From positions 1-64,000 of the forward strand of contig NZ_JABAHY010000001.1 of assembly GCF_012641515.1 (NCBI RefSeq): a DNA stretch of 64,000 nt. The letters are read 5' to 3'. Numbering within the stretch: position 1 is the stretch's first letter; every line of letters begins with the position of its first letter. The position numbers and the translations under genes are program-made. The stretch comes from Nesterenkonia sedimenti (GTDB taxonomy: Bacteria > Actinomycetota > Actinomycetes > Actinomycetales > Micrococcaceae). The notes under the pieces are model-generated. The model had not been told where the DNA came from, did no database searches, and saw only the letters and a list, made by a program, of their open reading frames with translations. Below are positions 1-64,000 of the stretch, piece after piece.

Positions 1-204
1 ACCACACATCTTCAAAAGATACTTGTGCTCAGAATTGTTTGTGTGTTGCGCGTCCACTCTGCGGTCCCCTTTCAACAACCCTGGTTGTTGATGGACCCAA
101 GAACAGTACACACCCTTAGTGGGGGTGTGATAGTTGAATAGTGTCACCTGTTGTTGTGACCCATAGTTTTACCCGCCCCCCCTGTGGGGGTTGTGGTTGG
201 TAGG
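1..204 (+). other. 23S-5S rRNA spacer
   Basis: No protein gene is seen here. The stretch precedes a 5S rRNA and has the look of an rRNA spacer: T/G-rich segments and several short hairpins. One is CAACAACC-CT-GGTTGTTG at 73-90, another a C-rich/G-rich pair around 171-200. Such stems are normally RNase III processing sites between 23S and 5S. The segment near 50-70 resembles sequence that usually follows the 23S 3' end in Micrococcales, so the 23S gene probably ends at or just before the left edge. That last point is inference. Confidence 0.6.
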
Positions 205-323
205 GTTACGGCGGTTATAGCGTGGGGGAAACGCCCGGTCCCATCCCGAACCCGGAAGCTAAGGCCCACAGCGCCGATGGTACTGCACTCGAGAGTGTGT
301 GGGAGAGTAGGACACCGCCGGAC
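205..323 (+). rRNA. rrf: 5S ribosomal RNA
   Basis: The sequence has the expected 5S length of about 119 nt. It opens with GTTACGGCGGTTATAGCG, carries the conserved CCCGGTCCCATCCCGAACCCGG-type loop near 234-258 and the GATGGTACTG segment near 275, and closes with GGACACCGCCGGAC, which pairs with the 5' end. It is the last gene of an rRNA operon, since a strong terminator follows within 15 nt. The ends are placed by comparison with the family consensus and may be off by a few bases. Confidence 0.95.
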
Positions 324-336
324 ACAAATTAGAGGG

Positions 337-378
337 AAACCCCCGCACACGGCAAAGGCGCCGAGTGCGGGGGTTTTC
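337..378 (+). terminator. rho-independent terminator of the rRNA operon
   Basis: A 12-bp perfect stem, AAACCCCCGCAC (337-348) with GTGCGGGGGTTT (365-376), is followed by T residues. It lies directly after the 5S rRNA and ends the rRNA transcript. Confidence 0.92.
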
Positions 379-422
379 TGTATGCCCGATATCCTATTGC
401 AGTGATGAAAAGAGACCACGCT

Positions 423-1244
423 ATGTCTGAGCGCTCCGAACGAGACCGTCCCAGCCGTAACCCCAGGGACCTCCGGCGCTCCAACCGGGATGACCGTGGA
501 CGGTCGCCAGATATTGACGAGGACGTCACCGGCAAAGAACTCGATCGGGACGCAGCCCGCCAGCTGGGCACCCTCAATGACAGCAACCGCAAATGGGTGG
601 CCAAGCATCTGGTCATGGCAGGACGACTGCTCGATATCGACCCGGCATTGGCCCTGGAACACGCCCTGGCAGCCTCGCGACGCGGTGGGCGTCTGGCCAT
701 CGTCCGTGAAGCCGTAGGCCTGGCCGCCTATGCCGCAGGAGACTACGCGGAGGCTCTGCGTGAACTGCGGACCTATCGCCGGATCAGCGGAGACCAGACA
801 CACCTCTCCGTCATCGCCGACTGCCTGCGTGCCCAGGAGAAGCCCGAGAAGGCCATCGAACTGGCCCAGGAACCCGAAGCTCAGCAGCTCAAGGGCGCAC
901 CCCGTGCCGAACTGGCTATCGTCACCGCCGGCGCCTACCAGGACCTCGGAAACCACGCGGCCGCCCTCACCGCCCTGGAGATCCCCGAACTCGACCTCAA
1001 ACGGGCCTACAGCTTCAGCCCCCGACTCTACGCTGCCTATGCAGAGGCACTTGAAAACCTCGGACGTGACGAGGAAGCCCAGAAATGGCACCGCCATATC
1101 GGCATTGCTGAAAAAGCCCTCGGCACCGGCATATTCGAAGACCCCGAGATCCTGGACTTCGACGACGCCGAAGAAGCCCCAGCCCCCAAAGTCAAAGATG
1201 TGCTGGGGGATAAGCACGTTCCCGGACAGGAGGGCGGGCGCTGA
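423..1244 (+). CDS. TPR-like repeat protein (Rv1691-type)
   Basis: A soluble protein of about 273 aa with a charged, Arg/Asp-rich N-terminus of about 40 residues. Helical repeats of the tetratricopeptide kind follow (alternating Ala-rich helices such as YAAGDYAEALRELRTYRR). No catalytic motif is visible. Homologues sit immediately upstream of the HAD phosphatase and tlyA in many actinobacteria, and the same order is seen here. Its biochemical role is not known; TPR proteins usually act as scaffolds. GTG 402 and ATG 405 are in frame upstream. ATG 423 is preferred because homologues begin shortly before the Arg-rich stretch, but no candidate has a strong Shine-Dalgarno site. The stop is 2 nt before the next gene, so the two are probably co-transcribed. 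Confidence 0.8.
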   Translation: MSERSERDRPSRNPRDLRRSNRDDRGRSPDIDEDVTGKELDRDAARQLGTLNDSNRKWVAKHLVMAGRLLDIDPALALEHALAASRRGGRLAIVREAVGLAAYAAGDYAEALRELRTYRRISGDQTHLSVIADCLRAQEKPEKAIELAQEPEAQQLKGAPRAELAIVTAGAYQDLGNHAAALTALEIPELDLKRAYSFSPRLYAAYAEALENLGRDEEAQKWHRHIGIAEKALGTGIFEDPEILDFDDAEEAPAPKVKDVLGDKHVPGQEGGR

Positions 1245-1246
1245 CC

Positions 1247-2056
1247 ATGGCGCTGATCAAATCCCATGACGGTGTCCTCTTCGACCTCGACGGCGTCCTC
1301 TATGCCGGCCCCAACGCCGTCCCCGGAGCCAAAGAGGCAGTAGAGAACCTCAAGGGCCGCGGCATAGCCTGCGCATACGTCACCAATAATGCCTCGCGCT
1401 CTGCCGAGCAGATCGCAGCACATCTGAACGAACTGGGCATCCCCGCCCAGCCAGAGGAAGTCTACGGTTCGGCACCTGCCGGAGTGGCCCTGATGAGCCA
1501 GCACCTGCCCGCCCCAGCCAAGGTTCTGGTCACCGGCAGCGAATCCCTCAAAGACCTCTGCCGCCAACAGGGCTACCAGCTGGTGGACTCCGCCGATGAC
1601 AAACCCGATGCCGTCATCCAGGGCTTCGAACCGACACTGGGATGGACTGACCTCGCAGAGGCCTCCTATGCCATCAACCGAGGTGCCCAGTGGTTCGCCA
1701 CCAACCTCGACCGCAGCGTACCCCGAGACCGCGGTCTGGCTCCTGCCAATGGTGCCCTGGTCGAAGCAGTCAGCTTCGCCACCGGCCAGCGGCCCCTGGC
1801 CGCAGGAAAACCCGAACCAGTGATGTTCCAGCAGGCGTCCGAGGCACTGGGCCTTCAGCGACCACTGGTGATCGGCGACCGGCTCGACACCGATGTCCTC
1901 GGTGGCAACCGGGCCGGTTACACCACCGCCCTGGTACTTACTGGAGCCACAACGCTGGCGCAGGCCCAAGAGGCCACCGGAGCGGAAACGCCCCACTGGG
2001 TCCTGGAAACCCTGGCCGATATCTTCAACGGCAACCACAGGAGTCTCAACTCATGA
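1247..2056 (+). CDS. HAD-IIA family phosphatase (Rv1692-type)
   Basis: A 269-aa member of the HAD superfamily, subclass IIA (NagD/phosphoglycolate phosphatase-like). Motif I is the nucleophile loop FDLDGVLY near residues 9-16. Motif II is VTNNAS, the Lys motif is GKPEP, and motif III is IGDRLDTDVLGG near residue 207. The enzyme hydrolyses a small phosphomonoester in the cytoplasm. The M. tuberculosis homologue in the same genomic position, Rv1692, has been described as a glycerol 3-phosphate phosphatase, so that substrate is the best guess here. The gene sits between the TPR protein and a small acidic protein whose ATG overlaps its stop codon (ATGA), which indicates translational coupling. 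Confidence 0.88.
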   Translation: MALIKSHDGVLFDLDGVLYAGPNAVPGAKEAVENLKGRGIACAYVTNNASRSAEQIAAHLNELGIPAQPEEVYGSAPAGVALMSQHLPAPAKVLVTGSESLKDLCRQQGYQLVDSADDKPDAVIQGFEPTLGWTDLAEASYAINRGAQWFATNLDRSVPRDRGLAPANGALVEAVSFATGQRPLAAGKPEPVMFQQASEALGLQRPLVIGDRLDTDVLGGNRAGYTTALVLTGATTLAQAQEATGAETPHWVLETLADIFNGNHRSLNS

Positions 2057-2241
2057 CAGAAACTCCAGAACAGCCCCCCGAACAGGAGCTGGCAGAGAAC
2101 CCGCAGACAGAGGCCTCCGCCGAAGCCACAGGTGAACAGACCGCCCAACTCAGCTTGGAGAAGGTCGAAGAAAAGATCCGCGAGGCCGAGACACTGCACC
2201 AGGAACTGACCCAGCGCCTGCAGAAGACTGCAGGCGAATAG
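2053..2241 (+). CDS. small acidic coiled-coil protein
   Basis: A 62-aa protein rich in Glu and Gln. The N-terminal half is low-complexity (TETPEQPPEQELAENPQ). The C-terminal half forms a likely amphipathic helix (LEKVEEKIREAETLHQELTQRLQ). The start codon overlaps the stop of the HAD phosphatase gene (ATGA), and tlyA begins 36 nt downstream. A small protein of this kind occupies the same slot (Rv1693) in mycobacteria. No function is known. Position, coupling and codon use support a real gene. Confidence 0.72.
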   Translation: MTETPEQPPEQELAENPQTEASAEATGEQTAQLSLEKVEEKIREAETLHQELTQRLQKTAGE

Positions 2242-2277
2242 CCCCGCTCACCTGTCACCTGAGGGATACACACGCCG

Positions 2278-3066
2278 ATGACCGCCGACCGGCTGGACAA
2301 GATACTGGTAGCCCGCGGACTAGCCCCCAGCCGCAGCAGGGCCGGCCAGCTCATCAGCGGCGGCTCAGTGACCATCGACGGCGTCGTCGTGAAGAAATCC
2401 TCCACCACAGTGCGGGCCGAGCAACAGGTGGCAGTCACCGGAGAGGACCCCTGGGTCAGCAGGGCCGCGCATAAACTCCTCGGGGCACTGGAGACCTTCA
2501 GCGATATCGACCCCCGCGGCACACGCTGCCTCGATGCCGGGGCCTCCACTGGAGGCTTCACCCAGGTGCTGCTGCACTATGGGGCCGATCATGTCGTCGC
2601 CGCCGATGTCGGACACGACCAACTGGCGCCCTCGCTGCGGGAGCACCCACAGGTGACCAATATTGAAGGCATCAACTTACGCTATGCCGAAGCCGGCGAC
2701 CTCGGAGCGCCCTTCGATCTGATCGTCGCAGACCTCTCCTTCATCTCCCTGCAACTGGTCATCGGGCCGCTGGCACAGCAGCTGACCGAGCGGGGTCAGA
2801 TGCTGCTGATGGTCAAACCCCAATTCGAAGTCGGCCGCCAACGCTTACCGCGCACCGGAGTGGTCACCGACCCCGGGCTGCGCCGTGAAGCGGTCACCGG
2901 GGTGCTGGAGGCCGCGGCCGAACACCAGCTGGCCGCCCGTGCCGTGGCGCGCTCACCCCTGGCAGGACAGGACGGCAACGCCGAGTTCTTCCTCTGGTTG
3001 CAGCCAGTGTCCGGAGTCAACGATAGGCTGGAAACCGCTGACCTGGAGAATGTGGACTTCGGCTGA
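2278..3066 (+). CDS. tlyA: TlyA, 16S/23S rRNA 2'-O-ribose methyltransferase
   Basis: A 262-aa protein with an N-terminal S4 RNA-binding domain (residues 1-60: RLDKILVARGLAPSRSRAGQ). An FtsJ-like Rossmann methyltransferase domain follows, with the SAM-binding motif CLDAGASTGGFTQ near residue 83 and DLIVADLSFIS near residue 147. TlyA methylates cytidines in 16S and 23S rRNA at the ribose 2'-O position, and its presence confers capreomycin sensitivity in mycobacteria. The length is normal for the family. nadK follows after 11 nt with a strong AAGGAGG ribosome site, so the genes form one operon. Confidence 0.95.
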   Translation: MTADRLDKILVARGLAPSRSRAGQLISGGSVTIDGVVVKKSSTTVRAEQQVAVTGEDPWVSRAAHKLLGALETFSDIDPRGTRCLDAGASTGGFTQVLLHYGADHVVAADVGHDQLAPSLREHPQVTNIEGINLRYAEAGDLGAPFDLIVADLSFISLQLVIGPLAQQLTERGQMLLMVKPQFEVGRQRLPRTGVVTDPGLRREAVTGVLEAAAEHQLAARAVARSPLAGQDGNAEFFLWLQPVSGVNDRLETADLENVDFG

Positions 3067-3077
3067 AGGAGGTATAG

Positions 3078-4061
3078 GTGCGAGCAGTACTCGTCCTGGC
3101 GCATACCGGCCGCCGCGATGCGGTGGAGGCGGCCGTAACCGTCGCTGAGAACCTCCACGCAGCCGGCCTGCGCCCGGTGATGCTGGAACATAACCTGCAG
3201 TCCCTCGCCGCCGCCGCAGAGCAGCGCCTCAAAGCCGCCAATATCGCTGTGGCCGGGCGCGAGGTCGAAATCCAGGACTGCGAGATCGGCATGGTCCTCG
3301 GCGGAGACGGCTCCATCCTGCGAGCCGCGGACCGCGTCCGCGATGCGCGTCTTCCCCTGATGGGCATCAACCTCGGACATGTCGGATTCCTGGCCGAATC
3401 CGAACGCACCCAGATCGACGACTCCGTCCAATGGGTCATCGACCAGAACTACACCGTCGAAGAACGCATGGCCCTAGACGTCCAAGTCTGGCAGGCCGAT
3501 CAACATCTGGGATCCAGCTGGGCGCTCAACGAGGCCAGTATCGAAAAAGCCTCCCGCCAGCGCATGGTGGAGCTCGTCATCGAAATCGACGGCGCACCGG
3601 TCTCCGCCTTCGGCTGCGACGGCATCGTGATGTCCACCCCCACCGGCTCCACCGCCTATGCCTTCTCCGCCGGCGGCCCAGTAGTCTGGCCCGAGGTTCA
3701 GGCACTGGTCCTGGTGCCGATCTCAGCCCATGCCCTCTTCGCCCGCCCCCTGGTGGTGGCCCCGGATTCGGTAATGGCAGTCGAACTGCTCCAGCGCGAG
3801 GACGAACGCGGCATCCTCTGGTGCGATGGCAGCCGATCCATGGAACTGCCCCCCGGTGCCCGAGTCGAGGTCACCCGCTCGGAGAAATCCGTGCTGCTGG
3901 CCCGGGTGCACCAGACCCCGTTCTCCCAACGGCTGGTGGACAAATTCAACCTCCCCACAACTGGTTGGCGCGGCCCCGTAGAGGCCCATAACACCCTGCC
4001 CTCCCGGGAGCCGGAGATCGGACTGGGACCAGACCCCGAGGCAGGACTGGGGGCAGGATAG
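3078..4061 (+). CDS. nadK: NAD kinase
   Basis: A 327-aa NAD kinase (ATP/polyphosphate:NAD 2'-phosphotransferase), which makes NADP in the cytoplasm. The GGDGSILRAA motif lies near residue 75, the NE/D and substrate-loop region is seen in WALNEASIEK, and GDGIVMSTPTGSTAYAFSAGG near residue 185 is the second conserved glycine-rich block. The GTG start is chosen because a near-perfect Shine-Dalgarno sequence (GAAGGAGGTATAG) lies just upstream. The C-terminal 30 residues are Pro/Gly/Glu-rich and lie outside the conserved domain. The gene lies between tlyA and recN, as in other actinobacteria. Confidence 0.95.
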   Translation: MRAVLVLAHTGRRDAVEAAVTVAENLHAAGLRPVMLEHNLQSLAAAAEQRLKAANIAVAGREVEIQDCEIGMVLGGDGSILRAADRVRDARLPLMGINLGHVGFLAESERTQIDDSVQWVIDQNYTVEERMALDVQVWQADQHLGSSWALNEASIEKASRQRMVELVIEIDGAPVSAFGCDGIVMSTPTGSTAYAFSAGGPVVWPEVQALVLVPISAHALFARPLVVAPDSVMAVELLQREDERGILWCDGSRSMELPPGARVEVTRSEKSVLLARVHQTPFSQRLVDKFNLPTTGWRGPVEAHNTLPSREPEIGLGPDPEAGLGAG

Positions 4062-4069
4062 AGACCATC

Positions 4070-7532
<3,463 letters not shown>

Positions 7533-7533
7533 C

Positions 7534-8520
7534 GTGAGCATCCGTCAGGCGGCTGAGACCAGCCCGCTCTGGCCGGAGGTGGCCGACTACCTCGCCCACC
7601 TGCGGATCGAACGCGGCTCCTCAGCCAATACCCTGGCCTCCTATGAGCGCGATCTGGTGCGCTACACCGCCTATCTCGCCGGCCGGAACCTCAACCGGCC
7701 GGCGGAGGTGGACTCCGGGCATATCTCGGACTACCTCCAGGTGGTGACCACCGGAAGTGATGAGGGAACTGCCCTCTCCGAACGCTCCACTGCGCGGATG
7801 CTGGCCTCAGTCCGCGGCCTCCATAAGTACTGGGCACAGGAGGGGCGGGCAGCACATGATGCCGCAGCCGACGTCGTCGCTCCCACCTTGACCCAATCAC
7901 TGCCCAAGGCCTTGAGCACCGATGAGGTCGTAGCGCTGATCGAGACACCGGATCCGGCAACCCCATTGGGACTGCGGGACAGGGCGCTGCTGGAGTTCCT
8001 CTACGCAACCGGAGCCCGGATCAGCGAGGCGGTGGCCCTGGACGTCGACGATGTCCACGCCGTCCAGGACGCCGGAGCAGGCGGACTGGTGCTGGTCAGG
8101 GTCACCGGTAAGGGCAATAAACAGCGCATGGTTCCCCTGGGCAGCAAAGCCCAGGAGGCACTGGGGAACTACCTCTCCAGTGCCGGCCGGACCACTCTGG
8201 CGGATAAGGCCGCCGCCCGGTCCGGGCGCAGCGGCGCCAGCCCCGCCCTGTTCCTGAACAAACTCGGCGGCAGGCTCTCCCGGCAATCAGCCTGGGAAGT
8301 GCTGAAGAAGACCGCCGATGCTGCCGGAATCACTGCTGAGGTCTCCCCGCATACCCTGCGCCACTCCTGCGCCACCCACCTGCTGGAGGGCGGTGCAGAT
8401 ATCCGAACGGTCCAGGAACTGCTGGGCCACGCCTCGGTTACCACCACCCAGATCTACACCAAGGTCACCATAGAATCCTTGCGTGAGCAGTATCAGACTG
8501 CCCACCCCCGTGCGCGGTAG
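7534..8520 (+). CDS. xerD: tyrosine recombinase XerD
   Basis: A 328-aa tyrosine recombinase. The N-terminal SAM-like core-binding domain spans residues 1-110 and the catalytic domain follows. The catalytic set is complete: Arg in TGARISEA (about 161), Lys in [12 protein letters not shown] (about 195), HTLRHS (about 273-278), His in LLGHAS (about 299) and the nucleophile Tyr in TQIYTK (about 308). With XerC it resolves chromosome dimers at dif. Position in the recN-pyrG-xerD block points to XerD rather than a phage integrase. The GTG start lies 1 nt after the pyrG stop. Two short insertions, DAGAGG and SGRSGAS, are seen relative to the compact family core. Confidence 0.93.
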
Positions 8521-8560
8521 ACCAGGCAGAACACAGGCCTGGATGGAAAGGTCATAGACC

Positions 8561-9187
8561 ATGGATGCACTCATGCTGCCCCTGGAACTGCTGGGGATCT
8601 TCGCTTTCGCGGTCTCCGGGGCGCTGCTGGCTGCCCGGAAACAGTTCGACCTCGTCGGCTCCGTGCTCCTGGCCAGCCTCGCCGGCCTCGGCGGGGGAGT
8701 GGTCCGTGACCTCATGATCGACCAGGGCCCACCAGTGGCCATGACCAACTCCCTGTTGCTCCTGCCGGTGCTGCTGGCGGTGGTCCTGGTGGCCGCAAAA
8801 CTCCTCTACGAGAACCGACTGCGTAAGACCCTGCTGGCCTTCGACGCCATGGGGCTGTCTCTGTTCTGCCTCACCGGGGCCGTGATCGCCTATGAGGCCG
8901 GGCTGAACCCGGTGGCCTGCACTCTCCTGGGACTGACCACCGGGGTCGGCGGCGGAGCGCTGCGGGATGTGGTGGCCAATGAGGTGCCCCAGATCTTCAA
9001 CCCCCGAGGGGTCTACGCACTGCCGGCCATGCTGGGGGCTGGCCTCACGGTGCTGACCCTGGAGCTGGGTATCTTCACCATCTGGAGCGGGCTGGCCATC
9101 TCCGCACTTGTCTTCACCCTGCGGATGCTCTCACTGCGCTTCGGCTGGCGAATCCCATTGGCCGGTAAACACATCAACGAGGAGTAG
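8561..9187 (+). CDS. TRIC/UPF0126-family membrane channel protein
   Basis: A 208-aa integral membrane protein with about seven hydrophobic segments arranged as two homologous halves. Each half has the family's Gly-rich kink: GLGGGVVRDLM near residue 47 and GVGGGALRDVV near residue 134. Prokaryotic members are trimeric intracellular cation (TRIC) channels of the YadS/UPF0126 type, taken to conduct K+ or other monovalent cations. The specific role here is unknown. The gene follows xerD by 40 nt. Its 3' end overlaps the convergent citrate synthase gene by 14 bp, so it ends the operon. Confidence 0.88.
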   Translation: MDALMLPLELLGIFAFAVSGALLAARKQFDLVGSVLLASLAGLGGGVVRDLMIDQGPPVAMTNSLLLLPVLLAVVLVAAKLLYENRLRKTLLAFDAMGLSLFCLTGAVIAYEAGLNPVACTLLGLTTGVGGGALRDVVANEVPQIFNPRGVYALPAMLGAGLTVLTLELGIFTIWSGLAISALVFTLRMLSLRFGWRIPLAGKHINEE

Positions 9188-10367
9188 CTCTCAGCTGCTC
9201 ACCGGTGAACTTCGCCGAAGGGCGGAAGATCTTGGTGTCCTCAGCTTGTTCCAGAATATGGGCTGCCCAGCCCACCACCCGGGCCACTGCAAAGGTCGGA
9301 GTGAACATCTGCCGGGGAATCCCACAGTGCTCCAGCAGCACTGAGGCATAGAACTCCACATTGGCGTGCAAACCGCGTCCGGGCTTCAGCTCCTGAAGCA
9401 CTTTCTCAGCTGCCTCCTCGAATTCCAGGGCAGAGGAGACTCGGTCCCCACCGAGGTCAGAGACGACTTCCTTGAGCATTTGGGAGCGCGGATCCACGGT
9501 CCGGTAGACCGCATGCCCGAAGCCCATCAGCCGGCGGCCCGAGGAGATCTCATCCCGCAGCCACTGCTCAGTTTCGGCCCCCGAGGCCTGGACCTCATCC
9601 AAGGTCTCCAGGGCACGAGAGGGCGCACCGCCGTGTAGGGGACCGGTGAACGCCCCAAGGGCGCCTGCCAGGCAGGCGGCGATATCAGCCCCGGTGGAGG
9701 CGATCACCCGGGCAGTGAAAGTGGAGGCGTTGAACCCATGCTCCATTGCTGCCACCAGATATGTGCTCAGAGCGGCCACAGTCTTCTCCGCAGGCAGCTC
9801 ACCGGTGAGCTGATGCAGGTACCGGGCCACAAAACCAGTCTGCTCTGAGAGCACCAATTCGGTCTCCCCGCGGGCGAACCGGTGCAGGGTGGTCAGCAGC
9901 TGAGGGGTCAGTGCGATCATCAGCACCGCCTGTTCCCGCCGGGTCCGCGGATCCAAGTCATAGAGCGGTTTGAGGCCCAGCTCCGAGGCGATCAGCGGAA
10001 GACCGACCTGCAGACCGGTCAGCGCATTGAAGGATGTGCCCTGTGACTGAGCCTGCTGGGCGGGGAGGGTGCGGCGGGCGATATCGGTGACCAGCTGCCG
10101 GTGCTCCTGCTGCAGGGCCACTGCCTGGTCGCCCAGACCGGCGTCGTCGTCGGGGAGGTTCCCATCCATCAGCAGCTGCCAGGCCTGCTCGAAGCTGGCA
10201 GTCCGGGCCACCTCAGTGGCCGAATGCCCCCGGTACTGGTAATAGCCTTCCAAGCCGCGGACCTGACTGATCGCCGTCTCAGCCACCGCAACATTGGTCA
10301 GCCCCCGAGGGACCTCGATCAGGGTGTCATCCATCCGGTCGGTGCCGGTATTGCTCTGGTTGCTCAT
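9174..10367 (-). CDS. citrate synthase paralogue (citrate synthase 2-like)
   Basis: A 397-aa citrate synthase-fold enzyme. Conserved blocks are GYYQYRGHSATEVA near residue 40, MEHGFNASTFTARV near 215, the first catalytic His in GPLHGGAP near 247, and the second His in LMGFGHAVYRTVDPR. The usual catalytic Asp (NVDFY in housekeeping citrate synthases) is Glu here, NVEFYASVLL. That change is shared by some actinobacterial paralogues, so activity should not be assumed. It is divergent from a second, HTH-fused paralogue, with 84 bp between the starts. The ATG is preceded by GAAGGAGACACTG. It could be a citrate or 2-methylcitrate synthase, but prpC at 11699 is the better candidate for the latter. 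Confidence 0.85.
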   Translation of the reverse strand: MSNQSNTGTDRMDDTLIEVPRGLTNVAVAETAISQVRGLEGYYQYRGHSATEVARTASFEQAWQLLMDGNLPDDDAGLGDQAVALQQEHRQLVTDIARRTLPAQQAQSQGTSFNALTGLQVGLPLIASELGLKPLYDLDPRTRREQAVLMIALTPQLLTTLHRFARGETELVLSEQTGFVARYLHQLTGELPAEKTVAALSTYLVAAMEHGFNASTFTARVIASTGADIAACLAGALGAFTGPLHGGAPSRALETLDEVQASGAETEQWLRDEISSGRRLMGFGHAVYRTVDPRSQMLKEVVSDLGGDRVSSALEFEEAAEKVLQELKPGRGLHANVEFYASVLLEHCGIPRQMFTPTFAVARVVGWAAHILEQAEDTKIFRPSAKFTGEQLRATPR

Positions 10368-10429
10368 CAGTGTCTCCTTCGCATCGGACTGCTCAGCAGT
10401 CGCTTCATGGTCTAATCATGGGAGGAGCG

Positions 10430-10451
10430 AATCAATGTTGATTGGATCAAT
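10430..10451. promoter_or_regulatory. ATCAAT/TTGATT repeat cluster, possible operator
   Basis: Just upstream of the HTH-fused citrate synthase start lies a set of related 6-mers in both orientations: ATCAAT, TTGATT, ATCAAT. This is unlike the surrounding GC-rich DNA and lies where an autoregulator would bind. The assignment is inference only. Confidence 0.35.
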
Positions 10452-11696
10452 ATGGCCAGTGATGCTCAGTCCGCCATGCTGACCTCCGATGAGGTGGCTG
10501 CCCGGCTCGGAGTCAAGGTGCAGACTCTCTACGCCTATGTCTCCCGGGGACTGATCGGCTGTCTGCGCACTCCCCAGGGTTCACGATTCGATCCCTTGGA
10601 GGTTGAGGAGTTCGCTGCCCGCCGCCGGTCCCAACCTGTCAGGCGGCAGGGAAGTCTGGCAGCAAAACCACTGATGGTTCTGGACACTGATCTGGCAGTG
10701 GTCGAAGACGATGAGCTGTATCTGCGCGGACAGCCGGCGGGCGCTCTGGCCCGATCCAGAACAGTCGAGGAGGTCGCCGCCTGGATCTGGACCGGAGACT
10801 ATGCCGCTGAGCTGACCAGGCCATCTCAGCAGGACCTCACCGCAGCAGAGGCCTTTCTGGCGGCAATGCCGGCGGCGGCCAGTCGGACCGATCAGCTCAG
10901 TGCACTCGCCCTGGCCCTGAGCGCAACTGATCCCCAAACTGCTGCAGGCACGGCTCAGGGGCTGCAGGCAGCTGGCTCCCGGTTCCTCCTGGCAGCTCCG
11001 GCCGTGCTGGCCCATAGCAGCGGAGGTGCACGGCGACAGACGGATTCGCCAGCCGACTCCAGCTCAGTGGCCGAGCAGCTCTGGCTGGCCCTGTCGGACC
11101 AGGACCTTCAGCCCGAGTATCTGCAGGCCATCAATGCCGCGCTGATCCTGACCATCGACCATGACCTCGCAGTCTCCACCTTGGCCGGGCGGATCGCAGC
11201 CTCGGCACGTGGTTCCGGCTATGCGGTGCTTTCCGCGGCACTGGGGGCCTTCGCCACACCCCTGCACGGACACGCCAGCCACTCGGCGGCGAGACTGCTG
11301 CGCTCCATTCGCAGCGGGCAGGGCCCGCATCATGCGGTGGCGGAGATCATGACCTCCACAAACGGCAGGGGCCTGCCGGGGTTCGGGCATTTCGCCTACC
11401 AGGACGGAGACTGCCGGGCCAAAACCCTCTTGGAGCTGATCCCGGCACTGCCCCATGGGCCAGCGGTGGTCGAGGCGGTGGCCGCCCTGGTGGAGGAGGC
11501 CGGAGGGTCAGGCCAGCTGCAGCCGAATATCGACCTCGCCCTGGCAGCACTGACCCAGGCAGCAGGAATGAACGACGACGACGCCCCACTGTTCTTCGCA
11601 CTGGGCCGCTCGGTGGGCTGGATTGCCCATGCCATCGCTGAATACCACCAGCAGCCGCTGCGGCTGCGCCCCCAGGGCCGCTACACCGGCCCTTAA
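10452..11696 (+). CDS. citrate synthase-like protein with N-terminal helix-turn-helix domain
   Basis: A 414-aa fusion. Residues 8-60 form an excisionase/MerR-type helix-turn-helix (TSDEVAARLGVKVQTLYAYV, then LEVEEFAARRR). The rest is a citrate synthase fold that keeps candidate catalytic residues: His in PLHGHASHS, His in LPGFGHFAY and Asp in QPNIDLAL. In normal enzymes the first block reads PLHGGA, so the second Gly is changed to His. Such HTH-citrate synthases are known in actinobacteria next to a second paralogue. Whether they are enzymes, regulators that sense oxaloacetate or acyl-CoA, or both, is not settled. No good ribosome site precedes ATG 10452, so a leaderless start or ATG 10476 is possible. 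It is convergent with prpC, with a 2-nt gap. Confidence 0.85.
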   Translation: MASDAQSAMLTSDEVAARLGVKVQTLYAYVSRGLIGCLRTPQGSRFDPLEVEEFAARRRSQPVRRQGSLAAKPLMVLDTDLAVVEDDELYLRGQPAGALARSRTVEEVAAWIWTGDYAAELTRPSQQDLTAAEAFLAAMPAAASRTDQLSALALALSATDPQTAAGTAQGLQAAGSRFLLAAPAVLAHSSGGARRQTDSPADSSSVAEQLWLALSDQDLQPEYLQAINAALILTIDHDLAVSTLAGRIAASARGSGYAVLSAALGAFATPLHGHASHSAARLLRSIRSGQGPHHAVAEIMTSTNGRGLPGFGHFAYQDGDCRAKTLLELIPALPHGPAVVEAVAALVEEAGGSGQLQPNIDLALAALTQAAGMNDDDAPLFFALGRSVGWIAHAIAEYHQQPLRLRPQGRYTGP

Positions 11697-11698
11697 AG

Positions 11699-12838
11699 CT
11701 AGAGCTGCCGTTCGGCGGGACCGTTATAGGCACTCAGTGGGCGGATCAGCGAGTTATTCGCACGCTGTTCGAGGATATGAGCCGTCCACCCGGTGATCCG
11801 TGAGGCGATGAACAGGGGAGTGAACAGCTCAGTGTCGAAACCCATGAGGTGATAGGTGGGACCGGCCGGATAGTCCAGATTCGGTTTGATCCCCTTGGCC
11901 TCATCCATGGCCTGTTCCAACCCGTCGTAGAGACCCATCATCTCTTCCCGGCCGAAGTGTTCGACCATGGCATCCAGGGCCTGCTTCATCGTCGGGACCC
12001 GGGAATCACCCTTCTTATAGACCCGGTGCCCGAAGCCCATGACCTTCTTCTTCGCAGCCAGGGCATCCTCCATCCAGGCCTTGGCCCGGGCTGCGGCCTC
12101 TTCCCGGGTCTCCTCCTGACGGATGCCGATTTCCTCAAAGGTGTGCATCACCGCCTCATTGGCCCCACCATGCAGGGGACCCTTGAGCGCACCGATAGCC
12201 GCGGTAACGGCCGAATGCAGATCCGAGAGGGTTGAGGTGACCACCCGGGCGGTGAAGGTGGAGGCGTTGAAGGAATGCTCTGCGTAGAGCACCATCGAGA
12301 CTCGGAAGGCGTCCACAACCTCTTCGGCGGCCTCCTCGCCGAAGGTCATCCACAGAAAGTTCTGGGAGTAGTCGAGGTCCTCCCGGGGATCGACCGGCTG
12401 TTGGCCGCGTCGTCGTCGTTGGTCATAGGCCACTACCGCGGGGAAGGCCGCAAAGAGCCGCTTGGCCTTGAGCAGTTCAGTCTCCGGGGAGGAATCCTCC
12501 GAGGCGGGATCATTGGCCCCGATCACCGAGACAGCAGTGCGGCCCACATCCATGGGGTGACAGTCGGTGGGCAGAAGGTCGATGGCGGCTTTGACCTCAG
12601 GGGTCAGGGCCCGGTTGCTGCGTTCGAATTCGATGAACTCCGCCAACTCCTCCTCAGTGGGCAGTTCAGCGTTCCACAGCAGCAGGGCAACTTCCTCGAA
12701 GCTCAGCTGGGCGGCAAGCTGCTGGACGGGATACCCCCGGTAGAGCAGAGAGTTGGTCTCCGGGTTGACCTTGGAGATAGCGGTGTGGTCGGCGACCACC
12801 CCGGCAAGTCCTTTGTAGACGGTTTCTTCAGTCATCAT
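11699..12838 (-). CDS. prpC: 2-methylcitrate synthase
   Basis: A 379-aa enzyme of the citrate synthase family that condenses propionyl-CoA with oxaloacetate. The catalytic residues are intact: His in GPLHGGANEA, His in VMGFGHRVYKKGDSR and Asp in KPNLDYPAG. NLDYPAG, rather than the NVDFY of housekeeping enzymes, is typical of bifunctional methylcitrate/citrate synthases. It is the last gene of gntR-prpD-prpB-prpC, 27 nt after prpB, with a GGAGGTCA-type ribosome site before the tandem ATG start. Expression is probably controlled by the GntR regulator at the head of the cluster. Confidence 0.93.
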   Translation of the reverse strand: MMTEETVYKGLAGVVADHTAISKVNPETNSLLYRGYPVQQLAAQLSFEEVALLLWNAELPTEEELAEFIEFERSNRALTPEVKAAIDLLPTDCHPMDVGRTAVSVIGANDPASEDSSPETELLKAKRLFAAFPAVVAYDQRRRRGQQPVDPREDLDYSQNFLWMTFGEEAAEEVVDAFRVSMVLYAEHSFNASTFTARVVTSTLSDLHSAVTAAIGALKGPLHGGANEAVMHTFEEIGIRQEETREEAAARAKAWMEDALAAKKKVMGFGHRVYKKGDSRVPTMKQALDAMVEHFGREEMMGLYDGLEQAMDEAKGIKPNLDYPAGPTYHLMGFDTELFTPLFIASRITGWTAHILEQRANNSLIRPLSAYNGPAERQL

Positions 12839-12865
12839 TGACCTCCTGGGGGTTGGGTGAAACCT

Positions 12866-13762
12866 TTATGGCACTTCGAAGTCGAAGATGCCGGAGTCGA
12901 AACTGCTGTAGGCCTCGTAGTCGACCAGCTCGTAGAGCCGGGCCCGGGTCATCATCTGCTCCACCGCTGGCTGCTGGGTGCCCTCGGACCGGATAGTGTC
13001 CAGCGTGCGTTCGATCGCACCCATCGCGGTGCGCAGTGAGGTCACCGGGTAGATGATCAGTGCGATCCCGGCGGCAGCCAGCTGCTCGCGGGTGAACAGC
13101 TCGGATTTGCCGAACTCGGTCATATTGGCCAGCACCGGCACATCCACTGCCGAGCAGACCACCTCGAACTCTGAGAGATCAGCCATCGCCTCGGGGAAGA
13201 TCGCATCGGCCCCGGCGGCCACCAGAGCCTTGGCCCGGTCGATGGCGGCATCAAGTCCCTCTGCGGCCCGCAGGTCAGTGCGAGCCATGATCAGGAAGTT
13301 CTCATCCCGGCGGGCCTCAGCTGCGGCTTTGATCCGTTTGGTGGCGGTTTCGGTGTCCACAGTCGCCTTGCCGTCGAGATGCCCGCATCGTTTGGGGTTG
13401 ACCTGGTCCTCAATATGGCAGCCGGCCAGCCCGGCGTTCTCCAGTTCGTGGATGGTCCGGGCGACGTTCATCGGTTCGCCGAAACCGGTATCGGCATCCA
13501 CAATCGTGGGCAGATCGGAGAGCCGGGCGATCTGGCCCGCCCGTTGGGCCACCTCAGTCAGGGTAGTCAGTCCGATATCGGGCAGTCCCAGCTCATTGGC
13601 CAGCACAGCCCCGGAGACATAGAGCCCATCGAATCCCTTCTCCTGGATCAGCGGGGCCGACAGGGGAGTGAAAGTGCCGGGGAACTGCCGGGCCGCACCG
13701 GGGGTCAGAATCTCGCGCAGCTTTTCGCGCTTGGCCTCGGGGGTGGTTTTGGCGTACAGCAT
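12866..13762 (-). CDS. prpB: methylisocitrate lyase
   Basis: A 298-aa member of the isocitrate lyase/PEP mutase superfamily that splits 2-methylisocitrate into pyruvate and succinate. The family blocks are present: GLYVSGAVLANELGLPD near residue 47, VDADTGFGEPMNVART near 88 (Mg2+-binding Asp), and the catalytic-Cys loop KRCGHLDGK near 123. The length is normal. It starts 2 nt after the prpD stop, so translation is likely coupled, and it precedes prpC. Confidence 0.95.
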   Translation of the reverse strand: MLYAKTTPEAKREKLREILTPGAARQFPGTFTPLSAPLIQEKGFDGLYVSGAVLANELGLPDIGLTTLTEVAQRAGQIARLSDLPTIVDADTGFGEPMNVARTIHELENAGLAGCHIEDQVNPKRCGHLDGKATVDTETATKRIKAAAEARRDENFLIMARTDLRAAEGLDAAIDRAKALVAAGADAIFPEAMADLSEFEVVCSAVDVPVLANMTEFGKSELFTREQLAAAGIALIIYPVTSLRTAMGAIERTLDTIRSEGTQQPAVEQMMTRARLYELVDYEAYSSFDSGIFDFEVP

Positions 13763-13764
13763 GC

Positions 13765-15282
13765 TCAGAACAGTCCCTTCGGAGATGCCGAGAGATCCAC
13801 GACGCCGCCTGCGGCCTGGACATTGAGCCCCACCAGCTCCTCGGCAGTCAGCTCGGGAAGACGCTCAACGGTCTGCAGGAACCGCTCGATCTCGGCCTCG
13901 TCGAGGACCCCTTCGGCCAGAGTGCGGAACTTGGTGATGTACTGGGCCCGCGCAAAGGGCCGGGCGCCCAGCGGGTGGGCATCAGCCACAGCGATCTCAT
14001 CGGTGATCACCCGACCATCGGTCAGTCGGATCTCCACGGAACCGCCGAAGGCCTTCTCGGAGATGTCCAGGGAGTGGTAGCGCCGGGTCCACTCGGGGTC
14101 CTCCTCGGTGGTGACCTTATGCCACAGCTGAACAGTGTCGGCCCGGCCGGCACGTTCGGGGGCGTAGGAGTCCACATGGTGCCATGCCCCGTCCTGCAGG
14201 GCGACGGTGAAGATATATGGGATGGAGTGATCCAGTGTCTCCCGGGAGGCGGTGGGATCGTATTTCTGGGGGTCGTTTGCCCCGGAGCCGATCACATAGT
14301 GGGTGTGGTGGCTGGTGCGGATGAGTACTGATTCCACATTGGCGGGATCGGTGACCTCGGGATGTTCCCTATGCAGCTTCCGAGCGAGGTCGATCCAGGC
14401 CTGTGCCTGGTATTCGGCGGAATGCTCCTTGGTGTAGGTGTCCAGGATGGCGCGTTTGGCCTCACCGGGACCCGGCAGCGGTACGGTGTAGTCGGCATCG
14501 GGGCCATCCAGCATCCAGGCGATCACCCCGTCCTCACCCTCATAGATGGGCACCGGTGAGGTCTGGCCCCGCATCGCCCGGTCCACTGCTTCGACAGCCA
14601 TCTTCCCGGCGAAGGCAGGGGCATGGGCTTTCCAGGTGGAGATCTCGCCCTTACGGGACTGTCGGGTGGCGGTGGTGGTGTGCAGAGCCTGGCCCACGGC
14701 CTGGAAGATGGTCTCCGTGTTCAGGCCCAGCAGGGTGCCGATACCTGCCGCGGCAGCGGGGCCGAGGTGGGCGACATGGTCGATTTTGTGCTTATGCAGG
14801 CAGATGGCTTTGACGAGGTCCACCTGGATCTCATAGCCGGTGGCGATACCGCGGACCAGATCGGCACCGGTGGCCCCGGTGTGCTCGGCCACCGCCAGAA
14901 TGGCGGGGATATTGTCCCCGGGGTGGGAGTAGTCCGCGGCCAGGAATGTGTCGTGATAGTCGAGTTCTCGCACCGCCACACCATTGGCCCAGGCGGCCCA
15001 TTCGGAGGAGGACTTCTCTGCGATGCCGAAGATAGAGGATCCCGAGCCGTTGGCGGTGACCGCATGATCCAGGGCCTGGGAGCGGGCGGCGACGATCGGT
15101 GCCCGGTTGAGGCTGGCCACGGCCACCGCGGCATTGTCGATCACCCGGTTGATGACCATCTCGGTGACCTCGTCCTCGACAGCGACCGGATCGGTTGCGA
15201 CCTGGGCGATCTTATAGGCCAGCTGATCCTCCCGGGCGAGGTTGTCCTTGCTGGGGTGGACCCGGACATTATGTTCGATCAT
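13765..15282 (-). CDS. prpD: 2-methylcitrate dehydratase (MmgE/PrpD family)
   Basis: A 505-aa MmgE/PrpD-family enzyme that dehydrates 2-methylcitrate without an Fe-S cluster. Recognisable parts are the N-terminal helical segment ([17 protein letters not shown]), [17 protein letters not shown] near residue 110, [19 protein letters not shown] and [20 protein letters not shown]. The open frame runs further upstream through the gntR gene in another frame, which is spurious. The start at 15282 gives the family N-terminus ([11 protein letters not shown]) and has GAGAGGACACACCC upstream. It follows gntR by 19 nt and overlaps none of its neighbours. Confidence 0.94.
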
Positions 15283-15301
15283 GGGGTGGGTGTGTCCTCT
15301 C

Positions 15302-15949
15302 TCATGGTGTGGATACAGGTTCAGACTGCCGCTGTCGGGCGATATAGGCAAGACTTCGGCGCAGGTGCAGACGGATGGCCGCCTCGGCCATCTCAGGATC
15401 GCCGGAGGCGATGCCCAAACAGATATCGCGGTGCTCAGCCGCTGACTCCTGCAGGCGTTCGGGCCGGTCGCGGGCCATCCGGCGAATCCGGGTGAGGTGG
15501 ATGCGCAGATTGGCCAGTGTGCCGCTGAGATAGGGATTGGCCACAGCCTGGTCGATGGCCGCATCCATCCGGGCAGCCAGGGCGTAGTAGTCCTCTGCTT
15601 CGGCTTCCGGAGGAAGATCACTGAATTCTGCGGCCAGGGCGGAGAAGACTGTGGGGTCACAGCGGCGGGCGGCCAGGGCGGCGGCCTGGGTCTCCAAGGG
15701 GATGCGCAGTTCGAAGAGCTGGTCGATGTTCTCCGGTGATATCTCGCTGACCACGGTCCCGCGGCCGCGCTGCTGGGTGGCCAGACCGGCGGCCACCAGT
15801 CGGGACAGGGCCTCGCGCACGGGGGTGCGGGACACACCGAGCCGTTCGGACTGCTCGACCTCGGCCAGCACGGTCCCCGGGGCAAGATGGCCCTCAAGGA
15901 TCTGCTCCTGCAGCGCATTGTAGGCTGCGTCACTTGCCCGCATGCTCAT
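15302..15949 (-). CDS. GntR/FadR-subfamily regulator of the methylcitrate cluster
   Basis: A 215-aa regulator with an N-terminal winged helix ([19 protein letters not shown] near residue 40) and a C-terminal all-helical FCD ligand domain. The FCD domain has the Asp/His metal-site pattern: Asp near 130, then His residues in [15 protein letters not shown] and AIRLHLRRS. It is first in the prpDBC operon and divergent from prpE, so it most likely represses both in response to a propionate-derived metabolite. Start 15949 (MSMRASD) is preferred. The open frame extends to 16024, but that would translate through two palindromic operator sites. Known methylcitrate regulators include GntR, LacI and Fis types, so the exact effector is unknown. 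Confidence 0.9.
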
Positions 15950-15951
15950 CA

Positions 15952-15961
15952 GTGTATACAC
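15952..15961. promoter_or_regulatory. GTGTATACAC palindrome, operator 1 (GntR)
   Basis: A perfect 10-bp palindrome lies immediately upstream of the gntR start. TGTATACA matches the half-site style of FadR-subfamily GntR operators. An identical copy lies at 16015. Confidence 0.8.
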
Positions 15962-16014
15962 AGTCATGCGAAATTGGCAGGGTCTTCTGGGTTTCTGGGT
16001 GGAAGTCCGCCCAG

Positions 16015-16024
16015 GTGTATACAC
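16015..16024. promoter_or_regulatory. GTGTATACAC palindrome, operator 2 (GntR)
   Basis: The second perfect copy lies 85 bp before the prpE start. The two centres are 63 bp apart, close to six helical turns, so dimers bound at both would face the same side of the DNA. Confidence 0.8.
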
Positions 16025-16108
16025 AGAGTGTTTCAGGTATTAGTCTGTGTGATGCAGGACACATGCATTGAACTGTCTGCACAGCCTCTTGTGCCGAAGG
16101 AGCGATAG

Positions 16109-18052
16109 ATGAACGCCTCAACCTCCCATACTGACTATCGCCAACTGCATCAGCGGTCGATCACCGACCGGGAGGGCTTCTGGTTGGAGACCGCCGCAGA
16201 ACTCGACTGGGACAGCTCTCCAACTGCTGCAGTGGATGCGAGCAATGCACCCCTATACCGGTGGTTCCCCGATGGGCAGCTCAATCTCTGTCATAACGCC
16301 CTGGACCGGCATATCGCCGCCGGCCGGGGAGACTGCACTGCCCTGATCTACGATTCGGCGGTCACCGAGGGCTCCCGCAGCTACACCTATGCCGAGCTCA
16401 GAGATGAGGTGGCCACCGCCGCTGGTGCGCTCGCCGGCCTCGGGGTCAGCCCCGGGGACCGGGTTCTGCTGTATCTGCCGATGATCCCGCAGGCAGTTAT
16501 CGCCATGCTGGCCTGCGCCCGCCTGGGAGCGGTGCACTCAGTGGTCTTCGGCGGATTCGCCGCCAAGGAGATCGCCGCAAGGATCGACGACGCCGCCCCC
16601 GATACCGTGATCACCGCAACCGGCGGTATTGAGCCCACCCGCCGGATCGAGTACCTGCCCAAAGTCGCCGAGGCCGTTCAGCTGGCCCAGCATGGGGTTC
16701 GGGATGTCGTCGTCGTTGATCGTGAGGGATTCGAAACCAGTCTGGATTCAGCAGCAGCGACAACCTCGGCGACGAGCCCCGCTGTGCAGTGGCATGACTG
16801 GCATCAGCTGACCACACAGGCCGAACCAGCCGATCCGGTGACTGTGGATGCCACCCACCCCCTGTATATCCTCTACACCTCCGGGACCACGGGTAAACCC
16901 AAAGGGGTGGTCCGCGATCAGGGCGGAACCGCCGCAGCGCTGCAGTGGACTATGCCGTCGATCTTCGACGTCGGGCCTGATGAGGTCATCCTCTGTGCCT
17001 CCGATGTCGGCTGGGTGGTGGGGCACTCCTATATCGTCTACGCCCCGCTGCTGGCCGGGGCCACCAGCGTGCTCTATGAGGGCAAACCGGTGGGCACCCC
17101 GGATGCCGGGGCCTTCTGGCGAATGGTCGAACAGCATAAGATCAAATCTCTGTTCACCGCCCCCACTGCGCTGCGGGCGATCCGCAAAGCCGACCCCGAG
17201 GCCAGCCTGGTGGCCGACTACGATATCTCCAGCCTGCAGTACCTCTTCTCCGCCGGCGAGCGCCTGGACCCTGAGACCCAACGCTGGATCGGGCAGGCCC
17301 TGGATGTCCCGGTGATCGACAATTGGTGGCAGACCGAGACCGGTTGGCCGATTGCCGCCAATCCAGTGGGTATCCAACAGCTGCCGGTCAAAGAGGGATC
17401 AGCCACCCTGCCGATGGTCGGTTACGAGGTGGAAGTCCTGGACCCCATGGGGGAGCCGCTGCCTGCGGGGCAGGAGGGCAATATCGCGATCAAACTGCCG
17501 CTGCCGCCGGGGACCCTGCATTCACTGTGGGGTGATGATGACAGGTATGTGGATGCCTATCTGAGCGCCTTCGAGGGGTACTACACCACAGGAGACTCCG
17601 GCTATATCGACCAGGACGGTTATATCTATGTCATGGGTCGGACTGATGATGTCATCAATGTCTCTGGGCACCGGCTCTCCACCGGGGAGATCGAAGCCGC
17701 AGTGGCTGAGCATCCGGCAGTGGCCGAATGTGCGGTGATCGGCCTGGCCGATGAGCTCAAAGGACAGCGCCCTGCCGGGTTCCTGGTGCTGAAATCCGGT
17801 GCTGAGATCGACCACCAGCGGCTGCGCGAGGAACTGGTCGCCCATGTCCGCGCCACTATTGGGCCGGTGGCCGATTTCAAAGAGGTATCGGTGGTGGAGG
17901 CCCTGCCGAAGACGAGATCAGGAAAGATCCTGCGAAAAACCATGCGCCAGATTGCCGACGGCCAGGACTACACAGTGCCCTCCACCATTGAGGATCCCGC
18001 GGTGATCGATGCCCTTCTTCCGGTACTGCGCGGCAGCGCAGGCGCCAAATAG
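16109..18052 (+). CDS. prpE: propionyl-CoA synthetase
   Basis: A 647-aa acyl-CoA synthetase of the acetyl-CoA synthetase family that activates propionate with ATP and CoA. The AMP-binding motif is YTSGTTGKPKGV near residue 256. The acyl-pocket region WVVGHSYIVYAPL follows near 310, then WWQTETGWP near 408. The C-terminal acylation lysine lies in PKTRSGKILRK near 607. The N-terminal DREGFWLETAAELDW is typical of PrpE rather than Acs. The start has a clear GAAGGAGCGATAG ribosome site. It is divergent from gntR-prpDBC and shares the operators between them. A trans-aconitate methyltransferase gene follows after 18 nt. Confidence 0.93.
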   Translation: MNASTSHTDYRQLHQRSITDREGFWLETAAELDWDSSPTAAVDASNAPLYRWFPDGQLNLCHNALDRHIAAGRGDCTALIYDSAVTEGSRSYTYAELRDEVATAAGALAGLGVSPGDRVLLYLPMIPQAVIAMLACARLGAVHSVVFGGFAAKEIAARIDDAAPDTVITATGGIEPTRRIEYLPKVAEAVQLAQHGVRDVVVVDREGFETSLDSAAATTSATSPAVQWHDWHQLTTQAEPADPVTVDATHPLYILYTSGTTGKPKGVVRDQGGTAAALQWTMPSIFDVGPDEVILCASDVGWVVGHSYIVYAPLLAGATSVLYEGKPVGTPDAGAFWRMVEQHKIKSLFTAPTALRAIRKADPEASLVADYDISSLQYLFSAGERLDPETQRWIGQALDVPVIDNWWQTETGWPIAANPVGIQQLPVKEGSATLPMVGYEVEVLDPMGEPLPAGQEGNIAIKLPLPPGTLHSLWGDDDRYVDAYLSAFEGYYTTGDSGYIDQDGYIYVMGRTDDVINVSGHRLSTGEIEAAVAEHPAVAECAVIGLADELKGQRPAGFLVLKSGAEIDHQRLREELVAHVRATIGPVADFKEVSVVEALPKTRSGKILRKTMRQIADGQDYTVPSTIEDPAVIDALLPVLRGSAGAK

Positions 18053-18070
18053 CCGATAGCCTTCCGGGGT

Positions 18071-18886
18071 ATGAGCGCAGAGAGCACCGGATGGGATCCA
18101 CAGGCCTATCTTCAGTTCAGTGCCGAGCGGCTGCAGCCCCTGGTGGATCTCATCCATCGGATCCGGCACCCGCATGCGGCCTCTGTACTGGACCTCGGCT
18201 GTGGTGCCGGCAACGCGGTACCGGTCATCCGGGCCACCTGGCCTCAGGCGAGGGTCCTGGGTATTGACTCCAGCCCCGAGATGCTGCGCACGGCCGAAGG
18301 GAACTGGGCGGGCGAGGACATTCGCTTCCACCAGGCCGATATCCGCAGCATCAGCAGCGCGGGACTGCCCCAGGAAGTAGCCGAGACCGGAGAGGTCGAT
18401 GTCATCATCTCCAATGCCGCCCTGCAATGGCTGCCCGATCACCGCCAGCTGCTGCCCGGGCTGATGGAGATCCTCGCCCCCGGCGGTGCGCTCGCAGTCC
18501 AGGTCCCGGGAAACTTCAGCAACCCCAGCCACCGGCTGCTCTACGAGATGGCCGCAGCCGAACCCTATGCCCAGCACATCGACCCATCCCGCCTGCTGCG
18601 CCCCACTGCTGAGCCCAGCGACTATCTGCAGGAGATCTCCCGGCCCGGCTGGGAGGTCGAAGCCTGGGAGACCACCTACCTCCACATCCTGCAGGGCCCA
18701 GACCCAGTCTTCGAGTGGATCTCGGCCACCGGGGCCAAACCAGTACTGGAACAACTACCACCGCCGGTCCGTGACGACTTCATCGGTCAGTACAAGGCCG
18801 CACTGCGAGATGCCTACCCCGCCAGCGAGATCGGCACTGTGCTGCCGTTCCGACGGATCTTCTTCATCGCCCGGCGTACTGGCTAG
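18071..18886 (+). CDS. tam: trans-aconitate 2-methyltransferase
   Basis: A 271-aa class I SAM-dependent methyltransferase. Motif I is VLDLGCGAGNAVP near residue 38, GIDSSPEML near 62, and the post-motif is VDVIISNAALQWLPDH near 107. The opening WDPQAYLQFSAERLQPLVDL is characteristic of Tam, which methylates trans-aconitate, a toxic isomer that inhibits aconitase. It is 18 nt downstream of prpE. That suits a damage-control role for stray aconitate or methylaconitate made during the citrate and methylcitrate cycles. The link to methylaconitate is inference. Confidence 0.88.
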   Translation: MSAESTGWDPQAYLQFSAERLQPLVDLIHRIRHPHAASVLDLGCGAGNAVPVIRATWPQARVLGIDSSPEMLRTAEGNWAGEDIRFHQADIRSISSAGLPQEVAETGEVDVIISNAALQWLPDHRQLLPGLMEILAPGGALAVQVPGNFSNPSHRLLYEMAAAEPYAQHIDPSRLLRPTAEPSDYLQEISRPGWEVEAWETTYLHILQGPDPVFEWISATGAKPVLEQLPPPVRDDFIGQYKAALRDAYPASEIGTVLPFRRIFFIARRTG

Positions 18887-18985
18887 TAGAAGGTTGCTGG
18901 TTGCCCATGTGAGATCAGGCGGTAATCTGGTCGAGTCAGTGACCACTGCAGTGCCCAGCCGGGCCGACGCGTCAGGAGCAATACG

Positions 18986-19870
18986 TTGACTTCCGAGCCG
19001 AAGGAGCTCTTCACCATCCACGGTGAGGCGATCATCGGACCCACCGGCCGTCCCAAGCATGAGTTCCCGGTGCCCGAGCCCCTCGACTCGCATGGTCCGG
19101 GCCGCGTCATCGCCATGGTCAACCAGAAGGGCGGGGTCGGTAAGACCACCTCGGCGATCAATCTCGCCGCCGCCCTGGCTGAATACGGCCGCAAAGTCCT
19201 TATGGTCGACTTCGACCCCCAGGGGGCACTCTCGGCGGGATTGGGCGCCAACCCCCATGAGCTCGAGACCAGTGTCTACAACGTGATGATGGAGAAATCC
19301 GTCACCGTCAACGATGCCCTGGTCTCCACCCATGTGCCTGGGGTTGACCTGCTGCCGGCCAATATCGACCTCTCCGCAGCTGAGGTCCAGCTGGTCACCG
19401 AGGTCGGCCGTGAACAGGTCCTGGAACGTGCCCTGCGGCAGGTCCGTGACGACTACGACGTCGTCATCATCGACTGCCAGCCCAGCCTCGGACTGCTGAC
19501 AGTCAATGCGCTCACCGCAGCCCATGGTGTGGTCATCCCACTGGTGGCTGAGTTCTTCGCCCTGCGCGCAGTGGCCCTGCTCAAGGACACCATCGAGAAG
19601 GTCCAGGACCGCATCAACCCCGATCTGGAGATCGACGGCGTGCTGGTCACCATGGTCGATCTGCGCACCACCCACGCCAAAGAGGTCATCCAACGGATCG
19701 TCGAGGCCTTCGGGGAGAAGGTCTTCGAAACGGTGATCAAACGATCGGTGAAATTCCCAGATGCCACAGTGGCCGCCGAACCGATCACCAATTACGCGGC
19801 AAAGCACGACGGCGCCAAGGCCTACCGTCAGCTGGCCCGCGAACTGATCAGTCGGGGAGGAGCACCGTAG
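18986..19870 (+). CDS. ParA/Soj-family ATPase of the scpAB operon
   Basis: A 294-aa ParA-type ATPase. The deviant Walker A is NQKGGVGKTTSAINLA near residue 49, DFDPQGALSAGLG follows near 74, and the Walker B-like VVIIDCQPSLGLL lies near 158. The N-terminal 40 residues form an extension seen in the actinobacterial ParA that precedes scpA (Rv1708 position), distinct from the parAB locus near oriC. The TTG start is supported by CAGGAGCAATACG just upstream. It is probably involved in chromosome segregation together with condensin-like ScpAB. No parB gene is adjacent. Confidence 0.9.
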   Translation: MTSEPKELFTIHGEAIIGPTGRPKHEFPVPEPLDSHGPGRVIAMVNQKGGVGKTTSAINLAAALAEYGRKVLMVDFDPQGALSAGLGANPHELETSVYNVMMEKSVTVNDALVSTHVPGVDLLPANIDLSAAEVQLVTEVGREQVLERALRQVRDDYDVVIIDCQPSLGLLTVNALTAAHGVVIPLVAEFFALRAVALLKDTIEKVQDRINPDLEIDGVLVTMVDLRTTHAKEVIQRIVEAFGEKVFETVIKRSVKFPDATVAAEPITNYAAKHDGAKAYRQLARELISRGGAP

Positions 19871-19908
19871 GTGCGAGGACGTCCACGTGAGCGAACGGCG
19901 GCTGCCTA

Positions 19909-20790
19909 ATGGTCACCGCCGCTGAGACCGGACTGGACCAGGCGCCAGCCTCCGGTGCCGAGGGCCTCACCGGCGAGGACGGGGAGGAACTTCGCTCTGG
20001 GTTCACCGTCACCCTCGATGGGTTCGACGGCCCCTTCGACCTGCTGCTGGGTCTGATCGCCAAACGAAAGATGGACGTCACCAAAGTGGCCCTGGGTGAA
20101 GTCACCGATGAGTTCATCGCCTATGTGCGCACTCTCGACGCCCAGAAAGCTCTGGACGAGTCCTCGAACTTCGTCTTCGTGGCAGCGACCCTTCTGGATA
20201 TGAAACTGGTCCAGCTGCTGCCCGGTTCCGAGGTCGAATCTGAGGAGGACATCGCGGCACTGGAGGCCAGGGATCTGCTCTTCGCCCGGCTGCTGCAGTA
20301 CAAGGCATTCAAGCAGATCGCCGAGCAGATGGGGCAGGCCGCCAGTCAGAACGCCGGGCGCTTCCCCCGCCGTCCAGGTACTCACCCGGATATGCAGAAC
20401 CTGCTGCCCGAGCTGGTCTGGAACACCACCGCCGAGGATCTCAAGGCCCTGGCCGAGAAGGCCTTCGCCCGCCAGCACTATGAACCGGACCATGTGAAGC
20501 TGGAGCATCTGCATGCTCATGCGGTCAATGTGCGCGAGGAGATGGCGGCGATGACCGAGCAGCTGCGCCAGGCCGGCACCTGCCGGTTCCAAGACCTGGT
20601 GGCCCAGGCGGAGAACCGCCTGGTCGTCGTCGTGCGTTTTCTGGGACTTTTGGAGCTCTTCCGCGACCGGGCCATCGATTTCGACCAGGACCAGCCCCTG
20701 GGGGACCTGACCATCACCTGGTCCGGCAGCAGTCAGGAAGAGGCCGCCGAGACCCTGGCCCGTGCAGAAGAGGAATGGGACCAACAGTGA
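19909..20790 (+). CDS. scpA: segregation and condensation protein A
   Basis: A 293-aa kleisin, the subunit that bridges the SMC heads in the SMC-ScpA-ScpB condensin. The N-terminal domain has the family opening FTVTLDGFDGPFDLLLGLI near residue 27 and EVTDEFIAYV. The C-terminal winged-helix part includes CRFQDLVAQAENRLVVVVRFLGLLELFRDRAI-type sequence around residues 225-260. ATG is the first start in this frame after the parA-like gene (38 nt). The 3' end overlaps scpB by 4-16 nt, depending on the scpB start used. Confidence 0.93.
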   Translation: MVTAAETGLDQAPASGAEGLTGEDGEELRSGFTVTLDGFDGPFDLLLGLIAKRKMDVTKVALGEVTDEFIAYVRTLDAQKALDESSNFVFVAATLLDMKLVQLLPGSEVESEEDIAALEARDLLFARLLQYKAFKQIAEQMGQAASQNAGRFPRRPGTHPDMQNLLPELVWNTTAEDLKALAEKAFARQHYEPDHVKLEHLHAHAVNVREEMAAMTEQLRQAGTCRFQDLVAQAENRLVVVVRFLGLLELFRDRAIDFDQDQPLGDLTITWSGSSQEEAAETLARAEEEWDQQ

Positions 20791-21431
20791 ACGGTCAGCA
20801 GAACATCAACCCAGCACTGGAGGAAGCCGAATCCTCCCATCTGGTCTCCCATGAGGATTATCTCGGCGCCATCGAAGCGGTGCTGATGGTCGCCGAGGAA
20901 CCGGTGACCCCTGCTGAGCTGGCCGCAGCGGTCAACCTGCCCCAGCACCAGGTGCAGGTCCTGCTCGATGAACTGCGCGCTGAGGCCGATGGTGTCGATG
21001 AGAACTGGCCGGGGGATAAGCCCCCCGGAAGGCAGCGCGGTTTTGAGCTGCGCGAGGTCGCCGGCGGCTGGCGTTACTACTCCCGGTTGCGCTATGCCGA
21101 CCAGGTCTCAGCCTTCATCCTGGGCGGCCAGACCTCCCGACTCTCCCCGGCAGCCCTGGAAACCCTTGCCGTGATCGCCTACCGGCAGCCGGTGGCCCGA
21201 TCCGCCGTGGCAGCAATCCGCGGGGTCAACGTCGATGGGGTGGTCCGTACCCTGGTTCAACGCGGACTGCTGGACACCGCCGGCACCGATCCGGTTACCG
21301 GCGCCACCCTCTATACCACCACCGCGGAGTTCCTCGAACGCCTCGGACTGGACTCCCTGGAGGATCTGCCCAAACTCAGCCCTCATCTGCCAGGTGTTGA
21401 GGATCTGGACGAGACGGAGACCTCCGCCTGA
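20775..21431 (+). CDS. scpB: segregation and condensation protein B
   Basis: A protein of about 218 aa with tandem winged helices that dimerises on ScpA. Family blocks are GAIEAVLMVAEEPVTPAEL near residue 32 and LSPAALETLAVIAYRQPV near 122, then IRGVNVDGVVRTL. ATG 20775 overlaps scpA by 16 nt. GTG 20787 (GTGA overlap with the scpA stop) is an equally plausible start and removes four residues. A GAAGAGGA ribosome site lies inside the end of scpA. Confidence 0.93.
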   Translation: MGPTVNGQQNINPALEEAESSHLVSHEDYLGAIEAVLMVAEEPVTPAELAAAVNLPQHQVQVLLDELRAEADGVDENWPGDKPPGRQRGFELREVAGGWRYYSRLRYADQVSAFILGGQTSRLSPAALETLAVIAYRQPVARSAVAAIRGVNVDGVVRTLVQRGLLDTAGTDPVTGATLYTTTAEFLERLGLDSLEDLPKLSPHLPGVEDLDETETSA

Positions 21432-21552
21432 GCTCCACAGTCCAGGCCACAGGCTGCCGCGTAGTTATTGGTCAGCCGCAGCCTTATCAGCAGACGGGAA
21501 CTCAATAAGGACGCGGTAAATGCAACGTCCTCGGGCCGGTAGGATGATCGGC

Positions 21553-22491
21553 ATGAGTTTTCAGGGTAAACGCAGGCCGAAGAAGCCTGCGCCACGGGCA
21601 ACCCGGGCAGCCCGAACCCCTAAGCCAGGCACCGAGGGCGGACCCTTCGCCAAGGCCAACCCCGAACGGCTGATCAACGCCGAACCGAAACCTGTCAAAA
21701 TCCGCGCCGATGAGGCCGAGGCCAATTTCCGGGCCGTCCACGACGACGACGGCACCCGCCTGCAGAAAGTCCTGGCCTCCGCCGGGGTCGCCTCCCGTAG
21801 GGTCTGCGAGAATCTCATCGCCGAGGGCCGGGTCTCCGTCAATGGCAAAGTCATCATTGAACCCGGTGTCCGGGTCAAACCTGAGGATGTCACCATCCAC
21901 GTCGACGGGGTCCGGGTGACCCTCGATGTCGAACACCGATATGTGATGTTCAACAAACCGGCCAAGGTGATGACCACTATGTCCGACCCCGAAGGTCGGC
22001 GCAGCATCGGCGATTTTCTGACCGGGGAGTATAAGAACCTCAGGCTCTTCCACGTTGGCCGGCTCGACTACGAGACTGAGGGCCTGCTGCTGCTGACCAA
22101 TGACGGTCAGCTGGCCAATAAACTCGCCCACCCCTCCTACGAGGTGCCCAAAACCTACCTCGCCGAGGTCAGCGGCCAGCTGCCGGCCAAGAAGGCCAAA
22201 CAGCTGAAGAGCGGCATCGAGCTCGAGGACGGGCCGATCGCCGCAGATGACTGCACCATCATCGGCAGCGCAGGGTCGAAGACCATGGTGGAGATAACCC
22301 TGCACTCGGGACGCAACCGAATTGTGCGCCGTATGTTCGAAGCCGTGGGCCATCCTGTCCAGCGCCTGGTGCGCACCGGAATCGGCCGGATCACTATCGG
22401 AGACCAGGCCCAGGGCAGCCTCCGAGACCTCGAACCCCAGGAGATCGGCCATCTCATGGACCTCACCAGCACTGGAGGCAGCAATGGTTGA
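21553..22491 (+). CDS. rRNA pseudouridine synthase, RluB/RsuA family
   Basis: A protein of about 312 aa. A basic, Pro/Arg-rich N-terminal tail (residues 1-70) precedes an S4 RNA-binding domain (RLQKVLASAGVASRR near residue 73). The catalytic domain carries the nucleophile Asp in HVGRLDYETEGLLLLTNDG near residue 175. By position it matches Rv1711 and the RluB type that modifies 23S rRNA helix 89, but the exact uridine cannot be read from the sequence. ATG 21553 (MSFQGKRR) is chosen over in-frame ATG 21520 because it begins the family N-terminus after GTAGGATGATCGGC. The end overlaps the tyrA start by 8 nt. Confidence 0.9.
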   Translation: MSFQGKRRPKKPAPRATRAARTPKPGTEGGPFAKANPERLINAEPKPVKIRADEAEANFRAVHDDDGTRLQKVLASAGVASRRVCENLIAEGRVSVNGKVIIEPGVRVKPEDVTIHVDGVRVTLDVEHRYVMFNKPAKVMTTMSDPEGRRSIGDFLTGEYKNLRLFHVGRLDYETEGLLLLTNDGQLANKLAHPSYEVPKTYLAEVSGQLPAKKAKQLKSGIELEDGPIAADDCTIIGSAGSKTMVEITLHSGRNRIVRRMFEAVGHPVQRLVRTGIGRITIGDQAQGSLRDLEPQEIGHLMDLTSTGGSNG

Positions 22492-23593
22492 GCCCCAGCG
22501 CACAGTCTTGATCCGCGGCACCGGCCTGCTCGGGGCCAGTATCGGCCTGGGCCTGCGGGCAGCCGGGCAGAAGGTCTGGCTATCCGACCCCTCACCGACA
22601 GCCCAGCGGATCGCCCAGGACATCGGAGCCGGCACCATCTATGAGGCCGGAGATCAGGCCGAGATCGTCGTCGTCGCCTCCCCACCGGAGGTGACCGCGC
22701 AGGAAGTTGCCGATGCCCTGCAGAACCACCCCACAGCCACCGTGCTGGACATCGCCTCGGTCAAAGGAAAGATCCTGAGCCAACTGAATGCTCTGGCAGC
22801 TGATGCCCAGCACCCGCTGCAGCAACAGGACCTCCACCGGTATGTGGGCACCCACCCCATGGCAGGTCGGGAGAAATCCGGACCCGTGGCCGCCAGGGGA
22901 GAGCTGTTCACCTCCATGCCCTGGGTCATTTGCGCCCACGAGACCTCCTCCGAGGAAGCCGTGGCCACCGCCACCGCCCTGGCTCGCAGTCTCGGCGCCA
23001 GCGTGCACCGGATGACAGCGACCAAACATGACGAATCGGTAGCCCTGATCTCCCACCTGCCCCAGGTGGCCGCATCCCTGGTGGCCAGCCGGCTGCAGGA
23101 TGCCGAGACCAGCGCCCTGGCTCTCTCCGGCAACGGCCTGCGCGATGTCACCCGGATCGCAGCCAGCGACCCCAACCTCTGGGTGCAGATTCTCTCCGGC
23201 AACGCCCGCCCAGTGGTGGAGATCCTCTACGGACTGCGTGAGGACATCGAGCGGCTCATCGGCACCCTGGAGGAACCAGAGGCCCCAGGCGGCCAGGCCG
23301 ATATCGCCCAACTGATCGCCGAGGGCAACGCCGGGGTCACCCGGATCCCGGGCAAACACGGAGCGCCCCCGCAGTCCTTCGCGGTGGTGACGGTGATCAT
23401 CGATGACAAACCCGGACAGATCGCCGCAGTGCTCAATGATGTCTCCACCGTCGGGGTCAACGTAGAGGACCTCCGGATGGAACACTCGGCCGGGCACCAA
23501 GTAGGTATGTTGGAAGTGTCCGTTCTGCCGGGCAGACGAGATGAGTTGGCAGAAGCGCTGACTGAGATGGGATGGAAGGTAGTACTTTCGTGA
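22484..23593 (+). CDS. tyrA: prephenate dehydrogenase with C-terminal ACT domain
   Basis: A 369-aa tyrosine-pathway enzyme that oxidatively decarboxylates prephenate to 4-hydroxyphenylpyruvate. The NAD(P)-binding loop is GTGLLGASIGLGL near residue 12. The catalytic His lies in YVGTHPMAGREKSG near 125. HLPQVAASLVA follows, and an ACT regulatory domain (residues about 295-369; VIIDDKPGQIAAVLNDV) implies feedback control by tyrosine or another amino acid. The frame is open further upstream inside rluB. ATG 22484 overlaps the rluB stop by 8 nt. The cmk start overlaps its stop (GTGA). Confidence 0.92.
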   Translation: MVEPQRTVLIRGTGLLGASIGLGLRAAGQKVWLSDPSPTAQRIAQDIGAGTIYEAGDQAEIVVVASPPEVTAQEVADALQNHPTATVLDIASVKGKILSQLNALAADAQHPLQQQDLHRYVGTHPMAGREKSGPVAARGELFTSMPWVICAHETSSEEAVATATALARSLGASVHRMTATKHDESVALISHLPQVAASLVASRLQDAETSALALSGNGLRDVTRIAASDPNLWVQILSGNARPVVEILYGLREDIERLIGTLEEPEAPGGQADIAQLIAEGNAGVTRIPGKHGAPPQSFAVVTVIIDDKPGQIAAVLNDVSTVGVNVEDLRMEHSAGHQVGMLEVSVLPGRRDELAEALTEMGWKVVLS

Positions 23594-24306
23594 GCACACA
23601 CACCGAACAGACACCACCGGCGACAGATCCGGGGGCGCCTCGGATGATCATCGCCGTGGACGGGCCCTCCGGCTCCGGGAAGTCCAGTGTGTGCCGGGCC
23701 GCAGCCACCCACCTCGGCGCCGGCTATCTGGACACCGGGGCAATGTACCGGGCAGCCACCTGGTACTGCCTGGACCAGCAGATCGACCTCGACGACGAAG
23801 AGGCAGTCGCCGTCGCCGTCGAAGAACTGCCCATGAACATCTCCACCGACCCCGATCACCAGGTGATCTGCGTGGGCTCCCAGGACGTCACCGACGCCAT
23901 CCGGGAACCGCGGATCTCCGAGAAGGTCTCCGAGGTGGCCACCAACCGTAGGGCACGCTCCCTGCTGGTGGCAGCCCAGCGTCGAATTATCGACGAGGCC
24001 GGGTTCATTGTGGCCGAAGGCCGGGACATCACCACTGTGGTGGCCCCCGATGCCCAGGTCCGGGTGCTGCTGACCGCCTCCGCCGAGGCACGTCTGCGCC
24101 GCCGCGGAGCACAGCTTGGCGGCACCCAGGATGCCGAGGCGTTGAAGAAACAGGTTCTGGAGCGCGATAAGAAGGACTCCGCGGCCTCCAATTTCACCGA
24201 GGCCGCCGATGGGGTCGCAGTTCTGGACTCCTCCGACCTCACATTCCAAGAGACCGTGGACTCCCTGATCGGCCGGGTGCAGATCGCCCAGGAAGATGCT
24301 GCCTGA
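23590..24306 (+). CDS. cmk: cytidylate kinase
   Basis: A 238-aa CMP/dCMP kinase. The P-loop is [13 protein letters not shown] near residue 25, [11 protein letters not shown] is the CMP-binding segment near 46, and [24 protein letters not shown] and RLRRRGAQL complete the nucleotide-binding and lid regions. GTG 23590, which overlaps the tyrA TGA, is preferred because AAGGTAGTAC lies at suitable spacing. ATG 23572 would add six residues. The stop overlaps the start of der by 1 nt. Confidence 0.93.
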
Positions 24307-25811
24307 TGAGCGAAGAATTCCCTGAGGACCAGGACAACCTGGCTGAGCGCCTGGCCGAGATCAGTGAGGATGAGGCCGAGGCCCGGGCCGCTGCCCTGCG
24401 CGCGGGCCTACAGGACTACGAACTCGACGATGAGGACGCGGCCCTACTCGCCGATGAATACGACGAGGACGGGGCCGAGCCCTATGTGCCGGCACCTCCT
24501 GTGCTGGCGATCGTCGGTCGGCCCAATGTCGGCAAATCCACCCTGGTCAACCGGATCATCCGTTCCCGGGAGGCTGTGGTCGAGGACGTCCCCGGAGTCA
24601 CCCGAGACCGAGTGACCTACCCCGCCGAATGGAATGGGCGGGACTTCACCCTGGTCGACACCGGGGGATGGGAGGCCGATGCCAAGGGCATCCACAAACG
24701 GGTAGCTGACCAGGCCGAACTGGCCGTGGACGAGGCCGATGTCGTGGTCTTCGTCCTCGATGGGCTCGTCGGAGCCACCGCCGTGGATGAGGCCGTGGTC
24801 AAAATGCTGCGCCGGAAGAAGAAACCGGTGCTGCTGGCGGCCAATAAGATCGACTCCACCGCCCAGATGACCGAGGTCTACCCCCTGTGGAACCTGGGAC
24901 TCGGTGAGCCCTACCCCGTCTCAGCACTGCACGGCACAGGAACCGGTGACCTCCTGGATGCCGCGATGAAGCATCTGCCTGAGACCGCGCAGTACGGCGG
25001 CATGGTACCGGTTGGCGGACCCCGCCGGGTGGCCCTGGTCGGCCGGCCGAATGTGGGCAAATCCTCCCTGCTGAACAAACTCGCCGGTGAGGAGCGCGTG
25101 GTCGTAGACAACGTCGCCGGGACCACCCGAGACCCCGTTGACGAACTGGTCACCCTTGCCGGTGAGGAATGGCGGTTCGTGGACACCGCCGGCATCCGTC
25201 GTCGTCAACATATGGCATCCGGCTCCGAGTACTACGCCATGCTGCGCACCCAACGCGCCCTGGACAAGGCAGAGGTCGCCGTCGTGCTGCTGGCTGTTGA
25301 TGAGCCCATCTCCGAACAGGATGTGCGGATCATCCAGATGTCCCTGGACGCCGGCCGCGCCCTGGTGCTGGCCTATAACAAATGGGATCTGCTCGACGAT
25401 GAACGCCGCTACTACCTGGAACGTGAGATCGATAGGGACCTAGCCCATGTCGCATGGGCACCGCGGGTCAACGTCTCGGCACGCACCGGCTGGCATAAGG
25501 ACAAACTCGGCCCCGCTCTGTCCACCTCCCTGGAGAACTGGGAACAGCGGATCCCCACCGGAAGGCTCAACGCATTCCTGGGCGAGCTCGTCGCTGCCCA
25601 TCCGCATCCGGTGCGTGGAGGCAAACAGCCCCGAATCCTCTTCGGAACCCAGCCCTCGACCCGTCCGCCGAAATTCGTGCTGTTCACCACCGGTTTCCTC
25701 GACCCCGGTTACCGGCGGTTCATCACCAGGCGGCTGCGCGAGACCTTCGACTTCACCGGAACCCCTATCGAAGTGCAGATGCGAGTGCGGGAGAAACGCA
25801 AACGCCGCTGA
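24306..25811 (+). CDS. der: ribosome-assembly GTPase Der (EngA)
   Basis: A 501-aa GTPase with two consecutive G domains: GRPNVGKST near residue 71 and GRPNVGKSS near 245, with [20 protein letters not shown] switch II motifs and NKID/NKWD specificity motifs. A C-terminal KH-like domain ends in a basic tail. It acts in 50S subunit assembly. The first 60 residues are an acidic extension (Glu/Asp-rich), usual for actinobacterial Der. It closes the scpA-der operon. Confidence 0.95.
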
Positions 25812-25860
25812 TCACAGCCTGAGCTCCGCTGTAGGTGAACGGGATATGAACGAATCTCAC

Positions 25861-25907
25861 CTGGGTAAACAGAAGGTTTAGCCGACTATCACCTTCCGGT
25901 TACCCAG
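25861..25907. terminator. long hairpin downstream of der
   Basis: CTGGGTAA (25861-25868) pairs with TTACCCAG (25900-25907). The stem continues inward with AGAAGGT against ACCTTCC, with one mismatch. There is no T tract, so this may be a rho-independent terminator of reduced form, a pause site or a leader structure of the decayed cobO. The function is not certain. Confidence 0.45.
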
Positions 25908-25984
25908 CACCTGCACTGGATTCACTCCCCATTGGTGAGATCTCCTCTGGACGCAGTTCCACACCGTGACCTTGAGGAGAACAG

Positions 25985-26619
25985 AATGGATACAAAGTCC
26001 CTGGGCAAGAAGACCAGGACCAGGAACTGCTCGCAGATTATCTGGCACGCCGTCGTACAGACTCCGGCGGGTAAGCTCGGAGGTGGTGGACGCTCCAGAA
26101 TCCCCCGCAGAGACAGAGTCCTCTCCAGCCAGCTTCTCGCTTCTGCTTACCGGTCCCGGATGGGGAAAGAGCGCATCCGCCTTCGGCTACGCCATGCGAG
26201 CTGTGGGTCGAGGGTGGCCGGTGACAGTCATCCAGTTCCTGAAGGGCCGGTCCTGGAACCAGGCCGAGGCCAGTATCGCTGTACAGAACTGAGTGCACTG
26301 GCCAGTGTTTTCGCCAGGGCTTACCTGGGGACGCCGCGACCCCCGGGAGCTGTGCCTGGAAGCCTGGTCGGCAGCCCGTACCGCCCTGGAGTCACCTGCA
26401 GGGGGGTTGGTCATCCTCGACGAGATCAGCGGAGCCGCCGATCATGGGTGGCTGCAGGCAGCCGATATCGCCAGTGCCGTCAATGACCGGTACCCGCAGA
26501 CCTCAGTGATCATGACCGGTAAGCCGGAGACCCCGGAGCTGATCGAGACCGCCGATACTGTCATCCGTTTCGACCTGCTCAAACACGATGAGCGCCTGGG
26601 CAAGCCGATGACCCATTGA
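25985..26619 (+). pseudogene. cobO: cob(I)alamin/cobyrinate adenosyltransferase (CobO-type), broken
   Basis: Two consecutive open segments in the same frame, separated by one TGA at 26290-26292, together give a CobO-like protein. Features are the P-loop LLLTGPGWGKSASAFG, MRAVGRGWPVTVIQFLKG, then after the stop VHWPVFSPGLTWG, GGLVILDEISG, SVIMTGKPETPELIETADTV and a short end at KHDERLGKPMTH. A GGA-to-TGA change would explain the stop. The N-terminal 20-30 residues (QEDQELLADYLARRR) are found in another frame, so there is also a frameshift upstream of about 26065. The usual P-loop GxGKGKS is GPGWGKS here. The enzyme would attach the 5'-deoxyadenosyl group to Co(I) corrinoids. It is judged non-functional. 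Confidence 0.8.
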
Positions 26620-26650
26620 GCTGGCCGGAGGTCCCGGGGCCTCCTGCCGG

Positions 26651-28051
26651 TTACTGGTAGCCCAGGGCGGTTTCGATATCGCGGGTGATCGCTGCGATGG
26701 CATCCCAGCTGGAGCCCTGGCTGAGGATGGTGAGGACATAACTGCCCGAGGGGTGGTGGACAATCGCAGTGTCATGCAGATTCCCGCTGATCCAGCCCGG
26801 CTTATTCAGCACCTGACCAGTCGATCCGGCAGGAATGCCCTGCCGGTGAATATTGGCTGCCAGGGCATCACGCAGCCGCTGCTGGCTGGAGTCAGTGATG
26901 CTCATCGATCCGGTGGCCAAGCTGGTCATAAATGAGCTGAGGTCATCTGCGGTGGTCAGGATGCCGCCTTCACCGCCGCGAGTGTTAGTCACTCCCAGCG
27001 GGGCCGCTTCACTGTAGATAGTCGCCCAACCGATCTCCGGCCCAAGCTTCTCCGGGCAGTGGTTGTCGCTGAGGGCGATCATGTCATGGAAGCACTGTGC
27101 GAGATCCCGTTCCCCGATCACTGGGTCATCCCAGCTCATCGAACCGTCCTCGATTCGTTGCAGGACACTATGGGCAATGAGGATCTTATAGGTGCTGGCG
27201 CTGCGGTGGGAGTCTCCGCCACCGGTTGAGCCGTGCCGACCATCAGCGCCAAGTTCTGCGACATTGATGGAGATCTGGCCGGGATAGTTCGAAGCCAGTG
27301 CTGCTAGGTACGTGTTGAGATCCCCATCGAAGCTTGGAGCGGTGGACTGCACCGGAGGTGCGGGGTCCGTTGGGTCCTCAAGCTCTAGGCTTTCACCCAG
27401 CTCTGGTTCCTCATCTGGACCGATATCTGCTGATTCGCCTTCGTCAGCGGTGCCCTCATCCTCGGGCTCATCGGCCTCGTCCCGGGTGGTGTCCTCGGAG
27501 GAGGAGTCGCCGTCGTCATCTTCCTCAGGATCGGTGGCCTCATCGGATTCATCTGCGGGAGAGCCATCCTCACTGTCCTCCGCGTCAGCCTCTTCCTCCT
27601 CGGAACGGCCATTGGAGGCCTCATGGGCAGCATTGAGGTCAGCTGCCAGTTCAGTGACGCCCTCGGGTGGGGCAGTGGGGATGGGAGTTTGCGTCCCCGG
27701 GGTGTCAGAACCACCTGTGGTGGTTGAGGGCTCTGCTCCTGCTTCCTCAACGGGTTCTTCAGCTGTGACTTCACCAGCGACAGCGGCAGTGCCGCCATCG
27801 GGGGCATGTGCCGCTGCGGCATGGGTTTCGGAGATGCGGTCAGCGAGTTCGACAGCGGCCTCGGACATTGTGGATTCAGCACTGTCCTGGGCGGCCGCCG
27901 GTGCCGGCTGGGTGAACCGAACCTGCACCATGCTGGAGGGCTCGGGGGAGTGGAAATTGGGTGCGCAACCGGTAGCCAGCAGAGCAGTGGTCAGGGCCAC
28001 CGCACTGAGACGTCCGGGCACACCCGCTATCAGGGGAAGGCGCGGGTGCAT
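26651..28051 (-). CDS. lipoprotein with class A beta-lactamase-like serine hydrolase domain
   Basis: A 466-aa predicted lipoprotein. A signal peptide ends in the lipobox LLATGC (Cys29). It is followed by a long, extremely acidic Glu/Asp/Ser/Pro/Thr-rich linker (about residues 60-245). A C-terminal serine hydrolase domain follows, with STYK (SxxK motif, about residue 286), ALSDNHC (SDN motif) and NKPGW in place of the KTG motif. The fold matches class A beta-lactamase-related hydrolases. The altered KPG and absence of a clear ExxLN loop make true beta-lactamase activity doubtful; a D,D-peptidase-like or penicillin-binding role at the cell surface is as likely. It is convergent with the cobO remnant. 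Confidence 0.85.
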   Translation of the reverse strand: MHPRLPLIAGVPGRLSAVALTTALLATGCAPNFHSPEPSSMVQVRFTQPAPAAAQDSAESTMSEAAVELADRISETHAAAAHAPDGGTAAVAGEVTAEEPVEEAGAEPSTTTGGSDTPGTQTPIPTAPPEGVTELAADLNAAHEASNGRSEEEEADAEDSEDGSPADESDEATDPEEDDDGDSSSEDTTRDEADEPEDEGTADEGESADIGPDEEPELGESLELEDPTDPAPPVQSTAPSFDGDLNTYLAALASNYPGQISINVAELGADGRHGSTGGGDSHRSASTYKILIAHSVLQRIEDGSMSWDDPVIGERDLAQCFHDMIALSDNHCPEKLGPEIGWATIYSEAAPLGVTNTRGGEGGILTTADDLSSFMTSLATGSMSITDSSQQRLRDALAANIHRQGIPAGSTGQVLNKPGWISGNLHDTAIVHHPSGSYVLTILSQGSSWDAIAAITRDIETALGYQ

Positions 28052-28249
28052 AGGGACAGGCTAATTAACCCACCGGCAGGTTCGGCGGATTTCACTCAGC
28101 AAACCGGGTTACGTTTTTGTCACGGCGGGATGTCGCATTCATCAGGGATGACACGGGGGTGGTCCTGCCAAGTGGACACCTGGCGGGGCAAGCGGCTAAG
28201 ATCGTCTGGTGCTCAAGGGGCTCGGCAGAGTCCGGTTGAGCATAATCCA

Positions 28250-28326
28250 CGGGATATAGCGCAGCTTGGTAGCGCGTCCGTCTGGGGGACGGAAGGTCGT
28301 CGGTTCAAATCCGGCTATCCCGACCA
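28250..28326 (+). tRNA. tRNA-Pro(GGG)
   Basis: A full cloverleaf. The acceptor stem CGGGATA pairs with TATCCCG. The D arm is GCGC...GCGC, and the anticodon stem TCCGT/ACGGA has the loop CTGGGGG (anticodon GGG at 28284-28286). The T arm is GTCGG-TTCAAAT-CCGGC, and CCA is encoded. The 3' end is duplicated at 30078-30092. Confidence 0.96.
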
Positions 28327-28327
28327 A
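28313..28327 (+). repeat. 15-bp direct repeat at tRNA-Pro 3' end, putative attL
   Basis: GGCTATCCCGACCAA forms the 3' end of the tRNA gene plus one base. The identical 15 bp occur again at 30078-30092 in the same orientation. This is the usual signature of integration at a tRNA gene. Confidence 0.75.
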
Positions 28328-28335
28328 GACAAAAT

Positions 28336-28381
28336 TCCCGCAGAATCTCAGATATCCATGGCGATTCTGCGGGATTTTTTT
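28336..28381 (+). terminator. rho-independent terminator after tRNA-Pro
   Basis: TCCCGCAGAATC (28336-28347) pairs perfectly with GATTCTGCGGGA (28363-28374), followed by seven T residues. From here to 28638 no gene or clear site is seen. Confidence 0.9.
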
Positions 28382-28637
28382 GTTTCCACAGTGCGCCTGG
28401 CCAGGGACGTTCAGGACGTGCCGGGATCTCATTTACTGTCAGCGAATTTATGCACAAACCTTCACCGAGACATTGGTAGTGAGCCGTGAGATCTCAAACT
28501 GGCATGGAGGCCTTTACATTGACAGTGCCTCGCGCCGAGGGGTCGAAGCTGACCGAATGTAGGCGCTCATACTCTGATAAGTCTGGAATCGAAAGGGAAT
28601 AGCAGTTTCGTCGTCACGGCTTGGTTCTACCTATCGT

Positions 28638-29870
28638 CTATGTGTGCATCTGAGTGCTATCTTGCCAACTGTCGGGAACAGATTCTGCGTAATCAGCGTC
28701 GCAGGCCCGCAGGATGGCTCCTAGGACAACAAGTCCGAAGAACACAGCAGCGATGACGGCTGCAATCTTTCCTAGCAGGGGCCAACCCCTAAACCCTCTC
28801 GAACGGGTACCTGGAGCGATTGGCTTAATGGACGTTGGGCGCGTTCCAAGATTAGAAGGGGTCGTGAGTTTAGGGCCCTGCCTTGAGCGTGTTCGTTTTG
28901 GTGCCACATAGGCCTGGGGTATTTCAGGCCGTTCGTTTTTCTGTTCAACAGATCCCCCCGTATCAATCAGCTGAAGGGCTGCTTTCGCGGATATTATCTC
29001 TGTGGCGAAACCCCTGCCAATGTTCTCTTCAGCCTTGCGAAGTTTCACCTCTCCTGAATCCTCTCCTACGACCAGGAGCGTCGTCTTTCGAGTTACGTTG
29101 TTCTGTGGTTGCCCTCCAAGCTCAGCAATCCTCTCGATGAACCGGTCCCGAGTCCATCCGGGGATAGAGCCACTAATGACTACGTGCTGACCGAAGATCG
29201 GGTGTTGTGGGTCAGCATCGGGATTTGGCGCTGGCAGGTCAGCCACCTTCTTATATCGGCTGATGGAGTGTGAGGGGGCAAAGGACGGCCCACCGTTAGT
29301 CGCTCGCCGGGGTCTACTTGCCGAATTAGGGGCACACAGGTCTTCGATTCGATTCGCGCCAGTTTGCAGAGCTATGGCCAACACAACTTCGGCCGAAGCC
29401 CGGGCATCACTACCCGCTTGGTGATGTGCGGCGAGGCTAATCCCCAAGTGCTCGCATACTCGGTCCAGTTTGTATTCGCTTAGGTTAGGCAGCATCTTCC
29501 GGGAAAGGTCCAAACTGCACCGCCATTCCCAAGGTTCTGGGGTAATCTCTGCGCGTTCGCATGCTGCTGTATAACACCCACTGTCGAACTGGACGTTATG
29601 CGCTGTAACACCACGAGTGCCTACGAGCCTCTTCAATTTGATTGACGACTCTTGCCATGTAAGGCCGGATTTCACCATGTCGGGAGTGATGCCGTGAATG
29701 TTCACGTTGTAGGGGTTGAAGGACTCTAAGCCCGTCAGCGGCTGCACGTACCACTGCTCAGTGAGGGTAATGCTCCCGTTCTCTACCAGGCATACTCCTA
29801 CCTGACAGATGGAAGCTTGGTCATTGTTAGCAGTTTCGAAGTCGATAGCAACAAAAGTCGGCCCAGCCAA
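28638..29870 (-). CDS. DEDDh 3'-5' exonuclease with BRCT domain and C-terminal membrane anchor
   Basis: A 410-aa protein. Residues 1-175 are a DnaQ-type exonuclease: FVAIDFETAN (Exo I Asp/Glu), TAHNVQFDSG (Exo II Asp), HHQAGSDARAS (Exo III His/Asp). Residues about 225-310 form a BRCT domain of the DNA ligase/RFC type (GQHVVISGSIPGWTRDRF, AELGGQPQNNVTRKTTLLV). A basic linker follows, then a single hydrophobic segment (LLGKIAAVIAAVFFGLVVLG) near residues 365-385 and a short tail. A C-terminal membrane anchor on an exonuclease-BRCT protein is unusual. The TTG start is supported by GGGGGAACACA upstream. It may act in DNA repair or in defence; nothing in the sequence decides this. Confidence 0.85.
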   Translation of the reverse strand: MAGPTFVAIDFETANNDQASICQVGVCLVENGSITLTEQWYVQPLTGLESFNPYNVNIHGITPDMVKSGLTWQESSIKLKRLVGTRGVTAHNVQFDSGCYTAACERAEITPEPWEWRCSLDLSRKMLPNLSEYKLDRVCEHLGISLAAHHQAGSDARASAEVVLAIALQTGANRIEDLCAPNSASRPRRATNGGPSFAPSHSISRYKKVADLPAPNPDADPQHPIFGQHVVISGSIPGWTRDRFIERIAELGGQPQNNVTRKTTLLVVGEDSGEVKLRKAEENIGRGFATEIISAKAALQLIDTGGSVEQKNERPEIPQAYVAPKRTRSRQGPKLTTPSNLGTRPTSIKPIAPGTRSRGFRGWPLLGKIAAVIAAVFFGLVVLGAILRACDADYAESVPDSWQDSTQMHT

Positions 29871-30077
29871 TGTGTTCCCCCAACGGTAGCGAGCAATTCA
29901 TCCCTCATTGTGCCTGTGATCAGGCTGTATATGGATGTTGTTGCGGTGGCATGAGTCTCTCCGCGGAGTATTGTGCAGCCCCGATGACTGTCTGGCCGGC
30001 CCTAGGTCAGAGAACCGAGCGAAGCTGTTTTACGTGGCGGTTGCCGCAGGACGGGGATTGATGACGGTAACCCCCCG

Positions 30078-30092
30078 GGCTATCCCGACCAA
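30078..30092 (+). repeat. 15-bp direct repeat, putative attR
   Basis: An exact copy of the tRNA-Pro 3' end GGCTATCCCGACCAA, with no tRNA attached. It lies 10 bp from the 3' end of the broken desaturase gene. Confidence 0.75.
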
Positions 30093-30102
30093 AATCTCCG
30101 AA

Positions 30103-30903
30103 TCAGGTGCCCAATTCCTGGCGCACCGCCTCCGCAGCATAATGGCCTGAGACTACTGCGCCTTCCATAGTCGCCAGGTGTTTCTGCTTCGTATAGTCAC
30201 CGGCCAAGGTCAGTCCTGGCACCGGTGTTGCTTGAACCGGCCGGAGCTTCTCATTGCCGGGCTCCAGTGAGTAGAAGTCCGAATCGATGACCACCTTCCG
30301 GAAATCGGTCACCAGGCCATGCAGGTTCAGCCCCAGCCGTTTGGCGTCATCGTAGGCCAGCTCCAGAAGCTGCTGGGCCTCGGTGGCAATATGCCGCTGC
30401 GGAAGAGACCCCATGCTGCTGCGCAAAGCTGGTCACCGTCACCTCATCCAGAGCCTCGGGGTCCTGAACGTACTCCTTGGCTCCGGCGGCCAGCATCTTG
30501 CCCAGGGCCAGTTTCTGCCCCATGGGCAGGAAATCATTGTTACCCAGTGCCTCGGCCAGCGATTTGATCGGCTTATGGATCATTGACGCACCGAAGACTG
30601 CGTCGGGGCCCCATCGGGAGTCAGAATCTCGACCTCGTCCTCCCAATGAACGACGTCATTGAGGTCCTTGCCCATATGTTTGATCAGTTTCGGCAGCGCC
30701 CGGTAGAAACCCAGGTAACGGTGCAGACCCGATTCAATGGTCATCCCATCGGCATCCCAACTGGAGGTGCGCCCACCGACAACATGTCCGGCCTCCAAAA
30801 CGGTGACGCGGTGTCCAGAGTCGACCAGATCCACGGCTGCGGCTAGGCCGGCTAAACCGGATCCGACGACGACGGCGTGCTGGGGCTCTGACATCTGACT
30901 CAC
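30103..30903 (-). pseudogene. FAD-dependent phytoene desaturase-like oxidoreductase, broken
   Basis: Three fragments in different frames make up one amine-oxidase/phytoene-desaturase-type flavoprotein. The N-terminal fragment (30580-30903) has the FAD dinucleotide motif VVVGSGLAGLAAAVDL and GGRTSSWDADG. The middle (about 30440-30590) continues IHKPIKSLAEALGNNDFLPMGQKLAL. The C-terminal fragment (30103-30426) ends with GLTLAGDYTKQKHLATMEGAVVSGHYAA, the second FAD contact. The total is about 265 residues, against 450-500 for intact relatives, so at least two frameshifts and a large internal deletion have occurred. The gene is not expected to make a working enzyme. Confidence 0.85.
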
Positions 30904-31019
30904 CTCAGGTATCGACCACAGTTGTCTATCTGCCGAAACTAAACACTGAAGCTCAATCTGACCTGGGCGTTTGCCGGATATCGCATCGGGGCCAGCTGTT
31001 CATGTGTAGGCTGATTCAC

Positions 31020-31991
31020 ATGGCCCATGTGTATCTCACCCGCCCCCTGGGCGAGGTCGTCGACCAGTACAGCAGTGCATTTGGATCTCGCGAGGTGCGG
31101 ATCCACCCCGATACTGAGTTTCCTCCCCCCAGGGAGGAACTGCTCAAGGCAGTTGCCGGAGCGGAGGCACTGATCACCACGGTGACTGACCGGATTGACG
31201 AGGAAGTTTTCGACGCCGCCGGCGACCAGCTGAAAGTGGTGGCCAATGTGGCAGTCGGCTACGACAATATCGATCTCGAAGCTGCCGCCGCCCGGGGCAT
31301 CACCGTCACCAATACCCCCGGTGTTCTGGATGAGGCCGTCGCAGACCTCACCCTGGGGCTGATGCTGGCCACCACCCGCCGGGTGGTTGAAGCGGATCGT
31401 TTCCTCCGCACCGGCAGGGAGTGGATCTGGGGCCCCCAGGGCTATGTGGGCCTGGACATCTCCGCCGGAGCAAGCCTGGGAATCGTCGGCCTGGGCCGAA
31501 TCGGGATGGCTGTGGCCAAACGCGCCCAGGCATTCGGCATGAAGATCGTGGCCACCGGCAGCCGGGCCACCAGTGAGGAAGCCCAGCAGCTGGGAGTGAT
31601 CCCGGCGGCATCAGTGGCCGAACTGCTGCCCCAGGTGGATGTGCTCAGCCTCCACTGTCCCCTCACCGAGGAGAACCGGCACCTCATCGGCGCTGCGCAA
31701 CTGCAGAGCATGAAGCCCGGCAGCTACCTCATCAACACTGCCCGCGGGCCCCTGGTGGATGAGAAGGCCCTGGTGGCGGCGCTGAACTCGGGACATCTGG
31801 CCGGAGCCGGACTCGATGTCCACGAATTCGAACCCCAGACCGACCCCCAGCTGCGCGAAATGGAGCAGGTGGTCATGCTGCCGCATATCGGTTCAGCAGG
31901 CGGGGCCACCCGCCGGAAGATGGCGACCCTTGCCCTGGACAACGTGCTGGCAGTCCTCAACGGAGAACAGCCGCCGACGCCGGTGCGCTGA
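31020..31991 (+). CDS. D-2-hydroxyacid dehydrogenase (glyoxylate/hydroxypyruvate reductase-like)
   Basis: A 323-aa NAD(P)-dependent D-isomer-specific 2-hydroxyacid dehydrogenase. VANVAVGYDNIDL near residue 70 starts the substrate domain hinge. The Rossmann motif is GIVGLGRIGMAVAKRA near 152. The catalytic triad is Arg in NTARGPLVDE, Glu in DVHEFEPQ and His in LPHIGSAGG. Sequence style is closest to glyoxylate reductases of the GyaR type. ATG 31020 (MAHVYLTRP) is preferred over the in-frame ATG 31002. The neighbours give no pathway clue. Confidence 0.88.
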   Translation: MAHVYLTRPLGEVVDQYSSAFGSREVRIHPDTEFPPPREELLKAVAGAEALITTVTDRIDEEVFDAAGDQLKVVANVAVGYDNIDLEAAAARGITVTNTPGVLDEAVADLTLGLMLATTRRVVEADRFLRTGREWIWGPQGYVGLDISAGASLGIVGLGRIGMAVAKRAQAFGMKIVATGSRATSEEAQQLGVIPAASVAELLPQVDVLSLHCPLTEENRHLIGAAQLQSMKPGSYLINTARGPLVDEKALVAALNSGHLAGAGLDVHEFEPQTDPQLREMEQVVMLPHIGSAGGATRRKMATLALDNVLAVLNGEQPPTPVR

Positions 31992-32017
31992 CCGACCAAC
32001 CGAACCTGGAACCCTAC

Positions 32018-33304
32018 CTAGCTGATCCGCCCGCGGTAGCGGCCCAGGGTCTCATCGCGGAACTCGTAGAACCGGCCCTCGGTGATTGAGGCCCGGATAT
32101 CGTCGACGAGCTTCACGGTGTAGTACTCGTTGTGGATGGTGCACAGGGTGGAGTACAGCATCTCCTTGGCCTTGAACAGATGATGCAGATAGGCCTTGGA
32201 GTAGTTCTGGCAGGTGTAGCAGCCGCAGTCGTCCTGAATAGGGGAGAAGTCCTTCTTATACTTCGCCTGCGGGACGTTGAAGTACCCATCGGGGGTGTAG
32301 ACCCGGCCATTGCGGGCCACCCGTGAGGGCTGGACGCAGTCGAAGGTATCGGCCCCGTTCTCCACTGCGGTGAAGAAGTCATCGGGTTCGGAGATTCCCA
32401 GCAGGTGCCGGGGTTTGGACTCCGGCAGCTCCGCGGAGACCCAACCGACAATAGTGCCCAGGTTTTCCTTCTCCAGGGCCCCACCGATGCCGAAACCGTC
32501 GAATACCTGACCATCAACCTCCATAGCGGCCAGATCCTGGGCGGCCTTGCGCCGCAGGTCCTCATACTGAGCCCCCTGCAGCACACCGAAAAGTGCCTGA
32601 TACGGCCGGTGGCTGCGCTGCTGGGTCAGCTGTCGGTGCTCAGCCAAGCAGCGTTCGGCCCAGCGCCGGGTCCGCTCCAGGGATTCCTCCTGGTAGGCCC
32701 GGGTGTTGAACAGGGTGGTCAGCTCATCGAAGGCGAAGATGATATCCGCCCCGATCTCGTGCTGTAGTCCCATCGAAATCTCCGGGGTGAACCGGTGCTC
32801 GGTGCCGTCGATATGGGATTTGAAGGTGACCCCATCGTCGTCGACGAATGCCCGGCGCTCATGCTCCTCAGCGATCGCCTCGTCATCGGTGACCCGGGTG
32901 GCATCCATGGAGATCGTCTTTTTAAACCCAACCCCCAGGCTCATCACCTGGAACCCGCCGGAGTCGGTGAAGGTAGGGCCGGGCCAGTTCATGAACTTCC
33001 CCAGGCCCCCGGCGGCATCGAGCACATCGGTGCCCGGCTGCAGGTTCAGGTGATAGGCGTTGGCCAGCACCGCCTGGGATCCGAGTTCGGACATCTCCTC
33101 CGGCCGCACGGCTTTGATTGTGGCTTTGGTGGCCACTGGAATGAAGGCCGGGGTCTGTATCGTCCCATGTGGGGTTGTGATAGTCCCGGTCCGGCCCAGT
33201 GCCCCCTCGATCCGGTCATGGACTTCAAAGCCGAAGTTCTCCTGCCCGTGGGCAGGGTGAGGGGCAGGGGGCGACGTCGGGGTTTCTTTTCCGGGCTCAA
33301 GCAC
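32018..33304 (-). CDS. tgt: tRNA-guanine transglycosylase
   Basis: A 428-aa enzyme that exchanges G34 of GUN-anticodon tRNAs for a queuine precursor. The active-site region is FTDSGGFQVMSLG, the second catalytic block is TFDCVQPSRVARNG, and the zinc site is CGCYTCQNYSKAYLHHLF (three Cys and one His). The first 28 residues (Pro/Thr-rich) are an extension before the fold begins at FEVHDRIEGALGRTG, so a later start is possible. No queuosine synthesis genes are in the window. Confidence 0.94.
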   Translation of the reverse strand: MLEPGKETPTSPPAPHPAHGQENFGFEVHDRIEGALGRTGTITTPHGTIQTPAFIPVATKATIKAVRPEEMSELGSQAVLANAYHLNLQPGTDVLDAAGGLGKFMNWPGPTFTDSGGFQVMSLGVGFKKTISMDATRVTDDEAIAEEHERRAFVDDDGVTFKSHIDGTEHRFTPEISMGLQHEIGADIIFAFDELTTLFNTRAYQEESLERTRRWAERCLAEHRQLTQQRSHRPYQALFGVLQGAQYEDLRRKAAQDLAAMEVDGQVFDGFGIGGALEKENLGTIVGWVSAELPESKPRHLLGISEPDDFFTAVENGADTFDCVQPSRVARNGRVYTPDGYFNVPQAKYKKDFSPIQDDCGCYTCQNYSKAYLHHLFKAKEMLYSTLCTIHNEYYTVKLVDDIRASITEGRFYEFRDETLGRYRGRIS

Positions 33305-33382
33305 CTGTGAATTCTACCGGCTGGTCACTCATGACTGTGCCATTGCTCCGGTGGGAGCAGTTGGTGTTCATAGACTGATTCG

Positions 33383-34429
33383 GTGTCTAGATTCGATCCA
33401 GAGCAGTGGGCTGAGCGCGGCTACGAGATCCTGCCCGGGGTAATACTGGCCTTTGTCGGCGCGGTGCTGGCCCACCGCTTCCTGGGGGAGTGGCTGCCGG
33501 TCTCCGCCCTGCTGATCGCCATTGTGCTGGGCATGCTGCTGCGCACCCTCGGATGGGTCCCCTGGTGGGGTGAGGCCGGACTGAAGTGGACTGCCAAATT
33601 CCCGCTCAGGGTGGGGATCGTGCTGCTGGGCCTGCAATTGGCCTTCGGGGATATTCTCGGTCTGGGTTGGGAAGTCCTGGTGATCATTGTGGCCACTGTG
33701 CTGGTCACATTCTTCGGAATCCGTCTGCTGGGCTCGAGCTTTAGAACAGATACGACGACGACGTCGCTGCTGGCCACCGGAACAGCCATCTGCGGGGCCT
33801 CAGCGGTGGCCGCCGCCGCAGCGGTCCTGGACCGCGGTGACGGCAAGGATGCCCAGGGGAGGGATATTGCGGCCCCGACCGCGACTGCACTGGCCGTGGT
33901 GACCCTCTGGGGTACGGTCGCCATGCTGGTTCTGCCTGTCTTGGTGGGCCTTACCGGCATGGGGGATCACCGGGCCGGTGTCTGGATCGGTGCCAGCGTC
34001 CACGAGGTGGGACAGGTGGTGGCTGCAGGCGGCATGGTGGCCGCGACTGCACTGACTGTGGCGACCATGGTGAAACTGGCCAGGGTACTGATGCTTGCCC
34101 CGATGGTGGTCGCGCTTCGCATCGGCCCCGGGGCCCCGGTACGCGGCGGCAGTGCTGAGGGTGGGAAACGGCCCCCACTGATCCCGTGGTTCGTTATCGG
34201 GTTCCTGGGCGCGGTGGTACTCAACTCCACTGTGGATATTCCGACTGATACTGCAGACCTGCTGGCTCAGATCACGACCATGCTCATCACCGTGGCGATG
34301 GTCGGAGTTGGGGCGGCGGTGAACCTACGGACCCTAGTGAAAACCGGTGGTCCCGCGGTACTGCTCGGTGGTGCCGGAAGCGTGCTGGCTGCAGGGACGG
34401 CCCTTCTGGGCATCCTGGTGCTGCTCTGA
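33383..34429 (+). CDS. YeiH/UPF0324-family putative exporter
   Basis: A 348-aa protein with about ten hydrophobic segments, of the YeiH family annotated as putative sulfate exporters. Conserved blocks are GMLLRTLGW and KFPLRVGIVLLGLQLAFGDI near residue 72, TGTAICGASAVAAAAAVL near 131 and GVWIGASVHEVGQVVAAGG near 195. The GTG start follows tgt divergently by 78 bp. The substrate is uncertain; the sulfur genes that begin 1.4 kb downstream are in keeping with a sulfur-related anion. Confidence 0.85.
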   Translation: MSRFDPEQWAERGYEILPGVILAFVGAVLAHRFLGEWLPVSALLIAIVLGMLLRTLGWVPWWGEAGLKWTAKFPLRVGIVLLGLQLAFGDILGLGWEVLVIIVATVLVTFFGIRLLGSSFRTDTTTTSLLATGTAICGASAVAAAAAVLDRGDGKDAQGRDIAAPTATALAVVTLWGTVAMLVLPVLVGLTGMGDHRAGVWIGASVHEVGQVVAAGGMVAATALTVATMVKLARVLMLAPMVVALRIGPGAPVRGGSAEGGKRPPLIPWFVIGFLGAVVLNSTVDIPTDTADLLAQITTMLITVAMVGVGAAVNLRTLVKTGGPAVLLGGAGSVLAAGTALLGILVLL

Positions 34430-34434
34430 GTGAA

Positions 34435-34591
34435 GGCGTGTCTCCCAATTTCTCACCGACTGCGCAGCACCCTGCGGGCGCCCTGACTGCGCCTCGCTCA
34501 GTCACAAATGCGCTGCATTTGCTCCCTCACTCGGCTTGCAGGACACTGCGCAGGGCACTTGCTCGCTTCGGCGTCAATTGGGAGACCCGCC
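34435..34591. repeat. 157-bp element with 16-bp inverted ends (MITE-like or IS ends)
   Basis: GGCGTGTCTCCCAATT at 34435-34450 and its inverted counterpart at 34576-34591 (GGCGGGTCTCCCAATT on the minus strand) differ at one base. Between them lies non-coding DNA. The right end abuts the IS3-type transposase remnant by 9 nt, so it is probably that element's terminal repeat. The left end would then be a second terminus, giving a short non-autonomous element or a collapsed IS. Confidence 0.6.
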
Positions 34592-34600
34592 CCACAACAG

Positions 34601-34820
34601 TTAGGCCGCAAGGCTGACTGTCGGGTTCATGATGGTCTCGTATTCGATGGGGGTCAATCGGCCCAGGCGGGCCTGCCGGCGGCGTCGATGGTAGGTCCGC
34701 TCGATCCAGGTGATGATCGCGATCCGGAGATCTTCTCGAGTCCGTCATCGCTTGCGGTCCAGGACATTCTTCTGGAGCAGGGCGAAGAAGGACTCCATCG
34801 CGGCGTTGACGCTCCTATAG
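34601..34820 (-). pseudogene. IS3-family transposase OrfB, C-terminal remnant
   Basis: The minus strand reads YRSVNAAMESFFALLQKN, VLDRKR, a TGA, RTREDLRIAIITWIERTYH, then RLGRLTPIEYETIMNPTV to TAA. This is the end of an rve-type integrase domain (IS3/IS150 group, final Glu of the DDE triad in AMESFFALL). The TGA replaces a Trp codon. The N-terminal two thirds are missing. The break falls exactly where a truncated dsbA begins on the other strand. Confidence 0.88.
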
Positions 34821-35117
34821 TGCGAGTTCGAGGCTATGTACCAGCGCCTGTTCGAGTCCCCAGAGGAGTGGGGACACCAGGAGACTTCCCAGGAAGAGAC
34901 GTTCTTCGGCTATGCCGAAGAACTCGGCCTTGACATGGAACGCTTCGAAGCCGACTTCAACGACCCAGCGATCCTGGAACGCGTCGAACAGAGCCAGCAG
35001 GACGGTCAGGATCTCGGTGTCCAGGGCACCCCGACGTTCTTCCTCGACGGCGAGCGCCTTGAGCTTGAAAGCATCACCGACTTGGAGAACAGCCTCGATG
35101 CCGCCCTTGACGACTAA
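34821..35117 (+). pseudogene. DsbA-like thiol oxidoreductase, N-terminally truncated
   Basis: About 98 residues remain, reading FEAMYQRLFESPEEWGH through LGVQGTPTFFLDGERL (the cis-Pro loop of the thioredoxin fold) to a normal C-terminus. The N-terminal membrane anchor and the CxxC active-site half are lost at the junction with the IS3 remnant. A short product from ATG 34836 could still be made but would lack redox cysteines. It overlaps the downstream VKOR start by 11 nt, showing that dsbA-VKOR was an operon. Confidence 0.85.
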
Positions 35118-35745
35118 GCCCCGGACCGGGCCAGGGTCGGCCGATGGCGTCCGCCCGGTGTTGCCCGGGCGCTGGCTGGGGATACTGCTGCTCCTCGGCG
35201 GGGTAGTCGGCCTGCTGGCCGCTGCAGTGCTGCTGGTGGAGAAGATCGAGCTGATCAGGAACCCCGATTACATCCCCACCTGCACCATTAACCCGGTCCT
35301 GTCATGTGGCTCGGTCATGGACACCCCGCAGGCCGAGGCCTTCGGCATCCCCAATCCCATCCTCGGGATCGTTGGATTCACCGCCGTCACCGCCATCGGT
35401 GCCGCCATGCTGGCCGGAGCACGGTTCGCCGGCTGGTTCTGGATCCTCGTACAGGCGGGGGTGACCTTCGGGGTGGTGTTCGTGCACTGGTTGATCTACC
35501 AGAGCCTCCATGTCATCGGAGCCCTGTGCCCGTACTGCATGATCGTCTGGGCCGCGATGATTCCTAACTTCTGGCACATCACCATCAGCAACCTTCAGCT
35601 CCTTCACGTCTCCAGCCGTACCGTGCTGGGGAGGGCCCTCGCGGGTATCACCGAGTACCGTGGCACCATCCTCACCGCCTGGTACCTGGTCATCCTCGCG
35701 CTGATCGCACACCGATTCTGGGATTACTGGACCACCCTCATCTGA
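35107..35745 (+). CDS. vitamin K epoxide reductase (VKOR) family protein
   Basis: A 212-aa membrane protein of the VKOR family, which reoxidises DsbA by passing electrons to a quinone. It has about five transmembrane segments. The loop cysteines lie in CTINPVLSCGSVMD near residues 59-68, and the active CxxC is CPYCMIVWA near residue 142. The TTG start gives MTTKPRTGPG and overlaps the dsbA remnant. Its partner DsbA in this operon is broken, so it would have to work with another DsbA, such as that at 56033. The gene itself looks intact. Confidence 0.87.
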   Translation: MTTKPRTGPGSADGVRPVLPGRWLGILLLLGGVVGLLAAAVLLVEKIELIRNPDYIPTCTINPVLSCGSVMDTPQAEAFGIPNPILGIVGFTAVTAIGAAMLAGARFAGWFWILVQAGVTFGVVFVHWLIYQSLHVIGALCPYCMIVWAAMIPNFWHITISNLQLLHVSSRTVLGRALAGITEYRGTILTAWYLVILALIAHRFWDYWTTLI

Positions 35746-35777
35746 CTGACGTGGGAAGTCAGCCAGCCGTCGGCTCC

Positions 35778-36056
35778 TCAGGAGAGGGTGAGGAAGAGCT
35801 TCTCGAGTTCCTCGATGGTGAGGCCGTCCTCTTCTTCGGCCGCCGTCTCGGGGTCTGTGATGCAGTACTGCATGACTCCGGATACGATGACGAAACCTGC
35901 CCGGTCCAGGGCGGTGGACACCGCGGCCAGCTGTGTGACGACCTCCCTGCATGAGCCATCGTTCTCCACCGCGTTGATGACCGAGTCCAGCTGGCCGCGG
36001 GCGCGCTTGAGCCGGTTGATGATCTTGCGCTGAGTTTCGGGGTCTGCGTTACGCAT
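35778..36056 (-). CDS. CsoR/CstR-family regulator (persulfide-sensing type)
   Basis: A 92-aa all-helical repressor of the CsoR/RcnR family. In Cu(I)-sensing CsoR of M. tuberculosis the ligands are Cys36, His61 and Cys65. Here Cys36 (GSCREVV) and Cys65 (MQYCITD) are present but position 61 is Val, so the copper site is incomplete. Two cysteines without the His are typical of CstR, which senses per- and polysulfides by Cys-Cys crosslinking. The gene lies in a TauE-rhodanese-CstB operon, which supports the CstR assignment. The probable operators lie at 38999 and 39032. Confidence 0.86.
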   Translation of the reverse strand: MRNADPETQRKIINRLKRARGQLDSVINAVENDGSCREVVTQLAAVSTALDRAGFVIVSGVMQYCITDPETAAEEEDGLTIEELEKLFLTLS

Positions 36057-36197
36057 GAGGTTTCCTTCCGGGATTCTGGGCGCGAGAACACGACGAACAA
36101 TGGTCCCATGATTCTGAGAGCCGGGGATCAGCCGGAGGAAAGGCGGCCTGGTTTTCGCTCGTGGCAGTCTTCGCAGATTCGCGGAGTTCTCCCCGCC

Positions 36198-36962
36198 TCA
36201 GACGAGTTCCATGGTCAGCACCAGGCCACCCATGATCAGGACGAAAACTCCGAAGGCTCTGCGGAGCAGCGTCTCCGGGATGCGGTCGGTGAACCGTGAG
36301 CCCAGCAGCGCTCCTGCGACGGCGGCAGCGGTGACCATCAGGATCAGCGTCCAGTCCAGGGTCACGGTGGTCAGGTATCCGCCCAGTCCCGCTGCTGATT
36401 TCATGGTGATGACCATCAGGGAGGTCCCCACTGCTGCGGGCATGGACAAGCCGCCGAGCAGGACCAGGGCGGGCACGACCAGGAATCCGCCTCCCGCGCC
36501 CACCATGCCGGTCACCAGGCCGACGACCGATCCGTCGATGAGGATCCGCCACCAGCGGCGCGAGATGCGTTCCCCGCGCGTTGACGGCGCACTCGACGTT
36601 GTCCTGCGCCGGAGCATGGCTGCGGCAGTGGCCACCATCATCATCGCGAAGGCGATCATCAGCACTGTGCCGGGGATGCGGCCACCGATCAGCCCGCCGG
36701 CGAAAGCCCCGATCATGCTGGCGCCCCCGAAGAGCGAGCCGATCCTCCACTGCACGTTTCCCCGGCGTGCGTGGCTGAGCAGACTCACCGCAGAGGTCAC
36801 AGCGACCACGAACAGGGACCCGGCTATTGCTTCCTGCGGTTCCATCCCCGCCACGTAGGCCAACAGGGGGACGGCGAGAATGGAGCCGCCGCCGCCCAGC
36901 AGGCCCAGCGATAGACCGATGAGCACTGCCAGGCCGACGACGAGCAGGGTCAGCGGTTCCAT
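36198..36962 (-). CDS. TauE/SafE-family sulfite/organosulfonate exporter
   Basis: A 254-aa protein with about eight transmembrane segments in two homologous halves, each with a Gly-rich motif (LGLLGGGGSILAVPLLAY near residue 20; VGLVTGMVGAGGGFLVVPAL near residue 150). Members export sulfite or sulfonates. Within the CstR-type operon it would remove the sulfite made by the CstB-like dioxygenase. It lies 7 nt downstream of the rhodanese gene and 141 nt upstream of the regulator. Confidence 0.88.
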   Translation of the reverse strand: MEPLTLLVVGLAVLIGLSLGLLGGGGSILAVPLLAYVAGMEPQEAIAGSLFVVAVTSAVSLLSHARRGNVQWRIGSLFGGASMIGAFAGGLIGGRIPGTVLMIAFAMMMVATAAAMLRRRTTSSAPSTRGERISRRWWRILIDGSVVGLVTGMVGAGGGFLVVPALVLLGGLSMPAAVGTSLMVITMKSAAGLGGYLTTVTLDWTLILMVTAAAVAGALLGSRFTDRIPETLLRRAFGVFVLIMGGLVLTMELV

Positions 36963-36969
36963 GGGGGGC

Positions 36970-37554
36970 TCACCGTAGGCCGGTCGCGTCGGGGATATCC
37001 CGAAGTGCCGCTTCCAGGGTCGGATCCGTGGCAGTCCTGTTCCACGGCATCCGGCTCAGTGCGTAACCCATCGCGCACGTGTTGCTCGCCGCAGCGAAGA
37101 TCAGCCCCGACCCGACGCCGAAGGAGAGCCACTTCAGCTTCGGGTGGATGAAGTGGCTGGCAAGCACGCCGGTCGCCACCAGGGCCCCGGCGCCCATGCG
37201 GACCTGCCGCTCCATGGCCCAGCGCTGTTTCCCCCGCAGGAGTTCACCCCCTGCCTTCTGGTAGGCGTTGATGCCCCCGACGAGCACCTGAAGCTGATCG
37301 GCTCCTGCCGTTGACAGGGCTTCCACAGCCTGCTGGCTGCGGGCACCGGATTGGCAGAGCAGCACAGCGTTCTCCGGAAGCGAGGACGCGACGGGGGAGG
37401 GGTTCTTCTGTAGCAGGTCCAGCGGCAGGTTGCGGGAGCCTTTGATATGGGCAGTCTCGAACTCTGCCGGCGTCCGGACATCAATGAGCACCGTCTGGGA
37501 TGCAAGGTGGGTGTTGTGGAGCAGGTCTTCGGGTGCGCAGGGGGTGGGGGTCAC
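36970..37554 (-). CDS. rhodanese domain-membrane (DUF2892-like) protein
   Basis: A 194-aa fusion. Residues 1-110 form a rhodanese domain (TVLIDVRTPAEFETAHIKGS) with the active Cys in LLCQSGARSQQ. Residues 115-175 are a YgaP-like membrane domain with two hydrophobic segments (MGAGALVATGVLASHF; LSFGVGSGLIFAAASNTCAMG). The sulfurtransferase would accept sulfane sulfur and pass it on at the membrane. It is placed between the CstB-like gene and the TauE exporter. Confidence 0.88.
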   Translation of the reverse strand: MTPTPCAPEDLLHNTHLASQTVLIDVRTPAEFETAHIKGSRNLPLDLLQKNPSPVASSLPENAVLLCQSGARSQQAVEALSTAGADQLQVLVGGINAYQKAGGELLRGKQRWAMERQVRMGAGALVATGVLASHFIHPKLKWLSFGVGSGLIFAAASNTCAMGYALSRMPWNRTATDPTLEAALRDIPDATGLR

Positions 37555-37586
37555 AGGAAACCTTTCGTCAGGGGGGGATGGGGGGA

Positions 37587-38972
37587 TCAGCGGTTCTGGT
37601 GCTCGAGCCAGCCGTTGTAGCTGCCTTCTAATTCGAGGACTCGATAGCCCTTCCGGCGCAGAGCACTGGCTGCGACGGAATTCCTCTTACCGGACTGGCA
37701 GTAGGAGATGACCGTGGCGTCCTGGGGCAGCTTGTCCAGGTGCCAGAGGACCTTCCCAGCGCTGAGATTGTGGGCACCTGGGATATGACCTTCCGCGTAT
37801 TCGGTGGCGTTGCGGACATCGAGCAGCACATCTGTCTCAGATGTGGCCAGCTCAGCTGCGGGGATAGTCGCAGGAGTGACCACCGGCAACCCATCGAGAC
37901 TGGTGATGTATCCGGCATAACGGTCAATGCCTACCCGGATGAGGTGATTCCTCAGCCGGTGAGCCTCCGCCTGGTCGGCGGCGAGCAGGACCAGCGGTCG
38001 CGCCTCTCGCTCGGGATCGTAGACCCAGGCGCCGAAGCTGGCCGGCTTCTCCTGGGGGATGTTCAATGCCCCGAGTGCGGTGCCGGCGTGAACTTCATCA
38101 TGGGATCGAGTATCGGCCACAATGAGCTCATCGGTCTCGACCGCCGTAGCGACTTGGCCAGCCGGAAGCTCCTTGAGAGCTGGAAGCTGACCCAGAATTG
38201 CAGGGCCATTCTTGTTCTGCCGCTTCATCCGCCCGAAATAGGCGTGGGCATCCGGCTGTCCCTCCAGCAGCTGCTCGATGAATCCGGCCTCGTCGTCGGC
38301 CTTGAGGAAGGAAGACCACCAGGCATTGGCCCGCTCGTACCCGACTGTCGTTGCCGGCAGTGCTCCCAGGGACTTGCCGCAGGCGCTCCCCGCACCGTGT
38401 CCGGGGTAGACCATCACATGGTCCTCCATGGGCAGGAAGACGTTCTTCAGGCTGTCGAAGAGCTGCTTGGCCCCCGCATACCGTGAATCGACGCCGTCGG
38501 CGGCTTCGTCCAGCAGGTCAGGTCGCCCGAGCTCGCCGGCGAAGACGAAGTCTCCGGAGAGAACGTACCCGGGGTCGCTGCTGAAGGCGCCGTCGGTGAT
38601 CTCGAAGACCAGGTGCTCGGGGGTATGCCCCGGGGTATGCCTGGCCCTGATGGTGATGTTCCCTACGCTGATCACATCACCGTCGTGGAGGCGGCGACCT
38701 TCGAAGCCGTATTGCCATTCGTCGTCGCCCTCCCCGGAGAGGTAGACCTCAGCGTCGGTGGCAGCGGCCAGCTCCCGGGTTCCTGAGAGATAGTCGGCAT
38801 GGATGTGTGTCTCGGTGACAGCCACGATCTTCATTCCATGGTGCCGTGCCAGGTCCAGGTACTCGCCGATGTCGCGGCGGGCGTCTACCACCACCGCCTC
38901 GTTCTTGGCCTGACAGCCGATGAAATAGCTGGCCTGGGCCAGATCCTCGTCATATATGCGTTCCAACAACAT
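37587..38972 (-). CDS. CstB-like persulfide dioxygenase-sulfurtransferase
   Basis: A 461-aa protein. Residues 1-245 are an ETHE1-type metallo-beta-lactamase fold with THIHADYLSG near residue 56, TPGHTPEHLVF, LSGDFVFAGELGRPDL and YPGHGAGSACG. A non-catalytic rhodanese-like domain lacking the Cys follows (LVLLAADQAEAHR), and then an active rhodanese with YCQSGKRNS near residue 430. This is the CstB architecture: it oxidises low-molecular-weight persulfides to sulfite or thiosulfate. ATG 38972 has the strong site GAAGGAGACACA; the frame is open for another 67 codons upstream but crosses the operators. It is first in the operon. Confidence 0.92.
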   Translation of the reverse strand: MLLERIYDEDLAQASYFIGCQAKNEAVVVDARRDIGEYLDLARHHGMKIVAVTETHIHADYLSGTRELAAATDAEVYLSGEGDDEWQYGFEGRRLHDGDVISVGNITIRARHTPGHTPEHLVFEITDGAFSSDPGYVLSGDFVFAGELGRPDLLDEAADGVDSRYAGAKQLFDSLKNVFLPMEDHVMVYPGHGAGSACGKSLGALPATTVGYERANAWWSSFLKADDEAGFIEQLLEGQPDAHAYFGRMKRQNKNGPAILGQLPALKELPAGQVATAVETDELIVADTRSHDEVHAGTALGALNIPQEKPASFGAWVYDPEREARPLVLLAADQAEAHRLRNHLIRVGIDRYAGYITSLDGLPVVTPATIPAAELATSETDVLLDVRNATEYAEGHIPGAHNLSAGKVLWHLDKLPQDATVISYCQSGKRNSVAASALRRKGYRVLELEGSYNGWLEHQNR

Positions 38973-38998
38973 TGTGTCTCCTTCGAGAGAACTGCTTA

Positions 38999-39016
38999 TA
39001 TACCCCAGGGGGTATA
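38999..39016. promoter_or_regulatory. CsoR/CstR-type operator 1
   Basis: The inverted repeat TATACCCC-A-GGGGGTATA-like lies 27 bp upstream of the CstB-like start. The A/T-flanked C4/G4 palindrome is the standard form of CsoR/CstR operators. Confidence 0.85.
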
Positions 39017-39031
39017 GAAGGAAGCATGACA

Positions 39032-39047
39032 TATACCCCGAGGGGTA
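39032..39047. promoter_or_regulatory. CsoR/CstR-type operator 2
   Basis: TATACCCC-GA-GGGGTA is a second palindrome of the same type, about 32 bp from the first (about three helical turns). The same site may also affect the divergent open frame at 39188. Confidence 0.82.
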
Positions 39048-39572
39048 CGCAAAAGAGGCGGCTTGCGACAGCTTCCCGCGGCGCGCCACCTGAGGGGAGG
39101 TGAGCTCGGGAGCCGCGGCAATGGCCTGGGCGGCGCTTAGAGAACGTAGAGTCATTCTTGGAGAAGCCGACAACTGAGCGACGGATCATGAGCCCTGCGC
39201 AGCATTCCGGCCGCGACGGCGAGCGCGGTCAACAGCCTCCGGTGGAGCGAGCATCCTCGGCTGCCCGGGGACTCGCTGAGACGGCCGCTGGGAAGGCATC
39301 CGAAGGGCGGACCAGTGAGATCGAGGAGCGCTGGGAGACCTGGCTGGCCTGGCCGGTGCTGATCGCAGCGATCGTGTCGGTCCCCGCGGTCTTCCTCACC
39401 TTGCTGGACGAGCCTTTGGAGATAATCGGGCACGTGGGGCTCTGGTTGACGACTGTTGTGCTGGTGTTCGAGACGGTCGTGCTCTTCCTGGTCGATCGAC
39501 TGGCTGTGCCGGAGTGGCAGAGATCCAGAAGTCTGAGAAGACGCACCGCGGAGTGCACGAGAGTGAAAACGA

Positions 39573-39598
39573 AGCGCCGACCCCTGGGGATCGGCACT
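39573..39598 (-). terminator. terminator of tRNA-Arg
   Basis: On the minus strand AGTGCCGA pairs with TCGGCGCT (one mismatch) around a CCCCAGGGG core. It is followed by TTCGTTTTC. It is 58 nt downstream of the tRNA 3' end. Confidence 0.65.
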
Positions 39599-39655
39599 CT
39601 AACTCAACTGTATCGACGGTACTCGAAAGCTCAATTGAGTCGAATATCAGTACTT

Positions 39656-39731
<76 letters not shown>

Positions 39732-39852
39732 GGGGCCGCACGATTCGCTCGTGCTGACCGATATAGATTACCAGTCCAATCCGCAGGAGCCTAGTTGGGA
39801 AACGCTGAGCCCCTCGGAGAACCTCAGCCGCCGAAGGTCTAGGCTAAGGCTT

Positions 39853-40491
39853 ATGGATATCCAGGACTCGGCTGCTGACCTGCCCATCCAGAGTTCGCAG
39901 GAGCTCGTCTCCTCACGAGTTTTCAATGCAGTGGAGGAGACCTTCACCTTCGGTGAGACCGGTGGAACCCTGAGCAGGATCTTCATACAACATCTCAGTG
40001 CCGTGGCCGTCTTGGCCGTCAACGAGGACGATGAGGTCCTGTTGATCAATCAGTACCGTCACCCGGTGCGGATGAACTTATGGGAAATCCCCGCAGGCCT
40101 ACTGGATGTGGAGGGCGAGCCGCTTCTGGAGACTGCTCAGCGGGAACTGGCTGAGGAGGCCGACCTCCGGGCTGAGAATTGGTACACCCTGACTGACTTC
40201 TACACCACACCCGGGGCCAGCGATGAGGCCATCCGGGTATATCTCGCCCAAGGGCTCAGCGAAATCCCCCACGGCGAGCGCCACACACGTCAGGCAGAGG
40301 AAGCCGAGATCACCACAGCCTGGGTGCCGCTGAAAGAGGCAGTCGAAGCTGTCCTGGCCGGAAAGATCCACAACCCCAGCGCCGCGAATGCCATCCTGGC
40401 CCTACATGCAGTGCGCACCGATGTGGGTAGCCTGCGGGATGCCCGGGCCCCGTGGCCGGATCATCCCCGCAGTTCAGTGATTCGCCCCTGA
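39853..40491 (+). CDS. NUDIX hydrolase, ADP-ribose pyrophosphatase-like
   Basis: A 212-aa NUDIX hydrolase. The NUDIX box reads GLLDVEGEPLLETAQREL followed by AEEADL, with the catalytic REx2-EE glutamates. It is preceded by QYRHPVRMNLWEIPAG, a hallmark of ADP-ribose pyrophosphatases, and a proline-type residue follows downstream in FYTTPGASDE. It would split ADP-ribose into AMP and ribose 5-phosphate. In M. tuberculosis the homologue Rv1700 lies between pyrG and xerD; here it has been moved next to tRNA-Arg. ATG 39853 is preferred; upstream in-frame codons read through the tRNA promoter region. Confidence 0.9.
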   Translation: MDIQDSAADLPIQSSQELVSSRVFNAVEETFTFGETGGTLSRIFIQHLSAVAVLAVNEDDEVLLINQYRHPVRMNLWEIPAGLLDVEGEPLLETAQRELAEEADLRAENWYTLTDFYTTPGASDEAIRVYLAQGLSEIPHGERHTRQAEEAEITTAWVPLKEAVEAVLAGKIHNPSAANAILALHAVRTDVGSLRDARAPWPDHPRSSVIRP

Positions 40492-40495
40492 TCCC

Positions 40496-40807
40496 TCAGC
40501 CAGTGGTGGAGACTGTATAGCTCCACAGCTCACTGGACATGCCCACCGGGGGCTTCTTGGGCTTGCCGTCATCGTCCCCATGGGACTTGGCAAAGTGCTG
40601 GGAGTTGCGCCAGTTCTCGAAGTCCTCCTCCGAATCCCACCGGGTGATCACCAACCAGGTATTGCGGTCATCGGTGGGCTGGAGCAGCTCATACCCCTGA
40701 AACCCAGGGGTGCCGTTCATGGAGCCATGGCGTGCGGCAAAGCGCTTGCCGAGTTCATCACCGGAGTCCTCGGGGACAGTAATCGCATTGATCTTGATGA
40801 CGCTCAT
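40496..40807 (-). CDS. MhuD/IsdG-like haem-degrading monooxygenase
   Basis: A 103-aa ABM-domain (antibiotic biosynthesis monooxygenase) protein. The three residues that bind and open haem in M. tuberculosis MhuD (Asn7, Trp66, His75) are matched by Asn7, Trp66 and His76. The protein reads MSVIKIN at the start, then ITRWDSEEDFENWRNSQHF, then KSHGDD. It would release iron from haem in the cytoplasm. The open frame extends upstream, but start 40807 gives the family N-terminus. No haem-uptake genes are nearby. It is divergent from the large helicase gene, with 70 bp between them. Confidence 0.85.
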   Translation of the reverse strand: MSVIKINAITVPEDSGDELGKRFAARHGSMNGTPGFQGYELLQPTDDRNTWLVITRWDSEEDFENWRNSQHFAKSHGDDDGKPKKPPVGMSSELWSYTVSTTG

Positions 40808-40877
40808 AGCAGTCATTGTTCCACTGATACCGCCGGCGGTCACACGGGATCCCAGGTGAAGAGGGCAGGATAGGACT

Positions 40878-43800
40878 ATGAACCTGCTGAGCCTGGTCCA
40901 CCAGGGCCTCACCGTACAAGTCCTGCACCAGGACTCGTTCAACTACGCCCTGGAGCATAACCGGGTTCCGGTACTGAGTTCCGTACAACTCCGTGCAGAG
41001 GAAACGGCCGGAACCGAAACCCTGGATCTTGCCCTGCGGCTGAGCATCGCTCCGGTGGGTCCAGTAGAGGTGGCGCAGGCCCTGGAGATTCCGCTGCCTT
41101 CGGTTCCCGCCGGGGAAGAGGCGGTACTACCTGCTCGGCAGATCAGCTGGAACCTAGAACACGCAGCGTTCCTGACCATCACAGAGACAGCCAGCACGAC
41201 CCTGCGCGCTGAGCTGGTGGACCGCAGCCAGGAATCCCGGCTGTCTACCGGGACCGCAGCGGTGCGTGTGCTGCCAGCAGAGTTATGGTCACCGGAGGGC
41301 ATCCGGGAATCATTGGCGGCCTATATCCGCCCCCGAGATCCGATCATCGAGGAACTGCTCACCGAAGCCAGTGCTGCTCTGACTGAGCACACCGGATCCG
41401 GGGAGATGCCCGGCTATGCCGGCGGACCCGAGCGTGTGGAGCTCACCGCACGGGGTATCTACCACGCCCTGGCCATGCGGGGGCTGGCGGCTTCCCCCTC
41501 TGCGACTGATCACCAGCAGCGGATCCGGAGCCATACCGATGTTCTGAAGACTCGGCAGGCCAGCAGTCTTGAGGCCGCCTGTCTCTTTGCCGCGGCATTG
41601 AGCCGTGCAGGCCTGCATGCCGTGGTGGCGGTAACCGGCAGGCATGCCCTGGTGGGCTGGCTGGCCGAACACAGCCACCTCAGCACCACTGTTGTGGACC
41701 AGCCGAATGTGATCGCCACCCTGGCTGATTCAGAGCTGCTGGAAGTCATCGAGGTCACCGGCATGACCACTACCAACCAGGGCAGCGATTTCGATATGGC
41801 TGGCTCCCAGGCCGCCCGGTGGTGGACCAGCTACGAGCAGGAGGGGCTCTGGCTCCTGGATGTTGCCGCCGCCCACCGTCGCATCCGGCCGCTGCCAAAC
41901 CTGCGATTCGACGGGGAGACGCTCGTGGTTGAGACCGTCCAGGAAGGCAATCACCACAGGTGGCGATCATCCCCACCAGGGTCCAAGGCGTCTGCCCACC
42001 CCACCAGCTCCCCTTCGATCCAGACGGCCGAAGCCCGGAAGGCTCCAGCACGGATCGAACAGTGGCGGCGAGCGCTGCTGGACCTCAGCTACCGCAACCC
42101 GCTGCTGCGTCTGGCGAAGTCCAGCTCTGCGCCCCTGCATGTACCGGCTGGGTCACTGAACGCGCTGATGGAACAACTGGTCGCAGGCAACAAGTTCGAG
42201 CTGAGCGAGCACGGGGATATCGAACAGATCCACCAGGCCCAGGGAGCCCGTACTGCGGCGGATGTGGACCCTGAGACACTGAGCCGAATCCTGATCGAAG
42301 AGCGTCGAATCTTCGCGATCCTGGGATTCAGCGAGTTCGAGAAGCGGCTGCGCTCCCTCCAACGGCGGGCGAACACCACTGCCGAGGAGACCGGCGCCCA
42401 TCCGCTCTACTGCGCCATCGGAGCCCTGCGCTGGGAGGACCGCGGAGGAAAACGCGGCGGACACGCACCCCTGTTCTTGGTTCCGGTAACTCTCACCGGT
42501 GGGCGACGCTCACCTTTCCGGGTCGAGTATGACGATTCCCGGGAGATTGTGCCCAATATCAGTGCCCTGGAGAAGCTGCGCACCGATATGGGCCTAACCC
42601 TTCAGGCACTGGCTGATCCGCCGCGGACATCCGAAGGGCTGATTGATCTCCACACGGCACTGAGCGGGATCCGCCGGAGTCTGCTGAAAGAGCGGGCCGA
42701 GCAGATCACCGTGGAGGAGACCGCCCACCTGGCACTGCTGCAGTTCTCCACCCTGGATCTTTGGCGGGATCTCAGTGAGCATTGGGAAGTCTTTATGCGC
42801 CGGGACCATATCCGGCACCTGGTGGAGACCCCCGGAGCGCAGTTCGACGACGGGGTGGGCTCCCCGGAGCCGGTGCCGGAGGAGGAGGCGACCCTGCACC
42901 TTCCGGTGCCAGCCGATGCCTCCCAGATACGGGCGGTCTCCTGGGCTGCGGCAGGAAAGAGTTTCATCCTCGAAGGCCCACCAGGAACCGGAAAATCCCA
43001 AACCATCACCAACCTCATCGCGGAGAACCTCGCCCGCGGGAAGAAAGTCCTCTTTGTGGCCGAGAAACAGGTGGCCCTGGATGTGGTCCAGCGCCGCCTG
43101 GAAGAAGTTGGGCTCGCAGATTTCTGTCTGGACCTGCATGGGAAGAACCAGTCGGTCAGCGCAGTCCGGGCCCAGATCCGTGCCGCCCTGGAGGCCAACC
43201 CAGCCCCTGAGGTGGCCTTCGAAACCACGAGGGCTCGGCTACGCAATGCCGTGGAGTATTTAGCCCGCTATCCGCAGGCGCTGCATAGTGCCGGACCGGC
43301 CGGCCTCAGCGCCTGGCAGGCCCGGCAACTGGTACTCGAACTGGCAGAATATGAGGACACCGTAGACCCCGACGACGACCCCCTGGTGCTGACCCCAGAA
43401 CAAGCGCCGAGACTGGGAGCCCTGGAGGAAGCCTGTTCCCGGGCCGCTGAGGTCGACCGGGACCTGCTGCAACTTCAGGCACCGATAGCTGAGCACCCCT
43501 GGGCCCTGGCAGAACCTGCTGCAACGACTGCCCTAGATCAGCATCGCAGCCAGTTCAGCGCCATCCTGACCGCCACACTGGAGGCTGAGCACGGCACCGA
43601 TGGCAGCCCTGCCCATGCACTGATGGATCTCGCTCTCACCGTAGAGCAGACCGATGCGGTCATCACCTGGTTGGAATCACTGGTGTCCGGGTTCCGGACT
43701 AGTGCCTTCGGCCTGGACCTGCCTTCCTTGATCACCCAGGCTAAGGACATCGACCAGCGGTGGTTTCCCATCGGGCGGGGCAGGTCACGGCGGAAGCTGC

Positions 43801-46205
43801 TGCGTGGAATAGAGGAACATCTCACTGGCCCCGAAGCCCTAGCGGTGGAGGAGCTGACCTCACGTCTGGAGGCGCTGAGCCAACTGAAGGCTCAATGGGA
43901 GCGTCTGCACCTGGTGTTCGCCGAAGAATCACCCAGCACCCGGGAACAGGTGGCGGCCCTGATAGCTGAGATCTACCGCGATGGTAGCCCGATCTCCTAT
44001 CCTGCTGAGTCATTGCGCCAACGGGCCACGGCCTGGACCTCAATGCTCGAGCTACTGGGCGCTACCAGTAGGAGTCTGCACCGGTGGGCCGGGACGCAAA
44101 GCCGAAAGGAGGCCATCGATCGCTGCGCAGCAGCCTGGTCGGCAGATCTCAACACGGGGATGACATCCCTGGACCGTTGGGCCCAGGTCAGTGCAGGACT
44201 GGACTGGCTGCACCGACATGGTCTGGAGAACTGGGTACGTGCCCTGCAGCAGGAGCGACTTTTGCCCGGTGATCTCGAACCCAGCCTGCGGCAAGCGCTC
44301 ACGGATGCCTCTCTAGCCGAACGGTTGGAGTCGACGGGCTCGGTGCGCTTTGATGAGACTCGGCACCTGCGGCGAATCGAGCAGTTCGGCTCAGCCTCTT
44401 CGGCCCATCGGGAATTGCTGAGCCGGCAGCTGCCAGCCGATCTGGTGGCCTCACGCAGCTTTGACCCCCATGCGTCATTGGGGCGGGTGGGCCAGCTGCG
44501 CACCCAGGCCGGTCGGCGGCGGGGCGGACTGAGTATCCGGGGCCTATTCGAACATTTCGGCAGTCTCATCACCGAGGCTGCCCCCTGCCTGCTGATGAGC
44601 CCTGACTCAGTGGCTCGTTTCCTGCCGCCAGAGTCTGTGGAAGTTGACCTGGTGGTCTTTGATGAGGCTTCTCAGATTCGAGTGCCGGAGGCCATCCGGG
44701 CCATGGGGCGGGCAAAGTCTGTGGTCATTGTCGGTGACACCAAGCAGATGCCGCCCAGTTCCACCTTCTCGGCCCGCACGGCAGATGAGGCCAGTGGTGC
44801 AGGCGATGAGCTGCCAGTACCTGCGGATATGGACTCCATCCTTTCGGAGGCCGCTGAAGCAGGCTTCCCCAGGCAGTGGCTGAGCTGGCATTACCGCTCC
44901 CGGGATGAGTCGCTGATTGCCTTCTCGAATCAGCAGTACTACGAGGACCGGCTCTCGACATTTCCGGCTCCGCCGCAGGCTGAGGGCAGTTCGGCAGTGC
45001 AGCTGCGGCATATTGGGGGCCTCTGGGAAGGTGGCCGAGGTGGCGCAAGGGTCAACCGGGCCGAGGCCGAGGCAGTTGTTGCCGAGGTGGACCAACTTCT
45101 CCAAGAACAGCCTGAGCGGAGCATCGGGGTTGTTACGTTCAACATCCAGCAGCGGGACCTCATCCTGGACCTCCTTGAGGAGCACCCATCATCGGCTGTC
45201 AGAGAGGCGCTGATGCGGGATGAGGATCCAGTCTTTGTGAAGAACCTGGAGAATGTGCAGGGTGATGAGCGCGATGTCATTCTCTTCACGCTGGCTATCT
45301 CGGCTGATGAGCGCGGGCGTGTCCCGCTGAACTTCGGTGCCCTCAGTGGGGCAGGGGGAGAGCGGCGGCTCAATGTTGCGATCACCCGTGCCCGGGAGCA
45401 GGTGATCATCTTCACCTCCTTCCGCCCCCAGCAGCTGGATGTCTCAACCTCGGCCTCTCAGGGATTACATGATCTGCGGGAGTACCTCCTCACCGCTGAG
45501 TACGGCACAGCTCAGTTGGGCAGCGGCTCAGCGCAGACCAGTTTGGACCGCCACTCGGAGACAGTTGCCACGGCACTGGAGGCGGCAGGACTTGAGGTGC
45601 GCCGCCGGGTTGGGCTTTCGGATTTCACGGTGGATCTGGCCGTCCGCAGTGGGCCTGAACGGCCATGGGTGGCAGTACTGCTGGATGGGCCTCTGTGGGC
45701 AGCGCGCGGCACCGTCGGTGACCGGGAGCTGCTGCCTTCTGTGATCTTGCAGGGGTTGATGTCCTGGGCAGCCGTGGAACGGGTTTGGCTGCCGGCGTGG
45801 CTGAAAGATCCCGAGCTCGTGGTGGAGCGTATCTGCCGTGTGGCTGCTGGTGCGGATCAACCCCGTGACTCGGAGGATCAACCAGGCGCTGAGGAGAGCA
45901 ACCGGGCTACCCAGCCTCAGGCTGACAGGGGAGCCGGGGCATCAAGTGGGCCTGCGCCGATTCAGGTGCAGCAGCAGCATGTTGCTGATGCTCCGATTGA
46001 TGAGCTGCTGGGGGTTTTCGTCGAGGTGATCCGGCGTGCCCATGGGGCGCCCCGGGATGAGGCTCAGCGTGAGGTGGCCCGACTGTACGGGCACCAGAAG
46101 ATGGGATCACGGATATCGGCGCGGATGCAGGAGGTCACTGACCTGGCTCTGTCCCAGGGGCAGATTCAGGAGCAGGATGGTCTGCTCACTGCTGTGGGGG
46201 AGTAG
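40878..46205 (+). CDS. giant DUF4011-type SF1 helicase with C-terminal nuclease and DUF3320 domains
   Basis: A 1775-aa protein. Residues 1-380 are a beta-rich region plus a transglutaminase-like segment (SSLEAACLFAAALSRAGLHA). DUF4011 starts near 390 (IEQWRRALLDLSYRNPLLRL). The Upf1-like SF1 helicase has Walker A GPPGTGKSQTITNL near 700, Walker B LVVFDEASQIRVPEA near 1257, WLSWHYRSRDESLI, and motif VI RRLNVAITRAREQV near 1496. A Vsr/DUF559-like PD-(D/E)xK domain follows near 1555-1650 (DFTVDLAVRSG, WVAVLLDGPLW). A DUF3320 segment lies near 1705-1770. COG1112 proteins of this layout are found in bacterial defence and repair loci, but the substrate is unknown. It stands alone, with no modification gene beside it. 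Confidence 0.9.
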   Translation: MNLLSLVHQGLTVQVLHQDSFNYALEHNRVPVLSSVQLRAEETAGTETLDLALRLSIAPVGPVEVAQALEIPLPSVPAGEEAVLPARQISWNLEHAAFLTITETASTTLRAELVDRSQESRLSTGTAAVRVLPAELWSPEGIRESLAAYIRPRDPIIEELLTEASAALTEHTGSGEMPGYAGGPERVELTARGIYHALAMRGLAASPSATDHQQRIRSHTDVLKTRQASSLEAACLFAAALSRAGLHAVVAVTGRHALVGWLAEHSHLSTTVVDQPNVIATLADSELLEVIEVTGMTTTNQGSDFDMAGSQAARWWTSYEQEGLWLLDVAAAHRRIRPLPNLRFDGETLVVETVQEGNHHRWRSSPPGSKASAHPTSSPSIQTAEARKAPARIEQWRRALLDLSYRNPLLRLAKSSSAPLHVPAGSLNALMEQLVAGNKFELSEHGDIEQIHQAQGARTAADVDPETLSRILIEERRIFAILGFSEFEKRLRSLQRRANTTAEETGAHPLYCAIGALRWEDRGGKRGGHAPLFLVPVTLTGGRRSPFRVEYDDSREIVPNISALEKLRTDMGLTLQALADPPRTSEGLIDLHTALSGIRRSLLKERAEQITVEETAHLALLQFSTLDLWRDLSEHWEVFMRRDHIRHLVETPGAQFDDGVGSPEPVPEEEATLHLPVPADASQIRAVSWAAAGKSFILEGPPGTGKSQTITNLIAENLARGKKVLFVAEKQVALDVVQRRLEEVGLADFCLDLHGKNQSVSAVRAQIRAALEANPAPEVAFETTRARLRNAVEYLARYPQALHSAGPAGLSAWQARQLVLELAEYEDTVDPDDDPLVLTPEQAPRLGALEEACSRAAEVDRDLLQLQAPIAEHPWALAEPAATTALDQHRSQFSAILTATLEAEHGTDGSPAHALMDLALTVEQTDAVITWLESLVSGFRTSAFGLDLPSLITQAKDIDQRWFPIGRGRSRRKLLRGIEEHLTGPEALAVEELTSRLEALSQLKAQWERLHLVFAEESPSTREQVAALIAEIYRDGSPISYPAESLRQRATAWTSMLELLGATSRSLHRWAGTQSRKEAIDRCAAAWSADLNTGMTSLDRWAQVSAGLDWLHRHGLENWVRALQQERLLPGDLEPSLRQALTDASLAERLESTGSVRFDETRHLRRIEQFGSASSAHRELLSRQLPADLVASRSFDPHASLGRVGQLRTQAGRRRGGLSIRGLFEHFGSLITEAAPCLLMSPDSVARFLPPESVEVDLVVFDEASQIRVPEAIRAMGRAKSVVIVGDTKQMPPSSTFSARTADEASGAGDELPVPADMDSILSEAAEAGFPRQWLSWHYRSRDESLIAFSNQQYYEDRLSTFPAPPQAEGSSAVQLRHIGGLWEGGRGGARVNRAEAEAVVAEVDQLLQEQPERSIGVVTFNIQQRDLILDLLEEHPSSAVREALMRDEDPVFVKNLENVQGDERDVILFTLAISADERGRVPLNFGALSGAGGERRLNVAITRAREQVIIFTSFRPQQLDVSTSASQGLHDLREYLLTAEYGTAQLGSGSAQTSLDRHSETVATALEAAGLEVRRRVGLSDFTVDLAVRSGPERPWVAVLLDGPLWAARGTVGDRELLPSVILQGLMSWAAVERVWLPAWLKDPELVVERICRVAAGADQPRDSEDQPGAEESNRATQPQADRGAGASSGPAPIQVQQQHVADAPIDELLGVFVEVIRRAHGAPRDEAQREVARLYGHQKMGSRISARMQEVTDLALSQGQIQEQDGLLTAVGE

Positions 46206-46208
46206 GGC

Positions 46209-48335
46209 TTAGAACAGTGCCGGCTGAGCCGGGGTGGCAAATGCCTCCAGAGTCGGTTGGTGGACAGCCTCGTTAGGGGCATCTGCCTGTTCGGGGGAGG
46301 TGCGTCCGCGCCAGGTGAAGTCCTCACGTTTGATGAACCCATGGCGTCGTCGAGCCTGGGCCGCCTGCTGTCCGAGCCATTTCTTGTACTCGGCAGAGGC
46401 ATAGGTGGTGAACTGGCCGTTCTTGCCGCGGTAAAGCCGACGATACTTCGGCACCAGTTTCGGGAACTCCGCCTGCAGCCATTGCATGAACCATTCCCGG
46501 GCACCGGGACGCAGATGCAGCGCGCCGGTGGAGACCCAGCTGGCCCCAGCTTCAGCGAGGGCACCGTGCAGGGAGTCCAGGTGTGTGGCGGAGTCGGTCA
46601 GCCACGGCAGGATCGGCATCGCCAGGACATTACACTCCAGCCCGGCATCGGTGATGGCCTTGATGAGGCTCAGCCTGGCCCGCGAATCAGGAGTTCCTGG
46701 TTCCACCATCTGCTGCAGCTCGGTGTCCATAATCGCCAGGGACACCGCCACTGAGACCGGGACTTTCTTCGCGGCCTCCTTCAGCAGGGGTAGGTCACGT
46801 TTCAGCAGGGGGCCCTTGGTCAGGATCGAAAACGGAGTCCCGGAGTCAGCCAGGGCCTGAATAATCCCCGGCATCAGGCGGTAGCGGCCTTCTGCTCGCT
46901 GATAGGGGTCGGTATTGGTCCCAAGGGCTACATGCTCGTGGCCCCAACTGGGTTTGGCCAGCTCCGCGCGGAGTACATCTGCGACATTGGTCTTGACCAC
47001 GATCTGTGAATCGAAGTCCTTCCCCGCGTCCAAGTCCAAATACTCATGCGTCTTCCTCGCAAAGCAGTTGTGACTGATAACGCCGTTAGCAATGAAATCG
47101 CCTGTTCCAGTGGTGATATCAACCAGACTCTGCTCCTGGCCGAGCGCCTCGACGCTTGACACTTTCAAGTTGCTGAAGGTCTTGACTGCACGACCAGCCA
47201 TCTTCAGTTTGCGTGATATGGCTGGATTGACGAGGTGAAAAAATCGTCGGTAACTGGTGGCCCCTCCAGTGACTCGGACCGAGGCAACGCCCTTGTCATT
47301 GGCAGGTTCGCGTATATGCGGAATATCGAGGCTCTTCAGAGCGGCCTCTGTGTGCTGCAGAATCTCCTCATCGGAATTGCTCACTCTCAAGGCGCTGCCG
47401 CTGAACGAGCCCTCCGCGTCAAAGATGCCAGCGAGGAAGCCGGCTTCCCATTCGTCGGCCACGGAAGTAGGCCATGAGATGAGTTGGAGTATGCGCGCGT
47501 AATTATCTCGCGTGGAGGTGACGATCATATTCATTGGCTTACGCGAGGCTCGGCCGGTGACGAACGGCTTAAGCGAAGTATGGACGTTCTCCTGTGTCAA
47601 ATACTCCTGTGTTCGCGTTAACGCATCTGAATCAGTGAGAGCCAGGCGAAAGATCGTCACACGATAGGGCTTACCGTTCGACTTCCGGTCGTATGTGCGA
47701 TCAATGAGCATCCCATCGCCGCGGATCATCCCCGTGAGATAACCGCGGCGATATTGGGCGCTGGGTGCTGGATATTGGTACTTTTCGGTGGCGCATCCCA
47801 AGCCGAAGCCCATGAGGGAATTGTTGGTTGTCAGGTATGGGCGTTGGCCTTCTCCTGGGGCCGGAGGGGCAACATGCTTCCATCCGCGTTCGGTCAGGAA
47901 TCGGTGATTACCGCTTGCGATCAGTTCAGTGCCATCCTCGAGTGTGACTCGGTAAGCAGGCTTACGAGTCCTCCAGACGACGTTGACTTCGGTTTCTGTG
48001 TAATAGCGATATCGGCCCGAAAGATGGGTGCCGATGATCTTGTCGCCCACCCGGATTTCATCCAGACGACGCTGTCGGCCGTCAGCCATCATGATCAACG
48101 TGTCCGGACTCAGGCAATAACGACACTGGTGGAGACAGCCGCGCATGGGGTTGATGGTCCACCGGAACGGCATATTGGACTGACTGGGCACCTTATTCAG
48201 CGCGGTCTTCGCTGCCACCTCATGGAAGGTCACACCATCAAACTCAGGGGTCTGCACCGAGCGCACCAGCCCAGCCATCGGCAGCAGCGCCGGGCCGGCG
48301 ACGTCGTCGTGAAGTTTCTGGGTCTCCCAGCGCAT
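46209..48335 (-). CDS. Rv2578c-family radical SAM protein, intein-containing precursor
   Basis: A 708-aa precursor. The extein is a radical SAM protein of the Rv2578c type: RWETQKLHDDVAG at the start, AGLVRSVQTPEFDGVTFHE, NPMRGCLHQCRYC with the [4Fe-4S] cysteines, then FARKTHEYLDLDAG, VALGTNTDPYQRAEG and TGALHLRPGAREWFMQWL. An intein splits the cluster motif directly before its third Cys. After splicing, the mature protein would be about 358 aa and regain CLHQCRYCFAR. The reaction catalysed is not known. Start 48335 (MRWETQ) is chosen from the family N-terminus. The frame is open 37 codons further into a LysR gene. Confidence 0.92.
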   Translation of the reverse strand: MRWETQKLHDDVAGPALLPMAGLVRSVQTPEFDGVTFHEVAAKTALNKVPSQSNMPFRWTINPMRGCLHQCRYCLSPDTLIMMADGRQRRLDEIRVGDKIIGTHLSGRYRYYTETEVNVVWRTRKPAYRVTLEDGTELIASGNHRFLTERGWKHVAPPAPGEGQRPYLTTNNSLMGFGLGCATEKYQYPAPSAQYRRGYLTGMIRGDGMLIDRTYDRKSNGKPYRVTIFRLALTDSDALTRTQEYLTQENVHTSLKPFVTGRASRKPMNMIVTSTRDNYARILQLISWPTSVADEWEAGFLAGIFDAEGSFSGSALRVSNSDEEILQHTEAALKSLDIPHIREPANDKGVASVRVTGGATSYRRFFHLVNPAISRKLKMAGRAVKTFSNLKVSSVEALGQEQSLVDITTGTGDFIANGVISHNCFARKTHEYLDLDAGKDFDSQIVVKTNVADVLRAELAKPSWGHEHVALGTNTDPYQRAEGRYRLMPGIIQALADSGTPFSILTKGPLLKRDLPLLKEAAKKVPVSVAVSLAIMDTELQQMVEPGTPDSRARLSLIKAITDAGLECNVLAMPILPWLTDSATHLDSLHGALAEAGASWVSTGALHLRPGAREWFMQWLQAEFPKLVPKYRRLYRGKNGQFTTYASAEYKKWLGQQAAQARRRHGFIKREDFTWRGRTSPEQADAPNEAVHQPTLEAFATPAQPALF
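47067..48116 (-). other. 350-aa LAGLIDADG intein in the radical SAM Fe-S motif
   Basis: The intein runs from Cys1 (CLSPDTLIMMADG, block A) to the terminal HN (GDFIANGVISHN, blocks F/G). The next extein residue is Cys+1. The Hint blocks include ELIASGNHRFLTERGWK (block B His). In the middle are two LAGLIDADG dodecapeptides, YLTGMIRGDGML and FLAGIFDAEGSF, with acidic residues intact, so the homing endonuclease may be active. All splice-junction residues are present (Cys1, His-Asn, Cys+1). Sampled G+C is slightly below that of the extein. Confidence 0.94.
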
Positions 48336-48366
48336 ACACCTATTCGAACACACATTCGAAAAGGCT

Positions 48367-49296
48367 TCAAGGATTGAGGAGGCCAGCCTCCTGAGCCAAA
48401 CGCTCCAGGGTCTCCATGGCAGTAGCCACCGGGGGAGTGCTGCCACTGTCCTTGCGGATATGGGCGACCACCCGGCGTTGAATCCTGGGATTCACCAGCG
48501 GGCGGACCGCCACCCCGGCAGGAGCATCCAGGGCAGCTAAGCGTGTCAGCACCGTAATGCCGGCCCCAGCCTCCACTAGGCCAAGAGCCGCATAGTGATC
48601 ATCCAACTTAGCCATCACCCGAGGAGTGAATCCGGCAGCCCGGCAGGCGCTGCGAATAATCCGCGTTACCGGGGAGTCGTAGATGTCCTGATCGATCCAG
48701 GGCAGATCACGCAGATCATGCACTGAGGTCGCCTCAGCCTCGGCCAATGGGTGCCCTGCAGGCAGCACCACCTCGAAATCCTCAATCCCCAGCGGGTGGC
48801 GGAGATAGCCGGGGAAATGCTGCTCCGGCTCCTCGAGGCTCTCCTGCTGGACGTCAATGTCCACCGGTCGCGATGCCGCAGGTGCCTCCGATTCGTTCAG
48901 ACTGATCTCAAAGGTCAACCCGGGGTCCTGCGCGCGCACGGCGGTGACCACATCCGGCAACCAGTGCTTAGCGGCCGAGGAGAACGTGCTGATGGTCAGC
49001 TGACGGTCCCGACCCTCGCGGAGGTCGGTCACCACCCGATCCAGACGGTCCAACCCGGCCAGGGCCTCCCCGGCCTGCTCAGAGAGGTGGACCGCAGCAG
49101 GGGTCGGGGCTAAGCCGCGGCCACTGCGGGTAAAGAGTTCCAATCCAGTTTCCCGGGCCAGTTCGGCCATATGCTGACTGACTGTCGCCGGTGAATAATG
49201 CAGATTCCGCGCTGCCCCATGGATGGACCCAGCAGTCAGAACAGCACGCAGAACGCGCAGCCGATGTGGGTTGATCACTACGGGTCTCACAATCAT
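48367..49296 (-). CDS. LysR-family transcriptional regulator
   Basis: A 309-aa LysR regulator. The winged-helix N-terminus is RLRVLRAVLTAGSIHGAARN, with recognition helix SPATVSQHMAELARETG. A periplasmic-binding-like effector domain starts near residue 95 (QLTISTFSSAAKHWLP). It is divergent from a LysE-family exporter with 71 bp between them, so it probably regulates that gene, as ArgP/LysG regulate LysE. The ligand may be an amino acid. It lies 31 bp upstream of the radical SAM gene on the same strand. Confidence 0.9.
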   Translation of the reverse strand: MIVRPVVINPHRLRVLRAVLTAGSIHGAARNLHYSPATVSQHMAELARETGLELFTRSGRGLAPTPAAVHLSEQAGEALAGLDRLDRVVTDLREGRDRQLTISTFSSAAKHWLPDVVTAVRAQDPGLTFEISLNESEAPAASRPVDIDVQQESLEEPEQHFPGYLRHPLGIEDFEVVLPAGHPLAEAEATSVHDLRDLPWIDQDIYDSPVTRIIRSACRAAGFTPRVMAKLDDHYAALGLVEAGAGITVLTRLAALDAPAGVAVRPLVNPRIQRRVVAHIRKDSGSTPPVATAMETLERLAQEAGLLNP

Positions 49297-49367
49297 TCGG
49301 GAATACCTGACGATTGTTCGATTCTATGTGCTTGTGCCAAGTTGTCTTCGGGCACCAAGATATTCGG

Positions 49368-50075
49368 GTGACTCTTGCGACCTATTTCGGCCTGCTCGCC
49401 GTAGCAGCTGTCCTGGCCGTGACACCCGGGCCCGACACTATGCTCTCGCTGCGTTATGCCCTGAGGTCCCGCCGGGCCGGCCTCGGTGCAGCCACCGGAT
49501 CCTCAGCCGCAGCCTTCATCTGGGCCGCATTGGCCGCAGTAGGGCTGGCCGCACTCTTCGAAGCATCACCACTGGCCTATGAGCTGCTCAGCGTCGTCGG
49601 GGGTCTCTATCTGCTCTTCCTGGGGACGCGAGCCGTCCTCAGCGCCCGCACCCGCATCGCCACTATGGCAACTGTCGCCACAGAGCCGGTCTCCGGGGCT
49701 GCCGGATCGCAGCCGCCGTCGTCCCCGGTGGCGACCCTGACGGTACCCAAGGCGAGGGTGGGTTTTCTGGCGGGTATGGCCACCTGCATGACAAACCCCA
49801 AGGTGGGGCTGTTCTTCCTCGCGCTGTTCCCGCAGTTCACCCCCACAGATGCCTCACTGATCTTCACCATCGGGGTGCTGGGTGGAACCGTGGCCGCCAC
49901 GATGTATCTGTACCTGATTGCGGTAGTGCTGCTGGTCGATGCCGCCAACCGGTGGCTCTCCAGCCCCAAGGCCACCTCCTGGATCGAAGGAATCAGCGGC
50001 GCAACCCTGATCGGACTGGGAATCTTCATGCTCGGCAGCGGAGGCCTCGGCCTGCTGACCCTCTGGGGCGGATAA
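49368..50075 (+). CDS. LysE-family amino acid exporter
   Basis: A 235-aa membrane protein with about six transmembrane segments of the LysE/RhtB family. The signature AVLAVTPGPDTMLSLRYALRS lies near residue 12, GLYLLFLGTRAVL near 80, and FLAGMATCMTNPKVGLFFLALFP-type sequence near 125-147. A Ser/Thr/Pro-rich loop of about 35 residues sits between segments 3 and 4. GTG 49368 gives the family N-terminus. ATG 49326 in the same frame is an alternative. Confidence 0.88.
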   Translation: MTLATYFGLLAVAAVLAVTPGPDTMLSLRYALRSRRAGLGAATGSSAAAFIWAALAAVGLAALFEASPLAYELLSVVGGLYLLFLGTRAVLSARTRIATMATVATEPVSGAAGSQPPSSPVATLTVPKARVGFLAGMATCMTNPKVGLFFLALFPQFTPTDASLIFTIGVLGGTVAATMYLYLIAVVLLVDAANRWLSSPKATSWIEGISGATLIGLGIFMLGSGGLGLLTLWGG

Positions 50076-50090
50076 GACTACTCTGGTGCC

Positions 50091-50939
50091 ATGCCGGAGC
50101 TTCCAGAAGTGCATGCGCTCGCGGGGGATCTCGAATCCCGACTGCGGGGACTCAGCGTGCAGCGGCTGGATGTGCTGGCATTCCATGCCCTGAAGACCTT
50201 TGATCCACCACCCACAGCCCTGACTGGACAGACCGTTGAGCAGGTGGGCAGGCACGGCAAATTCCTCGACCTGCAGATCGGCAATCTGCACCTGATCATC
50301 CACCTGGCCCTGGCCGGATGGATCCGTTGGCGCGATCAGGCACCGACCTCCATGCCCTCACGCAAGAGCCCGATTGCCGCACGACTGGTCACCGAGAACG
50401 GATCAGGAATCGACATCACCGAGGCAGGCACCCGCAAAGGCCTTGCCCTCCACATCGTCACCGAGCCCTCTGAAGTTCCCGGTATCGCAGATCTGGGTCC
50501 CGATGCCCTAGATGTCACCGAAGCTCAGTTCAGCCAGATCCTTCAGGCCGCGGGGCGCTCGCCGATCAAGAAAGTGCTGCGAAAACAATCGGTCATCGCT
50601 GGGATCGGCAATGCCTACTCCGATGAGATCCTCCACCGCGCCAAGATGTCACCCTTCCAGCCGGCGGCCATGAAGCCCGACGACGCCGCCGCGCTCTACA
50701 CCGCGATGCGCCAGAGTCTCCAGGAGGCGCTGACCAGGGCTGAAGGCCAGGCCGCCAGCGAGCTGAAGAAGGAGAAGAAGTCCGGACTTCGCGTCCACGG
50801 TCGGTTCGGTGAGCCCTGTCCCGAATGCGGTGACACCATCAAACAGGTCGTCTACAGCGACTCCAGCTTCCAATACTGCCCAGGGTGTCAGAACAACGGG
50901 AAGGCATTCTCTGACCGCGGGATTGACCGTCTGCTATAG
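50091..50939 (+). CDS. Fpg/Nei-family DNA glycosylase
   Basis: A 282-aa bifunctional glycosylase/AP lyase. The N-terminal PELPEV supplies the catalytic Pro and Glu. The H2TH domain includes SPIKKVLRKQSVIAGIGNAYSDEILH near residues 157-185. The C-terminal zinc finger is CPECG...YCPGCQ (C-x2-C-x16-C-x2-C). It removes oxidised bases. The Lys-rich region before the finger (ELKKEKKSGLRVHGR) differs from housekeeping MutM, so a Nei-type or MutM2-type substrate range is possible. It starts 15 nt after the LysE gene. Confidence 0.9.
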   Translation: MPELPEVHALAGDLESRLRGLSVQRLDVLAFHALKTFDPPPTALTGQTVEQVGRHGKFLDLQIGNLHLIIHLALAGWIRWRDQAPTSMPSRKSPIAARLVTENGSGIDITEAGTRKGLALHIVTEPSEVPGIADLGPDALDVTEAQFSQILQAAGRSPIKKVLRKQSVIAGIGNAYSDEILHRAKMSPFQPAAMKPDDAAALYTAMRQSLQEALTRAEGQAASELKKEKKSGLRVHGRFGEPCPECGDTIKQVVYSDSSFQYCPGCQNNGKAFSDRGIDRLL

Positions 50940-50950
50940 ACTGCCTGGCC

Positions 50951-51670
50951 GTGGCGAAAATTCTGATCATCCAGCACCAGGAATCCGTGCCCGCAGCCAA
51001 GTTCGGAGACTGGCTGACTGCCGCCGGAGCAGAGATTGATGTTCTGCGACCCGATCTGGGGCAGACGGTCCCTGAGGAGCTGACCGGATACGACGGCTTA
51101 GTCGTACTGGGCGGTACCGCAGCACCCAACGACGACGCCGACTGGGAGTGGCTGCCAGCAGTCCGGGCTCTCCAGCGGCGCAGCACTGAACAGCATCAGC
51201 CCAACTTCAACATCTGTCTTGGTGCGCAGCTGAATGCAGTCGCCCATGGCACCGAAGTCTTCCGCCGCGGCCGACCCCAGGTGGGGGTCATGGAGCTGCA
51301 GGTTCGGCCCGAGGCAGGGCAGGACCCAGTCTTCGCCGCCATGCCGGAACACCCCAAAGCCGTGCTGTGGCACCAGGAACAGATCGCCAATATTCCCGAA
51401 GGCGCGGTCTATCTGCTCGAAGGCACCGATGCGCCCGTGCAGGCCTACCGGGTAGGGGAGGCCTCCTGGTCAGTGCAGTTCCATCCGGAACCAGACGCTA
51501 AGCTGCTGCAGCGCTGGGCCGATAACTCCGAGGAGTTCCTGGGCCGGGCCGGTCGCAGCGCGGAAGAGGTCATCGAGGAGTTCCGCGCCCAGGAGGCTGA
51601 GATCGAGGATTCCTTCCGCCCAGTAGCCGAAGCCTTCCTACACTTCATCCAACAGCGCAAGGCAGGCTGA
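50951..51670 (+). CDS. type 1 glutamine amidotransferase
   Basis: A 239-aa stand-alone class I glutamine amidotransferase of the GuaA-related kind (YLR126C/Rv-type). The nucleophile Cys lies in FNICLGAQLNAVA near residue 90. The His and Glu lie in SVQFHPEPDAKLL near residue 178. The opening KILIIQHQESVPAAKFGDWL is typical of this group. The acceptor substrate is unknown. The GTG start lies 11 nt after the glycosylase gene. Confidence 0.85.
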   Translation: MAKILIIQHQESVPAAKFGDWLTAAGAEIDVLRPDLGQTVPEELTGYDGLVVLGGTAAPNDDADWEWLPAVRALQRRSTEQHQPNFNICLGAQLNAVAHGTEVFRRGRPQVGVMELQVRPEAGQDPVFAAMPEHPKAVLWHQEQIANIPEGAVYLLEGTDAPVQAYRVGEASWSVQFHPEPDAKLLQRWADNSEEFLGRAGRSAEEVIEEFRAQEAEIEDSFRPVAEAFLHFIQQRKAG

Positions 51671-51680
51671 ACTCTCTCGA

Positions 51681-51911
51681 TCAGCCGATAAGCTCCCGCC
51701 AGATCTTATGGGCGGTCTCCTCGTGGGCGCCGATCAGAGGCTTATAGGTCTCAGTGCCGGTGAAGGTGCCGAACCAGCGTGCGAGGCGCTCAGGGGTGGT
51801 CATCGCATCCCAGAGATCCGATGGCGTCGTCGAATACAGGCGCTCAAAGATCAGTGTGGGGTCATCCTTGGTTCCCTGAAACTGACGGGTGAATTCCGCA
51901 ACGAGATTCAT
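51681..51911 (-). pseudogene. AHSA1/SRPBCC protein with internal deletion
   Basis: A 76-aa frame whose first 50 residues match the start of an SRPBCC/AHSA1 domain (FERLYSTTPSDLWDAMTTPERLARWFG) and whose last 15 look like the C-terminal helix of the same kind of protein (HEETAHKIWRELIG). About 80-100 central residues are missing. It is divergent from an intact ArsR-SRPBCC pair and may be a decayed paralogue. Confidence 0.6.
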
Positions 51912-51995
51912 ATCTGAGCACTCCGTTCCTGTGGTGACTTCATCCTTCCGTGTATAACTATTGCATTATATAACCAGAGGTGCAATAGTGGATCT

Positions 51996-52394
51996 ATGCA
52001 CGCATTGGATGTATTGGGCGAGCCGGCCAGGCGCCGCGTTGTCGAGGTTCTGGCTGAAGGTTCCCGCCCCGCAGGAGAGATCGCAGAAGTTCTGCATGTG
52101 GAATTCGGCATGTCCCAACCGGCGGCCTCCCGGCACCTGCGCGTACTCAAAGACGCCGGCGTGGTGGAAAGCAGGATCGACGCCCAACGCCGTATGTACT
52201 CCCTCAAGCCTGAAGCAGTAGAGGACGTCGCCGCCTGGACCCAGCGCATCACCGCGTTCTGGAATCAGCGCCTCGACGCCTTGGAAACCGAAATCGCCCG
52301 CGGAAAGGCCGCGCGGCGCAAAGCCGAAGCCCACACCGAGGGCAACCCCGGTGCCGGCCGGCCACACTCACCACCGCGGAAGGAAGCATCGTGA
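51996..52394 (+). CDS. ArsR-family transcriptional regulator
   Basis: A 132-aa winged-helix regulator: DVLGEPARRRVVEVLAEG, then the recognition helix MSQPAASRHLRVLKDAG. No metal-binding Cys cluster is visible, so it belongs to the SdpR/ArsR type that partners SRPBCC genes. The basic tail overlaps the next gene by 4 nt (GTGA), which is the usual arrangement of ArsR-SRPBCC pairs. It lies 85 bp from the divergent decayed SRPBCC gene. Confidence 0.9.
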   Translation: MHALDVLGEPARRRVVEVLAEGSRPAGEIAEVLHVEFGMSQPAASRHLRVLKDAGVVESRIDAQRRMYSLKPEAVEDVAAWTQRITAFWNQRLDALETEIARGKAARRKAEAHTEGNPGAGRPHSPPRKEAS

Positions 52395-52897
52395 ATACTG
52401 CGAAGTTAGAAACCCCCGGCCTGGGTGCTATGACCCGGGACGGCGAGCGCGGCAGTGTCCGGTTTGAACGCCGGCTCTCCACCAGCGTGGAAGACGCCTG
52501 GGCAGCGGTCAGCGACCCCGAACGCATCGCCCGCTGGTTTGCCCCGGTGACTGTAGAAGGCAAGGAGTGGATCACCTACTGGGACGACGGTCGCGAATAC
52601 GCCAAGGGGCAGATCCAACGCTGCGAACCCCAGCGGCTTATTGAAGTCAGCTGGAAGGCCACCGATGACTCTATGGCGCTGGCCGACACCGTGCTGCGCG
52701 TATCACTGGAGAAGGACGACGACGCCGTGGTGCTTCGCCTGGAGCATGAGCAGCTGATGGCCAAGGACCTGGTGCTCTACGGTCCGGGGTGGCATACCTA
52801 CCTGGACCGGCTGCCCGATGGGGACTCCAGTTTCGACTGGGGCGAGCGCTTCAGCAGCCTGCAGCCGATCTACCAGGAGCTCTTCGACACTCTGTGA
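52391..52897 (+). CDS. SRPBCC (AHSA1-like) domain protein
   Basis: A 168-aa START/Bet v1-fold protein: RFERRLSTSVEDAWAAVSDPERIARWFAPV near residues 25-54, then ISVSWKATD-like strands and the C-terminal helix GPGWHTYLDRL. These proteins bind hydrophobic ligands in a cavity, and the ligand here is unknown. The GTG start overlaps the ArsR stop, so the two are co-translated. Confidence 0.88.
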   Translation: MNTAKLETPGLGAMTRDGERGSVRFERRLSTSVEDAWAAVSDPERIARWFAPVTVEGKEWITYWDDGREYAKGQIQRCEPQRLIEVSWKATDDSMALADTVLRVSLEKDDDAVVLRLEHEQLMAKDLVLYGPGWHTYLDRLPDGDSSFDWGERFSSLQPIYQELFDTL

Positions 52898-52914
52898 GCA
52901 TGCCATGCTTGACT

Positions 52915-52929
52915 CTGACACAGTGTCAG
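52915..52929. promoter_or_regulatory. MerR-type operator/promoter
   Basis: CTGACAC-A-GTGTCAG is a perfect 15-bp dyad. It overlaps a TTGACT -35 box at 52909-52914. This is the place where a MerR regulator binds its own promoter. Confidence 0.8.
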
Positions 52930-52945
52930 ACGGTGAGGTGAGGGT

Positions 52946-53758
52946 GTGCATTCAATAGGAGCCTTCGCGCAGATTGGTCAGGTCACCCACCGCATGCTGC
53001 GGCATTGGGATCAGGCCGGCCTCCTGGTGCCAGCACACACCGACCCCTTCACCGGTTACCGCTCCTACGATTCTGAGCAGCTTGAACGGCTGCACCGGAT
53101 CGTAGCGCTGCGGCAACTGGGCTTCGGCATCGAGGAAATCGCCTCAATGCTGGCCGATGGTCTCGACGCCGAGCAGCTGGCCGTAATGCTGCAACGGCGC
53201 CGTGCCGAGGTGGAAGAGGAACATAGGACGGCCGCCGCCAGGCTGGCCGATGTTGAGCGCAGGCTCCACCTCATCGAAAGGCAGAGACCTATGTCCAATA
53301 TCGAAGTGATCAAGAAGCCGCTTCCCTCCGTCCAGCTCGCCGCCCGGCAGATCAGCGCCAGTGAACAGCCGGAACTGATCAATCTGGTCGGCCCGGCTTT
53401 CGACGCTGTGGCTGAGATCATCGGCAAGGTCGGCGGGGCCTTGGAGACTCCCATTGCGGTCTACTCCGCAGGTGAAGACGGGATTGAGGCCATCATCGGC
53501 TATGCCTACAGCGGCCAGGCGGAGGAAGGCTTCGAGATGATCACGCTGCCGGCCCAGGATGAGGCCTTTGTGGGAGTTCATCTGGGGGAGATCCAGGGTA
53601 TTGGCAATAGTTGGCAGGCTCTGCATGAAGAGATTATTGCCCGTGGCTATGAGCCCTCCGGGCCCTGCCGGGAGTTCTATCTGCGCGCCCCCGAATCGGT
53701 GCAGAGCCAGGATTTTGTGGTCGAGCTGCAGCAACCGGTCCGGGTCGCCAAAGCTTGA
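52946..53758 (+). CDS. MerR-family regulator with GyrI-like ligand domain
   Basis: A 270-aa regulator. Residues 1-75 are a MerR winged helix (MLRHWDQAGLLVP, GYRSYDSEQLERL). A coiled-coil dimer helix follows (residues 78-115). A GyrI/BmrR-type effector domain begins near 125 and contains the acidic pocket segment EGFEMITLPAQDEAFVGVH. This layout is that of BltR/BmrR-type multidrug sensors. No transporter is adjacent. GTG start with GGTGAGGTGAGG upstream. Confidence 0.9.
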   Translation: MHSIGAFAQIGQVTHRMLRHWDQAGLLVPAHTDPFTGYRSYDSEQLERLHRIVALRQLGFGIEEIASMLADGLDAEQLAVMLQRRRAEVEEEHRTAAARLADVERRLHLIERQRPMSNIEVIKKPLPSVQLAARQISASEQPELINLVGPAFDAVAEIIGKVGGALETPIAVYSAGEDGIEAIIGYAYSGQAEEGFEMITLPAQDEAFVGVHLGEIQGIGNSWQALHEEIIARGYEPSGPCREFYLRAPESVQSQDFVVELQQPVRVAKA

Positions 53759-53954
53759 CCGGCGTTTATGGCCGGAACTTCTGAAACCGCCGAGATGGTC
53801 ACCACTTCACACCTGCCCTAGCCTGAACCATGACACGTCAATTGCTCCGCAACGAGTCCACTCCCCAAAGGCACCGTGGTAAAAAGTCCACGAACGGGGT
53901 TGTTCAGGGTAGTGGCCTACGTCATAGTCGTTAATCCTTGAGCCTGTTTCTCTG

Positions 53955-55184
53955 TCACTCACCTACAGCGAGGAACAGTCTGTCCTCAATCTCCAGGGCA
54001 CCGACCCCGGTGCCGGTGATATGCGTCGGAACAGCGAGCGGACCCTCACCGCCGGGCTCGTAGGCATGGGCCTGATCCCCGGTGACCACATTGTAGATAT
54101 GCAGCTGGTCGGCGCCGCGCAGATACGCCAGGACGCCTCCGACGATCTCAACGCTCATATCCTCGTCCAGCTCGGCGCTGAAGAGCTGTACGCCATCGGG
54201 GTCGATTCCGGTCAGGTCATCGCCGAGGGTCAGCCAGGTGCCGCTGGAGGGGTCCTGTCCTGCCTCACGCAGGCTCTCGCCCAGCATCTGTCCGCTCTGC
54301 AGGTCGACCAGTGCTCGGTCATCGGCGGAGGGGCCGATCAGCATTGCGGTCACCTGCCCGGAGTTCTGTCCGGCAGTGGCCCGCAGCGGCTCGTCCTGCC
54401 AGCCGAGGTCGGTGAGCGCAACCGCCCATTCAGGGTCTGCCGCACCTGCGGAGTATCCGCGCAGTTCGTCCTCCTCAGCCACCAGGACGGTGCCGTGGTG
54501 TTCGCCGAGAACCCGGAGTTCTTCGTCGTCGCGCTCATCGAAGACGACCTCCCCGGTGGCCGGATCCAGCACCACGGCAGGGCCGAGCTCGCCGAAGCTC
54601 TCCTCAGGGGGTGCGGCGAAGAGCATTCCCGGGCCCTGATGGGGGCCCGGCACCTCTACCGGGCCCCAGACCTCTTCCCCGGTGTGCAGGTCATAGGCGG
54701 TGACCGTCGGTGCGCCCAAAGGACTGCCTTCGGCGTTCTCATCGATATCGGAGAGGATCGCCAGAGTCTGGTCTTCATCGGTGGTGAGGGTGAACCCCGT
54801 GCAGCTGAGCGGACGCTCTGCCTCCCAGAGCGCGACCCCCTCGGAGTCGACAGCGGTGAAGGTCAGCTTCCCGCCGGTGTCTCCGGGGGCGAGGAACACT
54901 CCATCGGCCTCCTGCGGCGGGGTGCCCCAGTCGGTCTCGAGCAGAGCCCGGCCGGTGAACTGTGTGGGCAGCTGGGCATCGCCGGCATCGGTCTCGGGGA
55001 GCGGCTCATCCAGCACTTGGGGCTGCGGGTCATACTCGACTGCTGCAGCCTGCTCCGAAGGTGCGGACTCGCCGGGCCCAGAATCCTGCGGTGATGAGCA
55101 TGCCGCCAGAAGTCCGCCTGCCAGCAGCGCTGCCGCAGCTCGACGACGACGGCGGATCTGCTGCTGCGGCGCTGTCTCCGCCAT
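53955..55184 (-). CDS. lipoprotein, PQQ-like beta-propeller
   Basis: A 409-aa predicted lipoprotein with a twin-Arg-rich signal (RRRRR) and lipobox LLAAC (Cys29). The mature part shows repeated short beta-propeller blades of the PQQ/WD-like type: DLHTGEEVWGPVEV, LDPATGEVVFDE, DLQSGQMLGES, YNVVTGDQAHAYEPG. It is very acidic. It is last in a DsbA-CcdA-lipoprotein operon (stop/start overlap of 1 nt with ccdA), so it may aid extracytoplasmic redox folding. The precise role is unknown. Confidence 0.8.
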   Translation of the reverse strand: MAETAPQQQIRRRRRAAAALLAGGLLAACSSPQDSGPGESAPSEQAAAVEYDPQPQVLDEPLPETDAGDAQLPTQFTGRALLETDWGTPPQEADGVFLAPGDTGGKLTFTAVDSEGVALWEAERPLSCTGFTLTTDEDQTLAILSDIDENAEGSPLGAPTVTAYDLHTGEEVWGPVEVPGPHQGPGMLFAAPPEESFGELGPAVVLDPATGEVVFDERDDEELRVLGEHHGTVLVAEEDELRGYSAGAADPEWAVALTDLGWQDEPLRATAGQNSGQVTAMLIGPSADDRALVDLQSGQMLGESLREAGQDPSSGTWLTLGDDLTGIDPDGVQLFSAELDEDMSVEIVGGVLAYLRGADQLHIYNVVTGDQAHAYEPGGEGPLAVPTHITGTGVGALEIEDRLFLAVGE

Positions 55185-56026
55185 CAGGAGATCTCCTCCC
55201 TGTGGCGCCGGCGCTGCTGCAGCGCCCAGATCAGGATGATGCTGATGGCGATGACGGCTACGACAACGGCGTTGAAGACTGGGGAGGCCAGCAGGCCGCT
55301 GTTGGACTGCAGCCAGCGGTCGATCTCAGCGGGCAGCAGTGAGGGCGCGGTGACCAGGCCGTTGGTGGTCCAGAAGAGCACGCCGACACCTGCGATGAGC
55401 AGTCCGGTGACCACCGAGGTGGTGTGCAGCTGCCTGCCGAGGACGGTGAAGCCGCGTCCGCGCAGCACCTTCATCGCCCGTGGGCCCAGCCGGGTCCAGA
55501 TGGCGGCCAGGCCGATCAGCGGCACCACCATGCCGGCCCCGTAGACTGCGAGCATGAACCCGGCCCGCAGGGTGTCGCCTTGGGCCATGGCCAGGGTCAG
55601 GATCGCTCCGAGAATAGGGCCGGCGCAGAAACCCGCCACCCCGCTGGCCGCACCCAGCAGGAAGGTGCGCAGTGCACCGGAGCGGGTGTGGGCCTTCTGC
55701 TGCAGGCCTCCGGCCCCGGGCAGGTATTTCGACATGTCGAAGCCGAAGCCCAGCGCCTGGGCCAGACCCAGCAGCACCAGGATCGCGGAGGTGGCGATGA
55801 TCATCACCTCCCGGTAGGAGGTAACCAGCGTCCCCAAGGCGCCCAGGCCGAGCCCCAGGGGCACCAGGGTCAGGGCGAGTCCGAGGTAGAAGATCCCGCC
55901 GTGCAGCAGTATTCGCAGCCGGTTGCCCAGGCTGGAGGCGAAGAACGCCGGCAGTAGCAGGGCCCCGCAGGGACTCAGCAGCGCCAGCACGCCGCCGAAG
56001 AACGCGGTCAGAAGGGTGATCTCCAC
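55184..56026 (-). CDS. CcdA/DsbD-like thiol-disulfide transmembrane transporter
   Basis: A 280-aa protein with six to seven transmembrane segments of the CcdA family. The two redox cysteines lie in LALLSPCGALLLPAFF near residue 20 and GVAGFCAGPILG near residue 134. It moves reducing equivalents from cytoplasmic thioredoxin to extracytoplasmic thiol proteins. A C-terminal extension of about 80 residues contains one more hydrophobic segment. It follows the DsbA gene by 6 nt. Confidence 0.9.
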   Translation of the reverse strand: MEITLLTAFFGGVLALLSPCGALLLPAFFASSLGNRLRILLHGGIFYLGLALTLVPLGLGLGALGTLVTSYREVMIIATSAILVLLGLAQALGFGFDMSKYLPGAGGLQQKAHTRSGALRTFLLGAASGVAGFCAGPILGAILTLAMAQGDTLRAGFMLAVYGAGMVVPLIGLAAIWTRLGPRAMKVLRGRGFTVLGRQLHTTSVVTGLLIAGVGVLFWTTNGLVTAPSLLPAEIDRWLQSNSGLLASPVFNAVVVAVIAISIILIWALQQRRRHREEIS

Positions 56027-56032
56027 GCTTGG

Positions 56033-56869
56033 TCAGCCCTCCTCAGCCCGCTCAAGTGCGTCATCGACGGCCTGGATGAAGACCTCGGTGGGCTGGGCAC
56101 CGACCATCGGGGCGCCACCGATGATGAAAGTCGGAGTGGAGTAGGCGCCGATGCTGTAGCCAAGTTCGGCGTTGTCATCAACCTGCTCCTCCACCTCCTC
56201 GGAGTTCATATCCTGCGCGAACTGCTCGGTGTCCAGTCCGATCTCTGCGGCCAGGTCGGTCATCGACTCTGGGCTCAGCTGGTCCTCGCTGAGGATCTCA
56301 CCGTTGGCGAACAAGTGGTGATGATAATCCCAAAACTCACCCTGCAGAGCCGCGGCGTAGACCGCCCTTGCCGCTTGGGTGGAAGCCGGGCCGAACACGT
56401 TCAGATCTCGCCATTCGATGCGCATATCCCCGGCCTCGACATACTCCATCATCGACGGCAGAGTGTCCTCACTCCAGGAAGCGCAATAGGGGCACTGATA
56501 GTCGGAGAAGACAATCATAGTCACCGGGGCATCAGCCTCTCCGATGGCCAGGGGGTCTTCGGGGTCATGACGTTCCAACTCTGTGAGGTCCGGCTGCTCA
56601 GGTTCCGCTGCTTCCTCCGGCGCATCGTCCTCTGCCGGGCTGTTATCCTCCTGTGTGTCCACCTGATCTTCGTCCTCCGGCTGCGTGACTGCTGCATCCT
56701 CAGCGGCAGGAGAATCACCGTTGGACTCCCCGTCCCAGAGCAGCCAGATGACCACTGCCGCAGCGACGACGATCACGGTGATGGGAACCCACAGGGAGCG
56801 CGCGTTCAGCGCCGGCTTGGCCGTAGCTTTCTTCTCCGCCGGCGTGGCTTGAGGCTTCTCGGTCATCAA
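56033..56869 (-). CDS. membrane-anchored DsbA-family thioredoxin
   Basis: A 278-aa protein. One N-terminal membrane segment (SLWVPITVIVVAAAVVIWLLW) is followed by a strongly acidic spacer (residues 50-100) and a DsbA fold with the active site SDYQCPYCASW near residue 126 and cis-Pro loop AYSTPTFIIGG. It would introduce or shuffle disulfides outside the membrane. It is first in the DsbA-CcdA-lipoprotein operon and is divergent from the CPVC protein-BlaI-M56 operon. Confidence 0.9.
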   Translation of the reverse strand: MMTEKPQATPAEKKATAKPALNARSLWVPITVIVVAAAVVIWLLWDGESNGDSPAAEDAAVTQPEDEDQVDTQEDNSPAEDDAPEEAAEPEQPDLTELERHDPEDPLAIGEADAPVTMIVFSDYQCPYCASWSEDTLPSMMEYVEAGDMRIEWRDLNVFGPASTQAARAVYAAALQGEFWDYHHHLFANGEILSEDQLSPESMTDLAAEIGLDTEQFAQDMNSEEVEEQVDDNAELGYSIGAYSTPTFIIGGAPMVGAQPTEVFIQAVDDALERAEEG

Positions 56870-56937
56870 TGCTGTCCTTCGCGTTCAGATCGTTGATCAT
56901 GGAATAACTGTCTCGCCTAGTTACTATACAAATTCAT

Positions 56938-56954
56938 TACTATCATGCATAGTA
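56938..56954. promoter_or_regulatory. BlaI-type operator candidate
   Basis: TACTAT-CATGC-ATAGTA is a dyad with 6-bp arms in the 91-bp intergenic region between the divergent DsbA and CPVC-protein genes, 6 bp before the latter's start. An additional TTACTATA half-site lies at 56920-56928. BlaI/MecI repressors bind TAC/GTA-type dyads. Confidence 0.6.
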
Positions 56955-56960
56955 GTTCAC

Positions 56961-57563
56961 ATGAGAACCTCATCACAGCCTTCAGGAAAACTGCAGTCGA
57001 GTCTGGCGATGGCCTGGCAGGGTCTGCGTATGTGGACGCCGCGGCAGATCATGGCGGCCGTTCTGAGCTCAGTGGGGGTGGCTCTGCTGATCGGCATTGC
57101 GACTGTCCTGATCCCCAACCCCCTGTTTGCCCGAGACATTCCTCCGGTCTGGTGGAACTATCCGATTTGGATTCTGACCGCGGTCTTGAGCGGGATGTTG
57201 GTGGCCACCTATGTTCGTCCCTACTCTGCCGCACAGACCCCGACAGTTGAGGCACCCTCTGCTTCTGGTGCGGAGGACGCTGTTCTCGGTAAGAACGAGA
57301 AGCGGAGCAGTCGGCTCGGCATGGTCGGCACCTTTCTCGCTTGGTTCGCCGTAGGCTGCCCGGTCTGCAATAAGATCGCACTGCTGGCGCTGGGCTATTC
57401 AGGGGCGATCACCTATTTCACCCCGGTCCAGCCGTTCTTGGCTGCGGCCGCAGTCATTTTCTGCGGTGTGGCACTGGTGCTTAGACTGAAAGGACAGGTG
57501 GCCTGCCCAACCCCGCGTGTGGCCGCCAAAAACGTCCAGGCCCATGAGAGTGCAGGAGTATGA
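56961..57563 (+). CDS. membrane protein with CPVC thiol motif
   Basis: A 200-aa membrane protein with about four hydrophobic segments. The motif AVGCPVCNKIALLALGYSG near residues 131-149 places a CxxC at the start of a membrane helix, resembling VKOR/DsbB-type quinone-linked centres. Segments at 30-52 and 70-88 frame a short extracytoplasmic loop. No named family is recognised with certainty. The blaI-like start overlaps its stop (ATGA), so it is in one operon with the regulator and M56 peptidase. Confidence 0.75.
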   Translation: MRTSSQPSGKLQSSLAMAWQGLRMWTPRQIMAAVLSSVGVALLIGIATVLIPNPLFARDIPPVWWNYPIWILTAVLSGMLVATYVRPYSAAQTPTVEAPSASGAEDAVLGKNEKRSSRLGMVGTFLAWFAVGCPVCNKIALLALGYSGAITYFTPVQPFLAAAAVIFCGVALVLRLKGQVACPTPRVAAKNVQAHESAGV

Positions 57564-57967
57564 GCGTGAGTCAACATAGTGAGGCCGCGGCACATGCCAA
57601 TCTTCGGCTCGGTCCCTTGGAAGAGCAGATCATGGAGCTGCTGTGGGACCGAGGCGCGCTCAGCATCCGTAATGTGATGGACACCCTGGCACAGAAGCCG
57701 GCCTACACCACGGTGGCCACGGTCATGCAGAATCTGCAGCGTAAGCAGCTGGTCAAGGCTGAAAAGCAGGGGCGTCTGGTCAGCTATCTACCGTTGATCA
57801 GCCATGAGGAGCATACCGCTGGTTTGATGCGCCACGCTTTGGAGTCCAGCACTGATCGGGCTGCCTCCATCCTGCACTTCGTCAAAGATATGCCCGCAGA
57901 AGACCGCTCCCTGCTGCAGGCCTACTTCGCCGATAACCCTGATGCCCGTGACGCAGAACAGAGGTGA
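57560..57967 (+). CDS. BlaI/MecI/CopY-family repressor
   Basis: A 135-aa winged-helix repressor: LGPLEEQIMELLWDRGALSIRNVMD and TTVATVMQNLQRKQLV, both diagnostic of BlaI. The linker where BlaR1-triggered cleavage occurs is present. It is followed 6 nt later by an M56 peptidase gene, the standard BlaI-BlaR1 pairing. The target is probably the divergent region at 56938. Confidence 0.92.
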   Translation: MSVSQHSEAAAHANLRLGPLEEQIMELLWDRGALSIRNVMDTLAQKPAYTTVATVMQNLQRKQLVKAEKQGRLVSYLPLISHEEHTAGLMRHALESSTDRAASILHFVKDMPAEDRSLLQAYFADNPDARDAEQR

Positions 57968-57973
57968 TCACCC

Positions 57974-58972
57974 ATGGCACCTGTAACCATCATCCTGGTG
58001 TTCGTGGCGGGCATCCTCCTATTCGGTGCGCTAGGGGCACCGTTTGTGCGGCGAGCAACGCCTGCTCTGGTGGGCACGCCTCGGGCCGCCGTCGCCGTGC
58101 TGAGCGCTACTGCGGCCTTCTGGCTGCTAGCACTTGCTGCCGTCGGGCCAATGGTCGCCTGGGTGATCTCCGGACCGGCAGTGCTGATGCCGGGGACAAC
58201 CGGTGAAATTTGCCAACGCTGCCTGGCCGCAGCCAACCCGCTGCCCCAAGGCACAGCAGTCGACACCATTGTCCCTGTCCTGCTGCTGATTCTGCTCCCG
58301 CTGCTGCTGGCCGGTGCCCTACTGTTCTCGCTGGCCCGATACTCTGTACGCAGGAAAGCCGCGATGCGGTCGACCTGCCAGAGTCTGAATAGGGTTACTT
58401 CCTCCACGCATCTGCTGGGCTATCAGGTGCTGGTAGTCAACGACCCGGCACCGGTGGCCTTCGCCCTGCCCAAGAAGCGATGCGGGATGGTGATCTCCCA
58501 GAAACTTCTGAATCTGCTGGATGAAGATGAACTGCACGCTGTGCTGGCCCACGAATCCGCACACCTGCGCCAGCGCCACCACCTCATCCTCCTGCTCGTA
58601 GAAGGCCTCACCCGGCCATTGCGCTGGGTGCCACTGATTCGCGCCATCGCCGACGCAATCCCCCATTACCTGGAGATAGCCGCCGATTGCGCCGCCCGTC
58701 GCGAGACCGGTACACCCGCCTTGGCCAGCGCTCTGCTGAAACTCGGGGACCGCGCCCACAGCCTGGAAAATATGCCCCAGACACAGACTGACTCCCTGGT
58801 GCTCAACGCTGCTGGCACGGACCGCATCCGCCACCTGGTGGCCCCGAGCAGCCACCGGGGCGGCAGGGGCTACCTGGTGGCTGTGATGGTGACTATTGCG
58901 TTGATGACCACCACCAGCACCGCAGTCCACGGTAACTATATACAGGCCGCTCTGGCCGGCTGCGCATTCTAA
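57974..58972 (+). CDS. M56-family membrane metallopeptidase (BlaR1-like, no sensor domain)
   Basis: A 332-aa peptidase with three N-terminal membrane segments, the zinc motif VLAHESAHLRQRHH near residue 190 (HExxH), downstream EIAADCAARRETG (the third-ligand region) and one C-terminal membrane segment. Unlike true BlaR1 there is no C-terminal penicillin-binding sensor domain. The loop between segments 2 and 3 holds GTTGEICQRCLAAANP, with a CxxC that could respond to redox state. It is coupled to the BlaI-like repressor. Confidence 0.87.
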   Translation: MAPVTIILVFVAGILLFGALGAPFVRRATPALVGTPRAAVAVLSATAAFWLLALAAVGPMVAWVISGPAVLMPGTTGEICQRCLAAANPLPQGTAVDTIVPVLLLILLPLLLAGALLFSLARYSVRRKAAMRSTCQSLNRVTSSTHLLGYQVLVVNDPAPVAFALPKKRCGMVISQKLLNLLDEDELHAVLAHESAHLRQRHHLILLLVEGLTRPLRWVPLIRAIADAIPHYLEIAADCAARRETGTPALASALLKLGDRAHSLENMPQTQTDSLVLNAAGTDRIRHLVAPSSHRGGRGYLVAVMVTIALMTTTSTAVHGNYIQAALAGCAF

Positions 58973-59069
58973 ACAGCTAGGAGTGAGGTCCGATCTTCAG
59001 GGCAACGAGGACTGTGAAACTCCGTTGATTTTCTTTCAGCAATGCCCCGTAGAGACTCTTCTATGTCTG

Positions 59070-59515
59070 TCAAGCTGCAGTCGTGGCTAATGCTGAGTCG
59101 TTGAGCGTCCGGTGGACGCGGCGGGCGAGGTAGCGTTTGAGGCATCGGCGGATTTCCCGGTCGGTGCGGCCTTCTGCTCGCCGTTTCTCGACGTATTTCC
59201 GTGTTTCTGGGTCGTGGGTCATCTTGGTCAGGGCAACCATGTGGAGGGCATGGTTCAGGCTTCTATCGCCGCCTCGGTTCAGGCGGTGCCGGACGGTGTT
59301 GCCCGAGGAAGCGGGAATCGGATTGACTCCAGCCAGGGAGGCGAAGGCGGCCTGGTTGCGGACGCGTCCCTGATGGGACCAGGCGGTGAGGCACGTCGCC
59401 GCAGTTACAGGCCCGAAGCCCTTTTCCTGCAGCAGGGGCGCGGCTTCGCTGATCTGCACCAGTGCGGTCAGTTGCGTCTCGTTGGCTTTGAGCTGGTCAT
59501 CGAGCTCCAGGACAG
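59070..59515 (-). mobile_element. IS110-family transposase, C-terminal remnant
   Basis: The minus strand encodes the Transposase_20 half of an IS110 transposase: LLQEKGFGPVTAATCLTAW, FASLAGVNPIPASSGNTV, RLNRGGDRSLNHALHMVAL, ending RRVHRTLNDSA. The DEDD catalytic N-terminal half is missing. The sequence is interrupted at about 59516 by the end of an IS256-type element, whose terminal sequence makes up the first residues of the apparent frame. Confidence 0.85.
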
Positions 59516-60078
59516 GGAGTGTCTGATTAACGGTGTATCTGGTCTGGCTCATTTTTAGTTGAGGCGTCCTTCGAAGGTGATAGCGAAGGCGTTTAGCGCT
59601 GGTTTCCATCGGGTGGCCCAGCGTGCTCGGCCTTTCCCGGTGGGATCCAGTGCCCTAGTAGCAAGATACAGGCACTTCAGCGCGGCTGCTTCGTTGGGGA
59701 AATGTCCTCTGGCTCTGAGGGCCCTGCGGTAGCGGGCGTTCATTGACTCGATCGCGTTGGTCGAGCAGATCACCCGACGGATCTCAGCATCGTAATCCAG
59801 AAAGGGCACGAACTCATTCCAGGCGTTGGCCCAGAGCTTGCTGATCGCCAGGTATTGGCCGCCCCATTTCTGGTCAAACTCAGCGAATCTCTCCTTCGCC
59901 ACCACTTCCGAGGGTGCGGTGTAGATCGGTTTGAGGTCCTTACTGATCTTCTCCCAATACTTCTTCGACGCGTACCGGAAAGTGTTGCGGATCAGATGGA
60001 TGTTGCAGGTCTGGACCGTGGCGTACTCCCACGCGGTGGTGATCGCCTCGGGCAGTCCTTTGAGCCCGTCACAGTTGC
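59516..60078 (-). mobile_element. IS256-family (mutator) transposase, C-terminal remnant
   Basis: The minus strand reads NCDGLKGLPEAITTAWEYA, QTCNIHLIRNTFRYASKKYW, then VPFLDYDAEIRRVICSTNAIESMNAR and ends FEGRLN with TAA at 59555-59557. This is the distal half of an IS256 transposase, with the last Glu of the DDE triad in NAIESMN. A putative terminal repeat GGAGTGTCTGATTAACGGTG lies at 59516-59535. The N-terminal half is lost at the junction with the VOC gene. Confidence 0.85.
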
Positions 60079-60540
60079 CTAATCCAGACAGAACTCATTG
60101 CCCTCGGGGTCTGACATGACGATGAACCCAATGGATAAGGGAGGAGCCGGTTCGTGGCGCTGAATGCGGCGGGCTCCCAGAGCCACCAGGCGCTCACACT
60201 CCCGCTCGAGGGCTGTCATTCGCGCCTCACCGGTTAGCTCCGAGGCAGTGCGCACGTCCAGGTGCACTCGGTTTTTGGCGACCTTAGCCTCCGGCACCTG
60301 CTGGAAGTAGAGTCTGGGTCCTTTGCCGTCGGGGTCCTCCAACGCCGAAGCAGAGTTGCGCTGCTCCTCGGGGACTCCTGTTTCTGCCAGAAACCTGTCC
60401 CAGGCGGCCTGCCCGTCCTCACCTGGGGAGAGATCTACTCCGGGTGGGGCGGGGTGGAGGTAGCCCAGCACCTCGGCCCAGAAGGCAGAAAGGGACCGCG
60501 GGTCCTGGGCATCGATGGTGATCTGTACGGTACTGCTCAT
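60079..60540 (-). CDS. VOC/glyoxalase-like domain protein
   Basis: A 153-aa protein of the VOC superfamily: STVQITIDAQDPRSLSAFWAEVLGY at the start, NRVHLDVRT in the middle (metal-site His), and SDPEGNEFCLD at the end. The substrate is unknown. Start 60540 fits AAAGGAGAAC better than the adjacent ATG at 60543. The stop TAG is at the exact edge of the IS256 remnant, but the C-terminus is normal for the family, so the protein appears complete. Confidence 0.85.
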   Translation of the reverse strand: MSSTVQITIDAQDPRSLSAFWAEVLGYLHPAPPGVDLSPGEDGQAAWDRFLAETGVPEEQRNSASALEDPDGKGPRLYFQQVPEAKVAKNRVHLDVRTASELTGEARMTALERECERLVALGARRIQRHEPAPPLSIGFIVMSDPEGNEFCLD

Positions 60541-60581
60541 CATGTTCTCCTTTGTGAGGGGATTTGGGTTGGGAGCGAAAC

Positions 60582-60812
60582 TCACCATGGCCGCGGCTGC
60601 TGGAGCCCCTTCAGGATTGCAGCTTCGCGCTGCTCGAAGGCGTACTGGCTGAGCTCCTCCCGGCGTACCCGCCGTGCAGCAGCAGCCGTCCTGCCAGCGG
60701 CCCTGAGCTCTGCCTGGCGCTCAGCCCAGCTGACGAGGGCCTGGCCTGCGGAGAGCGCGATTCGCTCGGGCTGCGAATACTGGGAAACCGCTGACATCAG
60801 ACCGTTGGCCAC
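60582..60812 (-). CDS. small helical protein of unknown function
   Basis: A 76-aa, Arg/Ala/Glu-rich protein, predicted mostly alpha-helical (ALVSWAERQAELRAAGR, ARRVRREELSQYAFEQREAA). Its start overlaps the end of the DinB gene by 16 nt, suggesting translational coupling. No family is recognised. It lies 42 bp upstream of the VOC gene on the same strand. Confidence 0.55.
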   Translation of the reverse strand: MANGLMSAVSQYSQPERIALSAGQALVSWAERQAELRAAGRTAAAARRVRREELSQYAFEQREAAILKGLQQPRPW

Positions 60813-61381
60813 CGTTTCTGAGTGTGCAGATAGATGTCACGCAGCAGAGCGACCTCAGCCAGGTGGTGGATCACCTCACGGTGTATATGCAGAACCAACT
60901 TCGACATCGGTTCCTGCTCAAACCCTTCCTCACCACATGGTCGCTGCAGGTCTGCATCCGATAATGACCGCACCCCAGCTGCCCATCTGGCGTACTCAGT
61001 TTCCAACTGCTCCAGGGCCTCAGCGGCTGTGGCCGCGTAGGTGAAGGAGTGATAGTCGGTGGCCTCACGCCCAAAGTGCGAGGCATTGCGCATCGCAAAA
61101 ATACCGACGACGACATGTGCCAGTCGCCAGGCGATGGAGGTGAAGGGGGCTGGCTCCGGGGGCGGAAAAGCGAACTCCACCACCATCTCTCCGGCCCCGC
61201 CCTGAACGGGAGCATCACTGGCGCCTCGGCGGCGAATATTCCAACAGTCCGGGGCGGGCTCCCAGAAATACTCCGCATCACTGAGCCCGGCTGACCGGTC
61301 CCGCACCTGATGCTTCCAATGCCACTCGAGCTGGTCGAGAAGCAGCTCGCTCCAAGATTCTTCAGGTTTGTGAAGTGTCAT
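60797..61381 (-). CDS. DinB-superfamily protein
   Basis: A 194-aa four-helix-bundle protein of the DinB/YfiT type: LLLDQLEWHWKHQVRDR at the start, SIAWRLAHVVVGIFAMRN near residue 100 (first metal His) and HIHREVIHHLAEVALLRDIYL at the end (HxxxH metal ligands). Members are metal-dependent thiol S-transferases or of unknown role. ATG 61381 is preferred; the frame is open upstream through the intergenic operator. It is divergent from a WYL regulator. Confidence 0.87.
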   Translation of the reverse strand: MTLHKPEESWSELLLDQLEWHWKHQVRDRSAGLSDAEYFWEPAPDCWNIRRRGASDAPVQGGAGEMVVEFAFPPPEPAPFTSIAWRLAHVVVGIFAMRNASHFGREATDYHSFTYAATAAEALEQLETEYARWAAGVRSLSDADLQRPCGEEGFEQEPMSKLVLHIHREVIHHLAEVALLRDIYLHTQKRWPTV

Positions 61382-61403
61382 AGCTGCACTCTCACACTGA
61401 TAC

Positions 61404-61420
61404 CGGACAGTTCCTGTCCG
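61404..61420. promoter_or_regulatory. operator between DinB and WYL regulator genes
   Basis: CGGACAG-TTC-CTGTCCG is a perfect 17-bp inverted repeat in the 61-bp space between the divergent starts. It is the natural binding site for the WYL regulator and would govern both genes. Confidence 0.82.
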
Positions 61421-61442
61421 TGAATCGTGCGAGGATTGGCCC

Positions 61443-62399
61443 ATGTCCTCCGAAGCAACTGTCGAGCGGGTGCTGCGACTGCTCTCCCTACTGCAGCGTC
61501 GGCCCGTCTGGACAGCGGTGGAGCTGGCTGAGGAACTGGGGATCACTGATCGCTCAGTCCGCCGCGATATCGAACGACTGCGGAATCTGGGATACCCCGT
61601 TCAGGCAGCTTCCGGCCTGGGCGGGGGCTATAAGCTCGGCGCCGGACGCCAACTGCCGCCACTGCTGCTCACCGATGAGGAGGCCACCGCCACGGCTGTC
61701 TCACTCCGGATAGCTGCAGGAGGTGCCATCTCAGGTATCGGCGATGCGGCCCTGGATGCCCTGGCCAAACTTGATCAGGTCATGCCTCCTCGGTTGCGGG
61801 GCAACGTCCGGGCCCTGCATGATTCCACCGCCACATTGGCCGGAACCGGAGAAGTGAGCATCGAAACTCTCACCACGCTGGCCGCCGCATGCCGGGACCA
61901 GGTCCAGGTGCGGTTTTCATATACCAAGTTTCATGGCATCGAAGGTCAGCGCCGAACAGAACCTGTTCGAATGGTCGCTGCCGGCCCCCGCTGGTACCTC
62001 ATGGCCTACGACCTCGACCGGCAGGACTGGCGAACCTTCAGGCTGGACCGTATGCAACACGTCGCGGCCACTACCTTCCGGTTCCGCCCCCGAGACCATC
62101 CGGACCCCCTGGATTATGTGCAGGAATCAGTGACCGCCTCGGCCTACCAGCATCTGACCCGGGTTCGGCTTCACCTTTCAGCCGAGGAAGCCCGTCGCAG
62201 AATCCCGCCCCAGATCGCCAAGATCGAAGAGGACCCTGCCCCGGGCCGGTGTCTGTTCATCGCAGGGGCTGACAATATGGAATGGATGGCGCTCTACCTG
62301 GCGGGTCTCGGCCTGGAGATGGAAATCCTGGAGCCGGAGGGCTTACGCGAAGTCGCCATGAACCTCGCCGAGACTCTGAGGTCAATGGCGGGTGGATAA
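61443..62399 (+). CDS. WYL-domain transcriptional regulator (YafY-like)
   Basis: A 318-aa regulator. Residues 1-60 are a DeoR-type helix-turn-helix (VELAEELGITDRSVRRDIERL). The middle links to a WYL domain (QVRFSYTKFHG, then GPRWYLMAYDLDRQDWRTFRLDRM near residues 180-203) and a C-terminal WCX extension. WYL domains sense small molecules or nucleic acids. It is divergent from dinB with a shared palindrome, so self-regulation and dinB control are likely. Confidence 0.92.
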   Translation: MSSEATVERVLRLLSLLQRRPVWTAVELAEELGITDRSVRRDIERLRNLGYPVQAASGLGGGYKLGAGRQLPPLLLTDEEATATAVSLRIAAGGAISGIGDAALDALAKLDQVMPPRLRGNVRALHDSTATLAGTGEVSIETLTTLAAACRDQVQVRFSYTKFHGIEGQRRTEPVRMVAAGPRWYLMAYDLDRQDWRTFRLDRMQHVAATTFRFRPRDHPDPLDYVQESVTASAYQHLTRVRLHLSAEEARRRIPPQIAKIEEDPAPGRCLFIAGADNMEWMALYLAGLGLEMEILEPEGLREVAMNLAETLRSMAGG

Positions 62400-62452
62400 T
62401 CCGGGCCGCTAGGTATTCCCGCCACAGACAATAGGCTATTAGGCTCTGAGCT

Positions 62453-63019
62453 GTGACAACATCTCTGTCGTCCAAGCCCATGAACAACAACCTCCCCTGG
62501 AGCTGGGGTGAGGCTGTGGTTTCCGGGAAAGAAATCCCGGGACCGCATCCCGAAATAATGCGTGCGGCCACCCGCGCAGTAGGCGTCCGGGCCTCGCCGG
62601 GGCGGATATATCTATGGCTCTGCCAGCTGCGGCGAGCACCCTACAGCTATGACTGGATTGATAATTTTGGCCGCCGAAGCCCCCGACAGGCAGATCCTGA
62701 ACTGTGCCACCTCGAGCGTGGCCAGTCAGTGATGACGATTTTCACCCTGACCGACTTCGAACCGGATGCTTCCATCACCCTGCGAATGAAACCAGGCTGG
62801 CCACGAAACGCTTTCGGCGACCTCAGTCTGCAATACCGGGCAGAACGGATCGATGACGAGTTCTCCCGGCTCAGTGTGGTCCTGTGGATGCCTCCGATAG
62901 GGAAAGTCTTGGCCAAGCAGCGTCGCTATCTGCTGGCCTGGGGTGATCTCATGATGATGCGCAAGCAGCTGTTGGTGCTTCGCAACCTGGCAGAGAACGA
63001 CGACGCCTCAGGGAGATAG
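62453..63019 (+). CDS. SRPBCC-like protein of unknown function
   Basis: A 188-aa soluble protein, with a GTG start 53 nt after the WYL regulator. Features are PHPEIMRAATRAVGVRASPG, the segment WLCQLRRAPYSYDWIDNFGR and later strands FGDLSLQYRAERIDDEFSRLSVVLWM-like around residues 120-145. A C-terminal helix LLAWGDLMMMRKQLLVL follows. The YSYDWIDN motif is seen in polyketide cyclase/SRPBCC-type proteins of actinobacteria. The fold assignment is tentative. Confidence 0.72.
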   Translation: MTTSLSSKPMNNNLPWSWGEAVVSGKEIPGPHPEIMRAATRAVGVRASPGRIYLWLCQLRRAPYSYDWIDNFGRRSPRQADPELCHLERGQSVMTIFTLTDFEPDASITLRMKPGWPRNAFGDLSLQYRAERIDDEFSRLSVVLWMPPIGKVLAKQRRYLLAWGDLMMMRKQLLVLRNLAENDDASGR

Positions 63020-63107
63020 TACGTCAAGCCAATTAGTAGAGTGAGTGCTCCAATATGTGTAGCCTGGAGTAAGTATTAGCTTATGGTCTGGTCACAAAGG
63101 AGCACCC

Positions 63108-63797
63108 ATGTCGGATTCGAGTATCACTGTCACGCTCGATTCGAAACTTGTGCGCATCTTCACTGTGGCCGGTGCGGCAATCGGTGCTGTCTTGGCGTTC
63201 ATTGTTGGTCCCTTGGCGACGTGGATGGTCAATCAGTTTGATATGACATTCCTGCCCCTGCAGCTGTTGGACCGAATTCCCATGATGTGGTCAGTTCCTC
63301 TGCTGACACTGTTGGGAGCTCTAGGCGGGTGGATTATCTTCATGGTCTGGGACGAGGGCGTGGGACGCGTCATGGTGGATCCAGAGAAAATCCGTATCGA
63401 CAATAAGAGCGGCTCAGCCGAATACTCACGCGATGAGATTTCCCAGATCTTTTTAGATAAGGACGAGCTGGTGCTGGTCGATAAGGAAGCCCGAGAACTG
63501 TCCCGCACGAGTTCCGACAGTTGGTTTCTGGTGGGGAAGCTGGCCGATGCCTTTGGCGCCTTCGACTATCCCTGGGCCGGGGGAGAAGACCCACGCGAGG
63601 CGGAGTTCGCCGATTGGGTGGATCGCAGCCCGGAGCTTGAGGAGAACATCCACGCACTTCTGAGGGCTCGTCGTCGTGCTTTGACCGATGAAAAGGCCGG
63701 GGAGGCCGAATCCCTGCGGGAGGAACTGGCGGCTCAGGGCATTGTCGTCCGGGATCGTGACGAGAAGCAGCAATATCGGCGCCTGCCAGCCCTCTAG
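63108..63797 (+). CDS. YqeB-like membrane protein
   Basis: A 229-aa protein with two transmembrane segments (residues about 18-42 and 62-84). A cytoplasmic domain follows (VDPEKIRIDNKSGSAEYSRDEISQIFLDKDELVLVD) and a charged C-terminal helix. It resembles the YqeB family, whose function is unknown. ATG start with AAAGGAGCACCC just upstream. It is convergent with the sigma factor gene, with stop codons overlapping by 4 nt. Confidence 0.82.
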   Translation: MSDSSITVTLDSKLVRIFTVAGAAIGAVLAFIVGPLATWMVNQFDMTFLPLQLLDRIPMMWSVPLLTLLGALGGWIIFMVWDEGVGRVMVDPEKIRIDNKSGSAEYSRDEISQIFLDKDELVLVDKEARELSRTSSDSWFLVGKLADAFGAFDYPWAGGEDPREAEFADWVDRSPELEENIHALLRARRRALTDEKAGEAESLREELAAQGIVVRDRDEKQQYRRLPAL

Positions 63798-64000
63798 TGG
63801 CAGTCTTGAGCGCTGAGGCGGGCTGCCTGCCGGATCAGATGATGGCGCTCAGGCAGACTGGTTGCCTCTTGGGCAGCCTGTGAATACAGATCAGCGGCGA
63901 TAGTGGGTTCACCATTGAGCTCATGCAGATAGGCCGCTGCTGCAGTATGTCTGGGCAGTGAGGGATCCAGGCTGCTCAGTTCAGCTAACCCCGAGGTCGG
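63794..64000 (-). CDS. ECF sigma factor, SigJ/DUF6596-type, C-terminal part
   Basis: Only the last 68 residues are in the window; the gene continues beyond the right edge. The minus strand reads TAAAAYLHELNGEPTIAADL, YSQAAQEATSLPERHHLIRQ, AARLSAQDCH and stop. This is the TPR-like C-terminal tail (DUF6596) found on a group of ECF sigma factors often paired with YCII/DGPF-domain genes. The assignment rests on this tail alone. Confidence 0.7.
   Translation of the reverse strand, partial: PTSGLAELSSLDPSLPRHTAAAAYLHELNGEPTIAADLYSQAAQEATSLPERHHLIRQAARLSAQDCH

Follow-up and report, generated by a model that had tools for sequence, protein, structure and literature searches.

A putative homing intein before the third cluster cysteine of an Rv2578c-family radical SAM protein in Nesterenkonia sedimenti

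It is debated whether inteins are purely selfish or can also serve as sensors, and this question lies behind the interest of a site in Nesterenkonia sedimenti at which an intein interrupts the CxxxCxxC cluster motif of a radical SAM protein. The locus belongs to a window of 64,000 nucleotides (the whole stretch of DNA analysed here). A previous interpretation of this window from its letters (hereafter, the sequence-only reading) had proposed an intein directly before the third cysteine of the motif, a precursor unable to form its cluster, and splicing that may respond to redox or metal state. Here we ask why the intein occupies this position, and whether the position makes it a switch. The gene and its parts are as follows.

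46209..48335, minus strand: gene of the intein-bearing precursor, an Rv2578c-family radical SAM protein of 708 aa, with the stop codon inside the coordinates (NF038136, NF038135)
48117..48335, minus strand: N-extein, 73 aa, ending in GCLHQCRY (junction reading)
47067..48116, minus strand: intein of 350 aa running from Cys1 to Asn350, which contains the LAGLIDADG endonuclease domain (profiles and junctions)
46212..47066, minus strand: C-extein, 285 aa, starting with CFARKTHEYL (junction reading)
48135..48137, minus strand: Cys -7, which opens CxxxCxxC (conserved in 40/40 aligned precursors)
48123..48125, minus strand: Cys -3, second Cys of CxxxCxxC and candidate disulfide partner of Cys1 (Cys in 40/40)
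48114..48116, minus strand: intein Cys1, predicted splicing nucleophile, which supplies the last Cys of CxxxCxxC before splicing
47904..47906, minus strand: His at intein residue 71, which we take to be the block B His (invariant in 40/40)
47211..47753, minus strand: homing endonuclease domain, about residues 122-302 (stretch absent from mini-inteins of 168 and 172 aa)
47712..47744, minus strand: LAGLIDADG motif 1, GYLTGMIRGDG, acidic residue kept
47409..47441, minus strand: LAGLIDADG motif 2, GFLAGIFDAEG, acidic residue kept
47067..47072, minus strand: His-Asn, the last two residues of the intein
47064..47066, minus strand: Cys +1, predicted to act as the second nucleophile in splicing and then to be the third cluster Cys once the protein is spliced (conserved in 40/40)

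The reading frame (46209-48446, minus strand, 745 aa) is open upstream of the likely start, the ATG at 48335 (ORF residue 38), where the family model begins and which would give the protein of 708 aa, with the intein at residues 74-423. The junctions (marked by slashes) read GCLHQCRY/CLSPDT and ANGVISHN/CFARKTH, and excision of the intein in silico leaves an uninterrupted sequence as in relatives with an empty site, e.g., L017 (GCLHQCRYCFARKTHEYLDL). The boundaries previously given for the intein, 47067 and 48116, proved exact to the base when the junctions were set against the empty relatives, and the placement directly before the third cysteine was borne out as well. The precursor scores 781.3 bits (cutoff 700) against NF038136, the NCBI model of intein-containing Rv2578c family radical SAM proteins, and 497 bits against NF038135. 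The window protein thus belongs to a named family and its intein is a known kind of mobile element, in agreement with the earlier statement that inteins occur in this host family; host family and intein-bearing form are the same and the match runs end to end, a likeness taken from the name of the model and the scores. Pfam matches were obtained for Intein_splicing (36.1 bits; cutoff 35.8), LAGLIDADG_3 (39.8; 22.5) and Radical_SAM PF04055 (49.6; 29.5). Together these scores far exceed what chance would give. Cys1, the block B His, the terminal His-Asn and Cys +1 are the residues of a class 1 intein, and the two LAGLIDADG motifs are intact, as had been noted, and each keeps an acidic residue. 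The PF04055 match, together with CxxxCxxC after splicing, identifies the host as a radical SAM protein. The GC content of the intein (55.6%) is below that of the exteins (62.1 and 62.0%) and the window (63%), which is only a hint of transfer.

In our interpretation, the insert in this Rv2578c-family radical SAM gene is very probably a LAGLIDADG homing intein of class 1 (Cys1), self-splicing and sited by endonuclease targeting. Splicing is presumed to follow established intein chemistry, namely an acyl shift at Cys1, transfer to Cys +1, cyclisation of Asn350 and ligation of the exteins. The product would be an enzyme of 358 aa, whose third cluster cysteine is the former Cys +1. The dual role that the sequence-only reading gave to Cys +1, alongside Cys1 as the other splice residue, is supported. 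The conserved residues and the clean join suggest that the window copy splices. Conversely, the intein could be a relic that no longer splices, in a dead gene. Decay is seen among relatives: L091 (L091:3001-4116), the one copy with Ser1 among those read at the Rv2578c site, has its C-extein distributed across two frames, and L198 matches neither endonuclease motif. Nevertheless, the frame in the window is open, all of its splice residues are conserved, and the splicing domain appears to evolve under purifying selection wherever a pair was computable, so that we regard a relic as highly improbable. The dN/dS values were 0.11-0.15 for the splicing domain (computable in 6/10 pairs) and 0.12-0.25 for the endonuclease (3/10), most pairs being saturated in dS, where the ratio is of little use. 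Of the 124 full-length rows, a number that counts duplicates, 117 match both LAGLIDADG patterns; among the seven others, L097, L115 and L185 have lost an acidic residue, L150 and L191 keep it and deviate elsewhere, and L195 and L198 are shortened. The L091 intein is 84% identical to that of L076 despite its frame-split C-extein.

The position of the insert is probably explained by conservation in the host. Of the 33 positions that are invariant in the exteins, 11 fall within the 22 residues flanking the join, the maximum for any segment of this size, and the DNA core TGY...TAY/TGY TTY GC is common to 42 empty and 142 occupied alleles (90% level). As the join falls in the most conserved stretch of the host, an endonuclease that aims at conserved DNA would place the intein before the third cysteine. 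Inteins commonly aim in this way at sequence that their host is not free to alter.

The sequence-only reading had suggested comparing intein presence among close relatives, and the comparison reveals a patchy distribution. The host family was matched in 29 of 30 genomes of the genus, the window's own included, 28 of them above the cutoff. Fifteen of the 28 carry an intein at exactly the same codon (six full-length, 348-352 aa; nine mini-inteins, 158-188 aa), and 13 are empty. The nearest named relative of the window intein is that of Nesterenkonia alkaliphila (Micrococcaceae), 74% identical over the intein and short flanks. On the host tree of 27 rows, the fewest changes are seven for empty/occupied and nine for three states, and sister rows differ, for example L010 (empty) from L016 (full) and L028 (empty) from L029 (mini). 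The pattern fits gains, losses or both, and an old intein with repeated losses fits as well; homing, judged from anatomy, is likely. Conflict between intein and host trees, by which a recent transfer might be recognised, was not shown: the intein tree of 21 full-length rows does not reject a single Nesterenkonia clade (p-AU 0.378), and the extein tree shows this clade with support 100/99. L008, L012 and L014, whose hosts are very close, group together; two of them carry mini-inteins of 172 aa that share one deletion, and the third carries a full intein of 352 aa. This implies either two losses of the endonuclease domain at a single place or the replacement of a mini-intein by a full one.

We read 142 rows (135 distinct) of inteins in Rv2578c- or PA0069-like hosts, with a pattern that required both N-extein cysteines and H[NQ] followed by C/S/T at the C-junction, and left residue 1 free. 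The distinct inteins have Cys -3 in 135, Cys1 in 134, His-Asn in 135 and Cys +1 in 135, and all 18 distinct mini-inteins without endonuclease keep the Cys -3/Cys1 geometry. The count for Cys -3 is no independent evidence, because both the search pattern and the host enzyme demand this residue. The PA0069 cutoff was passed by three intein hosts (Salinisphaerales, Elusimicrobia and Salinivenus records, metagenome bins), and a Myxococcales host lies just below it (355.8 vs 360). Duplicates (L001, L142 and L162) were left out; L026, L166-L171, L176 and L199 did not match the pattern, and L194 runs off its contig. On later reading, L026 was empty, L176 and L405 had the same geometry and L199 was an intein in a DUF5131 protein; none of these was added to the 135, and L166 (E 1.2e-14) also stays outside. 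Strong matches to a six-row intein profile (E <= 1.1e-28) occurred in 24/396 genomes of the order and 37/396 of the phylum, the two samples overlapping, with G1038, G719, G970, G745 and G962 counted from the profile match and not from the junction. No relative of the Rv2578c intein was found in the viral contigs searched.

Two of the 37 phylum matches are inteins in other protein families, DUF5131 and QueE. Four radical SAM or radical SAM-like families (Rv2578c, PA0069, DUF5131 and QueE) carry homologous inteins before the third cysteine. The DUF5131 case, found by tblastn of plasmids, is on a plasmid of Streptomyces sp. P9-2B-2 (L201:2327-4171; 321 bits to DUF5131), with junctions GCDRVSKGCDN/CLAPET...CTHN/CYAL and an intein with 31% identity over its whole length. 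Further inteins before the third cysteine of DUF5131 (Gp37/Gp68) proteins occur in L365 and L199. These three are homologous to the window intein (29-31% identity over the whole intein) and share its place at the third cysteine, whereas the spacing of the host motif is CxxxxxxCxxC instead of CxxxCxxC. Inteins of this kind are rare in the samples covered. At least 80% of the DUF5131 precursor was covered in one of 382 plasmid records with a match and in 0/293 phage records, and the third cysteine was uninterrupted in 79 of 80 viral DUF5131 loci, the 80 kept from 317. Among 238 Streptomyces genomes, 38 of them with DUF5131 above the cutoff, no single match exceeded 1,227 nt (partial matches, e.g., in G1428, G1525 and G1593, were outside this reading), and the long spans of up to 1,227 nt were dismissed as inteins because 10/10 loci read uninterrupted at the site. 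The intein gene on the L201 plasmid adjoins TcmP.

The second case is a 7-carboxy-7-deazaguanine synthase, QueE (L406:922-2613, genome G757; intein and flanks at G757:C4:84261-85313; TIGR03365, 310 bits, cutoff 206), which has an intein before the third cluster cysteine with junctions GGCDYRCSW/SVTCNT...LSRN/CDSKF. The alignment of this intein with the A2 profile (100 bits) spans positions 1-360 of 371; the intein is homologous to the window intein and holds the same position, but it begins with Ser1 and has a penultimate Arg. G757 is the sole genome with a QueE intein among 39 of its family, the other strong matches there being about 30% identical. The motif GCDYRCSWC was unbroken in 27/28 viral QueE loci, which were found partly through the QueE junction peptide, and 0/31 phage and 0/148 plasmid records covered at least 80% of the precursor.

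Several other candidates were rejected. L200 (KX853510, virus Rctr197k) is annotated as radical SAM-like, but its intein ORF has only an SNF2-type match and no cluster motif; the annotation may stem from similarity of the intein to intein-bearing radical SAM proteins. The Pfam matches of L200 are SNF2 and Hint only. L202-L204 have no cluster motif at the junction; L203 comes after a terminase small subunit gene. Sixteen weak profile matches confined to the C-terminus yielded no cluster motif, six of them being unreadable; by junction, five resemble one another (CGGHSL), and both of those scanned match Pfam NRDD; another four share CFIL, the single one scanned being a class II ribonucleotide reductase; and one is a DNA polymerase A.

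What does the position mean for the precursor? The sequence-only reading held that the unspliced protein cannot form its cluster, and this is not literally so. The precursor reads C-LHQ-C-RY-C, a complete CxxxCxxC, because residue 1 of the intein is itself a cysteine in the place of the third one; after splicing the motif is complete again with a different third cysteine. The putative ligand set is thus present in both states, one of the precursor's ligands being the predicted splicing nucleophile. Positions -7, -3, 1 and +1 hold the only cysteines invariant in 40 precursors (the next columns reach 23/40 and 22/40). We found neither the complete motif of the precursor nor the DUF5131 and QueE homologues in the literature searched, which takes in few subscription papers; new here is that homologues of the intein occupy the third cysteine in PA0069, DUF5131 and QueE proteins. 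Within the same scope, nothing paired an intein with Rv2578c, and among the matches listed no title dealt with the window intein.

The complete motif raises the possibility of a metal or cluster gate, in which the precursor, with Cys1 as third ligand, would bind Fe-S, Fe or Zn, so that the nucleophile is buried and a loaded precursor cannot splice. The invariance of the three precursor cysteines (40/40) is consistent with this proposal, as are the published inhibition of inteins by divalent cations (in the portion of PMC4031507 available) and the N-extein His residues proposed as Fe ligands for the SufB intein of M. tuberculosis (in part of PMC8891592). However, the barrel of the host is interrupted in the precursor, which probably does not form the geometry of the SAM site, and the QueE intein has Ser1 in place of the third ligand. 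We therefore consider such a gate very unlikely.

The same residues could instead form a selected redox switch, in which an oxidant-driven Cys -3/Cys1 disulfide stops the first splicing step and release of the enzyme awaits conditions in which the cell can support a [4Fe-4S] cluster. The motif of the second cluster of MoaA also holds CxxC. MoaA is a radical SAM enzyme with a second [4Fe-4S] cluster (sections of PMC5352715), and a Cys -3/Cys1 disulfide controls the intein of P. abyssi MoaA (Callahan et al. 2011, as described in parts of PMC3922620 and PMC10663303), as well as an engineered Ssp DnaE intein (same parts). The window precursor shares with that of P. abyssi the N-extein Cys -3 and the catalytic Cys1, the residue pair of this redox trap, at CRY/C; the likeness concerns the residue pair only, as the P. 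abyssi protein is archaeal and of another radical SAM family, and its intein site could, in the fold, be either cluster motif. In M. smegmatis DnaBi1 (2018), the catalytic Cys enters a disulfide under H2O2 and precursor accumulates in the native host, yet this is a class 3 intein whose partner, Cys48, lies inside the intein and not in the extein (sections of PMC6195587). As a control, we used 80 weak profile matches in other hosts. Cys1 is present in 68; among these, Cys never occupies position -3 and occurs at -1 or -2 in two cases. This contrast, and the retention of the geometry in 18/18 mini-inteins, appear to favour a switch. Nevertheless, the control is narrow, because 51 of the 68 fall in one stretch that is presumably DnaB-like, leaving about eight sites behind the number. 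Moreover, it marks the site as special only through the motif of the host, since Cys -3 is a cluster ligand.

The geometry, being forced by the host motif (and by the search pattern), is no evidence of selection. Conservation of Cys1 was likewise dropped as evidence for a switch, Cys1 being common in control inteins (68/80). The trap is not required at a third-cysteine site, because the QueE intein has Ser1, and 13/28 congeners do without any intein. Two 2014 reviews, as far as their available text goes, saw no demonstrated physiological role for conditional splicing. We thus regard a selected redox switch as unlikely. The sensitivity to redox or metals proposed in the sequence-only reading remains plausible as chemistry, given the MoaA precedent, whereas none of the observations shows a selected switch. 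In the homing reading that we prefer, the endonuclease would target the most conserved coding stretch, the host motif would fix Cys -3, and Cys1 would complete CxxC. As a by-product of this site, the precursor may well be held unspliced by a Cys -3/Cys1 disulfide or a bound metal, and that such a hold operates in vitro we judge to fall only a little short of an even chance.

It is attractive to speculate that a single ancient lineage of inteins became a specialist for the third cysteine in cluster motifs of radical SAM proteins (Rv2578c, PA0069, DUF5131 and QueE) and that, where Cys1 is present, splicing and the loading of a cluster or oxidation preclude each other, so that the precursor would report the capacity to build clusters; we think this quite unlikely. 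Be that as it may, the site is a clean natural test of the sensor question: within one genus the enzyme occurs with an empty site, a mini-intein or a full intein, Cys -3 is indispensable to that enzyme, and Cys1 and Ser1 versions occur at equivalent sites in sister families.

The neighbourhood of the gene in the window can be described briefly. Just upstream lies a divergent pair, a LysR regulator (48367-49296, minus strand) and a LysE exporter (49314-50075, plus strand), after which comes an Fpg-type glycosylase (50091-50939). Convergent with the radical SAM gene is that of a 1,775-aa protein (40878-46205, plus strand) that contains DUF4011 and AAA helicase domains and ends in a REase_MTES_1575 domain.
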